From Pseudochelatococcus lubricantis (GTDB taxonomy: Bacteria > Pseudomonadota > Alphaproteobacteria > Rhizobiales > Beijerinckiaceae), in NCBI RefSeq assembly GCF_011762225.1, contig NZ_JAASQI010000001.1, forward strand, positions 124,001-188,000: DNA of 64,000 nucleotides. The letters are read 5' to 3'. Shown piece after piece: positions 1 to 64,000 of the stretch. Under the pieces are notes generated by a model. It saw only the letters and a program-made list of their open reading frames with translations, was not told the DNA's origin and made no database searches. The position numbers were made by a program, and so were the translations under genes. Within the stretch, counting starts at the first letter, position 1, and each line of letters begins with the position of its first letter.

Positions 1-248
1 AGCGCCATCGCCAGCAGCCACACAATGGCAACGCCCAGGAAATACGCCGCCCAGTAGCTCCATGGGCTGGCCTCGGGAACGCTGCCCTCCGACAGGGTGC
101 GGAAAATCAGCGCCGGAATGGCGAGTGTCGCGACGAAGTCCGACACGCCGACCGCCGTGCTTTCGGGCAGCAGCCGTGTTCTTGCGACGAACCAGCCAAG
201 CCCGATGAGCCCGAAAACCGGCGCGACGAGGGTCAGTATCTGATTCAT
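1..248 (-). CDS. AEC-family (auxin efflux carrier-like) transporter, N-terminal part
   Basis: The reverse strand opens with ATG at 248 and reads without a stop to the window edge, giving about 82 residues. They form hydrophobic segments (start MNQILTLVAPVFGLIGLGWF, then VSDFVATLAIPALIFRTLSEG and a long segment near WAAYFLGVAIVWLLAMA). The pattern of an early glycine-rich helix followed by an F-V-x-x-L-A-I-P-A-L-I-F stretch is typical of the Mem_trans/AEC permeases, which export small organic anions. The gene is cut by the window, so its length and substrate cannot be judged. It lies 162 bases downstream of the hydrolase gene on the same strand; that gap shows no gene. Confidence 0.7.
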   Translation of the reverse strand, partial: MNQILTLVAPVFGLIGLGWFVARTRLLPESTAVGVSDFVATLAIPALIFRTLSEGSVPEASPWSYWAAYFLGVAIVWLLAMA

Positions 249-410
249 CCGGTGAAGGCGGAGGGAAAGAAAGTGGGAGGGCGGAAGGCGCATCGACGCA
301 CCGGCAAGCGCGCGGACCTCGAAAAAGTACGCACTCCCTCCGCCAGGCGTCAATTGCGTGCAGCGCAGGACAGACTTGCGCTCCCGGTTTCCACCGCCCC
401 GCCCGGAGGC

Positions 411-1187
411 TTACGCGGCCGGATAGACCTCGCTGAAGAACGCCAGCACGCCCTGCTTGTGCGCCTTGTCGCCAACCGCGAGATTGTGGTCACGGCCGGG
501 AATCTCAAGAAAACGGCCGTGAGGCAGGAGCGCCGCCAGCGCCTCGCCGGAGCCGGCGATGGGATCGCGCGAGCCCACGGCGACGAGCACGGGCATGGCG
601 ATCGCGGCGACCTCGGCGCGGGTCAGCGCCCCGCCGCGCGAGCCGCGAATGCAGGCCGCGAGCGCCCGCAGGTCACTGCCCGTCTGCTGTGCGAAGGCGC
701 GGAACATGCGCTGGTTCGGGGCCGTCAGATCCTCCAGCGACGACGCCTCCATCGCCTCCGCGATAGCGGTCGGCAGGCCGTCGCCATCGACGAGGTGAAT
801 GCCGAGCCCGCCGAGCACGGCCGCCGCCACCCTTTCGGGATGCAGCACGGTGAGCCGCGCCGTGTTGCGCGCGCCCATCGAATAGCCGATCACGGCGGCG
901 CGCTCGATGTCCAGATGGTCGAGCAGGCGGCGCGCGTCCTCCGCCATGTTCGCGGTGGTATAGGCAGCCGGATCGTAGAGCTTCTCGCTCTGGCCATGCC
1001 CGCGGTTGTCGAGCGCGATGACGCGATAGCCGGCACGCCCCAGCGTCGTCGTCCACATCGTATTGACCCAGTTCACGGCATGATTCGAGGCGAAGCCATG
1101 AATGAGCAGCACCGGCCGGCCATCGCCGTCCCGTGCAGGAATATCGATGAAATTGATGCGAACGCCATCGGACGAGAACGCCTGCAC
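411..1187 (-). CDS. alpha/beta-fold hydrolase
   Basis: A 258-residue cytoplasmic protein (no signal peptide) with a complete alpha/beta-hydrolase layout: an HGFASN oxyanion loop near residues 30-35, the strand ALDNRGHGQS near 58-67, a nucleophile elbow GYSMGA with Ser103, an acid candidate Asp208 in GSRDPIAG, and the catalytic His234 in GRDHN. The family includes esterases, C-C hydrolases and haloperoxidase-like enzymes, and the substrate cannot be read from sequence. It ends about 160 bases before the AEC transporter, so the two could be co-transcribed. The first ATG fits the family length, and tRNA-Val lies 58 bases upstream on the same strand. Confidence 0.85.
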   Translation of the reverse strand: MQAFSSDGVRINFIDIPARDGDGRPVLLIHGFASNHAVNWVNTMWTTTLGRAGYRVIALDNRGHGQSEKLYDPAAYTTANMAEDARRLLDHLDIERAAVIGYSMGARNTARLTVLHPERVAAAVLGGLGIHLVDGDGLPTAIAEAMEASSLEDLTAPNQRMFRAFAQQTGSDLRALAACIRGSRGGALTRAEVAAIAMPVLVAVGSRDPIAGSGEALAALLPHGRFLEIPGRDHNLAVGDKAHKQGVLAFFSEVYPAA

Positions 1188-1245
1188 GCTGCACTTCCTC
1201 CCTGCCGGTAACGGGCTGGTGCGCCGCGCGTGTCGCCCGGAAACA

Positions 1246-1322
1246 TGGTGGGCGGTGAGGGATTCGAACCCCCGACATCCACGGTGTAAACGTGGCGCTC
1301 TAACCAGCTGAGCTAACCGCCC
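1246..1322 (-). tRNA. tRNA-Val (anticodon UAC)
   Basis: On the reverse strand the sequence folds as a complete 77-nt tRNA with an encoded CCA. The acceptor GGGCGGT pairs with ACCGCCC, followed by discriminator A and CCA (1246-1248). The anticodon stem CCACG/CGTGG encloses the loop TTTACAC with anticodon TAC, which reads GUA and wobbles to other valine codons. The T-arm contains GGTTCGAATCC. It lies downstream of hupB on the same strand. No integrase or att-like duplication is seen beside it. Confidence 0.97.
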
Positions 1323-1558
1323 CCGACAACTTCAGGCTTGAAAACACGCCCGCGGGTCGACGAGGCGCAATCTTTTTCCGGCGACACCGGCACGCCCCCA
1401 TCGTCTAAGGGAACCTGCCGGGTGTTTCAAGATGCAAATCGATTCTTCCCCGGCCCGCCCGAAAGGGCCTGCAGCACCAAGTCTCCGAAGATATCGGGAG
1501 CTGATCCACATCCGGGCTTTTCCGTGCACAGGCGCCGTCGCGCGACCCGGGAGAAAGC

Positions 1559-1837
1559 TTACTTGTTGTTGACGGCATCCTTGAGGCCGGCGCCAGCCTT
1601 GAACTTCGGCGTGCGGGAAGCAGCGACCTCGATGGTCTCGCCGGTGCGAGGGTTGCGGGCCGTACCGGCCGGACGGTCTGCGACCACAAAGGTGCCGAAA
1701 CCAATCAGCTTGACTTCGTCGCCCTGGGCAAGCGCCGAGGTGATCACCTCGATAGCGGCGTCCAGCGCATCGCCCGCCTGGGCTTTGGTCAGACCGGCCT
1801 TGTCGGCGACGGCTGAAACGAGATCACCTTTATTCAT
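1559..1837 (-). CDS. hupB: DNA-binding protein HU
   Basis: A 92-residue HU/IHF-family nucleoid protein. It starts MNKGDLVSAVADKAGL, has the GFGTF turn near residues 46-50, and carries the DNA-intercalating RNP motif at residues 61-63 on the beta arm. HU acts as a homodimer that bends DNA without strong sequence preference. The start is fixed by an AGGAGG ribosome-binding site five bases upstream. It follows lon on the same strand with a terminator between them, so it is probably transcribed from its own promoter. The position after lon is the usual one in alphaproteobacteria. The roughly 235 bases between hupB and tRNA-Val show no gene. Confidence 0.97.
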   Translation of the reverse strand: MNKGDLVSAVADKAGLTKAQAGDALDAAIEVITSALAQGDEVKLIGFGTFVVADRPAGTARNPRTGETIEVAASRTPKFKAGAGLKDAVNNK

Positions 1838-1935
1838 ATGGTCCTCCTGAACTCGTCAACCCGAGTTATGGTTTCGTATCATGCCGGCGTGGGCATCGTG
1901 TCCGATCATACGGCAAGTGCCACCGGATGCCGTAA

Positions 1936-1941
1936 ATTATA
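1936..1941 (-). promoter_or_regulatory. possible -10 element of hupB
   Basis: A perfect TATAAT on the reverse strand lies about 100 bases upstream of the hupB start, between the lon terminator and hupB. No convincing -35 hexamer is found at 16-18 bases, so this is only a weak candidate for an independent hupB promoter. Confidence 0.3.
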
Positions 1942-1974
1942 AGCGAAAGCAATGCCTTCCCAGCATTTTTCGGC

Positions 1975-2005
1975 AAAAAAGCCCCCCGGATCCGCTCCGG
2001 GGGGC
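1975..2005 (-). terminator. Rho-independent terminator of lon
   Basis: A 9-bp perfect GC stem (1981-1989 with 1997-2005, loop 1990-1996) is followed on the reverse strand by six T residues (1980-1975). It lies about 35 bases after the lon stop codon and separates lon from hupB. Confidence 0.9.
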
Positions 2006-2039
2006 CGTTTTCAACAATTATTCGGCAACATCAGCCGGC

Positions 2040-4466
2040 TCAGTGCGCCACGGAAACCGCGCTTTCGCCGTCCTCGGCCGGCAGGGGCACCGCCGCGGCC
2101 TCTGCCACCGGCTGCACGAGAGCTTCCGGCAGCCGCACCAGCGCGTGCTGAAGAACCTGGTCCATGCGCGACACCGGCACGATTTCCAGCCCGTTCTTCA
2201 CGCTGTCCGGCAGCTCCGCCAGGTCCTTGGCGTTCTCTTCCGGAATGAGGACCTTCTTCAGCCCGCCGCGCAGCGCCGCCAGCAGCTTCTCCTTCAACCC
2301 GCCGATCGGCAGGACACGACCGCGCAGCGTCACCTCGCCCGTCATCGCGATGTCCCTGCGGACGGGAATGCCCGTCACGGTCGAGACAATGGCGGTCGCC
2401 ATGGCGATGCCGGCCGACGGGCCGTCCTTGGGCGTCGCTCCTTCAGGCACGTGCACGTGGATGTCGTGCTTGTCGAAGAACGCCGGTTCGATGCCGAAAT
2501 CGGGCGCGCGCGAGCGGACATAGGAAGCCGCCGCCGAAATCGATTCCTTCATCACGTCCCGCAGGTTGCCGGTCACGGTCATCTTGCCCTTGCCCGGCAT
2601 CCTGATGCCCTCGATGGTCAGCAACTCGCCGCCCACCTCGGTCCACGCCAGTCCGGTGACCGCACCCACCTGATCCTCGTCCTCGACCTCGCCGAAGCGG
2701 AACTTCGGCGCGCCGAGATAGTCGGCGAGGTTGGATGCCGTCACGTGGATGCTGTCCGCCTTCTTGAGCACGATTTCCTTCACCGCCTTGCGGATGAGGT
2801 TGGAAATCTCGCGCTCAAGGTTACGCACACCCGCTTCCCGGGTGTAGCGGCGGATCAGCAGCAGCAGGCCCGCGTCGTCGATCGACCACTCGCCGTCCTT
2901 CAGACCGTGCTTCTTCACCGCCTCGGGGATGAGGTGCCGGCGGCTGATTTCCAGCTTCTCCTCTTCCGTATAGCCGGCGATGCGGATCACCTCCATACGG
3001 TCGAGCAGCGGCCCCGGAATGTTCAGCGTGTTGGCCGTGGTCACGAACATCACGTTCGACAGGTCGTAATCGACTTCGAGGTAGTGATCGTTGAAGGCGC
3101 CGTTCTGTTCAGGGTCCAGCACCTCCAGCAACGCCGCCGAGGGATCGCCGCGGAAGTCCATGCCCATCTTGTCGATCTCGTCGAGCAGGATGAGCGGGTT
3201 CGACGTCTTGGCCTTGCGCATCGACTGGATGATCTTGCCGGGCATCGAGCCGATGTAGGTCCGCCGGTGTCCGCGAATCTCCGCCTCGTCACGCACGCCG
3301 CCGAGCGACAGCCGCACGAACTCACGTCCCGTCGCCTTGGCGAGCGACTTGCCGAGCGACGTCTTGCCGACGCCGGGAGGCCCGACGAGGCACAGGATGG
3401 GGCCGGTCAGCCTGTTGGCGCGCTGCTGCACCGCGAGATATTCGAGGATACGTTCCTTGACCTTGTCGAGGCCGTAGTGATCCGTGTCCAGCACGTTCTG
3501 CGCCAGCACCAGATCCTTCTTGACCTTCGACCGCTTCGACCACGGGATGCCGAGGATCCAGTCGAGGTAGTTGCGCACCACCGTCGCTTCCGCGGACATC
3601 GGCGACATCTGGCGCAGCTTCTTCAGCTCGCCGAGCGCCTTCTCGCGCGCTTCCTTGGTGAGGCGCGTCTTCTCGATCCGCTCCTCGATCTCGGTCAGTT
3701 CGTCGCGGCCGTCCTCGTCGCCCAGCTCCTTCTGGATCGCCTTCATCTGCTCGTTGAGGTAGTACTCGCGCTGGGTCTTCTCCATCTGGCGCTTGACGCG
3801 CGTGCGGATGCGCTTTTCCACCTGCAGGACGGAGATCTCGCTTTCCATCAGCCCAAGCGCCTTCTCCAGCCGCTCGGAAACGGACGAGGCCTCCAGGATG
3901 GCCTGCTTGTCGGCGATCTTGACCGCGAGATGCGAGGCCACCGTGTCGGCGAGCTTCGATGGCTCATCGATCTGCGTGACAGCGGAAACCACCTCGGGAG
4001 AAATCTTCTTGTTCAGCTTGACGTAATTTTCGAACTCGGCGACCACCGAGCGCGCAAGCGCCTCGACCTCGACATCGGCGCCCGTCGACTCGGGCAGGGC
4101 CTCGGCCTCGGCCTCGTAAAACCCCTCGCTGCGGGTATAGGTCCGCACGCGGGCACGTGTCGTCCCTTCCACCAGCACCTTCACGGTGCCGTCGGGCAGC
4201 TTCAGGAGTTGCAGCACGTTGGCAAGCGTGCCGACCTCGTAGATCGCATCGGTCGCCGGATCGTCGTCAGACGCATTGATTTGCGTCGCCAGCAGGATGT
4301 GCCGGTCGCTCTTGACGACCTCCTCCAGCGCGCGAATGGATTTGTCGCGCCCTACAAAAAGCGGCACGACCATGTGCGGGAAAACAACAATGTCACGGAG
4401 CGGAAGAACAGGGTAGATCCCGACCGTTCCTGCGGCCACCGCCTGTCGGGGCTTCGTTGTCGTCAT
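2040..4466 (-). CDS. lon: ATP-dependent protease Lon
   Basis: An 808-residue class A Lon, the usual length. Domains in order are the N-terminal substrate-binding domain (about 15-210, beginning [13 protein letters not shown]), a coiled-coil linker, an AAA+ module with Walker [10 protein letters not shown] near residue 360 and Walker [10 protein letters not shown], and a C-terminal protease with the Ser of PKDGPSAG (near 680) and the Lys of [10 protein letters not shown] (near 723). It degrades misfolded and regulatory proteins; in alphaproteobacteria these include CcrM and DnaA. It sits after clpX on the same strand but has its own heat-shock promoter candidate at 4611-4641 and its own terminator. 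Confidence 0.98.
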
Positions 4467-4610
4467 GGCCCGTATCCTTTCGTTTGCGCCCGCGCCCCCC
4501 TCTTTGGCAGGTTCACGGACGGTTGCCGGAAGCGCTCATCGCGCGGGCGACTGCCTCCGGTGCGCTGCCTCCATCACCCTCCTGGCATGATGGTTCAGCA
4601 GCGACTTCCC

Positions 4611-4641
4611 TAAGTTGGAGAGAGTTGCGCCGGCTTTCAAG
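4611..4641 (-). promoter_or_regulatory. candidate RpoH (sigma-32) promoter of lon
   Basis: On the reverse strand CTTGAAA (4641-4635) is followed after 13-15 bases by CTCCAACT (around 4620-4612), close to the sigma-32 pattern CTTGAA, 13-15 bases, CCCCATNT. Transcription would start near 4604, giving a leader of about 140 bases. The region 4467-4785 holds this promoter, the lon leader and the clpX terminator, and no gene. Confidence 0.6.
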
Positions 4642-4702
4642 TTCGTTGGCGGCAAGAAGTGTGCACAAACACGCCAAACCCTCAACCAACGCGCGAGCGC
4701 GG

Positions 4703-4737
4703 CAAAAGCAAGGGCGCCGTCCCGGAGAACGGCGCCC
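4703..4737 (-). terminator. Rho-independent terminator of clpX
   Basis: A 9-bp perfect stem GGGCGCCGT/ACGGCGCCC (4712-4720 with 4729-4737) lies about 50 bases after the clpX stop. On the reverse strand it is followed by a T-rich tail, TTGCTTTTG. It isolates clpX from the lon promoter. Confidence 0.8.
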
Positions 4738-4785
4738 GCATATCTCATCGTTCTGCTTCCCGGCGCCTGCCGGGACAGCCTTCCG

Positions 4786-6054
4786 TCACGCGCTGACGGA
4801 TGCGTTCGCATCCGATCGGTCGGCATAGATGTACAGAGGATTCGCCTTGCCCTCGACCACCTCGGGGCCGACGACGATCTGCTCCACGCCCTCCAGGCCC
4901 GGCAGGTCATACATCGTGTCGAGCAGGATGCCCTCCATGATGGAGCGCAAGCCACGCGCGCCGGTCTTGCGCTCGATCGCCTTGCGGGCGATCAGCGACA
5001 GCGCCTCGTCGTTGAACGTCAATTCGACGTCCTCCATGTCGAACAGCCGCTGGTACTGCTTGACGAGCGCGTTCTTCGGCTCCTGAAGGATGCGCTTCAG
5101 CGCCACCTCGTCGAGGTCCTCCAGCGTGGCGATCACCGGCAGGCGGCCGACGAATTCCGGAATGAGGCCGAACTTGAGCAGGTCCTCCGGCTCCACCTCG
5201 CGGAACACCTCGCCGGTGCGCCGGTCGTCGGGCGCCTGCACGTTGGCGCCAAAGCCGATCGACGTGCCCTTGCCGCGTCCCATGATGATGCGTTCGAGCC
5301 CCGCGAAGGCACCGCCACAGATGAACAGGATGTTGGTGGTGTCCACCTGCAGGAATTCCTGCTGCGGATGCTTGCGCCCGCCCTGCGGCGGCACGCTGGC
5401 GACCGTGCCTTCCATGATCTTCAGCAGCGCCTGCTGCACGCCTTCGCCCGAGACGTCGCGCGTGATCGACGGATTGTCCGACTTGCGGGAAATCTTGTCG
5501 ATCTCGTCGATGTAGACTATGCCCCGCTGGGCGCGCTCGACATTGTAGTCGGATGCCTGCAGCAGCTTCAGGATGATGTTCTCGACATCCTCGCCCACAT
5601 AGCCCGCCTCGGTCAGCGTGGTGGCGTCGGCCATGGTGAAGGGAACGTCGAGGATGCGCGCCAGCGTCTGCGCCAGCAGCGTCTTGCCCGAGCCCGTGGG
5701 GCCCACGAGCAGGATGTTCGACTTCGCCAGCTCGACGTCGTTGTGCTTCGTCGCGTGCGACAGGCGCTTGTAGTGGTTGTGAACCGCCACCGACAGCACC
5801 TTCTTGGCGTGCGACTGGCCGATGACGTAGTCATCGAGCACCTTGCTGATTTCCTTGGGCGTCGGAACGCCCTCGCGCGACTTCACCAGCGAGGATTTGG
5901 ATTCCTCGCGGATGATGTCCATGCACAGCTCCACGCACTCATCGCATATGAACACCGTCGGCCCGGCGATGAGTTTACGGACCTCATGCTGGCTCTTGCC
6001 ACAGAATGAGCAGTAGAGCGTGCTCTTCGAGTCACTGCCGCCTGTCTTGCTCAT
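4786..6054 (-). CDS. clpX: ATP-dependent Clp protease ATP-binding subunit ClpX
   Basis: A 422-residue AAA+ unfoldase that feeds substrates to ClpP. An N-terminal C4 zinc-binding domain (CSFCGKS and CDECVELC, residues about 14-40) is followed by Walker [13 protein letters not shown], Walker [10 protein letters not shown], the RKH pore loop (GGRKHP) and the IGF loop (IGFGAN) that docks on ClpP. An upstream in-frame start at 6087 would add 11 residues; ATG 6054, giving MSKTGG, matches the family N-terminus and was chosen. It lies downstream of clpP on the same strand with a 395-base gap, so it probably has its own promoter as well. Confidence 0.98.
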
Positions 6055-6449
6055 GGTCCGTCTCCACTCGGTCACTGCTCGCGTCAAAATCGACGGAGCG
6101 TCATCATGTGTTCATATAGGCCAGGGACAAAGAAAAAGTAAGCGGTGTGACCGCAGCGTTCTGCCATTGCCCGACCCTGTCCCGCGAAGGTGGCCCGGAG
6201 GCCACCCCCTCCCGCGTTGCCACCGGCTGGCGACACCGCAGAATTTCCATGCAATCACGGTGCCCTGTCGCAATCAATAGCCGCGGCACCATCTCGCATG
6301 ACCCGGCCGGGCGATCCACAGACGACGCCGCGGGCGCCCTCGGCCTTCTCAACAATCCACACCGTGCGCCGCGTTGTCAATCCATTGATATCGCAGGATC
6401 TTTTCCGCAGCGCCGCGTGCACCCCGCCCGGCAGGCGAGGCAACGCGCG
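6055..6449. other. intergenic region between clpP and clpX
   Basis: About 395 bases without a credible gene. It contains a 7-bp GC hairpin (GGTGGCC/GGCCACC, 6189-6206) with no T tract on either strand, and presumably the clpX promoter near 6060-6130 (a CTATATG stretch on the reverse strand near 6113 is a possible -10). Nothing else was recognised. Confidence 0.5.
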
Positions 6450-7073
6450 TCAGCCTTCGATTTCCGCGCGCTTAGTATGGACCTGATCGATCAGGCCAAA
6501 TTCCTTCGCGGCATCGGCCGTCATGAAGTTATCACGCTCAAGCGCCGCTTCAATCTCGGCGATGTCACGGCCGGTATGCTTCACGTAAATCTCATTCAGC
6601 CGCCGCTTCAGCGCCTCGATCTCGCGGGCGTGAATCAGGATGTCGGTCGCCTGCCCCTGGAAGCCGCCGGAGGGCTGGTGCACCATGATTCGCGCGTTGG
6701 GCAGCGCGAATCGCTGCCCCGCCTCGCCCGCCGCCAGCAGCAGCGAGCCCATGGAAGCCGCCTGCCCGAGGCAGAGCGTGGTCACCGGGCTGCGGATGAA
6801 CTGCATCGTGTCGTAGATGGACAGGCCGGAAGTCACCACGCCGCCGGGCGAGTTGATGTAGAAGTTGATTTCCTTCTTCGGATTGTCCGCTTCCAGAAAC
6901 AGCAACTGCGCCACCACGAGCGAGGCCGAATAATCTTCCACCGGTCCGGTCAGGAAGATGATCCGCTCGCGCAGCAGCCGCGAATAGATGTCGAATGCGC
7001 GCTCGCCGCGATTGGACTGCTCCACCACCATCGGCACGAGCGTGCTGTTGTAAACCTCGAACGGATCTCTCAT
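6450..7073 (-). CDS. clpP: ATP-dependent Clp protease proteolytic subunit ClpP
   Basis: A 207-residue serine peptidase of family S14 with the catalytic Ser in [10 protein letters not shown], the His in MVHQPSGG and an Asp in the C-terminal third. The N-terminus [14 protein letters not shown] matches ClpP after its short propeptide, and no second start is needed. It forms the tetradecameric barrel used by ClpX (encoded next) and ClpA. In Caulobacter, ClpXP drives the cell cycle by degrading CtrA. The ribosome-binding site is weak; a strong RpoH promoter candidate lies about 70 bases upstream. Confidence 0.98.
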
Positions 7074-7142
7074 CGCTGATCAAGCCTTGATTGGATGTCG
7101 CCGCGACGCTGCGCGGCACTGTGTGACGGGCACGGCACGCAC

Positions 7143-7169
7143 CTATGGCGCGGAACACGAATATTCAAG
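7143..7169 (-). promoter_or_regulatory. candidate RpoH (sigma-32) promoter of clpP
   Basis: On the reverse strand CTTGAA (7169-7164) is followed after exactly 13 bases by CGCCATAG (7150-7143), a good match to CTTGAA, 13-15 bases, CCCCATNT. The predicted start is about 60 bases before the clpP ATG. clpP is a classic heat-shock gene. Confidence 0.65.
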
Positions 7170-7333
7170 ACCTCCCGCGCCATCATCACCTTCCCGCCCC
7201 CGTGCCGGCGGCGCCAGACGCCACGCGGATAAAACGACAGAAGCGCGATTCGCCGCCCCCGGCAGCGAGTCGCGCTCCTTCATAGCATTATGGAGGGCTG
7301 CAACGACAGACGCAGCGCCATCCATCCGTGCGA

Positions 7334-8731
7334 TCACGCCCCGGCATCGTCTCCGGCCGCCTTTGCCGCGTCCGGCGCGGGAGCGGCTTCCTCGCCGTCC
7401 TCATCCGCGAAAAGCTCCTCGCGGGTCACCGTCCTGTCCGTCACCGTCGCCTGCGCGAGCAGGTGGTCGACGACCTTCTCCTCGAAGATCGGCGCACGGA
7501 TTTCCGCCAGCGCCTGCGGATTCTTGTTGTAGTAGTCCCACACGGCCTTTTCCTGGCCCGGGAACTGCCGCGCGCGTTCCACCACGCCGCGCGTGACCTC
7601 GTCGTCGGAGACGCTCACGCTGGCCCGGTCACCGACCTCGGCAAGCACGAGGCCCAGACGCACGCGGCGTTCGGCGATCTTGCGGTAGTCCGCCTTCGAC
7701 GCCTCTTCCGTCGTGCCTTCGTCTTCGAAGGTGCGGCCGGCCTGCTTCAGGTCAGAGACGACCTGCTGCCAGACGCCCGCGAATTCCTGGTCCACGAGGC
7801 TGGGCGGCAGTTCGAAGTCGTACTGCGCGTCGAGCGCGTCGAGCAGTTCCTTCTTCACCTTGCGGCGCGTCTGCGTCTGGAAGTCGCGTTCGATCGTGCC
7901 GCGAATCACGTTGCGCAGGGCTTCCAGCGAATCGAAGCCGATGCCTTTGGCGAATTCATCGTCCAGCGCGGTCTCGCCCGGCGCCTCGACAGCCTTCACC
8001 GTCACGGCGAAGCTGGCTTCCTTGCCCGCGAGGTGCTCGGCCTGATAATTCTCGGGGAACGTCGTCACGATCGTGCGTTCCTCGTCCTTGGACGCGCCGA
8101 TCAGCTGCTCCTCGAAGCCGGGGATGAAGCTGTTCGAGCCGATCTCGACGCGGATGTCCTGGCTGGAGCCGCCCTCGAAGGGGGTGCCGTCGATGGAGCC
8201 GACGAAGTCGATCAGCACACGATCGCCGGCCTCTGCCGCGCCGTCCTTCTCGCTGAAGGGGCGGCTTTCCCTGGCGATGCGGGCGATGGCCTCGTCCACC
8301 TCAGACTCCGGCACTTCCGCGACCTCGCGCTCCAGCGCCAGCCCTTCGAGCGACTTCAGCTCGAACGTGGGCAGCAGCTCGACGGCGACGCTGAAGGCCA
8401 GATCGCCCTTGGCGGCAATGACGGCGTCGATCTCTTCCTTGTCTTCCGGCAGCGTCACCTTCGGCTCGCCTGCCAGACGCAGCGCGTTGTCCTCGACGAT
8501 CTGGCGGTTGGCGTCGTTGATGGCGCCCTGCACCACTTCCGCCATGAGCGACTGACCATAGAGGCGGCGCAGATGCGCCACCGGCACCTTGCCGGGGCGG
8601 AAGCCGTTGATGCGCACGCGGTCCTTCAGGCCCGCGAGTTCACTCGACAGCTTGCTTTCCAGCTCGGTGGCGGGCACCACCACCTTGAACTCGCGTTTCA
8701 AACCCTCTGAAAGAGTCTCGGTCGCCTGCAT
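7334..8731 (-). CDS. tig: trigger factor (ribosome-associated chaperone and prolyl isomerase)
   Basis: A 465-residue trigger factor. The N-terminal ribosome-binding domain contains the signature GFRPGKVP (near residues 43-50), followed by an FKBP-type peptidyl-prolyl isomerase domain (about 150-245, with DRVLIDFVGSIDGTPFEGG) and a C-terminal helical arm domain. It catches nascent chains at the ribosome exit. The ATG at 8731 (MQATETLSEGLK) was preferred over an upstream TTG at 8746. The acidic, Ala-rich tail (about residues 440-465) is common in alphaproteobacterial homologues. tRNA-Leu lies 49 bases upstream. Confidence 0.97.
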   Translation of the reverse strand: MQATETLSEGLKREFKVVVPATELESKLSSELAGLKDRVRINGFRPGKVPVAHLRRLYGQSLMAEVVQGAINDANRQIVEDNALRLAGEPKVTLPEDKEEIDAVIAAKGDLAFSVAVELLPTFELKSLEGLALEREVAEVPESEVDEAIARIARESRPFSEKDGAAEAGDRVLIDFVGSIDGTPFEGGSSQDIRVEIGSNSFIPGFEEQLIGASKDEERTIVTTFPENYQAEHLAGKEASFAVTVKAVEAPGETALDDEFAKGIGFDSLEALRNVIRGTIERDFQTQTRRKVKKELLDALDAQYDFELPPSLVDQEFAGVWQQVVSDLKQAGRTFEDEGTTEEASKADYRKIAERRVRLGLVLAEVGDRASVSVSDDEVTRGVVERARQFPGQEKAVWDYYNKNPQALAEIRAPIFEEKVVDHLLAQATVTDRTVTREELFADEDGEEAAPAPDAAKAAGDDAGA

Positions 8732-8780
8732 GGTACAGTTTCTCAATCCAGTTCGCGTTCAGAATTAGACAGCGGAGCTA

Positions 8781-8865
8781 TGGTGCGGGCGGAGGGCCTC
8801 GAACCCCCACGACTTGCGTCACAGGAACCTAAATCCTGCGCGTCTACCAATTCCGCCACGCCCGC
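8781..8865 (-). tRNA. tRNA-Leu (anticodon UAG)
   Basis: On the reverse strand an 85-nt class II tRNA with encoded CCA (8781-8783). The acceptor is GCGGGCG/CGCCCGC, the anticodon stem CAGGA/TCCTG encloses TTTAGGT with anticodon TAG, there is a short variable stem, and the T-arm holds GGTTCGAGGCC. Its position just before tig is conserved in this group of bacteria. No mobile element lies next to it. Confidence 0.96.
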
Positions 8866-9057
8866 ATCACGGACCCGCTGCCGCAGCGAGCCCTTCCCCG
8901 GGTCGCGGCTCTATATCATGGCCGCCGGCTATTGCAGCAAAAAAATGACAGGCACGCTAGTTCTTTACGCCTCGCCTTGCGCGCCGGGCCCGGATAAAAC
9001 AGCGCGACGGCGCGCTGCCGGCCAATGACGCAGAGGACCGACAGGAACCCGGAATCG

Positions 9058-10482
9058 ATGAGCAACCCATTGCGATACAACGGAAACCCTCTTTTCCCGA
9101 GCCGCCGTTCGCTGCTGGCGTCGCTTGCCCTCGCCGCCGTTCCCGGCCTGTCGCCGGCGGTGCGCGCCGACGAGGCGGCGCCCTCCGCTTCATCCACAGA
9201 ATCCCCGCTCACGCTGACCGCGGGCGAATCGGCCCATGCCCTCGACGGTGTGCCGGCGCCCGTGCGGCTGTGGACCTACGACGGGCGTTTCCCCGGCCCG
9301 CTGCTGCGCGTGCGCCGGGGCGCCGCCCTGAACCTGCGGCTGCGCAACACCCTGCTCCAGCCGACCTCACTGCACTGGTACGGCCTGCGGATCGCCAACG
9401 CCATGGATGGCGTCGCCGGCCTCACGGGCCCGGCGCTCGCGGCCGGAGAGAGCGCGGACATCGGCTTCACCGCGCGCGATGCCGGCACGTATGTCTACCG
9501 CCCTCTCGTGCCGGAGCACGCGGCCGAACAGACGGAGCGCGGCCTTGCCGGCATCCTCGTCGTCGACGAGGACACGCCGCCCTACGCGGACGACGTCGCC
9601 CTCGTGCTCGATGACATCGCTCTCGACGACAACGGGCAGGTCCGCGACAGCTTCGGCTCCCCCGCCGAGATCGGCCTGGCGGGACGCCTCGGCAACCGGC
9701 TGCTGATCAACGGCCGCACCGCGCCGGAACAGCTCTCCCGCCCGCCTGGCCGGCGGCTGCGGCTGCGGATCGCCAACATTGCCAATGCGCGGCCGCTGAC
9801 GTTGCGCTTCGAGAACCTGACGACCCACGTCATCGCCGCCGATGGCCAGCCGGTCGACTCGCCTTTTCGGCCGGTGCGCGACAGCATCGCGCTGGCGCCG
9901 GGCGGGCGCGTCGACGTGGTGGTGGATACGCCGGACGATGGCGTTTCCGGCAAGGTGGTCGCGGCCCTCGGCAGCGGCCTGCCGCTTCTGGCCCTCACGG
10001 GCGCGGGCACGCCCGAGACGCACGCGCCGGAACCCGTGGCCGGCTTGCCGCCAAACGACCTGCCCGAATCGCTCGACCTCGCCCGCGCGCGGCGTTTCGA
10101 CCTGATCATCGATGGCGGCCTCGACCCCGCCGCCAGCGAGAGCGCGGGCGATCCCACACGCATCTGGCGGCTCGGCGGCCTGTCCTGGCGCGATGCGGCG
10201 GCGCGCCCGCTGTTCCGGGTGCCGGGCGGCACGCCGGTCGTGATGGCGCTGGAGAACCGCACGGCCTTTTTGCAGGTGCTGCATCTGCACGGCCACCACG
10301 CCCGCCAGCTGCACCGCCTCGACGACGGCTGGGAGCCATTCTGGCTCGATACCATCGCCGTGCCGGCGGGGCAGACAGTGCGCGTCGCCTTTCTCGCTGA
10401 CAATCCCGGGCGCTGGATGATCGGCTCCGCCGTTCTAGACCGGCTCGGCGCGGGACTGGCGGGCTGGTTCGAGGTCGGATAG
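9058..10482 (+). CDS. multicopper oxidase-fold protein lacking most copper ligands, Tat-exported
   Basis: A 474-residue protein with a twin-arginine signal (SRRSLLASLALAAVPGL, residues about 16-32) and the three cupredoxin domains of the CueO/SufI family. Family copper motifs are present in position but altered: HWYG instead of HWHG, GTYVYRP instead of GTFWYHSH, and LHLHGHH retaining only part of HxxHxH. At the C-terminus WMIGSAVLDRLGAGL occupies the place of WMIHCHxxxHxxxGM. Four of four motifs lack expected histidines or cysteine, so oxidase activity is unlikely; FtsP/SufI is a known copper-free relative that supports division. The ATG at 9058 follows AGGAAC; an ATG at 9025 would add 11 residues. 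It stands alone between tRNA-Leu and convergent nnr. Confidence 0.8.
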   Translation: MSNPLRYNGNPLFPSRRSLLASLALAAVPGLSPAVRADEAAPSASSTESPLTLTAGESAHALDGVPAPVRLWTYDGRFPGPLLRVRRGAALNLRLRNTLLQPTSLHWYGLRIANAMDGVAGLTGPALAAGESADIGFTARDAGTYVYRPLVPEHAAEQTERGLAGILVVDEDTPPYADDVALVLDDIALDDNGQVRDSFGSPAEIGLAGRLGNRLLINGRTAPEQLSRPPGRRLRLRIANIANARPLTLRFENLTTHVIAADGQPVDSPFRPVRDSIALAPGGRVDVVVDTPDDGVSGKVVAALGSGLPLLALTGAGTPETHAPEPVAGLPPNDLPESLDLARARRFDLIIDGGLDPAASESAGDPTRIWRLGGLSWRDAAARPLFRVPGGTPVVMALENRTAFLQVLHLHGHHARQLHRLDDGWEPFWLDTIAVPAGQTVRVAFLADNPGRWMIGSAVLDRLGAGLAGWFEVG

Positions 10483-10505
10483 GACAGCAGGCGAAGGGCG
10501 CCCGC

Positions 10506-12023
10506 TCATTTTTTCCGGAGCGGCTCCAGCGGCTTCAGCACTTGCGGCAGGACGCGCGGCAGCAGCTCCGGCAGATCCTCGGCGATGAGGCCGGCGCCCC
10601 CGAGTTGCGCGGCGGCGCCGTGCAGCCAGACACCGGCGCAAGCCGCCTCGAACGCCGGCACCCCCTGCGCGAGCGCGCCCGCGATCATGCCGGCCAGCAC
10701 GTCGCCCGATCCCGCCGTCGCCAGCCAAGGCGAACCATTGTCGTTGATCGCGGCGCGGCCATCGGGCGCAGCGATCACCGTGTCGGCGCCCTTGATCACC
10801 ACGACCGCCCCGGTGCGTTGCGCGGCATGCTGCGCCCGGGTGAGCTTGGAGCGCGCGGACGCGACCGCCGCCTCCTGCGCGAAGAGCCGGGCGAACTCGC
10901 CCTCGTGCGGTGTCAGCACGACACCCCGCCGCGTGGCGGGCCCGATTGCCGCGCGCAGGCTGTCGACATCCCCGGCGAAGCTCGTCAGCGCGTCGGCGTC
11001 GAGCACGAGCGCGCGGCCGGCCGCGCCCGTCGCCGCCACGAAAGCGCGCGTGCGCTCGCCCACACCGGCCGCCGGGCCGATGACCAGCGCGTTGAACCGC
11101 TCGTCGGCCAACGCTTCCGCAAGCTGCGCGGCATCTTCGACCGGGCGGAGCATGATGGCGGTCAGGTGGGCGGCATTCTCGGCGAGCGCATCGGCAGGCG
11201 AGGCAACCGTCACCAGCCCGGCACCGATGCGCAGGGCTGCCCGCGCCGCAAGGCGCGCCGCGCCGGTACGCGCCCTTCCGCCCGAGACGACGAGCGCATG
11301 CCCGCGTCCATATTTGTGGCCGGTCACGGACGGCACCGGCAGGCTGTCGCCGAACAGCCCCGGCCCGTTGACCGTGAGCCCGTTCGACAGCTCGTCCGCC
11401 AACACATCGGCAATGCCGATGTCCGCCACATGCAGGTCGCCGCGACAGGCGCGTCCGGGAAAGAGATAATGCCCGGGCTTGGCGCGGGCGAACGTCACGG
11501 TAAGGGTTGCCTGCACCGCCGCGCCGCGCACGGCACCGCTGTCGCCGTCGATCCCTGTCGGCACGTCGACAGCCACCACTGCCGCCGGACTGGCGTTCAC
11601 GCGCGCCACGAGCGCCTGAAGCTCCGCCGTCAGGTCCCTGTCGAGACCCGCGCCGAGGAGCGCATCGATGATCACGTCCGCGTCGTTGAGCGTCACATCG
11701 TCGATGGACAGAACCTCGCCCTGCCAGTCCGCCGCCGCGGCGGCGGCATCGCCCTTCAGCGCGGCGACCGCGCCCATCAGCGCCAGCCGCACCGTGAAGC
11801 CGCGGCCGACCAGCAGGCGCGCGGCCACGAAGCCGTCACCACCGTTGTTGCCGGGCCCGCACAGCACAATGATCTTGCGCGCGGGAGAACCGGCGAGCTG
11901 CGCCGCCTTCTCCGCGACCGCCGCCCCGGCCCGCTGCATGAGCGTGTAGCCGGGCGTGCCCGCCGCGATCGTGCGGGCGTCGGCGTCGCGCATCGCACGT
12001 GTCGTCAACAGGGTCGTCGCCAT
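10506..12023 (-). CDS. nnr: bifunctional NAD(P)HX repair enzyme (epimerase and ADP-dependent dehydratase)
   Basis: A 505-residue fusion of the YjeF N-terminal epimerase (about 1-215, with GPGNNGGDGFVAARLL near 55 and GLDRDL) and the ribokinase-like dehydratase (about 230-505, with KYGRGHALVVSGG, LTPHEGEFARLF and GSGDVLAGMIAGAL). It converts damaged, hydrated NAD(P)H back to the normal cofactors. The ATG at 12023 (MATTLLTTRAMR) matches the family start; the longer reading frame to 12065 adds 14 unlikely residues. It is divergent from glnB, and nnr-glnB-glnA is a common alphaproteobacterial arrangement. Confidence 0.96.
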   Translation of the reverse strand: MATTLLTTRAMRDADARTIAAGTPGYTLMQRAGAAVAEKAAQLAGSPARKIIVLCGPGNNGGDGFVAARLLVGRGFTVRLALMGAVAALKGDAAAAAADWQGEVLSIDDVTLNDADVIIDALLGAGLDRDLTAELQALVARVNASPAAVVAVDVPTGIDGDSGAVRGAAVQATLTVTFARAKPGHYLFPGRACRGDLHVADIGIADVLADELSNGLTVNGPGLFGDSLPVPSVTGHKYGRGHALVVSGGRARTGAARLAARAALRIGAGLVTVASPADALAENAAHLTAIMLRPVEDAAQLAEALADERFNALVIGPAAGVGERTRAFVAATGAAGRALVLDADALTSFAGDVDSLRAAIGPATRRGVVLTPHEGEFARLFAQEAAVASARSKLTRAQHAAQRTGAVVVIKGADTVIAAPDGRAAINDNGSPWLATAGSGDVLAGMIAGALAQGVPAFEAACAGVWLHGAAAQLGGAGLIAEDLPELLPRVLPQVLKPLEPLRKK

Positions 12024-12121
12024 CACCGTTTCTCCGTCGCTGCCGAAACCGCATGTCCTCCGCAAGGGAAGCCGCCGGAACGCCGCGTGTCAACGGAGCG
12101 CCCGGGCGTTTCCCGCCGTGA

Positions 12122-12706
<585 letters not shown>

Positions 12707-12791
12707 CCCGGCGACCTCTACTCAACGGCCAACGGACGACGTGCGTCGCAAATGGCCCGGCACCTAACGAAAGCAACAAGGAACGTTACTC

Positions 12792-14201
12792 ATGACGACC
12801 GCTCAGGATGTCCTCAAGCTCATCAAGGACAACGACATCCGTTACGTCGACCTGCGCTTCACCGACCCGCGCGGCAAATGGCAGCACGTCACCTTCGACG
12901 TGTCCTTCATCGATGAAGACTTCTTCAGCGAAGGCACGATGTTCGACGGTTCGTCCATTGCCGGCTGGAAGGCCATCAACGAATCCGACATGGTGCTGCT
13001 GCCCGACCCGACGACCGCCCAGGTCGACCCGTTCTTCTCGGCCTCGACGCTCTCCATCGTCTGCGACGTGCTGGAACCCACGACCGGCGAGCCCTATGAG
13101 CGCGACCCGCGCGGCATCGCCAAGAAGACGGAAGCTTACCTGAAGTCCACCGGGATCGGCGACACGCTCTTCGTGGGGCCGGAGGCCGAGTTCTTCCTGT
13201 TCGACGACGTCAGGTTCACCGCGACCCCCTACAACACCGGCTTCAAGCTGGATGCCGCCGAACTGCCGACCAACGGCGATACCGAATACGAGGGCGGCAA
13301 CCTCGGCCACCGCATCCCCACCAAGGGCGGCTACTTCCCCGTTCCCCCGCTCGATGCCAGCCAGGACATCCGCAGCGAGATGCTGGCCGCCATCGCCGCC
13401 ATGGGCGTGACCGTCGAGAAGCACCACCACGAGGTCGCTTCCGCCCAGCACGAACTCGGCATCAAGTTCGCCACGCTTGTCGAGACCGCCGACGCGATGC
13501 AGATCTACAAGTACTGCATCCATAATGTCGCGTCGAGCTACGGCAAGACTGCGACCTTCATGCCCAAGCCCATCTACGGCGACAACGGCTCGGGCATGCA
13601 CGTGCACCAGTCCATCTGGAAGGAAGGCAAGCCGCTCTTCGCCGGCAACAAGTATGCCGACCTCAGCCAGGAGTGCCTGTGGTACATCGGCGGCATCATC
13701 AAGCATGCCAAGGCGCTGAACGCCTTCACGAACCCGTCCACGAACTCCTACAAGCGTCTCGTGCCCGGCTTCGAGGCCCCCGTGCTGCTGGCCTATTCGT
13801 CGCGCAACCGCTCGGCCTCCTGCCGCATTCCGTGGACGACGAACCCGAAGGCCAAGCGGCTTGAGGTGCGCTTCCCCGATCCGGCCGCCAACCCCTATCT
13901 CGCCTTCTCGGCGCTGGCGCTGGCAGGTATCGACGGTATCCTCAACAAGATCGATCCCGGCGAAGCCATGGACAAGGACCTCTACGATCTGCCCCCGCGT
14001 GAGCTGAAGCAGATCCCGACCGTCTCGGCCAGCCTGCGCGAGGCGCTGCAGGAACTCGACAAGGACCGCACCTTCCTCAAGGCCGGCGGCGTGTTCAGCG
14101 ACACGTTCATCGACTCCTACATCGAACTGAAGATGCAGGAAGTTATCCGCTTCGAACACACGCCGCACCCGGTCGAGTTCGATATGTACTACTCCGTCTG
14201 A
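12792..14201 (+). CDS. glnA: glutamine synthetase type I
   Basis: A 469-residue GSI enzyme that makes glutamine from glutamate, ammonia and ATP as a dodecamer. Signatures seen are [10 protein letters not shown] (latch region), [12 protein letters not shown] (metal-binding glutamate), [10 protein letters not shown], the ATP site [20 protein letters not shown] and the adenylylation Tyr398 in KDLYDLPP, which marks the GSI-beta, GlnE-regulated form. An AAGGAAC ribosome-binding site precedes the ATG. A strong terminator follows at 14233-14260. The PII gene immediately upstream links the enzyme to its regulator. Confidence 0.98.
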
Positions 14202-14232
14202 CGACGGCCCACGAATAATGAGGGGAGCAACT

Positions 14233-14260
14233 CCGGCGGTCTCTGACCGCCGGTTTTTTT
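14233..14260 (+). terminator. Rho-independent terminator of glnBA
   Basis: A perfect 8-bp stem CCGGCGGT/ACCGCCGG (14233-14240 with 14246-14253), 5-base loop, then seven T residues. It lies 31 bases after the glnA stop. Confidence 0.95.
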
Positions 14261-14280
14261 ATGCGGACGGCGCACGTCGC

Positions 14281-14310
14281 AAACAAAAAGGGCGGCCCTG
14301 CGGCCGCCCT
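14281..14310 (-). terminator. Rho-independent terminator of rplM-rpsI
   Basis: A perfect 9-bp stem AGGGCGGCC/GGCCGCCCT (14289-14297 with 14302-14310), followed on the reverse strand by TTTTTGTTT. It faces the glnA terminator 20 bases away, so the two convergent operons have separate back-to-back terminators. Confidence 0.9.
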
Positions 14311-14362
14311 GTCGTCTCTCGCGCCGGTTGCCGGTTTCGCAGCCGGTAACCGCCGTGAAGAA

Positions 14363-14848
14363 TCAGCGCTTCGAGAACTGGAAGGAACGGCGGGCCTTGG
14401 CGCGGCCGTACTTCTTACGCTCGACGGTACGGCTGTCGCGGGTGAGGAAGCCTTCCTTCTTCAGCGGGCCGCGCAGTTCCGGCTCGTAGTGGGTCAGTGC
14501 CTTGGAGAGGCCGTGGCGCACCGCGCCCGCCTGACCGGAGAGGCCGCCGCCGGTGACGGTGACGGTGACGTCGTACTGGCCGTCGCGGTTCACCAACACC
14601 AGCGGCTGGCGCAGGATCATGCGCAGCACCGGACGGGCGAAGTAGGTCTCGACCGAACGGCCGTTGACGACGATCTTGCCCTCACCGGGCTTGATCCACA
14701 CGCGGGCGATGGCGTCCTTACGCTTGCCGGTGGCGTAGGCGCGGCCCTGGGCGTCGAGCTTCTGCTCGTAGCGGGGCGCTTCCGGCGTGTCGCTGACAAC
14801 ACCGGCGATCTGGCCGAGATCGGCAAGGCTCTGGATGGTATCGGACAT
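14363..14848 (-). CDS. rpsI: 30S ribosomal protein S9
   Basis: A 161-residue uS9. The conserved core begins at [15 protein letters not shown] (near residue 38) and includes [19 protein letters not shown]; it ends with the invariant basic tail [11 protein letters not shown] that reaches into the P site. The N-terminal extension of about 35 residues is normal for alphaproteobacteria. It starts 2 bases after the rplM stop, so the two are translated from one message. Confidence 0.98.
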
Positions 14849-14850
14849 GA

Positions 14851-15315
14851 TCAGGCGCTCCTCGCGTTCTTGCGGTTGAGGGCGGCAACATCCAGCGCCT
14901 CGGGCTGCTGGGCTTCGTGCGGATGCTCCGCGCCGCCGTACACGCGCAGATTGCCGAGCTGGCGACGGCCGAGCGGACCGCGCGGCAGCATGCGCTCCAC
15001 GGCCTTCTCCACGACGCGCTCGGGGAAGCGGCCTTCCAGAATGGACTTGGCGGTACGCTCCTTGATGCCACCCGGATAGCCGGTGTGGTGGTAGTAGCGC
15101 TTGTCGGTATACTTGTTGCCGGTGAAGACAACCTTTTGCGCGTTGATGACGATGACATTGTCGCCGTCATCGACATGGGGCGTGAAGGTGGGTTTGTGCT
15201 TGCCGCGCAGACGAAGCGCGATGATCGAGGCGAGGCGGCCGACCACGAGGCCGGATGCGTCGATGATCACCCACTTCTTCTCGACTTCGGCGGGCTTGGC
15301 CGAGTACGTCGTCAT
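14851..15315 (-). CDS. rplM: 50S ribosomal protein L13
   Basis: A 154-residue uL13 with the conserved opening [35 protein letters not shown] and [13 protein letters not shown]. The C-terminus contains [28 protein letters not shown], an early-assembly 23S rRNA contact region. It is the first gene of the rplM-rpsI operon and has a near-consensus promoter at 15436-15464 with a leader of about 110 bases. Confidence 0.98.
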
Positions 15316-15435
15316 GATGGATCTTCTTCACATTCAGAAGGTCCCGGCCCGGAAGAACCGCAGTGCGGCACCGGACGGGAGCGGAAAAACAAACGAGCCG
15401 CCTGCCCTCACAAGCAGACGACGCGGGATGGCGGA

Positions 15436-15464
15436 TCACTAAGCTACTGAAATCGCTCTGTCAA
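15436..15464 (-). promoter_or_regulatory. sigma-70-type promoter of rplM-rpsI
   Basis: On the reverse strand a perfect TTGACA (15464-15459), a 17-base spacer and TAGTGA (15441-15436). The location, about 120 bases before rplM, fits a strong constitutive ribosomal-protein promoter. Confidence 0.75.
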
Positions 15465-15524
15465 GAGGACGTCAATTCGATGACGCCATGAAATAATTAT
15501 ATATTTCAACATGTTACGATATTA

Positions 15525-15538
15525 GGTATTATAATACC
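15525..15538. repeat. AT-rich palindrome after the ClC gene
   Basis: A perfect 14-bp palindrome, GGTATTATAATACC, lies 8 bases downstream of the ClC stop codon, inside an AT-rich stretch (15481-15540) that contrasts with its GC-rich surroundings. It has no T tract fitting a terminator of the ClC gene; it could be a regulator site or a weak bidirectional termination hairpin. Confidence 0.4.
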
Positions 15539-15545
15539 GCTATCG

Positions 15546-17300
15546 CTAGCGCTCTCCGCTCAACTCCCGCCGCCGCCGATCGAGTTCCTGGGCGTAGCGC
15601 CTCAGCGCATGGGCCTCCGTCACGTAGCCCAGAACGGAACGGCATTGCGGATCGTCGACCACGGCCAGCGTTTCGGTTTCCGCCCTGTCGAATGCCTCCA
15701 GAATCATGTTGATGTTCTGGCGCGGCAGCAGGAAGACGTCTGGCGCGTGGCGCAGGTTGCGCACCGGCACGGTCTCCGCGTCGGTGTCCTGCCCGTTGGC
15801 ATGCACCTCCGCCGCCAGCACGAAGCCCACGTAGCCGCCGCCCTCGTCTACCAGAAACACGCGCTCCGTGGAGCCGATGGGGAAGCGCTTGCGGAAGGCC
15901 GCGACAGTCATGTGCTCGCCCGCCGTGCGCGCCTCCCGCCGCATCAACTTCACCACCGTCAGGTCTTTTACGAAGCTGATGTCGAAGGCCGAGCGGATCG
16001 ACTCGCCGCGCACGTGGAAACGCCAGGTGGCGAACGAGTAGCCGAACAGCCGCCGCACGATCAGCGAGGCGATGACCGCGCCGATCATCACGCCGCTGGC
16101 GATGGCGATATTGCCCGTTTGCTCGAACACCAGAAAGATCATGGTGATCGGCGCGCCAATGATGGCAGCTGCCATTGAGGCCATGCCCACGAGCGCATAG
16201 ACGATGCGGTCCACCGGCAGCGCCGGGAAGAGCGACGTGATGCCGAACCCGATGACGTCGCCGAGCAGGATGCCGACGAAGAGCGACGTATGGAACAGGC
16301 CGCCGCGAAAGCCGGTACCCACCGACAACGCCGCCGCCAGCACCTTCGCGGCGAGCAGCCCCAGCAGCACCGTGAAGCCGTGCGCGTGCACGAGATAATA
16401 TTGCATCGCGCCGTGCCCCGCGCCGAGCACCGCCGGCGAATAGAGCGCCAGCACCGCGACGCCGAGGCCGCCGAGCGCGGGACGCAGAAGCGCAGGCACC
16501 TTGAAGCGGCGCAGCACGAAGTCGCCCGCCGTGGCCATCTTCATGATCCAGATGCCGATCACGCCCGCGACGACGCCAATCCCGACGAAAACGATGATGT
16601 CGTAGCGCGAGAAGTAGAGGTCGATGTTGAGCAGCGGGCTGGTCAGCTCCTGCGTCAACAGCCCGGCGACGGCCGGCGCGGTCAGTGCCGACAGCATGAC
16701 AGGCGCGAGCGTCACCACCGCATAGGCACCCAGCACCAGCTCGAAGGCGTAGAAGGCGCCGGCCATCGGCGCATCGAACGCGGCGGCGATGCCGGCGGCC
16801 GCGCCGCAGGCGACGAGCGTGCGCAGGTCGGCGCGCCGCAGGTTGAATTTCCGCCCGAGCCACGACCCCATTCCCGCGCCGAACTGCGTGTAGCCCGCCT
16901 CCATGCCGACAGCCGCGCCGCAGCCGCTGGAGAGCACGGTGCCGCCCGTCAGCAACACGCTGTCCGTCAGCGAGACGCGCCCGCCGTAGAGCGCGTTCGC
17001 CTCGATGGGGTCGACGGCATCGCGCCGGCGCAGCCGGTGCACCGCCCACGTGTAGCAGCCGACGACGAGACCGCCGACGATGAGCGACGTGAAGACGCGC
17101 ACGGGATCGAGCGATAGCGAAGCGCTGAGATACGCACCCCGCTCAAGCCCGAACAGTTCCTCGTGCAGCCATTGCGCCGCGCTGTGGGCCAGCGCCACGC
17201 CCACGCCCGTCACCGTGCCGATCAGGATGGCGAAGACGGAAAGCGACAACTCCTCTGCCCGCGCAAAGGCCTTGATCCTCCACCACATAGCATCAAACAT
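15546..17300 (-). CDS. ClC-family chloride channel or H+/Cl- antiporter with C-terminal CBS domains
   Basis: A 584-residue integral membrane protein. About ten to twelve hydrophobic helices (residues about 15-430) are followed by a cytoplasmic region with two CBS-like segments (about 445-570). The ClC signature regions are recognisable but variant: SSGCGAAVGMEAG replaces the GSGIP/GREGP pattern and keeps the glutamate that corresponds to the gating residue, and GIAAAFDAPMAGAFYAFE matches the helix-H pattern. CBS pairs often bind adenosine nucleotides and gate transport. The anion and the coupling are not deducible. It is divergent from metY; the start at 17300 gives an N-terminus of normal length. 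Confidence 0.88.
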   Translation of the reverse strand: MFDAMWWRIKAFARAEELSLSVFAILIGTVTGVGVALAHSAAQWLHEELFGLERGAYLSASLSLDPVRVFTSLIVGGLVVGCYTWAVHRLRRRDAVDPIEANALYGGRVSLTDSVLLTGGTVLSSGCGAAVGMEAGYTQFGAGMGSWLGRKFNLRRADLRTLVACGAAAGIAAAFDAPMAGAFYAFELVLGAYAVVTLAPVMLSALTAPAVAGLLTQELTSPLLNIDLYFSRYDIIVFVGIGVVAGVIGIWIMKMATAGDFVLRRFKVPALLRPALGGLGVAVLALYSPAVLGAGHGAMQYYLVHAHGFTVLLGLLAAKVLAAALSVGTGFRGGLFHTSLFVGILLGDVIGFGITSLFPALPVDRIVYALVGMASMAAAIIGAPITMIFLVFEQTGNIAIASGVMIGAVIASLIVRRLFGYSFATWRFHVRGESIRSAFDISFVKDLTVVKLMRREARTAGEHMTVAAFRKRFPIGSTERVFLVDEGGGYVGFVLAAEVHANGQDTDAETVPVRNLRHAPDVFLLPRQNINMILEAFDRAETETLAVVDDPQCRSVLGYVTEAHALRRYAQELDRRRRELSGER

Positions 17301-17620
17301 GGACGGATTGCCTCGTCATGGCGGACCATCGCTCCCATACGTCGGAAAGGTCGTAGCCAAAGCCCCGGGTCGGGTCAATGCGCCAGCAGCGCCCAGAAGC
17401 GCTCCATCATGCCACGCAGGCTGTTGACCGGACGCGGCGTTCGTTATATCGAACATATACGCTCTTCCCTCGCCGGGGAAACGCCCGCGGAACAGGAGCG
17501 CGGCCTTGTTTGACACGCCGTGTCCCGACGAGGTCGATCCATTGCCGTGAACCGCCCGTTCCGTCCTTTACAGACCGTGTCCGTCGCCACATTGTTGCCA
17601 TTTGGCGGAGAATAACAACC
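17301..17620. other. divergent intergenic region, ClC gene / metY
   Basis: 320 bases with no convincing gene. It holds a 13-bp hairpin/palindrome GACACGCCGTGTC at 17512-17524, directly behind a TTGACA-like word (17510-17515), and a GGAG ribosome-binding site at 17607 for metY. I looked for a SAM-II riboswitch, common before such genes in alphaproteobacteria, and did not recognise one. Confidence 0.45.
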
Positions 17621-18904
17621 ATGTCATCCGACTGTAGAAACCACTTCGCAACGCTTGCCGTGCACGCAGGCGCCAGTCCCGATCCCGTCACGGGCGCGCG
17701 CGTGACGCCTCTCTATCTCACCAACGGCTTCGCGTTCGAGACGCCGGAGGCCGCCGCCGACATTTTCGCGCTGCGCAAGAGCGGCTATTCCTACGCGCGT
17801 GGCGGCAACCCGACGGGCGCCGTGCTGGAAAAGCGCATTGCCACCCTTGAAGGCGGCACCAACGCGGTCGCCATCGCCTCCGGCCAGTCGGCTCTGCTCG
17901 TCATCCTGCTGACGCTGCTGAAATCGGGCGACGAGTACGTTTCCGCCAACCGCCTGTTCGGTGGCTCGCTCGGCCTGATGCGCCGCCTCGAAGAGCGCCA
18001 CGACCTCAAGGTGACGTTCGCCAACCCGCTCGATCTCGACGCCTTCGCCGCCGCCGTCACCGAGCGCACGCGGGCCATCGTCATCGAGTCCATCGTCAAC
18101 CCCTCGGGCGACGTGGTCGACATCGCCGCCGTGGCCGATATCGCGAAGAAGCACAACATCCCGCTCGTCGTCGACAACACACTGGCCACACCTTACCTGA
18201 TCCGCCCCATCGAATACGGCGCCGACATCGTCTTCCATTCGCTGTCGAAGTTCATCGGCGGCCACGGGCAGGTGATCGGCGGCATCATCGTGGATGCCGG
18301 CAAGTTCAACTGGGCGGGCGACGCCCGCTACCCGCTGCTCTCGGAGCCGTGGGAGGACTACGGCGGCATCGTGCTTTCCGAGAAATTCCCGCAGACGGCA
18401 TTCGGCGTCGCAGCCCGCGTCTACGGCATGCGTGATCTGGGGCCGGGCCTGTCGCCCTTCAACGCCTTTCTCGCCCTCACCGGCACGGAAACGCTGCACC
18501 TGCGCATGCCCCGCCACGTCGCCAACGCGCAGGCCGTCGCGCGCCATCTCGCCAGCCATCCGGCAATCGCCGAGGTGAGCTATCCGGGCCTCGAAGGCCA
18601 CCCGAACCACCCGCTCGTCCAACGCTACACGCCCGAGGGGCCGGGCGCCGTGTTCACGGTGCGCGTCAAGGGCGGCGAGACGGCGGCGAAACACCTCATC
18701 AGTACGCTGAAGATCTTCTCGCACCTCGCCAACATCGGCGAGACGCGCTCGCTGATCATCCATCCGGCGACGACGACCCATAAGAACATGCCGCCGGAGG
18801 AACGTATCGCCGCGGGGCTGGGGCCGGACGTGGTGCGCCTCTCCATCGGCCTTGAGGACGCGGCAGACCTGATCGCCGACCTCGATCAGGCGCTCGCCGG
18901 CTGA
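17621..18904 (+). CDS. metY: O-acetylhomoserine sulfhydrylase (aminocarboxypropyltransferase)
   Basis: A 427-residue Cys/Met-metabolism PLP enzyme. It makes homocysteine from O-acetylhomoserine and sulfide. YSYARGGNPTGAVLEKRIATLEGG precedes the cofactor region, and the PLP lysine is in HSLSKFIGGHG. The segments YGMRDLGPGLSPFNAFL and PATTTHKNMPPEE, and a length near 427, favour MetY over the shorter MetZ. The ATG at 17621 has a GGAG site; the reading frame upstream to 17378 lacks family similarity. Its last 19 bases overlap the end of convergent ctaA. Confidence 0.92.
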   Translation: MSSDCRNHFATLAVHAGASPDPVTGARVTPLYLTNGFAFETPEAAADIFALRKSGYSYARGGNPTGAVLEKRIATLEGGTNAVAIASGQSALLVILLTLLKSGDEYVSANRLFGGSLGLMRRLEERHDLKVTFANPLDLDAFAAAVTERTRAIVIESIVNPSGDVVDIAAVADIAKKHNIPLVVDNTLATPYLIRPIEYGADIVFHSLSKFIGGHGQVIGGIIVDAGKFNWAGDARYPLLSEPWEDYGGIVLSEKFPQTAFGVAARVYGMRDLGPGLSPFNAFLALTGTETLHLRMPRHVANAQAVARHLASHPAIAEVSYPGLEGHPNHPLVQRYTPEGPGAVFTVRVKGGETAAKHLISTLKIFSHLANIGETRSLIIHPATTTHKNMPPEERIAAGLGPDVVRLSIGLEDAADLIADLDQALAG

Positions 18905-19989
18905 ACCGGAAACACGCGCGCCGGCGACATCATGCGCCGGTGCGCGACCGCGTGGCCGAGCAGCAGCACGGCCATCGCCTGATGCAGCAGCGCCGCCCAC
19001 AGGGGTGCGAACAGCAGCAGCGTCATGATGCCGATGGCGGCCTGCGCCAGTACCAGCCCTGCCAGCACGCGCGCCATCCGCACCGTCTTCGAGCCCGGCG
19101 CGGCCCTTGCCGCGTCGATGGCGTGCCAGACGACCAGCGCCAGCAGCAGATAGGCACCGACGCGGTGATTGAACTGCACGAGCGCGGTCGACTCCACCAG
19201 ATTGCGCCACCACGGCGAAACCTGCAGCAGGGTGAAGCTGTCGGGAATGAGGCGCTCCGCCATCAGCGGCCAGGTGTTGAACGACATGCCGGCATTGAGC
19301 CCGGCAACCAGCGCCCCGAGCGCAATCTGCACCAGAATCGCCGCGACCGCGATGGAACCCGTGATCCGCAGCCGCGCGGGCACGGCGATGCGCGCATGCC
19401 TGTCGCGCAGGCCGACGGCGATCCACACCACCGCGACGAACAGGCCGCAGGCCGCGACGAGATGGAGCATGAGCTTGATCGGCGCGACAGCCGTCATGCC
19501 GGGTTCCAGGCCGGACGCCACCATGATCCAGCCGATGCCGCCCTGCGCCCCGCCGAGCAGGCCGATGGCGAGCAGCGTGGCGAGGAACCGCCCACGCACG
19601 ACGCCCCTGTAGGCGAACCACAGCAACGGCAACAGATAGATGAAACCGATCAGCCGGCCGAGCTGGCGATGCCCCCATTCCCACAGATAGATGAACTGGA
19701 ACTCACCCAGCGTCATGCCATGGTTGAGCAACTGATATTGCGGCGTGGCGCGGTACTTTTCGAACTCCGCCAGCCACGACGTCTCCGTCAGCGGCAGCAG
19801 CATCCCGGTGACGGGCCGCCATTCGGTGATTGAGAGGCCGGAGCCGGTGAGCCGCGTCGCGCCGCCGACGATCACCATCAGCACAATGAGCGCCGCCACC
19901 ATACCCAGCCATATCCGCACCGAGCGGCGGGTGGGATCGGCCATTTTTTCGGCGACGGCGACGGATGGGGGGAACGTGCTGATCGTCAT
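18886..19989 (-). CDS. ctaA: heme A synthase (CtaA/COX15)
   Basis: A 367-residue membrane protein with eight predicted transmembrane helices. It oxidises heme O to heme A for cytochrome aa3 oxidase. Conserved features are GGATRLTGSGLSITEWRPVTG near the first helix, the histidine-bearing EWGHRQLGR and LHQAMAVLL helices and NHRVGAYLLL. This is the alphaproteobacterial/mitochondrial class-2 type. The ATG at 19989 (MTISTFPPSVAVAEK) gives the family length; a longer frame to 20229 is spurious. It converges on metY, overlapping by 19 bases. Confidence 0.95.
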   Translation of the reverse strand: MTISTFPPSVAVAEKMADPTRRSVRIWLGMVAALIVLMVIVGGATRLTGSGLSITEWRPVTGMLLPLTETSWLAEFEKYRATPQYQLLNHGMTLGEFQFIYLWEWGHRQLGRLIGFIYLLPLLWFAYRGVVRGRFLATLLAIGLLGGAQGGIGWIMVASGLEPGMTAVAPIKLMLHLVAACGLFVAVVWIAVGLRDRHARIAVPARLRITGSIAVAAILVQIALGALVAGLNAGMSFNTWPLMAERLIPDSFTLLQVSPWWRNLVESTALVQFNHRVGAYLLLALVVWHAIDAARAAPGSKTVRMARVLAGLVLAQAAIGIMTLLLFAPLWAALLHQAMAVLLLGHAVAHRRMMSPARVFPVQPASA

Positions 19990-20139
19990 GAGTTGCGGCT
20001 TGACGCTTCCGGGATTACGGGTATCGATCAGCCCAAACATAGTCCGTCGACGCGCCCGGCACAACGCACGCGGATGCGGCAGATTTTCACGCCTGCGCGG
20101 CCTCCGGCCGCCGCGGACCCGAGCGGGGCAGACGACATA

Positions 20140-20355
20140 ATGAAGCGGCGCACGCGAAAGTTCATCGGTATGATCGCCATTCTGGCGTTCGGCATCTTCT
20201 ACGCGCTGCTCGTCATGGCCTTCGCCCATTCGCGCGTGCCGGAGTGGCCGAGCGCAGCGCAGCTCGCCTTCTATATCGTATTCGGCATGGGCTGGATCCT
20301 GCCGATCCTGCCGCTCATCCGCTGGATGGAGAAGCGCGGCGCCGGCGAGGAATAG
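20140..20355 (+). CDS. small DUF2842 membrane protein
   Basis: A 71-residue protein with two transmembrane helices (about residues 8-30 and 42-64) and the family signatures MKRRTRKFIGMIAIL at the start and LAFYIVFGMGWILPILPLIRWM near the end. The family is restricted to alphaproteobacteria and its function is unknown. The start was chosen at ATG 20140 because upstream sequence is arginine-rich and non-conserved. It is divergent from ctaA and convergent with the polysaccharide co-polymerase. Confidence 0.85.
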   Translation: MKRRTRKFIGMIAILAFGIFYALLVMAFAHSRVPEWPSAAQLAFYIVFGMGWILPILPLIRWMEKRGAGEE

Positions 20356-20369
20356 GACAGCGCCGGCGG

Positions 20370-22484
20370 TTACGCGCCCGCCAGCGCCACGACGATGTTG
20401 TCGATCCCCTGCTCGCGTAGCGCCTCGTAGGCGGCGAAGGCGGCGACGTCGACGACATCGCCCTGTGCAACCAGCACCACGCCGTCGGCGCGCCGGGCCA
20501 GCCTGTCGGACAGATCGCCCTGCTCGTCCGCCCCCACCGCGGCGACGACCCAGTCGTAGGTCTGGTCGAGCGCGGCGAGCGCAAGTTCGGCTGCGTCGCC
20601 CGCCGGCAGGCTTTGCGCGATGGCCCGCCCGCGCTCCATCCGATGGAGCCGGGAACCGGGATCGCGGACGATGATTTCCGAAAACGATGCGCGGCCCTCG
20701 ACGAGATCGGCGAAGCCGGCCGCCGCGACGTCGGCCGGTGCGGCGGGCAGCGTGAGATCGAGGAAAATGACCCGTTCCTGCAGGGCGAGCCGCCGCGCGA
20801 GTGCGCCAGCGGCTGCCGCCGTGCGCCCGGACGGCGCCGCGCCGAGGACGAGCAGGCGCCGCCCTCTCTCGGGAACGGCGGCGATGGCGAGCCGCGCCAG
20901 CAGGGCATCGAGCGCATCGTCGCCCGCGCCCTCCACCCGCACCGAGGCAAACGGCGGCCGCTGCGCGACCGGCGGCGGAACGGACCCTCCCGCCCGGATC
21001 GGGATGCTTGCGGGGGCGGCGGGCGCAACAGGGGCGATATCGGCCGCCGGTGGAGGACCGGCCGCGGTTTCTGCCTCTCCCGCCGTGAAAACCGGCGGTG
21101 GCGCGCCGACCGCACCCGGCGCGAGTCCGCCGCGCGGACGCCCGCTCCGCCCGGTGCCGCCGCCGAACAGCGCGGTCGCGACGAGCGCGGCGACCAGGGC
21201 CGCGCCCGCGCCGACGCCCACCGGCACCGCGCGGTCGGGCGCCTCGGGCGAGCCGGCAGGGGTGAGAACGCGGGCAGCGCCCGCGCCGTCACGCACGCGC
21301 GCCGCCTCATCCTGCAATCTTTCGCGCTCAAGCGCCAGTTGCAGGCGCGCCCGCTCGACGTCGCGGTCCATCGCCTCCTGGCGCCGGCGATTGTCATGCG
21401 CGGCAGCTATGATCGCTTGCCGCAGCCGGATGGCGGTATCGAGCTCCACGACACGCGCCGCCAGATGCTCGCGCTCACCGGCCAGCCATTCACGTGTCGA
21501 TCCCTGGGCCTGCGAAATCTGGTCGTCCAGATCGGCGGCCCGCGCCGTGAGCGCCCGCACCCGCCAGTGCCGCGCCTCCCGGATGCGGCGCTCGGCGGCG
21601 AGTTCGGCGCGCAGCGTGAGCCGCTGCTCGACGAGGTGGCTCAACAGGTTCGCACCCTCGGACGGCGCGCGGAACAGATCGCCCGAGGCGCCCATCGTCT
21701 CGACCGATGCGAGACGGCGCCCGATCGCATCCTGCTCCGCCAGCAGTGCCGCCCGTTCGGCGATCAGCAGGGCGAGGTCGTCCGCGGCCGTGCGCGCACG
21801 CTGCGCGGTCTCACCGCCCGCCGGATCGGCCCGGAAGGCCGCGGCGGAATCGAGGCCGCGCTGCAGCGCCTGCTGCGCCTCGGCAACGTGCAGGGATGCA
21901 GCGCGCAGCGCATCGTCCCGCTCGGTGACGGCGGCCCTGCGACGGTCGAGGTAGACCTGCGCCACGACATTGGCGGCCCGCGCCGCGGCCTCCGCGTCGT
22001 CCGCCGTCATGGTGATGGACAGAATGCCGGCATCGTCTGCCGGGCGTGTGCCGAGCGCCTTCAGGAAAGCGCGTTCAAGGCCGGCCTCGCCGTCGCGCCC
22101 GGCGCCGTTCCTGCCCCCAGTTTCCCCCAGCCATTGACGGACGAGCCCGGGCAGGCCGTCCAGCGGGTCGCCGCGCAGTCGCGCGACCGTCTCCGCGCCA
22201 AGCAGCGCCACCGCTTCGCGCGCGAAATCCGGCGAGGCGACGATCGCCGCCGCAACCGATGGCCTGTCGCCCACCGGCGCGAGGCCCTGCCCCTCCGTCA
22301 GCAGCAGCGACGTCTGCGCCGTGAAGCGCGGCGGCACCAGCGAAGCAGCCAACGCGCCCGCCAGCAGCGCGACGAGCCCGACCGCCAGTGCGACCGGCAA
22401 GCACCGCAGCAACGCGCGGGCGCGCCTCCCCGCTCCGGCGGGGATTATCGGCGCGGCGTAAACGGCGCCTGACGGCTGCGTCAT
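20370..22484 (-). CDS. Wzc/ExoP-like polysaccharide co-polymerase with atypical P-loop
   Basis: A 704-residue inner-membrane protein. A transmembrane segment (about 27-50) precedes a Wzz-type periplasmic domain (SLVPPRFTAQTSLLLTEG), a long Ala/Arg-rich coiled coil (about 180-400), a second membrane segment (about 420-440) and a Pro/Ala-rich linker. The C-terminal domain (about 535-704) resembles MinD/BY-kinase folds. Its Walker A region reads GAAPSGRTAAA, with Arg where the family has Lys, the A' region is VIFLDLTLP, and there is no tyrosine-rich tail. Wzc/ExoP proteins set chain length in capsule or exopolysaccharide export. This one probably keeps the scaffold role but may lack kinase activity. 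No Wzx, Wzy or Wza gene is adjacent. Confidence 0.75.
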   Translation of the reverse strand: MTQPSGAVYAAPIIPAGAGRRARALLRCLPVALAVGLVALLAGALAASLVPPRFTAQTSLLLTEGQGLAPVGDRPSVAAAIVASPDFAREAVALLGAETVARLRGDPLDGLPGLVRQWLGETGGRNGAGRDGEAGLERAFLKALGTRPADDAGILSITMTADDAEAAARAANVVAQVYLDRRRAAVTERDDALRAASLHVAEAQQALQRGLDSAAAFRADPAGGETAQRARTAADDLALLIAERAALLAEQDAIGRRLASVETMGASGDLFRAPSEGANLLSHLVEQRLTLRAELAAERRIREARHWRVRALTARAADLDDQISQAQGSTREWLAGEREHLAARVVELDTAIRLRQAIIAAAHDNRRRQEAMDRDVERARLQLALERERLQDEAARVRDGAGAARVLTPAGSPEAPDRAVPVGVGAGAALVAALVATALFGGGTGRSGRPRGGLAPGAVGAPPPVFTAGEAETAAGPPPAADIAPVAPAAPASIPIRAGGSVPPPVAQRPPFASVRVEGAGDDALDALLARLAIAAVPERGRRLLVLGAAPSGRTAAAAGALARRLALQERVIFLDLTLPAAPADVAAAGFADLVEGRASFSEIIVRDPGSRLHRMERGRAIAQSLPAGDAAELALAALDQTYDWVVAAVGADEQGDLSDRLARRADGVVLVAQGDVVDVAAFAAYEALREQGIDNIVVALAGA

Positions 22485-22510
22485 GGGCTATTCACCTGGG
22501 CTACTTACCT
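22485..22510 (-). repeat. 13-bp tandem duplication spanning the ribosome-binding site
   Basis: On the reverse strand AGGTAAGTAGCCC and AGGTGAATAGCCC lie head to tail directly before the ATG at 22484, differing at two positions. Each copy contains an AGGTRA Shine-Dalgarno-like core. A degenerate third copy may lie at 22511-22522. Confidence 0.6.
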
Positions 22511-22655
22511 GAGGCTGTTCATGGGGCCGGTTGACCACGGTCGCAGGATGTCCGGACGGTATCCATCCGGATCAGGCAACAAGAAAAGCCGTTCAAGGTT
22601 GAGGTCCGGTTAACGGCGCCCCGGATCTGGCAGCGCCGGGAGGTGGCCCATAACG

Positions 22656-22682
22656 AAAAACCCCGGCGCAGGAGCGCCGGGG
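22656..22682 (-). terminator. Rho-independent terminator of the porin gene
   Basis: A perfect 9-bp GC stem (22661-22669 with 22674-22682, 4-base loop) followed on the reverse strand by five T residues, about 30 bases after the porin stop codon. Confidence 0.9.
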
Positions 22683-22713
22683 CCGTGGATCCCGATACGA
22701 CGGAGAGCGCGTA

Positions 22714-24003
22714 TCAGAAGTCGCGCTGCAGACGGATGCGCGTCTGGACCTGGTCCTCGTTGCGCTTCACGTAGTAGGGCTGGTTGAAGTCGACGACGCG
22801 GAAGCGGTCGCGCTCCAGACGGCCGTAGAGGACCTCGACACCGATGTCGAACTTGGACACCGGCGACCAGATCAGAGCCGTACCGGCCTGCCACATGTTG
22901 AAGTCGCGGAACAGCGCGTTGCTGAACTTGACCGCAGAGTTGTAGGACACGTCCGTGTACGAACCCCAGAGGGTCGAACGGACGCTCGGGGTCCAGTAGT
23001 GGACGCCGGCAGCGGTGATGTTGAAGCCCGAAGAGGTCTTGATGTCGCCGTTGATGACGTAGCCATCGATCACGGTGTTCGAGACCTTGCCGGCAGTGGT
23101 GCTGCCGTTCAGGCCGAGGTAGCTGAGAGCGCCGTCCGCGTAAGCGGCCTGCAGCCACAGCACGTCACCCGCGCCGAGCTGCGGGAGCTTGAACTTCACG
23201 CCACCCTGAATGGCCCAGCCATAGGTGGTGTCGACGCGCGTGCCCCAGCTGCCGCCCCACGGATTGTAGATCGTGCCGGAGTTGAGCTGATGCAGGGCGC
23301 CCGACAGCTGAGCGGAGCCCCAGTCCTGATCGACGCGCAGGTTGGCGATGACGTCGGGCAGACGCTGGCCAGCGCGGTCGTAGTAGCTCGAGTTCAGCTC
23401 GCGGTTGCCGCGGTCTTCGAGCGAGATGGTGGCCGAGAAGCCCGAACCGAACGTGGCGGTGTAGGCCAGCAGGTTGGTCGAGGTATCCGAACCAGGCGCG
23501 CCGCCGAAGCTGCCCCAGTTCAGGTCAGACGCGTAGAAGTCGAAGAACGACTGGGCCTGACCGGCGGTGATGCCAGCCCACTGGATGTAGGCCTTGTCGA
23601 GCAGCGCACCGTTGCTGGTGCCCTGGTTGCCGGTGTTCTTGTCGATCTGGAAGCGCATGTAGGCGCGCAGCGTGCCCCACTCGGTCGGCGTACGGACGTC
23701 GACGTTCAGACGGGCGCGGGCCTTGATGCCGGTGGCATCCTTGTAACGACCATTGCCAGCCTGGTTCGGGGAGGCGTTGGTGTTGCGCGGCTCGATGTAG
23801 ACGTAGTCAGCACGGACACGGCCGGAGAGCTGGATGCAGCTATCCGTGCCGGGGACGTACCAGAAGCCAGCGCCGTACGTGGAGCAGACGCGGACGTATT
23901 CGACGGGAGCAGCCTTCGTGACGGGAAGATCTGCAGCCTGAGCTCCGGCAACCGCGGCGATGCCGGCGGCGGTTCCGAGGAGAAGGCTCTTCACGAGCTT
24001 CAT
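22714..24003 (-). CDS. outer-membrane porin, Porin_2 (alphaproteobacterial) family
   Basis: A 429-residue beta-barrel porin. A Sec signal peptide (about 1-23, ending AGAQA) is followed by the family opening ADLPVTKAAPVEYVRVC, the paired cysteines in CSTYGAGFWYVPGTDSC and the strand ISGR/LSGRVRADYVYIEP. The protein ends in Phe, the outer-membrane insertion signal read by BamA. Homologues in Brucella (Omp2) and rhizobia form trimeric general porins. A GGAGG ribosome-binding site precedes the ATG. The upstream region is unusually AT-rich, and a strong terminator follows, so it is a single-gene unit. Confidence 0.95.
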   Translation of the reverse strand: MKLVKSLLLGTAAGIAAVAGAQAADLPVTKAAPVEYVRVCSTYGAGFWYVPGTDSCIQLSGRVRADYVYIEPRNTNASPNQAGNGRYKDATGIKARARLNVDVRTPTEWGTLRAYMRFQIDKNTGNQGTSNGALLDKAYIQWAGITAGQAQSFFDFYASDLNWGSFGGAPGSDTSTNLLAYTATFGSGFSATISLEDRGNRELNSSYYDRAGQRLPDVIANLRVDQDWGSAQLSGALHQLNSGTIYNPWGGSWGTRVDTTYGWAIQGGVKFKLPQLGAGDVLWLQAAYADGALSYLGLNGSTTAGKVSNTVIDGYVINGDIKTSSGFNITAAGVHYWTPSVRSTLWGSYTDVSYNSAVKFSNALFRDFNMWQAGTALIWSPVSKFDIGVEVLYGRLERDRFRVVDFNQPYYVKRNEDQVQTRIRLQRDF

Positions 24004-24604
24004 TGTGTGACCTCCAGAGAGATATCGAGACCCTTACGAGAGCAGGCCGTCCCCTATAAGCCGCCTTCCAAGAGACCGGCAGATGAAGCGCCTTTGTTCT
24101 TCCGAAAACCAGTCTTGCCCCACAATGCCCCGCCGATAGACAGGTAATCTGCGACTCATCCGATTGTCCGGTTGCCCTCGACGCGACAACCATGACCGAC
24201 CGACACCGTTCATTCAATAATTATGGAACGATTATGATGCGTTTTGAACCTTGTGTTGCGAAAACGCCACGCGAATATGAGAGGGAAACTTGATATAGAT
24301 ACAAGTCAAAATTTGGAATTTTTGGAAAAATTTTTCCTTTTCCGTAATAAACATGATGAAATATTCTCTCGAACCGCGTTAAAATTCATTAAATTTTTGT
24401 TAAAAAAACGCAGAGCGCCAATAGAAATCAAGTCAATAAGCTTTTCGGCGCCGGATATTTCTTCTTGTGGTTCAATATGGCGTGACTGCGTGGAATTATG
24501 TTAATGTCAGATATCACGCATGCCCGTACAGTTCGTGCCGAACCGATGACTGGGCTGTTTCCGCCCGCGCGGTGCCCGTGCCGCCGCAACCTTCACCCAT
24601 CAAA
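24004..24604. other. AT-rich intergenic region upstream of the porin gene
   Basis: About 600 bases with no credible gene. The stretch 24190-24500 is strikingly AT-rich against the GC-rich surroundings. It includes a perfect palindrome GGAAAAATTTTTCC (24324-24337), several A and T tracts, and CATAAT-like -10 candidates on the reverse strand near 24213-24235 that could serve the porin. An 86-codon open frame on the forward strand (24244-24504) has no recognisable features and was not called. Confidence 0.55.
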
Positions 24605-24690
24605 AGAAAAAAGCAGCATGCCCCTGCGGACGTGCTGCCAGATAACACTGATTCGACACTCGATAGCATACGGTCGAATCAAGGCGATAA
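24605..24690 (-). ncRNA. candidate small RNA ending in an intrinsic terminator
   Basis: On the reverse strand two hairpins follow each other. The first pairs TGATTCGA with TCGAATCA (24681-24674 with 24656-24649, perfect 8 bp). The second pairs GCAGCA with TGCTGC (24638-24633 with 24618-24613) and runs into six T residues and TTTT (24612-24601). The gene upstream on this strand (cold-shock protein) stops at 24871, about 190 bases away, and the porin starts about 600 bases downstream. It is either an independent sRNA or the 3' end of the cold-shock message. No clear promoter was identified, so the 5' end is a guess. Confidence 0.4.
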
Positions 24691-24870
24691 ATCGACAATC
24701 CGCCAAACAGGCCGTTTATTGGCCGGAACGGGGAGCAGCAACACCACCATAGCGCCGGGCGCCGCACGACACGACCCCGGTTTTTGCAACGAACGGACAT
24801 GAGCCCGTCCCCGTCTGCGGGACACCCGAAGCGGTTGTCCCACCGGACATCAAGCCCATGAGGCCCGATA

Positions 24871-25518
24871 TCAATCGAGAGCGATGTTTGACGCCTCGCG
24901 GCCCTTGGCGCCGGCAACGACACCCATCTGCACGCGCTGGCCTTCCGCGAGATCGGTGAGACCCGCGCGCTGCAACGTCGAAGCGTGAACGAAAACGTCC
25001 CTGCCGCCGTCGTCGGGCTGAACGAAGCCGAAGCCCTTGTCGCGGTTATACCACTTCACCGTTCCGTTGATGTCCTCGGCCGGCCCTTCGATACGCGGCG
25101 GATAGCCGCCACCGAAACCGCCGGCACGCGGCGGACGCGCGGGACGCGACTGGGGCGGAAGGTCTTCGAGTTCGAGAACCTCGGCCACCTGAGGCCCCTT
25201 CGGACCGTCGCGCAGGCGAACGATTGCGCGCGCCCCCGCCTCGGCCCCGGAATGCCCGGCGGCTTCCAGCGTCCGCAGCGACAGGAACGCATCGCCCGAG
25301 CCGTCCGACGCGGCCACAAAGCCGAAGCCCTTGCTCGGATTGAACCACTTCACGGTTGCTTCGATGGCGGGCCCCGTCGGGCCGCCGATCGACTGGGGAT
25401 AATAGCCGTTGTCACTGTCGTCACGGCTGGAATGGCCATACCCGCCATCGCGCGGCTCGAAACCGTCTCTACGGGCGCCCCGCCGGCGCGCGTCACGGGA
25501 ATCGTCATATCGGTTCAT
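24871..25518 (-). CDS. cold-shock protein with two cold-shock domains
   Basis: A 215-residue RNA/DNA-binding protein. A basic, Arg/Asp/Gly-rich head (1-50) is followed by CSD1 (about 51-118, KWFNPSKGFGFV), a Pro/Arg linker, and CSD2 (about 148-215, KWYNRDKGFGFVQPDDGGRDVFVHAS). CSD2 carries intact RNP1 (KGFGFV) and RNP2 (VFVHAS); in CSD1 the RNP2 position reads AFLSLR, so it is less canonical. Double-CSD proteins are typical of alphaproteobacteria (CspC/CspD-like in Caulobacter). They melt RNA structure in the cold or in stationary phase. The roughly 180-base upstream region includes a hairpin (AACCAT/ATGGTT, 25575-25590) that may be in the leader. Confidence 0.92.
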   Translation of the reverse strand: MNRYDDSRDARRRGARRDGFEPRDGGYGHSSRDDSDNGYYPQSIGGPTGPAIEATVKWFNPSKGFGFVAASDGSGDAFLSLRTLEAAGHSGAEAGARAIVRLRDGPKGPQVAEVLELEDLPPQSRPARPPRAGGFGGGYPPRIEGPAEDINGTVKWYNRDKGFGFVQPDDGGRDVFVHASTLQRAGLTDLAEGQRVQMGVVAGAKGREASNIALD

Positions 25519-25697
25519 ACAGAAAGATCCAACTACAGGTGGTCAATGTTAACAGGACAGGCAACCCCCGCACGAACCATTCGTATGGTTGGCCCCTCTC
25601 CATCGCAGTTTACCGGCGACGGAGCATCATACCCTTGTTTTCGTCCATGTGCGAGGACGTTAATGCGAGAAAAATGAGTAATCGGGTCGATAGCTCT

Positions 25698-28600
25698 CTA
25701 TTCGAGCACCACCAGCAGATCCTTGGCGTCCACGGGGCTGCCCGCGCTCACCAGAACCTCACGCACAACGCCGTCACGCGCCGCCCGCAAGGCGGTTTCC
25801 ATCTTCATTGCCTCGATGGTGACGAGCACGTCGCCGGCCTTCACGCTCTGCCCCGCCTGCACCGCGAGCGTGGCGATCAGGCCCGGCATCGGCGCGGCGA
25901 CATGGGCGTCGTTGCCGTCCTCCGCCTTGCGACGGGACGGCAGGTCCGCCACCGCCGCCCGGTTCGGCACCTTGATGATGCGCGGCTGGCCGTTAAGCTC
26001 GAAGAACACGCGCACGAGCCCGTCCTCGTCAGTCTCGCCGATGGCCTGCAACTGGATGACGAGTGCCTTGCCGCGTTCGATCTCGACGGTAATCTCGCCG
26101 CCGGGCTGCATGCCATAGAAGAAGTTGGGCGTCGGCAGCGTGGATACCGGACCGTACTTCCAGCTCGTCATGGCAAAATCGGTGAAGACTTTCGGATACA
26201 TGAGATAGGAAGCCAGCTCCTGATCGCTGACCGGCCGGTCGATCTTGCCCGCCACCGTCTCCCGCTCCACGGAGAGGTCGGCCGCCGGGATGAGCGCGCC
26301 CGGGCGGGCGGTCGACGGCGTCTCGCCTTTCAGGACCTTCTTCTGCAGCGCCTCGGGCCAGCCACCAGGGGGCTGGCCGAGATCGCCGCGCAGCATCTCC
26401 ACCACGGAGGCCGGGAAGGCGATCTCGCGTGCCGGATCGAGTACGTCGGCGGGCGCCAGTTCCTGCGCCACCATCATCAGCGCCATGTCCCCGACCACCT
26501 TTGACGACGGCGTGACCTTGACGATGTCGCCGAACAGGTCGTTCGCATCGCGATAGGCGCGCGCCACCTCGTGCCAGCGCGTCTCCAGGCCGAGTGCCCG
26601 CGCCTGCTCCTTCAGGTTGGTGAACTGGCCGCCCGGCATCTCGTGCAGATAAACCTCGGACGCCCCCGCCCGCAGGTCGCTCTCGAAGGCCGTGTACTGC
26701 GCCCGCACCGCCTCCCAGTAGAAACTGATGCGGCGAATGGCGTCCGAATCGAGACCCGTGGCGCGCTCGTCGTTGTGCAGCGCCTCCGCCAGCGAGCCGA
26801 GACATGGCTGCGAGGTGAGGCCGGACATGGCGTCCATTGCCGCGTCGACTGCATCCACCCCGGCGTTGACCGCCGCGAGCACGCTCGCGGCGGAAATTCC
26901 GGAGGTGTCGTGGGTGTGCAGGTGGATCGGCAGGCCAATTTCCTCCTTCAGCGCCTTCACGAGCTTTTTCGCGGCGGAAGGCTTGAGCAGGCCAGCCATG
27001 TCCTTGATGCCAAGGATGTGGCAGCCCGCCGCCTCCAGTTCTTTCGCCAGATCGACGTAGTACTTCAGCGCGTATTTCGGCCGCGCCGGATCGTCGAGAT
27101 CGCCCGTGTAGCAGATCGCGCCCTCGACGAGCTTGCCCGCCTCGCCCACGGCATCGATGGCGACGCGCATGTTCTCCACCCAGTTGAGGCAGTCGAACAC
27201 ACGGAACAGGTCCATGCCGGCCTCGGCCGCCTGCCGGACGAAGTAGCGCACGACGTTGTCGGGATAGTTCGTGTAGCCGACGCCGTTCGCCCCACGCAGC
27301 AGCATCTGCAGCAGGATGTTTGGCGCGCGCTCGCGCAGCAGCGCCAGCCGCTCCCACGGGTCCTCGGAAAGGAAGCGCATGGCCACGTCGAAGGTCGCGC
27401 CACCCCAGCATTCGAGCGAGAGAAGCTCGGGCAGGCCCTTCGTATAGGCATCCGCCACCGAGACGATATCGAAGGTGCGCATGCGCGTGGCAAGCAGTGA
27501 CTGGTGCGCGTCACGCATGGTGGTGTCGGTGACGAGCACGCGCTTTTCGGCCTTCATCCAGTCGGCGAAGCCCTTGGCGCCGAGGCGCTCGAATATCTGC
27601 TTCGAGCCTTCCGGCAGATCATCGCGATGGAAAGCCGGCGGCGCGGGAAAGCGTGCCTCCGCCGGCGGACGGGCGCGCCCGCGCGCCTCCGGATGGCCAT
27701 TGACCGTGACGTCCGCGAGGTAGCCGAGCAGCTTGGTGGCGCGGTCGCGCTTGCGCGGCATGGCGAACAGCGCCGGCGTCTCGTCGATGAAGCGGGTGGT
27801 ATAGTCGCCGCGCAGGAACTTTTCGTGGTTCAGCAGCGCTTCGAGGAAGCTCAGATTGGTGGCCACGCCGCGAATGCGGTACTCGCGCAGCGCCCGCACC
27901 ATGCGCGCCACCGCCTCGTCCGGCGTCGGTGCCCAGGCGGTGATCTTCTCCAGCATGGGGTCGTAGAAGCGCGTCACCACCGCGCCCGAATAGGCCGTGC
28001 CGCCATCGACGCGGATACCGAAGCCGAACGCACCGCGATAGGCGGTGATGCGGCCGTAGTCAGGGATGAAGTTGTTTTCCGGATTTTCCGTGGTGATGCG
28101 GCACTGCAGCGCATGGCCGTTGAGGCGGATTTGCTCCTGCGGCGGAATGCCGGTTTCGGCGACGTTGCCGACATGCCCACCCTCGGCCACGTGAATCTGC
28201 GCCTTGACGATATCGAGCCCGGTCACGGTTTCGGTGACCGTATGCTCGACCTGGATGCGCGGATTGACCTCGATGAAGTAGAAGGCCCCCGTGTCGGCGT
28301 CCATCAGGAACTCGACGGTGCCCGCCCCGACGTAGCCCGTAGCGCGGCCGATCCTGAGCGCGGCCTCGCACAGCTCGGCCCGCTGCTTCCCGTCGAGATA
28401 GGGCGCCGGCGCGCGCTCGACCACCTTCTGATGACGGCGCTGGATGGTGCAGTCGCGCTCGAAGAGATGCACCAGCCCGCCGTGCGTATCGCCCAGCAAC
28501 TGCACCTCGACATGCCGGGCGCGGCGCACGAGCTTTTCGAAATAGACCTCGTCCTTGCCGAAGGCCGCCTTCGCCTCGCGCCGCGCGGTCGCGACCACGC

Positions 28601-29159
28601 TGACGAGGTTGTCGGGCCCCTCGATCGGACGCATGCCACGCCCGCCCCCGCCCCAGCTCGCCTTGAGCATGACGGGATAGCCGATCTTCTCCGCGATGGT
28701 TCTGACCGCCTCCGGATCCTCGGGCAGCGGATCGGAGGCCGGCATCACCGGCACGTTGACGGAAATGGCGAGGTTGCGCGCCGAGACCTTGTTGCCGAGC
28801 GTACGCATCGTCTCCGGGCGCGGGCCGATGAAGATAATGCCGTTCGCGGCACAGGCATCGGCGAATTCCGGGCTTTCCGACAGAAAGCCGTAACCGGGGT
28901 GGATGGCGTCGACCTTCGCCTCGCGCGCTACGCGAATCACTTCATCGATGGACAGATACGCCTCAAGCGGCCCAAGCTGCCGGCGCCCCTCCTGGGCCTT
29001 GCCGACCTGATACGCCTCATCCGCCTTGAAGCGATGCAGGGAGAGTTTGTCCTCCTCGGCATAGATGGCGACGGTCTCGATCCCAAGTTCCGCCGCCGCC
29101 CTGAAAACCCGAATGGCGATTTCCGACCGGTTGGCCACAAGCAGACGGCGTATCTTCAT
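25698..29159 (-). CDS. pyc: pyruvate carboxylase
   Basis: A 1153-residue single-chain biotin enzyme that makes oxaloacetate from pyruvate, bicarbonate and ATP. Domains in order are biotin carboxylase (about 1-450, with KASWGGGGRGMR and EVNPRIQVEHTVTE), carboxyltransferase (about 530-800, with DTTMRDAHQSLLATRMRT and the metal-binding HLHTHDTSG), the allosteric/linker region, and the biotin carrier (EAMKMET, biotinyl Lys about 1118). It feeds the TCA cycle for gluconeogenesis and amino-acid synthesis. The first ATG gives MKIRRLLVANRSEIAIR, the canonical N-terminus. It lies after pyrC on the same strand, 168 bases away, and is probably transcribed alone. Confidence 0.98.
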   Translation of the reverse strand: MKIRRLLVANRSEIAIRVFRAAAELGIETVAIYAEEDKLSLHRFKADEAYQVGKAQEGRRQLGPLEAYLSIDEVIRVAREAKVDAIHPGYGFLSESPEFADACAANGIIFIGPRPETMRTLGNKVSARNLAISVNVPVMPASDPLPEDPEAVRTIAEKIGYPVMLKASWGGGGRGMRPIEGPDNLVSVVATARREAKAAFGKDEVYFEKLVRRARHVEVQLLGDTHGGLVHLFERDCTIQRRHQKVVERAPAPYLDGKQRAELCEAALRIGRATGYVGAGTVEFLMDADTGAFYFIEVNPRIQVEHTVTETVTGLDIVKAQIHVAEGGHVGNVAETGIPPQEQIRLNGHALQCRITTENPENNFIPDYGRITAYRGAFGFGIRVDGGTAYSGAVVTRFYDPMLEKITAWAPTPDEAVARMVRALREYRIRGVATNLSFLEALLNHEKFLRGDYTTRFIDETPALFAMPRKRDRATKLLGYLADVTVNGHPEARGRARPPAEARFPAPPAFHRDDLPEGSKQIFERLGAKGFADWMKAEKRVLVTDTTMRDAHQSLLATRMRTFDIVSVADAYTKGLPELLSLECWGGATFDVAMRFLSEDPWERLALLRERAPNILLQMLLRGANGVGYTNYPDNVVRYFVRQAAEAGMDLFRVFDCLNWVENMRVAIDAVGEAGKLVEGAICYTGDLDDPARPKYALKYYVDLAKELEAAGCHILGIKDMAGLLKPSAAKKLVKALKEEIGLPIHLHTHDTSGISAASVLAAVNAGVDAVDAAMDAMSGLTSQPCLGSLAEALHNDERATGLDSDAIRRISFYWEAVRAQYTAFESDLRAGASEVYLHEMPGGQFTNLKEQARALGLETRWHEVARAYRDANDLFGDIVKVTPSSKVVGDMALMMVAQELAPADVLDPAREIAFPASVVEMLRGDLGQPPGGWPEALQKKVLKGETPSTARPGALIPAADLSVERETVAGKIDRPVSDQELASYLMYPKVFTDFAMTSWKYGPVSTLPTPNFFYGMQPGGEITVEIERGKALVIQLQAIGETDEDGLVRVFFELNGQPRIIKVPNRAAVADLPSRRKAEDGNDAHVAAPMPGLIATLAVQAGQSVKAGDVLVTIEAMKMETALRAARDGVVREVLVSAGSPVDAKDLLVVLE

Positions 29160-29228
29160 CTACAGCTCCCCTACCCGCTCGCGCGCATCTTCCAGGCGCA
29201 ACGCCCTCGCCACCCCCGATCGGCGGCG

Positions 29229-29267
29229 TTTGTTGCCGATTCTGTCTATCGAAACGGTTTTGTTGCC
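29229..29267. repeat. direct repeats upstream of pyc
   Basis: TTTGTTGCC (reverse strand GGCAACAAA) occurs at 29229-29237 and 29259-29267, 30 bases apart, within the 168-base gap before pyc. The spacing near three helical turns suggests an operator, but no regulator can be named. Confidence 0.35.
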
Positions 29268-29327
29268 AAACCGGACGCATTGCAAGCATCCTTTTCGATC
29301 CGCGCGGGGCGGGCGCGAAACGGCCGC

Positions 29328-30374
29328 TCAGCCCACGCTCTCCACCGTCCAGCCCACGCTCTCGCCGCCGCGATACACATGGACCCGATCGCCGCCGGCG
29401 ACATCGAGGTCTTCCGCCACGAAGCGGGAAGCGCGCCGAAGGACGATCCGGCGCGTGTTCGCCGGCAGGCCGTAGTGACGCGGCCCGTTGAGGCTGGCGA
29501 AAGCCTCGAAATGGCCTAGCGCACTTTCCTCGTCGAATACCTGCGCGTAGGTGGCGAGCGCCACGGGCGCGACGAACAGGCCCGCGCAGCCGCAAGCGGC
29601 CTCCTTCGCCCGGCGGGGGTGGGGCGCCGTATCCGTGCCGAGAAAGAACCGCGGATTGCCCGATGTCACCGCCCGCCGCAGGGCCTGCCGATGCTGTTCG
29701 CGCTTGGCGATCGGCAGGCAATAATAATGCGGTCGGATGCCGCCCTGAAAGATGGCGTTGCGGTTGAACATGAGATGGTGCGGCGTCACTGTCGCGCCGA
29801 CGCCTTCGCGCGCGCCCGTCACATAGTCCACGCCTTCCTGCGTCGTCACGTGCTCCAGCGTGACGGTCAGGCCCGGAAAGCGGCGCACCAGCGGATCGAA
29901 CACGCGCTCCAGGAACACGGCCTCGCGGTCGAAGATGTCCACCTCCGGATCGGCGACCTCGCCGTGCACCAGCAACGGCACGCCCGCCTTCTCCATGCGC
30001 GCCAGCACCGGATAGACCTTCGCGATATCGCTGATGCCGAAATGGGAATTCGTCGTCGCATGCTGCGGATAAAGCTTCACCGCAGCAACTGTGCCTTCCG
30101 CATGCCCGGCCACGACGTCTTCGGGCGCCGTATCGTCCGACATATAAAGCGTCATCAGCGGCGTGAAGGCGCTGTCCGGCGGCAGGGCGGCGCGGATGCG
30201 GCCGCGATAGTCCCGCGCCTGCGCGGCGGTCACGACGGGCGGCACGAGATTGGGCATGATGATTGCCCGGCCGAAATGTGCCGCCGTCGCCGGCAGCACC
30301 GCCGCAAGCATGTCGCTATCGCGCAGGTGCACGTGCCAGTCGTCCGGCTGCAGGATTGTCAGGCTGTCAGTCAT
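29328..30374 (-). CDS. pyrC: dihydroorotase, class II
   Basis: A 348-residue zinc amidohydrolase that cyclises carbamoyl-aspartate to dihydroorotate in pyrimidine synthesis. Features are the DWHVHLRD metal motif (residues about 12-19), the carboxylated Lys region [14 protein letters not shown], the zinc histidines in LLVHGEV and VTLEHVTT, and the DTAPH motif near residue 245. This short, E. coli-type class II enzyme differs from the longer class I PyrC that often pairs with pyrB in rhizobia. No other pyr gene is close. Confidence 0.96.
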
Positions 30375-30479
30375 GCCACATGTTCCGCGCTGCTGTATCT
30401 ATTGCTCCCGCACTCGGGGCCGCGTTGTAGCAGGCCTCGCGGGCTGCGCATATAGAATTGTCACCCGCGCGGCGACCTG

Positions 30480-30521
30480 CCGGCACAGCGCGCGTCAGAT
30501 CCGGCACAGCGCGCGTCAGAT
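30480..30521. repeat. perfect 21-bp tandem duplication over a stop codon
   Basis: The 21-base unit beginning CCGGCACAGCGCGCGTCAGA occurs twice without mismatch at 30480-30500 and 30501-30521. The second copy contains the stop codon of the unrecognised reverse-strand gene at 30516. It looks like a recent slippage duplication. Confidence 0.85.
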
Positions 30522-30968
30522 GATGGGCGGCAGTCCGCCGTCCTGCGTGCCGTTAGCGTCCTCGGCGCCACGCTGTGCCAGCCTGATCAGCGATTCGCCG
30601 CATTTCACCGTCGAGCTGTCGTCAAGCTGCAGCGTGAGGCTGACATTGCCGGGCAGGATCACCGTGACGAGCGGAAACCCGTTGCGGCTGGAGCGCGCCG
30701 CGATCCAGCGCAAAACTGGGAACTGGCAATCGTCCACCGGCGTGCCGGCAACCGGACGTGAAGCGCCGGCATGGGTTGCCACCGCGGCCGTCAGGAGCGC
30801 GCGCCCGAGATGCGCTGCCTGCGCGCTCGTCAGCGGCAGGGCGGTTTCGGCGTGCGGGGAGCGCGCCTTCAGAAGGACCTGATCGCCCTCGCCGACCTCT
30901 GCGTGAAACGTCAGGGCCAGCGGTTCCTGCGCCCCGTTCTGCGGATTCTGAGAGGTCGCGTCACTCAT
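30516..30968 (-). CDS. unrecognised 150-residue protein
   Basis: Not recognised. The ATG at 30968 (MSDATSQNPQNGAQEPLALT) follows GGAGATTGCAAG; a longer frame to 31001 adds 11 residues. There is no signal peptide or membrane helix. The sequence alternates short beta-like segments (TFHAEVGEGDQVLLKAR, LVTVILPGNVSLTLQL) with an Ala-rich helix containing HLGRALLTAAVATHAG, and has two cysteines (one in VKCGESL). The codon use looks like its neighbours, which supports a real gene. It is upstream of pyrC on the same strand and divergent from the exported protein at 31409, so a link with either is possible but unproven. Confidence 0.6.
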   Translation of the reverse strand: MSDATSQNPQNGAQEPLALTFHAEVGEGDQVLLKARSPHAETALPLTSAQAAHLGRALLTAAVATHAGASRPVAGTPVDDCQFPVLRWIAARSSRNGFPLVTVILPGNVSLTLQLDDSSTVKCGESLIRLAQRGAEDANGTQDGGLPPII

Positions 30969-31155
30969 CTTGCAATCTCCATTACCTGATTCGTGCGCCA
31001 CTTTACACGAACACCGGGAGCCCCTGAAACGGCAGGCACCATATGCATGACCAATGTGAGGGCGATGACAAGGAAAAAATGTCCGCTCTCATACGGCGCC
31101 CGCCTCCCTACGACCCCCGCCCCGCAATGCCCGGCATCAATAACGGAGCGAAAGA

Positions 31156-31201
31156 GAGTTTATGAATCCCTCATTTTTTGTAAAACATCATCCATAAACT
31201 C
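31156..31201. repeat. 9-bp inverted repeat in a divergent AT-rich region
   Basis: GAGTTTATG (31156-31164) and CATAAACTC (31193-31201) are perfect inverted repeats separated by 28 bases. They lie in the 440-base region 30969-31408, whose right part (31140-31300) is AT-rich and codes for nothing recognisable. Confidence 0.45.
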
Positions 31202-31320
31202 GCATCAAGAAGACGTTATAAATATTCGAAAATCATTAACCTTTCTTTTTCATGGCATTTTTAATTGAATTACGCTCATCACTATTTTGCGATCTGGAAT
31301 CTGAACATGCCCAGCGGAAA

Positions 31321-31349
31321 TTGACAGTCTGTGCTTGTACGTGTTACGT
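31321..31349 (+). promoter_or_regulatory. sigma-70-type promoter of the exported-protein gene
   Basis: A perfect TTGACA (31321-31326), a 17-base spacer and TTACGT (31344-31349). The start near 31356 gives a leader of about 53 bases to ATG 31409. It also argues against a start at 31331, which would be inside the promoter. Confidence 0.6.
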
Positions 31350-31408
31350 TCTCAGCACTGATCGTCAGCGGCAATCCATCCTTGCCCGGCCGCATGTTGG
31401 GGAATCGC

Positions 31409-33280
31409 ATGTCCTGTGCCTCTCGCATTATCGGCACGCTGGTTGCCGCCTTCGTCGTCGCCGGATCGTCCTTCCCTGGCGGGGAGCCGGCACGGCCATC
31501 GCTCCTCGCCCTCCTGGGGCCTTCTGCGGCATACGCTGCCTCTGACATTTCTCTCGCGAATATCGGGATTTCCGGAAACGGAGTCGAGATCGCGATCCCG
31601 AGCGCGGCCATTACCGGCTCCAGCCTGCCGGAAGCGGAACTGCGGGCGCTGTTCGCCACGGGGGCCGGATCGCTGCCCGCACGTCTCGACACATTGTCGG
31701 CGACGCGCATCGCGATCCCCGAACTGACCGTGACGCAGCACTCCGGCGGCGTGCGGCAGGTGACAACCTATTTCGACATGGAATTGCATGATGTCGTCAA
31801 CGGCGTCATCGGATCGCTCCGCTCCGCGCGCAGCGCCGTCACGGCCACGCTCACCGACGACAGCGGGGACAAGGTACAGTTTACCGGCACCTCAGGCGAA
31901 ACCTCGGTCGAGAAATTCGATACCGTGCTCTTTGCGCGCCTTTTCGGCGGCGATGAAACGGACGGCGCCGCGCGGGATCGGGAGCAGCCTGCGCAGCCCC
32001 TCCATGGCCCGTTTTCAATCAAGGATTACCGTGTAACCGGCAACGCGGACGACGCCACGTTTTCGATGGAGATTGCCGGAATCGACGGCGAGGGCCTCTC
32101 CGTGCGACCGGGCAGCACCTCCCTGTCGGAACTGGCCGGACTGGCGGAAGCTGGGAGCGGCAGCTTCGATTCACTGTCGCCCGACGGCAAGCGCAAGGTG
32201 CTCGCGGGACTTGCCGGCCTGCTCTCCGGCCTCGAACTGGGCGAGACCACCGCTTCGGGCGTCACCGTCTCGCAGACCGGCGCACACGCGAAAGAGGACA
32301 ACTATTCCCTGCGCGTCGATACGATCCGAACCCGCTTCATCGACCGGAAGCTCGGATTTTCGTTCGAGGGAATTACGTTCGAAGGCAACGCCGGCAAGGC
32401 CTCGGTGCGGACTTTCGCTGTGGAGGATCTCTCGTTCAGGTCGACGGCAAGCGCGCTGGCCGAGGCCGCGCGGCCCGATCCGGACAACCCCGATATCACG
32501 CTCGATAACGCGCGCCTCGCGCCGGAGGGCGGGCGGCTGCGCGTCGAAAATGTCAACGTCGATTTCAACATCGATGATGCGGACGGGAAACAGGTGAACG
32601 ACGCATCTGGACGGGTGGCTTTCTCGATCGCCTCGTTCACCAGCATGACGGATCTTGTGCCGGACGGGGATAGCGCGCAGTTCGAAACCGTTCTCGACGG
32701 GTTTCATGCGCTCCTGCCCGCGACCGACAATGACGGCGTCAACCAGTTGCGGGAGCTGGGCTACGACGAGGTCACCCTCTCGGCGACCGCGCGCGGACAC
32801 TGGACAGCGGAGGGCGGCCGGCTCGCCGTCGAGGCACTGTCTCTGTCGGGAAAAGAAATCGGCAGCATCGACGTGCGAGCACGGCTCGGGCAGGTGGACA
32901 GGCGCGCCTTTTCCGGCGACACCGATCTGGCGTTGCAGGCGCTCGGCAAGGCCACGTTGCACGACATCACCCTCACCCTTGAAAACAAGGGCCTGTTCGA
33001 GCGGATCGTCAAGCGGCAAGCCGCGGATGCCAGCCCGGACGACGTCAAGCAGCAGTTCGCCGCACTCGCGACGATCGGCATTCCGGCTGTCATCGGCGAC
33101 TCCGCCGCCGCACGAAAGATCGCCTCAGCGGTAGCGCGCTTCGCAAACTCGCCGGGCAAACTCGCCCTGACTGCGACGGCCAGGGAGCCCGCCGGCGTCG
33201 GCATCGGCACCATCGATTTCGGCGCCTCCGAACCGCGCGCCATTCTGGACCGTTTCGACATCAGCACGGCAAACGAATAA
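31409..33280 (+). CDS. unrecognised 623-residue exported protein
   Basis: Not recognised. The ATG at 31409 (MSCASRIIGTLVAAFVVAGS) is preceded by GGGGA and begins a Sec-type signal region (hydrophobic core about 7-20, possible cleavage after AAYA near 44). The mature part is acidic and apparently beta-rich, with many short alternating segments such as ISLANIGISGNGVEIAIP, ISIDV-like IGSIDVRARLG and LALTATAREPAGVGIGTIDF. There are no other membrane helices and only one cysteine, in the signal region. A periplasmic or surface protein is likely. The repeated vocabulary (function words like the ones above) is loosely reminiscent of AsmA/YdgA (DUF945) proteins, but I cannot assign it. It has its own promoter and sits just before a rhizobial palindromic repeat. 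Confidence 0.75.
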   Translation: MSCASRIIGTLVAAFVVAGSSFPGGEPARPSLLALLGPSAAYAASDISLANIGISGNGVEIAIPSAAITGSSLPEAELRALFATGAGSLPARLDTLSATRIAIPELTVTQHSGGVRQVTTYFDMELHDVVNGVIGSLRSARSAVTATLTDDSGDKVQFTGTSGETSVEKFDTVLFARLFGGDETDGAARDREQPAQPLHGPFSIKDYRVTGNADDATFSMEIAGIDGEGLSVRPGSTSLSELAGLAEAGSGSFDSLSPDGKRKVLAGLAGLLSGLELGETTASGVTVSQTGAHAKEDNYSLRVDTIRTRFIDRKLGFSFEGITFEGNAGKASVRTFAVEDLSFRSTASALAEAARPDPDNPDITLDNARLAPEGGRLRVENVNVDFNIDDADGKQVNDASGRVAFSIASFTSMTDLVPDGDSAQFETVLDGFHALLPATDNDGVNQLRELGYDEVTLSATARGHWTAEGGRLAVEALSLSGKEIGSIDVRARLGQVDRRAFSGDTDLALQALGKATLHDITLTLENKGLFERIVKRQAADASPDDVKQQFAALATIGIPAVIGDSAAARKIASAVARFANSPGKLALTATAREPAGVGIGTIDFGASEPRAILDRFDISTANE

Positions 33281-33302
33281 ACACCGCGACAAGGCACCCG
33301 CC

Positions 33303-33380
33303 AGAGCATGATCCCGGAAAAAGATCATGCTCGATCAGAGAGATGGATCGGGATGACGATTCAGCGAAAAGTCATCCCGG
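33303..33380. repeat. rhizobial-type intergenic palindromic element
   Basis: Two hairpins in tandem: GAGCATGATC/GATCATGCTC (33304-33313 with 33323-33332) and CGGGATGAC/GTCATCCCG (33349-33357 with 33371-33379). The wording AGAGCATGATCCCG, AAAGATCATGCTC and CGGGATGACGATTC is that of a repeat family found many times between genes in Hyphomicrobiales genomes. It lies between convergent genes, downstream of the exported protein and of maeB, and may help end both transcripts. Confidence 0.75.
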
Positions 33381-33409
33381 CCCGACGGGAGGCGCCTTGC
33401 CGGCTCTGC

Positions 33410-35731
<2,322 letters not shown>

Positions 35732-35868
35732 TGGCGCGATGTCCCCTGTCTTTGGCGAATGGCTGGTACGAATTTCCGGGTCTGGTGTCCCGCCGTCCGT
35801 TTGTCGCGTGTCGGTGCACGTTCGTCAATGCTCTGTCCCGCCTTCGGCTTGCGTTCCAGGAATAGCTG

Positions 35869-36498
35869 ATGTCCCTTTTCAGACGTGTGAAACGCTGGCG
35901 CAATCCGCACAACGAAACGCGGCTTTTTCTGGCGCGCGATATTCGCCGTTACGGATTTTCCGTTGGCGCGCATAGCTATGGCCACCCCAAGGTGCGCTTC
36001 GCCGACCAGGGGCACAGCCTCGCCATCGGGCGTTTCTGCTCCATCGCCGACAAGGTCGAGATTCTGCTCGGCGGCGGCCATCACCTGCACTGGACGACGA
36101 CCTACCCGTTTTCCGCCTTCCCGGACCGGTGGCCCGGCAGCGAGACACTGCCGGACTATCGCGCGGGCGGCGGAGACGTTTCGATCGGATCGGACGTGTG
36201 GATCGGATCGGGGGCGATGATCATGCCGGGCGTGACCATCGGCCACGGGGCCGTGATCGCGGCACGGGCGGTGGTGACGCGCGATGTACCGCCGTATGCG
36301 ATCGTGGCGGGCGTGCCGGCGCAGGTCGTCCGGCACAGGTTCCCGCGCGACGTCATCGACGCTCTCCTCGACACGGCCTGGTGGGACCTGCCCGACGCCG
36401 CCATCGCCACCCTGCTGCCGCTGCTGCAGAGCGAGCGGACGACGGAACTGATCGATGCCATCAGGCGGCTGCGGACGACCGGCGCGCTGTCAGCATAA
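35869..36498 (+). CDS. XAT/CatB-type hexapeptide acetyltransferase
   Basis: A 209-residue left-handed beta-helix acetyltransferase. Hexapeptide repeats run from about residue 45 to 165 (GRFCSIADKVEILLGGGHH, IGSDVWIGSGAMIMPGVTIG, HGAVIAARAVVTRDVPPYAIVAG), with the catalytic His in the GGHH loop and the family WTTTYPFSAFP element. These enzymes transfer acetyl groups from acetyl-CoA to sugars or to antibiotics such as chloramphenicol and streptogramins. The neighbouring acyltransferase-3 and GT2 genes favour a surface-glycan role over resistance. AGGAA precedes the ATG. It is divergent from maeB, and its end overlaps the convergent acyltransferase gene by 38 bases. Confidence 0.88.
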   Translation: MSLFRRVKRWRNPHNETRLFLARDIRRYGFSVGAHSYGHPKVRFADQGHSLAIGRFCSIADKVEILLGGGHHLHWTTTYPFSAFPDRWPGSETLPDYRAGGGDVSIGSDVWIGSGAMIMPGVTIGHGAVIAARAVVTRDVPPYAIVAGVPAQVVRHRFPRDVIDALLDTAWWDLPDAAIATLLPLLQSERTTELIDAIRRLRTTGALSA

Positions 36499-37543
36499 GC
36501 CGACCCTTGAAGGCAAGCGCAGGCTGCTCGACGAGATACCACGACAGCGCGGCGACGAGCGCCGACAGCACGAGGGCCGGCCCGATCATCGCCCACGCGG
36601 CGATCTGCGGAAAGAAGCCGAACAGAACCTGCTGCACCGGCCAGCCATAAAGATAAAGGCCATAGGACAGATCGGCCCGCGGGGGCCTGCGCAGCAGCGG
36701 CGGCACGGCGAGCGCGAACCACAGCACGCCGTAAGCCTGCGTCACGAACAGCAACGTCCGGTAGAGCGGCGTGCCGGCAGCAAGCCACATCGCGAACGCC
36801 AGCACCGCGAGGAGCAGGAGGCCGAGGCGAACCCGGTCGCGATAGAGGAAGAGCAGGCTTCCTGTCATGAAGATGAGCGGCAGCCGGATCGCCGTCTGCT
36901 GGCCCTTGCCCGCCTCGGGATACAGAAAATCGAGCAGGAGACTCGCCGCGGCGAGAGCAATGACGCCGGCGAGAACCAGTGTCCGGCGGCGCAATACGCC
37001 GGCCATGCCGATGGCAAGCACGAGAACATAACAGGCGATCTCGTATTTCAACGTCCAGACCGTGCCGAGCGCGAACCGGAACGGGTTGTCCTCGAACACA
37101 CCCGGCAGCGGCGCGGTGCTTTTCAGCGTCGTCAGCGTCGCCTGCACGAAACGCCACAACATCGGATCGCGGAAGTAGTCGCCGGGCGACAGCTGCGTCA
37201 GCAGCGGGCCCATGACGAAAGCGCAGAGCAGAACGGCAGCGACGAGCGCCGGCGCGATGCGCAGTGCGCGCGCCACGACATAGTCGAGCGGCCCGCGCCG
37301 CATGAAGCTCATGGTGACGAGAAAGCCGGACACGGCAAAGAAGCCGTTGACAGCATGCTCACCCAGCGAAAAACCAGTCGTGGCATGCAGCGGCTCATCC
37401 GCACCGATGCCGGTGCCGACGCTGAAGGCGTGCGAGACGACGACCGCCGCCGCCAGGCAATGGCGGATCAGACTGAAATTGTCGCCGCCGCGCGCCATCG
37501 CCGTCTCGATGGTGGCGCCGTACCGATATGAATCTTCCGCCAT
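36461..37543 (-). CDS. acyltransferase-3 family membrane O-acyltransferase
   Basis: A 360-residue OafA/YrhL-type protein with about ten transmembrane helices. Hallmarks are the conserved His in the first helix region (VVVSHAFSV, near residue 38) and EHAVNGFFAVSGFLVTMSF (near 63-81), followed by RxxR-like loops (RRGPLDYVVARALRIAP). Such enzymes acetylate or acylate LPS O-antigen, exopolysaccharide or Nod factor sugars from the cytoplasmic acyl-CoA pool. There is no SGNH domain. Its 3' end overlaps the convergent XAT gene by 38 bases, and it lies 126 bases after the GT2 gene in the same direction, where nothing else is seen. Confidence 0.88.
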   Translation of the reverse strand: MAEDSYRYGATIETAMARGGDNFSLIRHCLAAAVVVSHAFSVGTGIGADEPLHATTGFSLGEHAVNGFFAVSGFLVTMSFMRRGPLDYVVARALRIAPALVAAVLLCAFVMGPLLTQLSPGDYFRDPMLWRFVQATLTTLKSTAPLPGVFEDNPFRFALGTVWTLKYEIACYVLVLAIGMAGVLRRRTLVLAGVIALAAASLLLDFLYPEAGKGQQTAIRLPLIFMTGSLLFLYRDRVRLGLLLLAVLAFAMWLAAGTPLYRTLLFVTQAYGVLWFALAVPPLLRRPPRADLSYGLYLYGWPVQQVLFGFFPQIAAWAMIGPALVLSALVAALSWYLVEQPALAFKGRLMLTARRSSAAA

Positions 37544-37669
37544 TCAGGTTCCCGATTGCCGACGACAGCCGGACTGACCCGAACACAAATAGCAGAATCG
37601 TTACAAATTGCGAAACCGCGAATGACGTCCCGTTTTCGGCGCCGTTCCGCTCCCGTCGTCTTCCGGCCC

Positions 37670-38563
37670 TCACCTGCCGGGGGAAGTCGCGCCGCCCGGC
37701 TCAAGCCCCTGCCGCGACAGCGCGTTGCGGCCCCGCAGCCACGCCCAGGCGCCGGCCGCCGAACCGCCGTAGCGGACAGCGCGGACACGATCGAGAATGA
37801 GCAGCGAGCCCAGTGCTTTGAGGCCGTTGACGAGCGCCATGCCCGGCGCGGGGTCGGGCAGCCCGTATTTGCGGCTGATATAGGCGCGCGACCATGCGAG
37901 GTGCCAGCGGGCGTTGAAGGCGCGTGCGAGATCGGGTGCGCTCGAAGCGCCGCGCTGATGCTGCGCCGTGGCCTCATGCACATGGACGAGTGAATGACCG
38001 GCATCCGCAAGGCGCCGGCACAGGTCGTCATCCTCGTAGAACAGGAAGATGTTCTCGTCGAACCCGCCGGCATCGAGAAAGGCGGCGCGCCGCACGAGCA
38101 GCACGGCGCCCGAGAGGAAAGGGGCGCAGCAATCGCCCTCCGGAAAGCGGCGGATGGCCCTCGGATTAGGAAGATACGGCGACAGCAGCGAGCGGAACTG
38201 GAAGAAGAAGCGCCCTTCCCGCTCGACGATGCGCGGCGCGAGCAGGGCCGCATCGGGATAGCGCCCGGCTGCCGCGACGAGCAGCGCCAGCGCGCCGGGA
38301 CCGAGTACGGCATCGGGATTGACGATCAGCACATGATCGGCCGCCGCCATGCGGATGCCGATGTTATTGGCGCGGCCGTAACCCTCGTTGCGGGGATTGC
38401 GGATGACATACGCGCCGTGTGCCTCCGCAACCGCCACGGAATCGTCGCTGCTCGCGTTGTCGACGACAATCGCCCGCGCGCCCTCCCGCCTCAGTGCATC
38501 GAGGCAGGCGGGCAACACGCGGGCGCTGTTGAAGCTGACGACGACCGCGTCGACCGGCTCCAT
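37670..38563 (-). CDS. glycosyltransferase family 2 (rhamnosyltransferase-like)
   Basis: A 297-residue GT-A protein similar to WbbL-type rhamnosyltransferases. It opens VDAVVVSFNSARVLPACLDAL, has IVVDNASSDDS (UDP/dTDP-sugar binding), NEGYGRANNIG, the DxD-like VNPDAVLGP (near residue 90) and FDENIFLFYEDDDLCRRL, which supplies the catalytic base region. It probably adds a sugar to a surface polysaccharide. It begins one base after the aspS stop codon, so it is likely co-transcribed with aspS and perhaps translationally coupled, an unusual pairing. The C-terminal region, about 90 residues, may bind the membrane. Confidence 0.9.
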   Translation of the reverse strand: MEPVDAVVVSFNSARVLPACLDALRREGARAIVVDNASSDDSVAVAEAHGAYVIRNPRNEGYGRANNIGIRMAAADHVLIVNPDAVLGPGALALLVAAAGRYPDAALLAPRIVEREGRFFFQFRSLLSPYLPNPRAIRRFPEGDCCAPFLSGAVLLVRRAAFLDAGGFDENIFLFYEDDDLCRRLADAGHSLVHVHEATAQHQRGASSAPDLARAFNARWHLAWSRAYISRKYGLPDPAPGMALVNGLKALGSLLILDRVRAVRYGGSAAGAWAWLRGRNALSRQGLEPGGATSPGR

Positions 38564-38564
38564 C

Positions 38565-40379
38565 TCAGGCCGGCTTTTCCGGCAGGTTCAGGCGGATATG
38601 CAGTTCGCGAAGCTGCTTCGCCGTCACTTCGGAGGGCGCGCCCATCAGGATGTCCTCGGCGCGCTGGTTCATCGGGAACAGCACGACCTCGCGGATGTTG
38701 GGCTCATCGCACAGCAGCATGACGATGCGGTCGATGCCGGGCGCAATGCCGCCGTGCGGCGGGGCGCCGTAGCTCAGGGCGCGCAGCATGCCGCCGAACT
38801 TCGCCTCCAGCACGTCCTCGCCGTAACCGGCGATGGCGAAAGCCTTGCGCATGATATCCGGGCGATGGTTCCGGATCGCGCCCGACGACAGCTCGATGCC
38901 GTTGCAGACGATGTCGTACTGGAAGGCAGTGATGTCGAGGATCGTCTTCTCGTCGGCGGGATCGAGCGCGAGGAAGGCGTCGTGGTCGAAGTTCGGCATG
39001 GAGAACGGGTTGTGCGAGAAGTCGATGCGCTTCTCCTCCTCGTTCCACTCGTACATCGGAAAATCGGTGATCCAGCAGAGGTCGAAGCGGTCCTTCGCGG
39101 AAAGATCGAGTTCGTCGCCGATCCGCAGGCGCGCCGCGCCGGCGAGCTTCGCCGCCTTCAGCACCTCGCCGGCCGAGAAAAAGACAGCGTCGCCCGCGCC
39201 GACGCCAGCTTTCGCCGCAATGGCGGCCTGCACGTCGGCCGGGATGAACTTGGCGATGGGGCCCTTGCCGACGAGCGCGCCACCCTCGTCCTCGAACACG
39301 ATGTAGCCGAGCCCCGGCGCGCCTTCGCCGCGTGCCCAGTCGTTCAGCTTGTCGAAGAACGAGCGCGGCTGGCTCGCGGCGCCAGGGGCGGGAATGGCGC
39401 GCACGACGCCGCCCGACTCGATCACGCCGCGGAACGCCTTGAAGGTGACGCCCTCGGCGAGGAATTCCTGCGAGACGTCAGCGATGACGAGCGGGTTGCG
39501 CAGGTCGGGCTTGTCGGAGCCGTACTTCAGCAGCGCCTCGGCGTACGGAATGCGCGGGAAGGTCTGCGTGACCTGCCTGCCGTCGGCGAATTCATCGAAC
39601 ACGCCGCGCAGCACCGGCTCCACGGCCTGGAACACGTCTTCCTGCGTGACGAAGCTCATCTCGATATCGAGCTGGTAGAACTCGCCCGGCGAGCGGTCGG
39701 CGCGGGCGTCTTCATCGCGGAAGCAGGGCGCGACCTGGAAATAGCGGTCAAAGCCCGCGACCATGAGGAGCTGCTTGAACTGCTGCGGCGCCTGCGGCAG
39801 CGCATAGAACTTGCCCGGATGCAGGCGGCTCGGCACCAGAAAGTCACGCGCGCCCTCGGGCGAGGACGCGGTGAGGATCGGCGTCTGGAACTCGAAGAAG
39901 CCCTGCTCGCGCATGCGGCGGCGCAGCGAATCGATCACCTGCCCGCGGCGGATGATGTTGCGGTGCAGCTTGTCGCGGCGCAGATCGAGAAAGCGGTACT
40001 TGAGGCGCGTCTCTTCCGGATAGACCTGATCGCCGAACACCTGCAGCGGCAGCTCCGCCGCCGGGCCGAGCACTTCGAGGCCCGTGATGTAGATCTCGAC
40101 CCGGCCCGTGGAAAGATCGTCGTTTTCGGTGCCCTCGGGGCGGTGGCGTACCTTGCCGTCGATCCTCACCACCCATTCCGAGCGCACCTGCGACACGGCC
40201 TCGAAGGCCGGCGAATCGGAGTCGGCGACGCATTGCGTGAGGCCGTAGTGGTCGCGCAGGTCGATGAACAGCACGCCGCCATGGTCGCGGATGCGGTGGC
40301 ACCAGCCTGACAGACGCACTTCGGCGCCGATATCGGATTCGCGCAGAGCGCCGCATGTGTGGGAACGATAGCGATGCAT
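38565..40379 (-). CDS. aspS: aspartyl-tRNA synthetase
   Basis: A 604-residue bacterial class II synthetase. An N-terminal OB-fold anticodon-binding domain (about 1-110, [26 protein letters not shown]) precedes class II motif 2 ([20 protein letters not shown], near residues 217-236), the bacterial GAD insertion (about 300-420) and motif 3 ([14 protein letters not shown], near 540). The ATG at 40379 ([16 protein letters not shown]) is the family start; the frame to 40469 adds 30 unrelated residues. Alphaproteobacteria usually use a non-discriminating form together with GatCAB. It is divergent from rnd and followed immediately by the GT2 gene. Confidence 0.97.
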
Positions 40380-40568
40380 GACGGAACAAGCCACAGTAGA
40401 TGACGGGAAAAGAACACCGACGCGCCCGGTCGACGCGACAGACCGGCGGGAGAAGTCCACGACGGGCACCGCTTGTCAAGCATCGTGCCGAAAAAGACGC
40501 CGGATTGGCCGCTAAATCGCCGCGACCCCCGCGACAAGCGCCGGCCGCTCCGCTATAGCGGGACCATT

Positions 40569-41714
40569 ATGGATCTGATTTCGACAACAGACACGCTGGC
40601 GGCGGCCTGCGCGCGCCTCGCACGGCATCCGTTCGTGACCGTGGATACCGAATTCCTGCGGGAGACGACCTTTTTCGCGCGGCTCTGCCTCATCCAGATG
40701 GCGGGCCCCGACGAGGCGGTGCTTGTCGATCCGCTCGCCCCCGATATCGACCTTGCCCCCTTCTTCGCGCTGATGACGAACGAGGCGGTGGTCAAGGTGT
40801 TCCATTCGGCGCGACAGGATGTGGAGATCATCTGGCAGCGCGGCCACGTCATTCCCGCGCCGCTGTTCGACACGCAGGTCGCGGCCATGGTCTGCGGCTA
40901 TGGCGATTCGGTGTCCTACGAACAGCTCACCAACGATCTCGCGCACCAGCGCATCGACAAGTCGTCCCGCTTCACGGACTGGTCGCAGCGGCCGCTCGAC
41001 AACCAGCAGTTGCTCTATGCGGAATCGGACGTCACGCATCTGCGCACCATTTACGGCGCGCTGTCCGACGATCTCGCGCGCAGCGGGCGCCTCGGCTGGC
41101 TGGATGAGGAAATGGCAATCCTCACCTCGCCGGACACCTACGAGCTGAAGCCGGAGGATGCGTGGCAGAGGCTGCGCGGGCGCGTCCGGAAGTCACGCGA
41201 GGTCGCCGTGCTGATCGAAGTCGCGGGGTGGCGGGAAAACGAGGCGCGCACGCGCGACGTGCCGCGCTCACGGGTGATGAAGGACGACGGCCTTGCCGAC
41301 ATCGCCGTCCATGCCCCGCGCTCCGCGGAGGCGCTGGGCCGCCTGCGCTCGATCCCCAACGGTTTCGAGCGTTCACGCGCCGGCACAGAGATCCTCGCGG
41401 CGGTGGAGCGCGGCCTGGCGCGCGATCCAGCCACGTTGCCGCAGCTCGAACGGCCGCGGGGGCGCAATGGCGGCGGCGCGGTGCTGGAGCTGCTGAAAGT
41501 GCTGCTGAAGAGCGTCGCCGAGACGGCGCGCGTGGCGCCCAAGATCCTCGCTACCGTCGACGATCTCGAAGCCATCGTCGCCGATGACGATGCCGACGTG
41601 CCCGCGCTGCAGGGCTGGCGGCGCGGGTTGTTCGGCGAACAGGCGCTGAAGCTCAAGCACGGCAGGCTCGCCATCGCCGTGGAGGGCAACAGGGTGATCC
41701 TGATAGAGCGGTGA
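40569..41714 (+). CDS. rnd: ribonuclease D
   Basis: A 381-residue DEDDy 3'-5' exoribonuclease for tRNA and stable RNA trimming. The exonuclease motifs are [10 protein letters not shown] (D, E, near residues 26-28), [12 protein letters not shown] (second Asp) and [11 protein letters not shown] (Tyr and Asp). One HRDC domain follows at about 205-290 and a second helical region to the end. The start at ATG 40569 ([14 protein letters not shown]) gives the family length. It is divergent from aspS, a pairing common in Hyphomicrobiales. Confidence 0.95.
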
Positions 41715-41765
41715 TGCCGGACTTTTTCGAGGGCCGGGCGGTCGGCAGAGCGCCCGGCACCTTCC

Positions 41766-43358
41766 TTATGCCGCCCCGCCGCCGGGGTTCGGCACGGTGA
41801 CCACGGCGGGATCGCGCCCGACGATGCGCGCGAGCTGACGCAGGCGGTTGACCAGCCGTTCGTTCGCCACCGGTTCGAGATCGCCCGGCAGCGACAGCGC
41901 CAGCCGCGCCCCGCTGCCGACGAGCGGCGTGCGCGGCAGCACGCCCGGCATCGCCGCCGAAACGAGATAGGCCACCCGCAGCATGCCGCCGAGAATGCGG
42001 GCGCGGTTCAGCATCCGCGGCGAAACGAGTTCGCGCATGCGGGAACTCGCGCCGTCCAGCGACAGGCCCTCATGGCGGAAGAACACCGACAGCGCGATGA
42101 AGGCGCGGCCGGGGTGGTCGACGCCCGTCAGGCCCGCATGCGCAATCAGGCTGAGGCTCTGCTCGCCGCGGTAATCGGGATGCGTGCGCCAGGCCAGATC
42201 GGACAGCAGGCACACGGCCTCGCGCTGGCGGCGCTCGTCTTCCGTCTCGTCGAGGTGCAGCGACGCGGACAGGCGCGCCGTCCAGGCAATGAGATCGGTC
42301 GCGTGGCCGGGCGAGCGGGACATCAGCCGGTTGAGTTCGCCCGCGCCGGCCAGCAGCGGATCGGTGCGGCGCTCCTCCTCGTTGAGCAGCTCGTAAAGAA
42401 GCCCCTCGCGCACGCCCTGCGCCGACATCACGACGGCCTCGGGCCGGCCCCTGCGGATGATCTCGTCGAGCAGCAGCGCGCCATAGCCCAACAGGGGGCG
42501 GCGGGCTTCGGAAACGGACTCGATCGACTCCAGCATATCCGTGTCGGCGCGCTCGACGAGCTTGGTGAACTCGACCGCGTCGCGGGCCGGAATGGAATAG
42601 CCGTGCATCACGTGCAGCGGATAAGCCTTCTGCGCCATGTGCAGCGCGGCGAGCGCGCGCCAGGTGCCGCCCACGGCATAGAAATTGCGGCCGCGCAGGG
42701 CATCGAGCGGGGCTGCGTCCGCGAGCGCATCGCGGATCACCCGGACCGCCCGCTTCAGCGAGCCGCCGGTCACGTCCTGCAGCGCGAGGCCGCCGAGCTT
42801 GGTGGTGATGCCCTGCGCCACGGTGTTGCCGATGACATCGATAAGTTCGAGGCTGCCGCCGCCAAGGTCGCCGACGACACCGTCCGCGTGATGGAAACCG
42901 GAGAGGATGCCATAGGCGGACAGTTGCGCCTCGCGCCGGCCGGACAGCAGCTCGATCTTGTAACCGAGAATGCGCTCGGCCTCGGCGATGAAATCGGGAC
43001 CGTTGGCGGCATCCCGCGCCGCGGCGGTGGCGAGCACATGCACGCGCTCGACCTTGATGGCGTCGCAGAGAATGCGAAAGCGGGCGAGCGCCTTGAGCGC
43101 CCTCTCGACCGCATCCTCCGGCAACCGTCCGGTGGAGACGACGGAGCGCCCCAGCCCGCAGAGCACCTTCTCATTGAAGAGCTGGGCGGGCGAGCGGCTC
43201 AGCTCCTCATAGACCACGAGGCGGATGGAGTTCGATCCGATATCGATAATAGCAATGGGCGAGCCGTTGCCGGCCCGCCCCAGATATTGCGGCTGTTCTA
43301 CGATGCGTGCCCCCTGATCGGCGGCGCCATGCGCCCGGAAACCCTGGTCGGGCGGCAC
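41766..43358 (-). CDS. ppx: exopolyphosphatase, Ppx/GppA family
   Basis: About 530 residues. The actin-like fold is shown by IAIIDIGSNSIRLVVYEEL near the start, LATAAARDAANG, GDLGGGSLELIDV (phosphate loop) and a C-terminal HD-like helical half. It removes phosphate from polyphosphate ends and may hydrolyse pppGpp. Two GTG starts are possible: 43421, overlapping ppk by 59 bases, and 43358, which lies just after the ppk stop; the second fits operon structure and family N-termini better, but I am not certain. It is the last gene of hdaA-ppk-ppx on this strand. Confidence 0.93.
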   Translation of the reverse strand: MPPDQGFRAHGAADQGARIVEQPQYLGRAGNGSPIAIIDIGSNSIRLVVYEELSRSPAQLFNEKVLCGLGRSVVSTGRLPEDAVERALKALARFRILCDAIKVERVHVLATAAARDAANGPDFIAEAERILGYKIELLSGRREAQLSAYGILSGFHHADGVVGDLGGGSLELIDVIGNTVAQGITTKLGGLALQDVTGGSLKRAVRVIRDALADAAPLDALRGRNFYAVGGTWRALAALHMAQKAYPLHVMHGYSIPARDAVEFTKLVERADTDMLESIESVSEARRPLLGYGALLLDEIIRRGRPEAVVMSAQGVREGLLYELLNEEERRTDPLLAGAGELNRLMSRSPGHATDLIAWTARLSASLHLDETEDERRQREAVCLLSDLAWRTHPDYRGEQSLSLIAHAGLTGVDHPGRAFIALSVFFRHEGLSLDGASSRMRELVSPRMLNRARILGGMLRVAYLVSAAMPGVLPRTPLVGSGARLALSLPGDLEPVANERLVNRLRQLARIVGRDPAVVTVPNPGGGAA

Positions 43359-43362
43359 ACGA

Positions 43363-45588
43363 TCAGCCGACGGGCCCCTTGGCGAGGCTCCGGGGGCGTG
43401 AATTTCTGAGAGACTTTCCACGGCCAGACAAACTCGGGTTGGTCATAAAGTAAGCATGGGCGTTGAACGGCTCCTCACCCTCGGCAGGCGTGATGCGCGT
43501 GCTCGTCCCATCCGGCAGGATCGTCCAGCTCTGCTCGTTATCGAGCAGATTGGCAAGCAGAATCTGGTCAAGAACCTGTTGATGAACTGTGGGGTTCGAG
43601 ATCGGGCACATCGCTTCCACGCGCCGGTCCAGATTGCGCTGCATCAGGTCCGCAGAGGAAATATACAGATGTGCCTGCGGGTTAGGCAGTTCCTGGCCGT
43701 TGCCGAAGGCGTAGATCCGGCTATGTTCGAGGAAGCGGCCGACGATCGACTTGACCCGGATATTTTCCGACAGGCCGGGAATGCCGGGGCGCAGGCAGCA
43801 GATGCCGCGCACGACGAGATCGATCTGCACGCCGGCCCGACTCGCCTCGTAAAGCCCGTCGATGATGTCCGTGTCGACGAGCGAGTTGCACTTCATCCAC
43901 ACCGAGCCGGGACGGCCGGCCTTCACGTGCTCGATCTCCTCCTGCAGGTGCTGGAGGAGGCGCGGCTTGATGGTGAGCGGCGACACGGCCATGCGCTCCA
44001 GCTCCGCCGGTTCCGCATAACCGGTGATGAAGTTGAAGATGCGGCTGACGTCGCGCGCGATCGCCGGATCGGCCGTGAAGAACGACAGGTCGGTGTAGAT
44101 GCGCGCCGTGATCGGGTGGTAGTTGCCGGTGCCGACGTGGCAGTAGGTGACGAGCTGGCCGCCCTCGCGACGCACCACCGACGACAGCTTGGCGTGGGTC
44201 TTCAGCTCGATGAAGCCGAACACCACCTGCGCGCCGGCCCGCTCCAGATCGCGCGCCCAGCGGATATTTGCTTCCTCGTCGAAGCGCGCCTTCAGCTCGA
44301 CCAGCGCCGTCACCGACTTGCCGGCCTCGGCCGCCTCCGCCAACGCCTTGACGATGGGCGAGTCGGAAGAGGTGCGGTAGAGCGTCTGCTTGATGGCGAC
44401 GACGTCGGGGTCGCGCGCCGCCTGCTGCAGGAACTGCACCACCACGTCGAAGGATTCATAGGGGTGGTGGACGATCAGATCCTTCTCGCGGATCGCGGCG
44501 AAGCAGTCGCCCGCGTGCTCGCGGATGCGCTCCGGATAGCGCGGATTGTAGGGCGTGAACTTGAGGTCGGGCCGGTCGAGGCCGACGAGCTGCGACAGCT
44601 CGTTGAGCGCCAGCATGCCGGTGGAGACGAAGATTTCGTCCGGCAGGACATTCAGCTCCTTGGCGACGAAGTCGCGCAGGTTCTCGGGCATTGCGCCCTC
44701 AAGCTCCAGCCGGATGACGACGCCGCGCCGGCGCTGCTTCAGCGCGCTCTCGAACACGCGCACCAGATCCTCCGCCTCTTCCTCGATCTCAAGGTCCGAG
44801 TCGCGGACGATGCGGAAGCTGCCCTGGCCCTGCACCGAATAGCCCGGGAACAGGCGGTTGATGAACAGCACCAGCACCTGCTCCAGCACGATGAAGCGCG
44901 AGGCGCCCGTCTCGGCAAAGTCAGGCAGCTTGATGAAGCGCTGCACCTTGTTGGGAATGCGGATCAGGGCGTTGAGCGACTTGTTGTCGCTCTGGCGGTG
45001 CAGCGCGAGCGCCAGCGAGAAGCCGAGGTTGGGAATGAACGGGAAGGGATGCGCCGGGTCGATGGCGAGCGGCGTCACCACCGGGAAGACGTAGTGCAGG
45101 AAGTAGTCGTCGAGCCAGTTCAGCTCGGCGCGGGTCAGCTCGTCCGGGTTGATGAGCACGATGCCGTTCTCGACCAGCTCCTCGCGCAGCTCAAGCCAAC
45201 GCTTCTGCTGATCGCTGGCGAGCTTCGTCACGCCGGCGCCGATGCGGGCGAGCTGTTCGGCCGGCGTCAGGCCGTCCTGCGAGACAACGGACACGCCCGA
45301 GCGGAGCTGGCCGCGCACGCCCGCCACGCGGACCATGAAGAACTCGTCGAGGTTGCTGGCGGAAATCGACAGGAAGCGAAGCTGTTCCAGCAGCGGGTGG
45401 TTGCGGTTGGAGGCCTCCTCCAGCACCCGCCGGTTGAACTGCAGCCACGACAGCTCCCGGTTGACCAGCCGCTCGGGGGAATGAAGCAGGGCGTCGCCCG
45501 CAGGGAAATCCTCCGCCGGGGCGCTCACCTCCGCGGGAACACCGGCATCCTCGTCTACCACGTTCAGAACCGTTTCGACATCCGTCAT
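43363..45588 (-). CDS. ppk: polyphosphate kinase 1
   Basis: A 741-residue PPK1 that polymerises ATP gamma-phosphate into polyphosphate at the membrane. The N-domain begins [23 protein letters not shown], followed by the head domain and two phospholipase-D-like C domains. The autophosphorylated His is in [14 protein letters not shown], the second conserved His in [11 protein letters not shown], and the loop [15 protein letters not shown] follows. The ATG at 45588 ([10 protein letters not shown]) has a GGAGG site seven bases upstream; the frame to 45627 is longer than needed. It pairs with ppx and lies after hdaA. Confidence 0.98.
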
Positions 45589-45655
45589 GGTGAACCTCCA
45601 CATTCGACCCGGGCCGCGTGCGATCATCGCCCGCCGTTATCCTATTCAAGCCGCG

Positions 45656-45677
45656 TTGTCGCAATCTTCTGCGACAA
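45656..45677. repeat. 8-bp inverted repeat between hdaA and ppk
   Basis: TTGTCGCA (45656-45663) and TGCGACAA (45670-45677) are perfect inverted repeats around a 6-base loop, about 70 bases before the ppk start. There is no T tract, so an operator is more likely than a terminator. Confidence 0.5.
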
Positions 45678-45693
45678 TTCCACGACGAAAAAC

Positions 45694-45725
45694 CATGAAA
45701 CCCCAATATCATGAAACCCCGATAT
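45694..45725. repeat. 16-bp tandem repeat between hdaA and ppk
   Basis: CATGAAACCCCAATAT (45694-45709) and CATGAAACCCCGATAT (45710-45725) are adjacent copies with one mismatch. They lie just beyond the hdaA stop, upstream of ppk. Confidence 0.75.
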
Positions 45726-45740
45726 GAAGCGCGACGGACT

Positions 45741-46451
45741 CTATGCGTCGTCCGCGCCCGATCGCACGGCCAGCCGGTCCAGTACGGCGAGCGCGAAAGG
45801 GCGGGTGATGCGCCGGCGGTCGCTCAGCGCCTCGCGGTCCAGCACCTCGACGAGTTCCCGCGCCGCCGCGAGCGAGCGTTCCATCCGCCGCCCCAGCGCC
45901 TCGACGACGCCGGCATCGACGACGAGCTGCCGGTCGACGAAGAGCTTCACCAGGACGGCCCGCAACAGGGCGTCGTCCGGCGGATCGATGGCGACGGCGG
46001 GCGACAGCCGCAGGCGCGACAGGAGATCGGGCGTGGCGAGTCCCCACATTCCGGGCTGCGCGCGCGCCGTGATCAGCATCGACGCGCCGTTGCGGCGCAC
46101 CGCATTGAGCAGGTGGAACAGCGCGTGTTCGTCGCGCGGCGGCCGGTCCGCATCCTCGATGACGAGCGCCTCGCACAGGGCCAGCTCCTCCACGCCCTGC
46201 GCGGTGACCTCGGCAGCCGACACGATGCGCGCGCCCGCGCGCCGCGCCCAGATCGCCGCGAGATGCGTCTTGCCCGATCCCGCCGGGCCGACGAGCCGCA
46301 GCAGCCTGTCCGGCCACGCCGGCCAGCTCTCGATCATGGTGAACGCCTGCGCGTTGGCGGGGCTGACGAGAAAATCCGCCGCCTCCAGACGCGGCTCCAC
46401 GGGCAGGTCGAGCGGCAGTTGCCTCGGCGCTTGCGGCCGCTCTTCAGACAT
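45741..46451 (-). CDS. hdaA: DnaA-related regulatory ATPase HdaA
   Basis: A 236-residue DnaA-homologous AAA+ protein without the DnaA DNA-binding domain. Walker A is GPAGSGKTHLAAIWARR (near residues 60-75), the Walker B region is CEALVIEDAD, sensor I is MLITARAQP, and it begins RQLPLDLPVEP, a QL[SP]LPL-type clamp-binding motif typical of Hda. With the sliding clamp it inactivates DnaA-ATP after initiation. The ATG at 46451 was chosen so that the clamp motif lies near the N-terminus. It overlaps the end of the PerM gene by 8 bases and leads into ppk. Confidence 0.9.
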   Translation of the reverse strand: MSEERPQAPRQLPLDLPVEPRLEAADFLVSPANAQAFTMIESWPAWPDRLLRLVGPAGSGKTHLAAIWARRAGARIVSAAEVTAQGVEELALCEALVIEDADRPPRDEHALFHLLNAVRRNGASMLITARAQPGMWGLATPDLLSRLRLSPAVAIDPPDDALLRAVLVKLFVDRQLVVDAGVVEALGRRMERSLAAARELVEVLDREALSDRRRITRPFALAVLDRLAVRSGADDA

Positions 46452-47553
46452 CGACGTGAATCCGGGCCCTCGGCTCACGGTCCGCCCCGGTATAGAGCGG
46501 GCTCGCCAGATAAAGCTGCAGTGCGAAGCGCGTCAGCACGCCGATGGCGGCCGCGATGGGTACCGCGAGCAGCAGGCCGACGAAACCGAACAGCGAGCCG
46601 AAGGCCACCAGCGCGAACATCAGCCAGACCGGATGCAGCCCCACCGCATCCCCCACGAGCTTGGGCGACAGGATGTTGCCTTCCACGAACTGCCCGAACA
46701 GGAAGATGCCGACGGTGACGGCGATCATCGTCCAGTCCGGCCAGAACTGCACCAGCGCCACGCCCACCGACAGCACGAAACCGGTGAACGAGCCCACGTA
46801 CGGAATGAAGGTGAGCGCGCCGCTGACGAGGCCGATCAGCAGGCCGAAGTTCAGGCCGACCGACGTCAGCGCGATGGCGTAGAACGAGCCGAGGATGAAG
46901 CACACCAGCGCCTGCCCCCGGATGAAGCCGGCGATGGCGCCGTTCATGTCCTGCGCCAGCGTCCTGATGGTGTCGGCGTGGCGGCGCGGCAGCCAGCTAT
47001 CGATCGTTTCGACCATCCGCCCCCAGTCCACCAGCAGGTAGAAGGCGACGACGGGCGTCACCACCAGCAGGGCGAGCACACTGATCACCGCCTGCCCGCC
47101 CGACCAGAGGGAGGTCGCGAACGTGCCGAGCCACCGCGCCGCCTGCCCCACGATATCCGTGAGCGAACGCTCCACGGTGGCCAACGCCTCCGGCCCGCCG
47201 AGATGTTCGATCAGCGGGCCGCCGTATTCCGTCGCCCACTGTTGCAGGTTCCTGGCGTTCGCCGGCAGGTTTTCGAGCAGCACCCCGAGCTGGTTGACCA
47301 CCACCGGCAGCAGCAGCACCAGCGTGAGAATGAAGGCCAGCACGAACAACAGCAGAATCAGCAGCGATGCCGTGAGGCGCCCCATGCCGATCCGCTCAAG
47401 CCGCGTCGCCACCGGGTCGAGAATGTAGGCGAGCGCCAGCCCCGCGACGAACGGCAGCAGGATGCCCCGCAGCAGGTAAACCCCGACAAGCAACGCCGCC
47501 AGCGCCACGATCCAGAAGCGCATCTGACGCTCGACAGGAGAGAAATCACTCAT
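46444..47553 (-). CDS. AI-2E/PerM-family permease
   Basis: A 369-residue membrane protein with about eight helices. It begins with MSDFSPVERQMRFWIVALAAL, has paired helices at the N-terminus, a long periplasmic region (about 60-150) and C-terminal helices with FIPYVGSFTGF and LLAVPIAAAIGVL, all family hallmarks. Homologues include YdiK/PerM and TqsA; the substrate is generally unknown, and the AI-2 label is weak. A start at 47565 (MDWRMSD) is also possible. It overlaps hdaA by 8 bases, and the pair is conserved in this group. Confidence 0.88.
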   Translation of the reverse strand: MSDFSPVERQMRFWIVALAALLVGVYLLRGILLPFVAGLALAYILDPVATRLERIGMGRLTASLLILLLFVLAFILTLVLLLPVVVNQLGVLLENLPANARNLQQWATEYGGPLIEHLGGPEALATVERSLTDIVGQAARWLGTFATSLWSGGQAVISVLALLVVTPVVAFYLLVDWGRMVETIDSWLPRRHADTIRTLAQDMNGAIAGFIRGQALVCFILGSFYAIALTSVGLNFGLLIGLVSGALTFIPYVGSFTGFVLSVGVALVQFWPDWTMIAVTVGIFLFGQFVEGNILSPKLVGDAVGLHPVWLMFALVAFGSLFGFVGLLLAVPIAAAIGVLTRFALQLYLASPLYTGADREPRARIHVDV

Positions 47554-47644
47554 CCGCCAGTCCATTTTCTGCCAGCCCCCGGTTTGGGCGCAACCGCCTT
47601 TCCGCGCAGGATACCGCGCATGCACTCCATCTAACACCGATTAT

Positions 47645-48190
47645 TCATTCGGCCATATGACGAAGCCACAGCGTGAGATAGGCACCCGCGGAAAGCAGCG
47701 TCAAGCCGACGACCGAAGCCATGCCCGCGTTGAACAGCCACGGCGCGGCGACCGCCGGCCCGGCGCCGGCGAGGCCGAGGCTCCCCAGCGTCAACGCGGC
47801 GAAGCCGATCTGCGCCGCCGTGTTCAGCTTGCTGACGAGGAGCGGGCGGATCGCCACGGGCCGCGTCATCAGCCATGAGATGGCAATGGCCATCAGGATC
47901 AGCACATCGCGCGAGACGACGAGGATCGCCAGCCAGCCCGGCAGCACGCCGACGACGGAGAGCGCCACGTAAATCGACACCAGCAGCGCCTTGTCGGCGA
48001 AGGCGTCGAGATAGGCGCCCAGTTCGCTGCGCATGTCGAAGCGGCGTGCGATATAGCCGTCCACCCCGTCGGAGAGGCCCGCCACGACGAACATTACGAA
48101 GGCGGCAAGCCACGCCTGCGCGCCGATCGACGCCACGATGACTGGCACCAGCAACAGCCGCAGGATCGTGATCAGGTTGGGGATCGTCAT
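47645..48190 (-). CDS. CDP-alcohol phosphatidyltransferase
   Basis: A 181-residue phospholipid-synthesis membrane enzyme. It starts MTIPNLITILRLLLVPVIV and carries the catalytic motif D-G-x2-A-R-x8-G-x3-D-x3-D as DGYIARRFDMRSELGAYLDAFAD (residues about 48-70, given here in its full pattern positions). About five helices follow. The family includes PgsA and cardiolipin synthase-like enzymes; a glycerol-phosphate acceptor is likely, but the exact one cannot be fixed. ATG 48190 gives the normal length; the frame to 48475 does not resemble the family. It is divergent from purM and 92 bases upstream of the PerM gene. Confidence 0.93.
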   Translation of the reverse strand: MTIPNLITILRLLLVPVIVASIGAQAWLAAFVMFVVAGLSDGVDGYIARRFDMRSELGAYLDAFADKALLVSIYVALSVVGVLPGWLAILVVSRDVLILMAIAISWLMTRPVAIRPLLVSKLNTAAQIGFAALTLGSLGLAGAGPAVAAPWLFNAGMASVVGLTLLSAGAYLTLWLRHMAE

Positions 48191-48356
48191 GGAACCGCGT
48201 TCATCCTCCGGCGCCCGGTCGGCGTGGGGTCCGCAGGCCGCGGGAGGCTCGCCGTTCTGCGCATTTTTTCCAGCTATACCAAATCCCGCCCGCCCGACAA
48301 GCCACGGCGCGGCGGCGGTCCTAAAGGCTTCCTCGCCATCCGTGGCGGCCTGTCTA

Positions 48357-48362
48357 TATAAT
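48357..48362 (+). promoter_or_regulatory. possible -10 element of purM-purN
   Basis: A perfect TATAAT lies about 128 bases before purM in the 299-base divergent gap 48191-48489. No good -35 hexamer was seen at 16-18 bases. The gap otherwise shows no gene. Confidence 0.3.
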
Positions 48363-48489
48363 GACTGGCGCGGCGGGCGCGGTTCACCGAAAAATCGGTA
48401 TTCCGCGGCCGTGCGTCCGCCTTCGCACTTGCCTTCGGGCGTCCGCCGTCGTAGGTGCCAGATGGAATTGTTCACAGGAACCGCAAGCG

Positions 48490-49575
48490 ATGTCGCAAAA
48501 CGGACATGACGGATCGATCAGGAACGGGCTGACGTATGCCGAGGCCGGGGTCGACATCGACGCCGGCAACGCCATGGTGGAAGCGATCAAGCCGCTCGTG
48601 CGCGCGACCCGCCGCCCCGGCGCGGATGGCACGATCGGCGGCTTCGGCGGCCTGTTCGACCTCAAGGCCGCCGGCTACGTCGATCCCATTCTGGTCGCAG
48701 CGAACGACGGCGTGGGCACCAAGGTCAAGATCGCCATCGAGACGGGCCATCACGAGACGATCGGCATCGACCTCGTCGCGATGTGCGTCAACGATCTCGT
48801 GGTGCAGGGCGCCGAGCCGCTGTTCTTCCTCGACTATTATGCCACCGGCAAGCTCGACCCGCGCGAGGGCGCGCTCGTCGTGCAGGGCATCGTCGACGGC
48901 TGCCGGCAGGCGGGCTGCGCGCTGCTCGGCGGCGAGACGGCGGAGATGCCCGGCCTCTACGGCAACGGCGACTACGACCTCGCCGGCTTTGCCGTGGGCG
49001 CGGCGGAGCGCGGCCGGCTGCTGCCGCGCGCGGACATCCGGCCGGGCGACGCCCTTCTCGGCCTGCCGTCGTCCGGCGTTCATTCCAACGGCTTCTCGCT
49101 CGTGCGCAAGATCGTTGCCGCCGCAGGGCTGGACTGGAACGCCACCGCCCCCTTCGCCCCCGAAAAGCGTCTCGGGATCGCGCTGCTGGAGCCGACGCGC
49201 ATCTACGTGCGCCAGCTGCTCGGCGCCCTTCGGCGCACGGACGCCATCAAGGGCCTCGCCCACATCACCGGCGGCGGCTTCATCGACAATATTCCGCGCA
49301 TACTCCCCGAGGGCACCGCGGCGCGTCTCGACCTCGCTGCCATCCTGCCGCTGCCGGTGTTCGGCTGGCTCGCGCGCGTCGGCGGCGTGGACGCAGGGGA
49401 GATGCTGCGCACCTTCAACTGCGGCATAGGCATGGTCGTCGTCGTGGAGGCCGGACAGGTCGAGACCGTGACGGACGCGCTGATCGCGGAAGGCGAAACA
49501 CCGGTGCTGATCGGCGACGTCATCGCGGCGGGCGACGGTCCGCGCGTCGTCACCACCGGCGAGTTGCGGCTGTGA
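48490..49575 (+). CDS. purM: phosphoribosylformylglycinamidine cyclo-ligase (AIR synthetase)
   Basis: A 361-residue enzyme of purine synthesis that closes the imidazole ring using ATP. Family features are [92 protein letters not shown] and [16 protein letters not shown]. The ATG at 48490 follows AGGAACC. It overlaps the next gene, purN, through the GTGA/ATG region, so the two steps are co-translated. Confidence 0.98.
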
Positions 49576-49580
49576 CCGGA

Positions 49581-50264
49581 ATGACGGCGGGCGGAAAACG
49601 GCGGCGCACGGCGGCGCTGATCTCCGGGCGCGGTTCCAACATGGCCGCGTTGCTGGCGGCGGCCGCTGCCACCGATTTTCCCGCCGAGATCGTCCTCGTC
49701 GCCGCCAACCGGCCGGAGGCGGCGGGCCTCGCCACTGCCCGCGATGCCGGAATCGCCACGGAAAGCATCGATCACAAGCCTTTCGGCCGCGACCGTGAGG
49801 CATTCGAGCGCGCGCTCGACGCGCGGCTCAATGCACACGGCATCGAACTCATCTGCCTCGCCGGCTTCATGCGCATTCTCACGCCGTGGTTCGTGCAGCG
49901 GTGGCTCGGGCGGCTCATCAACATCCACCCCTCGCTGCTGCCTTCCTTCCCGGGCACGCAGACCCACGAGCGCGCACTGGCGGCGGGCGTCAGGCTGCAC
50001 GGCTGCACGGTGCATTTCGTCGAGCCCGAAGTCGACGCCGGCCCGATCATTGCGCAGACCGCCGTGCCCGTCCTGCCCGGCGATACGCCGGACATCCTGT
50101 CGGCGCGCGTGCTGGCGCAGGAGCACCTGCTCTATCCGCACGCCCTCGCCCTCGTCGCAGGCGGCGCGGTGCGCTTCGTGCCCGGCGCCCCGTCGGGTCG
50201 GGTGGAGACGGACCCCACCGCCGACAGAACTCCTCCCACACTCTCGCTCAGCGTTCCCGCCTGA
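49581..50264 (+). CDS. purN: phosphoribosylglycinamide formyltransferase (10-formyl-THF)
   Basis: A 227-residue enzyme that formylates GAR in the third purine step. Motifs are AALISGRGSNMAALL, the folate-binding and catalytic LINIHPSLLPSFPGTQTH (Asn and His), and the Asp of PEVDAGPIIAQ. The ATG at 49581 is 5 bases beyond the purM stop; a GTG at 49572 overlaps that stop and is also possible. About 20 residues at the C-terminus are extra and low in complexity. purN ends 69 bases from the convergent lipoprotein gene. Confidence 0.97.
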   Translation: MTAGGKRRRTAALISGRGSNMAALLAAAAATDFPAEIVLVAANRPEAAGLATARDAGIATESIDHKPFGRDREAFERALDARLNAHGIELICLAGFMRILTPWFVQRWLGRLINIHPSLLPSFPGTQTHERALAAGVRLHGCTVHFVEPEVDAGPIIAQTAVPVLPGDTPDILSARVLAQEHLLYPHALALVAGGAVRFVPGAPSGRVETDPTADRTPPTLSLSVPA

Positions 50265-50333
50265 TCGAAAAATGCCCGCCGGCCCGGCCGCCGGGAAGCG
50301 GGGAAGGACATCGCCCTCCCCGCATGCGGTTCG

Positions 50334-51506
50334 TCAGCGCAGCTCGCGCGGTGCGGCGCTGACGGTGACGGCCGCGTTCTGGCGCACTTCCAGCACCGCG
50401 AGCGCGCGGTCGTTGGTGCCGTTCGCGTTGAAGCGGAACACGCCGTCCGCGCCGGCAAAGCCCGCGCGGTTCGTCAGCACGGTGGTGGAGAAGCGCTGCG
50501 ATCCCTGCGTGCGCACCAGCGCGGCCGCCAGCGAGACCGCGTCGTAAGCCAGGCTCGCGATGCGCGCCGGCTCCGCGCCGAACTTCGCGCGATAGCGCTG
50601 GGAGAAGGCGTTGAAACCGGCCGAATCGGGCGCGGCGAACCAGCCGCCCTGCAGGCCGGGCGCCGCCAGTGCGCGCGGATCGTTCCACAGCGAGGTGCCG
50701 AGCAGCTTCACCCGCCCCGTATCGACGCCCGCCGTGCGCAGGTACTGCGCCGCGCTCGGCAGAGTATCGGCGTTGTCGGGCAGGAACAGCGCATCGATCT
50801 GGCCGGCGTGCGCCGCGATGCGCTGCACGGCCTGCTGCAGGTTGGAGCGGTCGGCGGCGTAGGTTTCGATGGCGACGACGCGCCCGCCCGTGGATGCGAC
50901 GGTCGTCTGGAACGCCGCCTGCACCACCTTGCCGTAGGCGTTGTCGGGAACAAGCGCGGCAAAGGACTTGCGGCCGCGCTGGGAAGCGAAGCGGATGATG
51001 CGGTCGACCTCCGTCTCCGGCAGGAAGCTCAGCAGGTAGACGCCGGGCTGGGCGACGGAGCTGTCGGTGGAAAACGAGATGACCGGACGGTTGTGCGGAC
51101 GCGCCACCGCCCCCGCCGCGCGGGTAGAGGCCGAGAACAGCGGCCCGAGCACGAGTTCCGCGCCCTGATCGATCGCTGCCCGCGTCGCATCGCGCGCGCC
51201 GGCCTCGGTGCCCCGATCGTCCCGCACGAGAAGCTGGATGTCGGGCTCGTTGAACTCGCTGATCGCCAGCTCCGCCGCGTTGCGAAGCGACTGCGCCGTG
51301 GCGCCGGCGCCACCCTGCGCCGAGAGCGGCAACACGAGGGCCACCTTCACCGAACCCGTGCCGATGGTGCTCGCCGGCGCAGCCTCGGTGCCGCCGCCGC
51401 CTTCCGATCCGCCAAGACCGAAGAACCCGCCCGAGCCGGAACAGCCGGCAAGGAACAGGCTGGCGAGCACGGCAGCCGCGAGGCCCCTGAAACCTGCGGC
51501 GCGCAT
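50334..51506 (-). CDS. LppC/LpoA-type periplasmic-binding-fold lipoprotein
   Basis: About 390 residues. A lipoprotein signal (MRAAGFRGLAAAVLASLFLAGC, lipobox LAGC with Cys22) is followed by a Gly/Ser linker and a leucine-binding-type two-lobe domain (KVALVLPLSAQGGAGATAQS through RGALAVLEVRQN). In E. coli, LpoA of this fold activates PBP1A, and alphaproteobacterial homologues are annotated as penicillin-binding protein activators. The frame extends to 51617, but the extra 37 residues would put an odd hydrophilic stretch before the signal, so ATG 51506 was chosen with moderate confidence. It is divergent from rsmI, a pairing conserved across many proteobacteria (LppC-rsmI-yraN). Confidence 0.85.
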   Translation of the reverse strand: MRAAGFRGLAAAVLASLFLAGCSGSGGFFGLGGSEGGGGTEAAPASTIGTGSVKVALVLPLSAQGGAGATAQSLRNAAELAISEFNEPDIQLLVRDDRGTEAGARDATRAAIDQGAELVLGPLFSASTRAAGAVARPHNRPVISFSTDSSVAQPGVYLLSFLPETEVDRIIRFASQRGRKSFAALVPDNAYGKVVQAAFQTTVASTGGRVVAIETYAADRSNLQQAVQRIAAHAGQIDALFLPDNADTLPSAAQYLRTAGVDTGRVKLLGTSLWNDPRALAAPGLQGGWFAAPDSAGFNAFSQRYRAKFGAEPARIASLAYDAVSLAAALVRTQGSQRFSTTVLTNRAGFAGADGVFRFNANGTNDRALAVLEVRQNAAVTVSAAPRELR

Positions 51507-51978
51507 CCCCGACGCGGGGGCGGAACTCTGCGGCCCTGAAGCACCCGGTCTTGAGACGCTGGATGGCAGGTTGCGGTTGACGGCACGGAACACGGCACTC
51601 TCCCTGGCTCGTGGCATGGCAGGCTCATACAGGACGGCAGGTCTGCAAGACAGCGGGGTTTGCAGGCACCCGGCACGTTCGGACGCTTGGCGACGAACAC
51701 GCCGGCGGCGCGGCCGATCGTAGCGACCGGACAGACCGCTGCCGATACTACCGGCTTGAAGCTATTTCGCAATCAAAGGTTAACACCTCTTTACGTCGCT
51801 TCCAAAACGTCGCCGCGTCCTTCCGGGCGTTGTCCGGGGGGCCGCGGGCTGTTATCCCCATTTATCGACGGCCCGCCCCTGTGTCATGCTGCCGGCGCGG
51901 GAACAGAATCACGTTGACGACACCCGGAAAGCCGACGCGGCAGGGAGGCATGGTCGGTGTGAAGAGGATATGGATGAA
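51507..51978. other. divergent intergenic region between the LppC-like gene and rsmI
   Basis: About 470 bases (360 if the longer lipoprotein start is used). Two promoters are expected here, but neither is obvious by eye. The part 51760-51880 has mixed composition with GGTTAACACC near 51779. No gene was recognised. GAGG at 51963 is a plausible ribosome-binding site for rsmI. Confidence 0.4.
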
Positions 51979-52965
51979 ATGAGTGAAGACAAGCGCGCGC
52001 CGGTGCGCGACCCCGGCAGCGCCACGCCCCTCCCGCCTCCGCCCGGCGCGGCGCCGGCCGCCGCCTCCCGCTTCACCGCCTTCGGCCTCGCGGCAGAGGC
52101 GGAGCCGATCGCGCCGGGCCTGCACATCGTCGCGACCCCGATCGGCAACCTCAAGGATATCACCTTCCGCGCGCTCGGGACGCTCGCCGCCGCCGACGCC
52201 ATCCTTGCCGAGGATACGCGCGTGACCAAGGTGCTGCTCGCCCACTACGGCATCACCACCCCGCTCATCGCCTATCACGAGCACAACGCGGAGCAGATGC
52301 GGCCCAGGGTGCTCGCCCGCCTGGAGGCCGGCGAGGCGCTGGCGCTGGTGTCGGATGCGGGCACGCCGCTCGTTTCCGATCCCGGCTACCGGCTGGTCGA
52401 GGATGCGCTCGCCCACGGCATCAAGGTCACGTCCAACCCCGGCCCGTCGGCGGTGCTCACGGCGCTCGTCGTCTCGGGCCTGCCGACGGACCGCTTCTTC
52501 TTCGAGGGCTTCCTGCCGACGAAAAGCGGCCCCCGCCGCGCGCGACTCGCCGCGCTAGGCGACATTCCGGCGACGCTGGTGCTGTTCGAATCGCCCCGCC
52601 GGCTGAGCGAAATGCTGGCCGACGCGGCGGACATTCTCGGCGAGCGGCCCGCCGCCGTGGCCCGCGAACTGACGAAGCTTTACGAGGAAGTGCGGCGCGA
52701 CACATTGCCGGCCCTCGCCCGCAGCTATGCGGACGAGACACCGAAGGGCGAGATCGTGGTGCTGATCGGCCCGCCGCCCGAGGGCGCGAAGGCACTGTCG
52801 CAGGCCGACCTCGACGCGCGCATCGAAACCGCGCTCGCCCGGCACAGCGTCAAGGACGCCGCAGCCATCGTCTCGGCCGCGACCGGGCAGCCGAAACGAG
52901 AGGTCTACGCCCGCGCGCTGCAGCTCGCCGCCGCCCGCGACGAGGGCGGTGAAGGCGCGCCATGA
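51979..52965 (+). CDS. rsmI: 16S rRNA (cytidine1402-2'-O)-methyltransferase
   Basis: A 328-residue SAM-dependent methyltransferase of the tetrapyrrole-methylase fold. Motifs are LHIVATPIGNLKDITFRAL, ILAEDTRVTKVLLAHYG, LVSDAGTPLVSDPGYRLV (SAM site) and SNPGPSAVLTALVVSGLPTDRFFFEGFLP. An approximately 45-residue N-terminal, Pro/Ala-rich extension precedes the core. The ATG at 51979 follows GAGG better than the ATG at 51970. Its last four bases (ATGA) overlap yraN, so the two are coupled. Confidence 0.97.
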   Translation: MSEDKRAPVRDPGSATPLPPPPGAAPAAASRFTAFGLAAEAEPIAPGLHIVATPIGNLKDITFRALGTLAAADAILAEDTRVTKVLLAHYGITTPLIAYHEHNAEQMRPRVLARLEAGEALALVSDAGTPLVSDPGYRLVEDALAHGIKVTSNPGPSAVLTALVVSGLPTDRFFFEGFLPTKSGPRRARLAALGDIPATLVLFESPRRLSEMLADAADILGERPAAVARELTKLYEEVRRDTLPALARSYADETPKGEIVVLIGPPPEGAKALSQADLDARIETALARHSVKDAAAIVSAATGQPKREVYARALQLAAARDEGGEGAP

Positions 52966-53345
52966 ACAAGCCACCGCCGGGCCTGCGGCGGGCCGCGACA
53001 CATGACGCCGGCCAGCGGGCCGAAAGCCTCGCCGCCCTGCTGCTCATGCTGAAGGGCTATCGCATCCTGGCGCGCCGCTACAGGGCGGCCGGCGGCGAGA
53101 TCGACATCATCGCCCGGCGCGGCGGCACCGTCGCCTTCGTCGAGGTGAAGGCACGGGCGGCGCTCGACGACGCCCGTGTCGCGATCACGGGCGGGAAGGA
53201 GCGGCGCATCGCCGGCGCCGCCCGCCACTGGCTGACGCGCAACGGCTGGGCGATGCCGCTGACGCTGCGCTGCGACGCGGTGTTCATCGGCCGCCGCAGC
53301 CTGCCCCGCCATGTGGCTGACGTCATGACGCTTTGTCTGGACTGA
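52962..53345 (+). CDS. yraN: YraN family (UPF0102) nuclease-like protein
   Basis: A 127-residue protein with the PD-(D/E)xK-like core GGEIDIIARRGGTVAFVEVKAR (Asp, and Glu-x-Lys, about residues 45-65). The fold is related to Holliday-junction resolvases, but the function is unknown. Conserved neighbours are rsmI (4-base overlap) and gshB. The 68-base gap after it carries a ribosome-binding site for gshB. Confidence 0.92.
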   Translation: MNKPPPGLRRAATHDAGQRAESLAALLLMLKGYRILARRYRAAGGEIDIIARRGGTVAFVEVKARAALDDARVAITGGKERRIAGAARHWLTRNGWAMPLTLRCDAVFIGRRSLPRHVADVMTLCLD

Positions 53346-53419
53346 AGTTTTGCGATTGCGGGACCAGCCGCGCCGGCGCATAAAAACGGACCGTTGCTGA
53401 CAACCGGAGTATCGTGGCG

Positions 53420-54382
53420 ATGAGTCTTGTCGTGGCCGTCCAGATGGACCCGATCGAGCGTATCAACGTGGCTGGCGATTCCACCTTCGCCCTGCTGCTG
53501 GAGGCGCAGAAGCGCGGACATGAACTGCTGTACTACACGCCCGATTCCCTGACGCTGCGCGACAGCCGCGTCACGGCGAAGGTGCGCCCGCTCGCCGTGC
53601 GCGACGTCGCCGCGCCCGACTACGCGACACTCGGCGAGGTGCGCCGCATCGATCTGGAGGAAGAGACCGACGTCGTGCTGCTGCGGCAGGATCCGCCCTT
53701 CGATCTCGCCTATATCACGTCAACGCACCTGCTCGAACGCATCCACCCGAAAACCTTCGTGGTCAACGATCCGGCCTCCGTGCGCAACGCGCCGGAGAAG
53801 GTTTTCGTGACCGCTTTTCCCGAGTTGATGCCCCCCACCCTGATCACCCGCGACAAGGACGAAATCAACGCCTTCCGCGCCGAACACGGGCCTGTCGTCA
53901 TGAAGCCGCTCTACGGCCACGGCGGCGCCTCGGTGTTCCAGGTGAACGAGCAGGACGGCAATTTCGGCTCGCTCTTCGACCTGTTCTCCGTCACCTTCCG
54001 CGAGCCCTGGGTGGTGCAGAAGTTTCTGCCGCAGGTGAAGCTCGGCGACAAGCGCATCATTCTTGCCGATGGCGAGTATGCGGGCGCCGTCAACCGCGTG
54101 CCGGCCGAAAACGATATACGCTCCAACATGGTAAGGGGCGGCGCGGCCCTCGCCACTGAGCTGACGGAGCGCGAGCGCCAGATCTGCGAGACCATCGGCC
54201 CGCATCTGCGCGAACGCGGCCTGCTGTTCGTCGGCATCGACGTGATCGACGGCTATCTCACCGAGATCAACGTCACCTCCCCCACCGGCATCCGCGCCAT
54301 CAAGCGCAACGGCGGGCCCGACGTCGCCGCCATCATCTGGGACGCCATCGAGCGCCGCCAGAAGGAAACGGCCGCCAGTTGA
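53420..54382 (+). CDS. gshB: glutathione synthetase
   Basis: A 320-residue ATP-grasp ligase joining gamma-glutamylcysteine and glycine. It begins [21 protein letters not shown], has [14 protein letters not shown] (ATP-binding loop), [42 protein letters not shown] and [19 protein letters not shown]. The ATG at 53420 lies 11 bases after GGAG; a GTG at 53414 is possible. Location after rsmI-yraN is standard. The 56 bases to convergent nth contain short inverted GGGAAC/GTTCCC-like words. Confidence 0.97.
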
Positions 54383-54438
54383 ATCCGGGTTCCGTGACCG
54401 TGATTCCCGTTTCCGGGACCGCTGTTCCCGGCGAAGAG

Positions 54439-55110
54439 TCAAGCGGTTTTCGGCTCATAGCGACATAAGTCGTTGATAAGGCAGCGCGGGCATTCCGGCT
54501 TGCGCGCCTTGCAGACATAGCGGCCGTGCAGGATGAGCCAATGATGCGCGTGGCGGGCGTAGCGGGCGGGCACGATCCGCTCCAGCCCGAGTTCAACCGC
54601 AAGCGGCGTAGCGCCGATAGCGAGCGGAATGCGGTTCGAGACGCGGAACAGGTGCGTGTCCACGGCTATCGTCGGCTGGCCAAAGGCGATGTTGAGCACG
54701 ACGTTTGCCGTCTTGCGGCCCACGCCCGGCAGTTTTTCCAGCTCCTCGCGCGTGCGCGGCACGGTGGAATGGTACTGTTCGACCAGCATCCGCGAGAGCG
54801 CGATGACGTTCTTCGCCTTGTTGCGGTACAGGCCGATCGTTTTGATATAGTCGCGCAGCCTTTCCTCGCCGAGCGCCGCCATCTTCTCGGGTGTGTCCGC
54901 AACCGCGAACAGCGCGCGCGTCGCCTTGTTGACGCCCACGTCCGTCGCCTGCGCTGACAGCGCCACCGCCACCAGCAGCGTGAAGGGATTCGTGTATTCG
55001 AGTTCGCCCTTCGGCTCCGGGTTGGCCGCCTCGAAGCGGCGGAAAATCTCCTCCACAGTGGCGGGATCGACGGGGCTGGCGGCGGATGACGGTACGGCGC
55101 TGCTGGTCAC
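54439..55110 (-). CDS. nth: endonuclease III (DNA glycosylase/AP lyase)
   Basis: A 223-residue base-excision repair enzyme removing oxidised pyrimidines. It has the helix-hairpin-helix LPGVGRKTANVV with the catalytic Lys, the catalytic Asp in AVDTHLFRVSNR and the 4Fe-4S ligands C-x6-C-x2-C-x5-C in the last 25 residues. No ATG gives a proper start; a GTG at 55110 is used here, without a strong ribosome-binding site, so the N-terminus is uncertain by several residues. It is divergent from the DUF2244 gene. Confidence 0.95.
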   Translation of the reverse strand: MTSSAVPSSAASPVDPATVEEIFRRFEAANPEPKGELEYTNPFTLLVAVALSAQATDVGVNKATRALFAVADTPEKMAALGEERLRDYIKTIGLYRNKAKNVIALSRMLVEQYHSTVPRTREELEKLPGVGRKTANVVLNIAFGQPTIAVDTHLFRVSNRIPLAIGATPLAVELGLERIVPARYARHAHHWLILHGRYVCKARKPECPRCLINDLCRYEPKTA

Positions 55111-55206
55111 GGCTTTTATGATTCGCTCCGGATGATTTTCGGGTATAAAGTTACTTGCAGAAAAAGTTACTCGTAGAAAATGTGACGCCCCCAAGGCCCC
55201 GGCCGA

Positions 55207-55713
55207 ATGACCCCAGCCGACGTTCCCGCCTCCGTGAACGCGCATGCGCCCGATGCGACGCTGTTCGCCGCACGCATCACGCCGCACCGCTCCATGGGGC
55301 GGCAGGCGTTCCGCATTACCATGACGCTCATCTGTCTGGCGAGCGTGATTTCCAGCCTGCCTTTCGTGCTGATGGGCGCGTGGCCGGTAGCGGGCTTCTT
55401 CGGGCTCGATCTGCTCGCACTCTACATCGCCTTCCGCGTCAACTTCCGCCGGGCCGCATCCTTCGAGGAGGTCTGGCTGTCGCGCATCGAACTGCTGCTG
55501 CGCAAGGTCAGCCATCGGGGCATATGGCGGGAATGGCGCTTCAATCCTCTCTGGACACGCCTGGAGCAGACGGCGCATGTCGAGTCGGGCGTTGAGAGAC
55601 TCGCGCTCGTCTCGCGCGGCCAGCGGGTGACGGTGGGCGACGCCCTCTCGCCCGACGAACGCGCCAGCCTCGGCGAGGCGTTGCATGAAGCGCTGCTGGA
55701 GGCGAAGCGATAG
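55207..55713 (+). CDS. DUF2244 membrane protein
   Basis: A 168-residue integral membrane protein with two close transmembrane helices (about 40-58 and 60-78) and a cytoplasmic beta-rich tail. It matches DUF2244 by FAARITPHRSMGRQAFRITM and EEVWLSRIELLLRKVSHRG, and by GDALSPDERASLGEALHEAL at the end. The family is mostly alphaproteobacterial and uncharacterised. It is divergent from nth, as in many relatives. The stop codon abuts a decayed toxin gene on the other strand. Confidence 0.85.
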   Translation: MTPADVPASVNAHAPDATLFAARITPHRSMGRQAFRITMTLICLASVISSLPFVLMGAWPVAGFFGLDLLALYIAFRVNFRRAASFEEVWLSRIELLLRKVSHRGIWREWRFNPLWTRLEQTAHVESGVERLALVSRGQRVTVGDALSPDERASLGEALHEALLEAKR

Positions 55714-55960
55714 GCGGCCAATCGCGCGCCGCATGCAGGATGCGCCAGATCGAGATCGCCTGCAGTGTTTCCGCGTAGTTAGAGCTGTAGTTGGACCTGA
55801 CAATCATCTCACGTGTGCCCGCCACCCGCCGCGCACGATAAAGCCTGCGATAATCCGGAGTAAGGCCGGCCTTTACCTGAATCTCTCCCTGCAACCGCTG
55901 GGCGGCGTCGGGATTGTCGTCGGAAATGCAATCGACGGGCGCCGTCGTGTTGACGATGCG
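55712..55960 (-). pseudogene. remnant of a ParE/RelE-family toxin
   Basis: Directly after the hemW stop, in the same frame and without a start codon, the reverse strand reads 83 codons that match ParE toxins. ISDDNPDAAQRLQGEIQ corresponds to the second helix (IAEDNPAAAxRL), RRVAGTREMIVRSNY to the GRVxGTRELVV strand, and IWRILHAARDWPP to the final ILRVLHGARxWP. The first helix seems shortened (IVNTTAPVDC replaces about 20 residues), and the frame has no stop where the toxin should end. No antitoxin is nearby. It is a fossil, not a working toxin. Confidence 0.7.
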
Positions 55961-57121
55961 TCACGCCGCAAGATCGGCGATGAGTGCGTTCAGCACGGGC
56001 AGGCCGGCGGCGGTGGCGCGCAGGCGGCCGCCCGCCGTGTCGACGAGGCCCTGCTCGGCGAGGAAGCGCAGGTTTTCCGCCGGCAGCGGACGGCCGGCGA
56101 ACTGCGCGTAGCGTTGCGGGTCGATGCCTTCCACCAGCCGCAGGCCCATGAGCAGGAATTCGTCCGCCTGCGTCCCCATGTCCAGGCATTCGCGCTCGAT
56201 AATGGCGTTGCCGTCGCGCTCGACCAGCGCCAGCCATTGCTCGGGATTGCGCTCCGTGGAAAGCGCCATGCGCCCTTCGTTGGTGACAAGCCGCCCGTGC
56301 GCGCCGGGACCGACGCCGGCGTATTCGCCATAGCGCCAGTAGAGCAGGTTGTGGCGGCTTTCCGCGCCGGGTCTGGCATGATTCGAGATTTCGTAGGCGG
56401 GCAGGCCATGGCGGGCGCAGACCTCCTGCGTGACGTCATAAAGGTCGCGCGCCGCGTCGTCGTCCGGAATGACGAGCTTGCCGGCAGCGTGAAGCCGGGC
56501 ATACCAGGTGCCGGGCTCGATGGTGAGCTGATAGAGCGACAGATGCTCCACGGCATGCGCGATGGCCTGCTCCAACTCCGCCGCCCACGCCTGCGGCGTC
56601 TGTCGCGGGCGGGCGTAGATGAGGTCGAAGGAATAGCGCTCGAAACTTTGCGCGGCGAGCCGGACGGCGGCAAGCGCCTCCGCCGCCGTGTGCCTGCGTC
56701 CCAAGGCGCGCAAGTCAGCGTCGTCGAGCGCCTGCACCCCCAGCGACACGCGGTTGACGCCGGCCAGCCGGTAGCCGCGGAAGCGCTCCGCCTCCACGCT
56801 GGTAGGGTTGGCCTCCAGCGTGACTTCCGCGCCGGGAGCGACGCTCCAGTGCGTGGCGATGGCGTCGAGGATGACGCCGATCGTCGCCGGCTGCATCAGC
56901 GAGGGCGTGCCGCCGCCGAAGAAGATGGACGTCACCGTGCGCCCGGGCGCGAGCGCGGCATTGTGGGCGATCTCCCGCGCGAAGGCGGCCGCGAAACGGC
57001 GTTCGTCCACCGGCTCGTGGCGAACGTGGCTGTTGAAGTCGCAGTACGGGCACTTCGAGGCGCAGAACGGCCAATGGACATAGACGCCAAAGCCGACGTC
57101 GCGCGTGGGGTGATCGCTCAT
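55961..57121 (-). CDS. hemW: HemW, radical-SAM heme chaperone-like protein
   Basis: A 386-residue radical-SAM protein. It has the cluster motif CASKCPYC (residues about 17-24), FFGGGTPSLM, the TLEANPT strand, NRVSLGVQALDD and the C-terminal HemW domain (LYWRYGEYAGVGPGAHGR). HemW was long called oxygen-independent coproporphyrinogen oxidase (HemN-like), but it lacks HemN's additional N-terminal cysteine; it binds heme and is thought to deliver it to respiratory proteins. The ATG at 57121 is divergent from rnr, whose GTG is 130 bases away. Confidence 0.95.
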   Translation of the reverse strand: MSDHPTRDVGFGVYVHWPFCASKCPYCDFNSHVRHEPVDERRFAAAFAREIAHNAALAPGRTVTSIFFGGGTPSLMQPATIGVILDAIATHWSVAPGAEVTLEANPTSVEAERFRGYRLAGVNRVSLGVQALDDADLRALGRRHTAAEALAAVRLAAQSFERYSFDLIYARPRQTPQAWAAELEQAIAHAVEHLSLYQLTIEPGTWYARLHAAGKLVIPDDDAARDLYDVTQEVCARHGLPAYEISNHARPGAESRHNLLYWRYGEYAGVGPGAHGRLVTNEGRMALSTERNPEQWLALVERDGNAIIERECLDMGTQADEFLLMGLRLVEGIDPQRYAQFAGRPLPAENLRFLAEQGLVDTAGGRLRATAAGLPVLNALIADLAA

Positions 57122-57250
57122 GGCCGCTGTGTGAACCGATCGGACGCGAAACGCAAGAGCGCGGCGCGTTCGCGACCGACTGGCGCAAACGTCCGCAACG
57201 TGCGAGAAGGAAGTCTCACTTCGCCGCGACAGGTCGGCTTGGAACAGACA

Positions 57251-59656
57251 GTGGCCAGACAGATCAGGAACCGCTCCACCACGGCAACCGCCGCACCGGC
57301 ACGGGCACGCAAGACGCGCGCGCGCCCCGAAGCCGCCGGGGAAGGAAGCGCCGGATCGCCGGAGGAATTTCTGCCGACCAAGGAGCAGATCGTCAGCTTC
57401 ATCACGGAGTCGCCCGGCAAGGTCGGCAAGCGTGAGATCGCCCGCGCCTTCGGCATCGGCGGCGGCCAGCGCATCTGGCTGAAGCGCATCCTGCGTGAAC
57501 TGGAAGACGAGGGCGCGATCGACCGCCGCCACAAGACGCTGAACCGCACGGGCAGCCTGCCGCCCGTGGTGCTCGCCGACATCACCGCCCGCGACCGCGA
57601 CGGCGAACTCATCGCCAGGCCCGCGGAATGGGACGACGCCGATGGCGACGCACGCGCGCCGCGTATCCTCGTCCACCTGCCGCGCCGCCAGCGGCCCGGC
57701 CAGCCGGTGCCCGGCGTGGGCGACCGCGTGCTGCTGCGGATCGAGGCCAACCGTGACCGTGATTCCGAAGAAACTCCTTCTGCGACAGTAGCTTACGTTG
57801 GCCGCGTCATCAAGGTGCTGGCGAAGGTGCGCGCGCAGGTGCTCGGCATTTTCCGCGCCAACCCGGACGGCCCCGGCGGGCGGCTCGTGCCCGTCGACAA
57901 GAAACTGCTCGGGCGCGAGATGCCGATCCGGCCGGGGGATGCCGGCGATGCACAGGACGGCGATCTCGTTTCCGTCTCCGTCGCCCGCGCGGGCCGATTC
58001 GGTTCGTCCTTCGCCAAGGTGAGCGAGCGGCTGGGGTCGCTGAAATCGGAACGCGCGGTGAGCCTGATCGCCATCCGCGCGCACGACATTCCGGACGTCT
58101 TCTCCCCTGCCGCCCTGCGCGAGGCGGAAGAGGCGCAGCCCGCGCCGCTGGCGGGCCGGGAGGACTGGCGCACGCTGCCGCTCGTCACCATCGACCCCGC
58201 CGACGCGAAGGACCACGACGACGCGGTCCATGCCACGCCGGACTCCGATCCCGCGAACGCCGGCGGTTTCATCGTGACGGTGGCGATCGCCGACGTCGCG
58301 GCCTATGTACGCCCCGGCACGGCGCTAGACAGGGACGCGCTGGAACGCGGCAATTCGGTCTATTTCCCCGACCGCGTGGTGCCGATGCTGCCCGAGCGCA
58401 TCTCCAACGACCTCGGCTCGCTGCGCCCGCGGGAGGACCGCGCGGCGCTCGCCGTGCGCATGGTGATCGACGTCCGCGGCCGCAAGCGTCATCACACCTT
58501 CCACCGCATCATGATGCGCTCGGCCGCGAAGCTCGCCTATCCCCAGGCGCAGGCCGCCATAGACGGCGCGCCGGACGACACGACCGGCCCCATCCTCGAC
58601 AGCGTGCTGAGGCCGCTGTGGGACGCCTACGCGGCGATGACCGACGCGCGTGACGAGCGCGACCCGCTGGCGCTCGACCTGCCGGAGCGCAAGCTGATCC
58701 TGAAGCCCGACGGCACGCTCGACCGCGTCGTGATGCCCGAGCGGCTGGACGCGCATCGCCTCATCGAGGAATGCATGATCCTCGCCAACGTCTGCGCGGC
58801 GGAAACGCTGGAGCAGGCGGGCTCGCCGCTGATCTACCGCACCCACGACGAGCCCTCGCCGGAGAAACTGCGCGCGCTCGCGGAGGTGCTCGCCTCCATC
58901 GGCATCAAGGCTCCGAAGACGGGCGCGCTGTCGCCCACACTCTTTAACCGCATCCTCGCGCATGTCGAGGGCTCGCCAAACCGTGACTTCGTCAACGAGG
59001 TGGTGTTGCGCACGCAGGCGCAAGCCGAGTACTCCGCCGACAACTACGGCCATTTCGGCCTCAACCTGCGCCGCTATGCGCATTTCACGTCGCCCATCCG
59101 CCGCTATGCCGACCTCGTGGTGCATCGCGGCCTCATCCGGGCGCTCAAGCTCGGCAAGGATGGCCTGCCGGCCCACGCCTCGCGCGAGGAGCTGGCGGAG
59201 GTCGCGGCCCAGATATCGGCGGCCGAGCGGCGCGCCATGGCGGCGGAGCGGGAGACGACGGACCGGCTGATCGCCCATTTCATGGCCGACCAGATCGGCG
59301 CCACCTTCGCAGGCCGCATCGCGGGCGTGACGGGCGCCGGCCTTTTCGTGAAGCTTGACGACACTGGCGCCGACGGCTTCATTCCCGCTTCCACGCTGGG
59401 GCAGGACTATTTCCGTTTCGACGAGACGCTGCATGCCCTCGTCGGCAGCCGCTCACGCAAGACCTATCGGCTGGGCGACCGGGTGGAGGTGCGGCTCGTC
59501 GAGGCCGTGCCGATCGCCGGCGCCCTGAGGTTCGAGCTGCTCGGCGGCGACGCCGGGCGCACGCCGCGGCGCGGCAGCCGCATACGGCGCGCCGGAATCG
59601 ACGAGGCACCAGCACGCGGCGCGACAACGACAGGGGGAAGGAAACGCCGCCCATGA
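57251..59656 (+). CDS. rnr: ribonuclease R
   Basis: An 801-residue processive 3'-5' exoribonuclease that degrades structured RNA. An N-terminal basic, Ala-rich extension (1-40) is followed by a winged-helix region (KREIARAFGIGGGQRIWLKRILREL), two cold-shock domains, the RNB catalytic domain (about 310-640; TIDPADAKDHDDAVHA carries the four acidic metal ligands) and an S1 domain (about 680-765, FAGRIAGVTGAGLFVKLDD), ending in a basic tail. The GTG at 57251 follows GGAAC and gives the family length; the frame running back to 55685 is not coding. It overlaps the DUF983 gene by 4 bases. Confidence 0.97.
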   Translation: MARQIRNRSTTATAAPARARKTRARPEAAGEGSAGSPEEFLPTKEQIVSFITESPGKVGKREIARAFGIGGGQRIWLKRILRELEDEGAIDRRHKTLNRTGSLPPVVLADITARDRDGELIARPAEWDDADGDARAPRILVHLPRRQRPGQPVPGVGDRVLLRIEANRDRDSEETPSATVAYVGRVIKVLAKVRAQVLGIFRANPDGPGGRLVPVDKKLLGREMPIRPGDAGDAQDGDLVSVSVARAGRFGSSFAKVSERLGSLKSERAVSLIAIRAHDIPDVFSPAALREAEEAQPAPLAGREDWRTLPLVTIDPADAKDHDDAVHATPDSDPANAGGFIVTVAIADVAAYVRPGTALDRDALERGNSVYFPDRVVPMLPERISNDLGSLRPREDRAALAVRMVIDVRGRKRHHTFHRIMMRSAAKLAYPQAQAAIDGAPDDTTGPILDSVLRPLWDAYAAMTDARDERDPLALDLPERKLILKPDGTLDRVVMPERLDAHRLIEECMILANVCAAETLEQAGSPLIYRTHDEPSPEKLRALAEVLASIGIKAPKTGALSPTLFNRILAHVEGSPNRDFVNEVVLRTQAQAEYSADNYGHFGLNLRRYAHFTSPIRRYADLVVHRGLIRALKLGKDGLPAHASREELAEVAAQISAAERRAMAAERETTDRLIAHFMADQIGATFAGRIAGVTGAGLFVKLDDTGADGFIPASTLGQDYFRFDETLHALVGSRSRKTYRLGDRVEVRLVEAVPIAGALRFELLGGDAGRTPRRGSRIRRAGIDEAPARGATTTGGRKRRP

Positions 59657-60138
59657 CCATCGAACGGTTGACAGGCAGGCCGGACCTGCATCCGGCGGCG
59701 GACGCGCAGCCGCAACGCGACATCTGGCTTTCCGTGCGGCGCGGGCTGCAATGCCGCTGCCCGGCTTGCGGAGAGGGTGCGATCTTCGACGGCTATCTCA
59801 GGATCGCGGACCGCTGCCCCGCCTGCGGAGAGGAACTGCACCACCACCGTGCCGACGACCTGCCGCCCTATATCGTGATCACCATCGTCGGGCACATCAT
59901 CATCACGCTCGTGCTGGCGGTGGAGATGTTCGCGGATTACTCCACCACCACGCAGATGATCCTGTGGCCGCTGCTGACCCTCGCCGTCGCGCTGGTGATG
60001 ATGCGGCCCGTCAAGGGCGCGGTGGTGGGCTACCAGTGGGCGCTGCACATGCACGGCTTCGGCGGTCCGCAGGAGGACGAGGCGGCCCTGCGCCCGCGCG
60101 CAGGCAACACTGACAAGAAGGAACGGGAGAGACCATGA
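59653..60138 (+). CDS. DUF983 zinc-ribbon membrane protein
   Basis: A 161-residue protein with two CPxCG knuckles (CRCPACGEG near residues 36-44, RCPACGEEL near 58-66), followed by two transmembrane helices (about 77-98 and 102-122). It matches DUF983 by PPYIVITIVGHI. The function is unknown. It starts inside the rnr stop (ATGA) and ends overlapping the NUDIX gene by 4 bases, making an rnr-DUF983-NUDIX operon that is conserved in Hyphomicrobiales. Confidence 0.92.
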   Translation: MTIERLTGRPDLHPAADAQPQRDIWLSVRRGLQCRCPACGEGAIFDGYLRIADRCPACGEELHHHRADDLPPYIVITIVGHIIITLVLAVEMFADYSTTTQMILWPLLTLAVALVMMRPVKGAVVGYQWALHMHGFGGPQEDEAALRPRAGNTDKKERERP

Positions 60139-60863
60139 GCGAGGCAGCCACCACCCCGAAGGCGCCGGAAGACAGGCCGGACTACACGAAAATCGTACCG
60201 CGCGACGCGGCCTCGCTCATCATCCTGGACCACACGCTCACAGGCCCCTACGTCCTGATGGGCAAGCGGCACGAGCGCCATGTGTTCATGCCCGGCGCCT
60301 ATGTTTTCCCGGGCGGGCGGCTGGAGGCGTGCGACAGCGAGATGGTGGTCGCCGGCGCGCTGCATCCGGCGGCGGAGCACAAGCTGATGCTGCAGGTCGA
60401 GGACCCCTCACCCCTCACCGCCCGCGCGCTGGCACTCGCCGCGATCCGCGAAACCTTCGAGGAAACGGGTCACCTCATCGGCTCCACCGATTACGGTGCA
60501 CCGGAGGAGACGCCGGCCGAATGGCACGCCTTCGCCGAGCACGGGGTTTTTCCGGAACTCGACGGGCTGCATTTCGTCGCCCGCGCCATCACGCCCCCGC
60601 GCTATCCGCGCCGCTTCGACGCACGCTTCTTCGTGACGGAGGCATCGAGCATCGCCCGCACGGTGGAAGGCGCGCACGGCCCCGACCACGAACTCGTGGA
60701 ACTCGTCTGGGTGCGGCTCGACGACGCGGCCTCGCTGAACACGCCGACAATCACACGTATGGTGATGGCGGAACTGGCGCTGAGGCTCGCGGAAGGTTTC
60801 CGGCAGGAAGCGCCGGTGCCGCTGTTCCGCAACGACACACCCAACCCGCGCGACGAGCTGTGA
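60135..60863 (+). CDS. NUDIX hydrolase
   Basis: A 242-residue member of the NUDIX family. The Nudix box is ALALAAIRETFEETGHLIG (residues about 97-115) with the REx2EExG core. A front strand motif, HVFMPGAYVFPGGRLE, precedes it. A longer insert than usual lies between. The substrate is unknown; relatives act on NDP-sugars or CoA-like diphosphates. It overlaps the DUF983 gene by 4 bases and is last in this operon; about 105 bases precede rpoZ. Confidence 0.9.
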   Translation: MSEAATTPKAPEDRPDYTKIVPRDAASLIILDHTLTGPYVLMGKRHERHVFMPGAYVFPGGRLEACDSEMVVAGALHPAAEHKLMLQVEDPSPLTARALALAAIRETFEETGHLIGSTDYGAPEETPAEWHAFAEHGVFPELDGLHFVARAITPPRYPRRFDARFFVTEASSIARTVEGAHGPDHELVELVWVRLDDAASLNTPTITRMVMAELALRLAEGFRQEAPVPLFRNDTPNPRDEL

Positions 60864-60898
60864 CGGGCGCCGCTCTGCCATTGTGATATAAATGTTGT

Positions 60899-60913
60899 AT
60901 TTCCGATGGAAAT
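60899..60913. repeat. small palindrome in the rpoZ promoter region
   Basis: ATTTCC-GAT-GGAAAT, 6-bp arms with a 3-base centre, lies between a TTGTA-like -35 word (about 60895) and a TATAGG -10 candidate (about 60916-60921) in the 105-base gap before rpoZ. It may be an operator. Confidence 0.35.
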
Positions 60914-60968
60914 GGTATAGGCGGATTTCTTCGTCTGTTATCGTTGCGTGCAGGAAAAGGAGCCCGTC

Positions 60969-61355
60969 ATGGCTCGCGTCACCGTCGAAGATTGCATCGA
61001 CAAGGTTGAGAACCGTTTCGAGCTCGTGCTCCTCGCGAGCCACCGCGCCCGCATGATTTCCTCCGGCTCGTCCCTGCTGGTCGACCGCGACCGTGACAAA
61101 AATCCCGTCGTGGCGCTGCGCGAGATCGCCGAGGAGAAGTTCGCGGCGGAGGATCTGAAGGAAGACCTGATCCATTCCTTGCAGAAGTATGTCGAGGTCG
61201 ACGAGCCGGAAGAGGACGCGGTTCCCCTGATCGGCACCTCGACGGGCGGCGCGGTGGACGACACCGAAGTGCAGTTCGACCGCATGAGCGAGGAAGATCT
61301 GCTGCGCGGGCTTGAAGGGCTCGTGCCGCCGGCCGCGAGCGACGACGAAGACTGA
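60969..61355 (+). CDS. rpoZ: RNA polymerase omega subunit
   Basis: A 128-residue omega subunit. The conserved core [20 protein letters not shown] and the helix ASHRARMIS are followed by an [15 protein letters not shown] stretch (the region that contacts beta-prime and completes the ppGpp site). The acidic C-terminal tail is typical of alphaproteobacteria. The ATG at 60969 follows AGGAAAAGGAG; an upstream start at 60948 would add 7 residues. It precedes rel with a terminator between, a conserved pairing. Confidence 0.97.
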
Positions 61356-61384
61356 TTGTCGCTTTCAGCTCAGGCGCGTTTGGC

Positions 61385-61415
61385 AGGCCCGGATCGTTCC
61401 GGGCCTTTTCCGTTC
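61385..61415 (+). terminator. Rho-independent terminator of rpoZ
   Basis: A perfect 9-bp stem AGGCCCGGA/TCCGGGCCT (61385-61393 with 61398-61406, 4-base loop), followed by a T-rich tail, TTTCCGTTC. It lies about 30 bases after the rpoZ stop and before the rel promoter. Confidence 0.8.
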
Positions 61416-61430
61416 CGGCCTCGCACCCGT

Positions 61431-61459
61431 TTGTTTTTCATCGGAACCTTTGTCATAAT
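61431..61459 (+). promoter_or_regulatory. sigma-70-type promoter of rel
   Basis: TTGTTT (61431-61436), a 17-base spacer and CATAAT (61454-61459). The start would be near 61466, giving a leader of about 160 bases to ATG 61625. Confidence 0.5.
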
Positions 61460-61624
61460 TCTTCATGGGTCCGCGTGGGCCGGGTGAAAAGTATCGGGAT
61501 TACCGTGGCAGACAGTCAGGTGACGGAAGGCCGGCCCGTGACGGAGCGGGGCGAGGCGGAGCGTATCGAGACGGAACGGGCGGGCGCGGAGCAGTCCCGC
61601 GGCGTGAGAGGCGCGCTGCCGATC

Positions 61625-63820
61625 ATGCGGCAGTACGAGCTTGTAGAGCGCGTGAAGCGCTACGATCCCAACGCCGACGAAGGGCTGCTCAACCGCGCCT
61701 ATGTCTATGCGATGCGGGCCCACGGCACCCAGAAGCGCGCGTCGGGCGACCTGTTCTTCTCGCATCCGCTCGAAGTCGCTGCCATCCTGACGGACCTCAA
61801 GCTCGACGACGCCACCATCGTCGCCGCCGTGCTGCACGACACGATCGAGGACACCGAGGCCACGCGCGAGGAGATCGACCAGCTCTTCGGCCCCGAGATC
61901 GGCGCGCTGGTGGACGGGCTGACCAAGATCAAGAAGCTCGACTTCGTCTCTCGCAAGGCCACGCAAGGCGAAAACTTCCGCAAGCTGCTGCTCGCCATCG
62001 CCGCCGATGTGCGCGTGCTGCTGGTCAAGCTCGCCGACCGGCTGCACAACATGCGCACGCTCGGCTTCATGGCGCAGGAGAAGCGGGCGCGCATCGCCGA
62101 GGAAACGCTGGAGATCTACGCGCCGCTCGCCGGGCGCATGGGCATTCAGGAACTCCGCGACGAGCTGGAGGACCTCGCCTTCCGCCACCTGAAGCCGGAA
62201 GCTTACGAGACCATCGCCCGCCGGCTGGAGAATGTTAGCGCGCGCAACGGCAAGCTGGTCGAGACGATCGAGCACGACCTGACGGAGCGCCTCGCGGAAA
62301 AGGGCATCGTCGCCTGCGTCAAGGGCCGGCGCAAGCGCCCCTATTCCATCTGGAAGAAGATGGAGCGCAAGTCGCTGGCGTTCGAGCAGCTGTCGGACAT
62401 CTTCGCCTTCCGCATCATCGTCGCTTCCATCGACGACTGCTACCGGGCGCTTGGCGTCGTGCACACCGCGTGGCCGATGGTGCCAGGGCGCTACAAGGAT
62501 TATGTGTCGACCCCGAAGCAAAACGACTACCGCTCCATCCACACCACGGTGATCGGCCCCGGCCACCAGCGCGTGGAGCTGCAGATCCGCACGCAGGACA
62601 TGGACGAGGTCGCCGAGTACGGTATCGCGGCGCATGCGCTCTACAAGGACGGACGCACCGGGCGCTTGCTGAATGAAAGCCGCGCCTATCAATGGCTGCG
62701 CCGCACCGTCGACCTGCTGGCGGAAGGTGACAGCCCCGAGGAATTTCTGGAGCATACCAAGCTCGAACTGTTCCACGACCAGGTGTTCTGCTTCACGCCG
62801 AAGGGCCGGCTCATCGCGCTGCCGCGCGGCGCGACGCCGATCGACTTCGCCTATGCCGTGCATACCAACGTCGGCAACACGGCCGTCGGCGCCAAGATCA
62901 ACGGCCAGATCGCGCCGCTGCTCTCGGAACTGCAGAACGGCGACGAGGTGGAAATCGTGCGCGCCGACGGCCAGACACCGCCGGCGGCATGGGAATCGCT
63001 CGTCGTCACCGGCAAGGCGCGGGCCGCGATCCGCCGGGCGACGCGCGACGCCGTGCGCCGGCAATATGCGGGGCTCGGCGCGCAGATTCTGGCGCGCGCC
63101 TTCGCACGCGCAGGCCGCGCCTACTCCGACGAGAAGCTGAAGGCGGCCCTGCCGCGGCTGGCGCGCGCCTCCCTCGACGACGCGCTGGCGGCCGTGGGGC
63201 GCGGCGAGATGTTCTCGGGCGATGTCGTCAAGGCCGTCTATCCCGACTTCAAGGACGAACGGCGGCCGACCGTCGACGGGCTGTCCGGCCACGGCTGGTT
63301 CGGCCTCAAGGGCAGCGAGACGCTGAAGTTCAAGGTGCCCGACAGCGGCAAGGAAGCTGACGGGCGGCACGCGATCCCGATTCGCGGCTTCAACAGCGAC
63401 CTGCCGGTCACCTTCGCGCCGGAGGGCGGCGCCGTGCCGGGCGACCGCATCGTCGGCATCCTTACCGCCGGCGAGGGCATCACCATCTACCCGATCCAGT
63501 CGAAGGCGCTGGCGGCGTTCGAGCACGAGCCCGAACGGTGGCTCGACGTGCGCTGGGATGTCGACGAGGAGAACATCCAGCGCTTCCCGGCCATCATCTC
63601 GCTCAGCGCCGTCAACGAACCGGGAGCGCTCGCCGAGATCACCCAGATCATCGCCGACCACGATGCGAACATCGAGGATATCGCGATGAAGCGGCCCACG
63701 CCCGATTTCACGCATCTCACCATCCGGCTGTCGGTGTGGGACCTCAAGCACCTCACCAGCCTGATCGCCGAACTGCGGACCACACGGTCGGTGAGTTCGG
63801 CGGAACGCATTACGGATTAG
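61625..63820 (+). CDS. rel: bifunctional (p)ppGpp synthetase/hydrolase (Rel/SpoT)
   Basis: A 731-residue long RSH protein. The HD hydrolase domain (about 25-180) carries HDTIEDTEATREEID; the synthetase (about 230-350) has GRRKRPYSIWKKMERK and the active-site loop DYVSTPKQNDYRSIHT; a TGS domain (DQVFCFTPKGRLIALPRGATPIDFAYAVHT, split here by position about 385-445) and a C-terminal ACT domain follow. The start MRQYELVERVKRY is the N-terminus of rhizobial Rel; a GTG at 61475 would add 50 low-complexity residues and almost remove the leader. It controls the stringent response and symbiosis in rhizobia. Confidence 0.96.
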   Translation: MRQYELVERVKRYDPNADEGLLNRAYVYAMRAHGTQKRASGDLFFSHPLEVAAILTDLKLDDATIVAAVLHDTIEDTEATREEIDQLFGPEIGALVDGLTKIKKLDFVSRKATQGENFRKLLLAIAADVRVLLVKLADRLHNMRTLGFMAQEKRARIAEETLEIYAPLAGRMGIQELRDELEDLAFRHLKPEAYETIARRLENVSARNGKLVETIEHDLTERLAEKGIVACVKGRRKRPYSIWKKMERKSLAFEQLSDIFAFRIIVASIDDCYRALGVVHTAWPMVPGRYKDYVSTPKQNDYRSIHTTVIGPGHQRVELQIRTQDMDEVAEYGIAAHALYKDGRTGRLLNESRAYQWLRRTVDLLAEGDSPEEFLEHTKLELFHDQVFCFTPKGRLIALPRGATPIDFAYAVHTNVGNTAVGAKINGQIAPLLSELQNGDEVEIVRADGQTPPAAWESLVVTGKARAAIRRATRDAVRRQYAGLGAQILARAFARAGRAYSDEKLKAALPRLARASLDDALAAVGRGEMFSGDVVKAVYPDFKDERRPTVDGLSGHGWFGLKGSETLKFKVPDSGKEADGRHAIPIRGFNSDLPVTFAPEGGAVPGDRIVGILTAGEGITIYPIQSKALAAFEHEPERWLDVRWDVDEENIQRFPAIISLSAVNEPGALAEITQIIADHDANIEDIAMKRPTPDFTHLTIRLSVWDLKHLTSLIAELRTTRSVSSAERITD

Positions 63821-64000
63821 GGCGGCCGCCACGGCCGTCCACCGGTTCTTCGGCCCGGCGCCCGCCGTCCGGCCCGTCTCGTGGAAATCATGCGACAGAA
63901 AATGTCCAGAATTTTCCATACGCGACAACATGCGCGAACTGAAAGCGGCATGTATAGCCCCATGGCGAGTAGACATATTGACGTAGTCCATGGATAATAC

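Follow-up and report, generated by a model that had tools for sequence, protein, structure and literature searches.

A structured 3′ untranslated region and intrinsic terminator at the probable end of a cold-shock mRNA in Pseudochelatococcus lubricantis

Two hairpins followed by a T-run lie on the minus strand between a cold-shock gene (csp) and a porin gene in a 64,000-nt stretch of the Pseudochelatococcus lubricantis genome, the whole of which was analysed and is called the window below. These elements very probably form the 3′ end of the csp mRNA, i.e. a structured 3′ untranslated region (3′ UTR) closed by an intrinsic terminator, a reading to which we give a probability of roughly 85%. It builds on the anatomy of the elements, on their position and on the fact that csp is followed by a terminator in relatives as well, all of which were observed directly. 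Since the site is most likely the ordinary end of the csp message and not a separate regulatory RNA, it is mostly unremarkable. A preliminary description of this DNA had proposed a candidate small RNA (sRNA) here, either one that controls the porin or one derived from the csp 3′ UTR.

Locus and anatomy of the feature

On the minus strand, a pyruvate carboxylase gene is followed by csp, the hairpin feature and a Porin_2 gene (Table 1). The porin gene comes after csp in each of the three genus members, i.e. the window and its two congeners (two other genomes placed in the same genus, with loci L008 (= L006) and L009 (= L007)). The csp orthologues of these congeners show 90 and 91% identity; a second search, which scored the best segment alone, gave 87 and 86%. 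Pyruvate carboxylase is also found upstream of csp in the Chelatococcus loci L010-L013 and L088-L094, with no match at the Chelatococcus loci L014 and L095.

Table 1. Positions of the features discussed (numbering of the window)
Feature	Position	Strand	Basis
csp, two-domain cold-shock protein, 215 aa	24871-25518	-	Pfam CSD, two stretches
Predicted csp 3′ UTR, chain of hairpins	24605-24870	-	Folding
Perfect 9-bp stem, 15-nt loop (arms 24649-24657 and 24673-24681)	24649-24681	-	Stem search
Terminator stem (7 and 4 pairs on either side of one mismatch; loop of 4 nt)	24639-24612	-	Fold and scans
T-run (T6 C T4), predicted RNA 3′ end	24602-24612	-	Sequence
Porin_2 gene	22714-24003	-	Domain search
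Porin's own terminator, 54 nt beyond the porin stop	22684-22659	-	Terminator scans

The last hairpin and the T-run have the marks of an intrinsic terminator: the hairpin is G+C-rich and stable (−18.1 kcal/mol, z −3.85, with none of 200 shuffles equally stable), the T-run stands right behind the stem and a gene of the same strand lies upstream. A strong terminator with a long T run had indeed been announced in the preliminary description, which also gave the distances correctly; the feature stands about 180 bases past the csp stop and about 600 ahead of the porin start. Its 6-bp hairpin is present at the place described, but the stem is better described as seven pairs, a mismatch and four pairs. 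This stem was detected by two scans and missed by a simple scan permitting no mismatch. In a scan of the same strand, the feature is the first intrinsic terminator past the csp stop, at +257/258. Farther along the minus strand, at 24419-24407, another hairpin with a T-run was observed; it is weak and precedes the porin leader.

Ahead of the terminator, the perfect hairpin that had been reported as 8 bp long was recovered on the reverse strand and in the right place, with a stem of 9 bp. Such a 9-bp stem is only mildly unusual: when the intergenic region was shuffled, 34 of 500 versions contained one. An 8-bp stem is present in 58 of 300 shuffles, and 8-bp stems occur at 49 distinct places in the 64-kb window. 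Overall, the 101-nt stretch folds modestly better than its shuffles (z −1.97; 6/200). A mobile or repeated element was rejected, as the 126-bp stretch has a single place in the whole genome, and positions 24640-24873 gave five further genomic matches, all weak (E 0.08-0.94). Each arm of the 9-bp stem carries a GANTC site (window 24650 and 24676), a methylation site of the CcrM type; GANTC was observed 107 times in the window, where base composition would predict about 197.

The terminator after csp in related loci

The DNA after csp was compared in 110 loci (80 of the 174 contig-search matches and 30 from whole genomes), or 102 after dropping eight same-genome duplicates. To count as a terminator, a hairpin had to reach at least −14 kcal/mol, carry a T-rich tail and lie within 300 nt of the csp stop. 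Among the matches listed, 59 of the 102 loci have a terminator by this rule, with a median position of +64, and 43 have none. As controls, 2/102 stretches qualified after one shuffling round, and 27/102 antisense stretches did so, a count that is not low and that may come from bidirectional terminators or convergent gene ends, two kinds that it does not separate. The terminator in the window resembles the csp terminators of these 59/102 loci listed in its G+C-rich stem, short loop and T-run past the stop. It differs from them in its distance of about 258 nt from the stop, farther than the other 58, and in its one stem mismatch.

Within Pseudochelatococcus and Chelatococcus, a terminator follows csp in all 11 loci among the matches listed, at +67 to +257. 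The three genus members have the farthest terminators of the 59 (among the matches listed), at +257 in the window, +226 in L008 and +221 in L009; in L009, a stronger hairpin starts at +238 and the terminator stem has −25.1 kcal/mol. The distances are +145 to +150 in the C. asaccharovorans group and +67 to +92 in other Chelatococcus, and the terminator stems vary among the species groups of the 11 loci. Five Chelatococcus loci (L010-L014) extend about 4 kb past csp, and in all five the terminator is present without a porin match in that span. Therefore, the terminator belongs with csp and not with the porin, and an origin in the csp 3′ UTR, which the preliminary description had offered as its second option, is supported as far as the place is concerned. 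Porin matches were seen only in the genus of the window, with most whole-genome loci covering just about 1.5 kb past csp.

Large perfect hairpins were also observed directly past the stop of two of the three other csp genes in the same genome, with stems of 21 bp (L135, from 1702) and 16 bp (L137, from 1717). No comparably long perfect stem stands directly past the stop of L139, and the terminator rule finds none after L137 or L139.

Based on the sequence, we infer that polymerase coming from csp would go on to transcribe about 260 nt of 3′ UTR, in which one hairpin follows another. Transcription would then stop at the last hairpin, the predicted intrinsic terminator with its T-run, which would keep csp transcription from entering the downstream porin gene. 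The hairpin ahead of the terminator most likely contributes to protecting the 3′ end from exonuclease, which would perhaps slow decay, and Hfq may bind the U-rich tail; such roles have been proposed for the two 3′ stem-loops of E. coli cspA and for those of Rhizobiales csp mRNAs.

Folding of the csp 3′ UTR

In the genus, the csp 3′ UTR measures about 220-260 nt, making these the longest three of the 59 among the matches listed. With the terminator included, the fold is more stable than that of shuffled sequence in every one of these members (z −3.09 in the window, −3.63 and −2.66 in the other two). With the terminator removed, the window gives z −1.7 to −2.3, which is unremarkable because 12 of 142 equal-length stretches sampled from the window reach −2.0. 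The corresponding values are −3.4 for L008 and −2.7 for L009, and the baseline from sampled stretches applies to the window alone and not to these congeners. A consensus fold of the three members has two-sided changes in 26 of 44 pairs; it was used neither way, because the underlying alignment (56% identity, large gaps) is distrusted.

A five-helix consensus fold was observed in about 165 nt past the csp stop of L088-L091, four species of the Chelatococcus group. Compensatory changes occur in 10 of its 44 pairs, a number reached by none of 500 shuffles, and without the terminator these four 3′ UTRs give z −0.98, −3.23, −1.45 and −5.07. A model of this fold (R1), the four species being the group to which C. 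asaccharovorans belongs, gave no significant match in the 3′ UTR of the window or of the congeners, and a structure shared with that group was therefore rejected. With filters off, the best overlaps are in L006 (E 0.36, 25 nt), L007 (E 1.9) and Chelatococcus L092 (E 0.17). Over 60 family genomes, R1 found strong matches (E 1e-45 and 1e-42) only in two genomes of its own group; 28 of the 60 have something at E ≤1, down to 6e-4, and many of these matches cover the terminator part alone.

Conservation of the candidate sequence

When searched against 199 family genomes, the 126-nt candidate matches only itself at full length and has no match in either congener. Three further matches of 30-35 nt were found in other genera (E 0.002-0.004), and the terminator stem accounts for two of these. 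As a positive control, a 121-nt stretch before the porin (24160-24280) was put through the same search and gave a match in each congener (E 2e-20 and 4e-26; 80-83% identity). The preliminary description had looked to conservation of its hairpins in relatives, which is not what was found for the 9-bp one: in L008, eight letters of the 5′ arm (TTGATTCG) are found in the same place with the partner arm absent, L009 has neither arm at the aligned position of the three-member alignment, and the stem is thus formed there in neither.

The conserved non-coding part of the region is 24004-24280 on the minus strand, upstream of the porin. It is probably the porin promoter together with a long 5′ leader. 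A GCGTTTT...AAAACGC inverted repeat was also observed upstream of the porin, where CCATAATTATTGAATGA is identical in all three genus members.

Alternative explanations

The alternative that survives best, although we consider it improbable, is a 3′-UTR-derived sRNA. Here, the csp mRNA would be cut by RNase E or a similar enzyme, and a fragment of about 85-150 nt comprising both hairpins and the U-tail would act in trans via Hfq. Such sRNAs usually end in a hairpin with a U-rich tail, and this module is present here, at the end of a 3′ UTR that is long for csp and, as described above, folds better than shuffles in the window and both congeners. However, the fold of the window is ordinary once the terminator is taken away, and no conserved seed is seen because the candidate is unmatched in, and aligns poorly with, the congeners. 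Pairing with the porin start, the sole target examined, was rejected: over 60 bases on each side of that start and with accessibility ignored, the duplex reaches −43.8 kcal/mol against a shuffled mean of −48.3, and 426 of 500 shuffles are as good.

The length of the 3′ UTR leaves room for something extra, which counts against an ordinary message end. It is also improbable that the csp 3′ UTR of the genus, unusually long and rich in hairpins, has been extended into a regulatory module, either as a processed sRNA or through a terminator that melts in the cold, giving read-through into the porin gene. In the latter version, the cold-shock protein itself would be the agent that melts the terminator, with the porin gene being syntenic.

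The other proposal of the preliminary description, an independent sRNA gene that has a promoter of its own and controls the porin, is now very unlikely. Such a gene would suit the long intergenic region on the same strand, about 600 bases ahead of the porin, and the preserved order of csp and porin. Nevertheless, the candidate lacks a match in the congeners, whereas the block before the porin is well conserved in both by the same search, and the terminator recurs in the five Chelatococcus loci without a porin match. An Rfam scan of the window returned only two tRNAs; near the feature, three sub-threshold matches were obtained (E 1.3-4.1, 11-21 bits versus cut-offs of 45-100). No promoter-like site of 8 of 12 or better was found within the csp 3′ UTR using the E. 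coli consensus, by which divergent promoters are missed, and the one site in a scan of 24400-24990 is located beyond the terminator. This absence is weak evidence, since promoter-like sites occur at 1.3 per kb on the minus strand and only about 0.35 would be expected by chance in the 3′ UTR. An independent sRNA is thus unsupported by Rfam, by the congener search and alignment and by the promoter scan, in addition to the porin pairing being at chance level. A last possibility, that a transcription factor binds the 9-bp inverted repeat as an operator in the DNA and that the repeat is not an RNA element, can practically be dismissed. The perfect repeat, its 15-bp spacer and the GANTC in both arms speak for an operator; against it, the repeat occurs once in the window, within a 126-bp stretch of one genomic place, has no promoter-like site nearby and is not retained in the congeners.

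Relation to known systems

The end of the csp message, as preferred here, has described counterparts. A survey of Rhizobiales sRNAs (PMC3927594) describes 3′ UTRs in which a stem-loop precedes a second, terminator-like one. Of these, 29 of 33 are on cold-shock genes, and the survey draws on E. coli cspA to suggest that they have a Hfq-dependent role in decay. The SmelB053-related csp 3′ UTRs of that survey share with our feature the cold-shock gene and the stem-loop plus terminator-like stem-loop, but the group is marked there (PMC3927594) by the loop motif GGAUGUA/GAUGUA before the terminator stem, a motif that is absent here. GATGTA is absent within 330 nt past csp in the window, in 109 of the 110 loci listed (this one included) and after three csp paralogues of the same genome. 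Therefore, in spite of the same outline anatomy and the attachment to a cold-shock gene, the feature was not filed with the SmelB053-like group. The E. coli cspA message, as cited in PMC3927594, likewise ends in two stem-loops, a likeness by description and not by sequence.

In Agrobacterium, a 66-nt 3′ UTR was mapped for the cspA transcript according to PMC3738593, which is near the median of +64 of the loci listed here. GspR, a Sinorhizobium sRNA described as repressing cspA5 by acting on its 5′ UTR (PMC5928217), is also a multi-stem-loop RNA linked to an alphaproteobacterial cold-shock gene. However, GspR is described as being encoded elsewhere, at a locus whose own upstream region is active (PMC5928217), whereas the feature here sits in the csp 3′ UTR.

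Significance

The csp locus serves mainly as a correction: where a hairpin with a T-run separates two genes of the same strand, the message of the first gene usually ends there, and the comparison with related loci favours this here. Should processing or read-through be demonstrated for the long csp 3′ UTR of this genus, another cold-shock mRNA would be known whose 3′ end has regulatory work to do.
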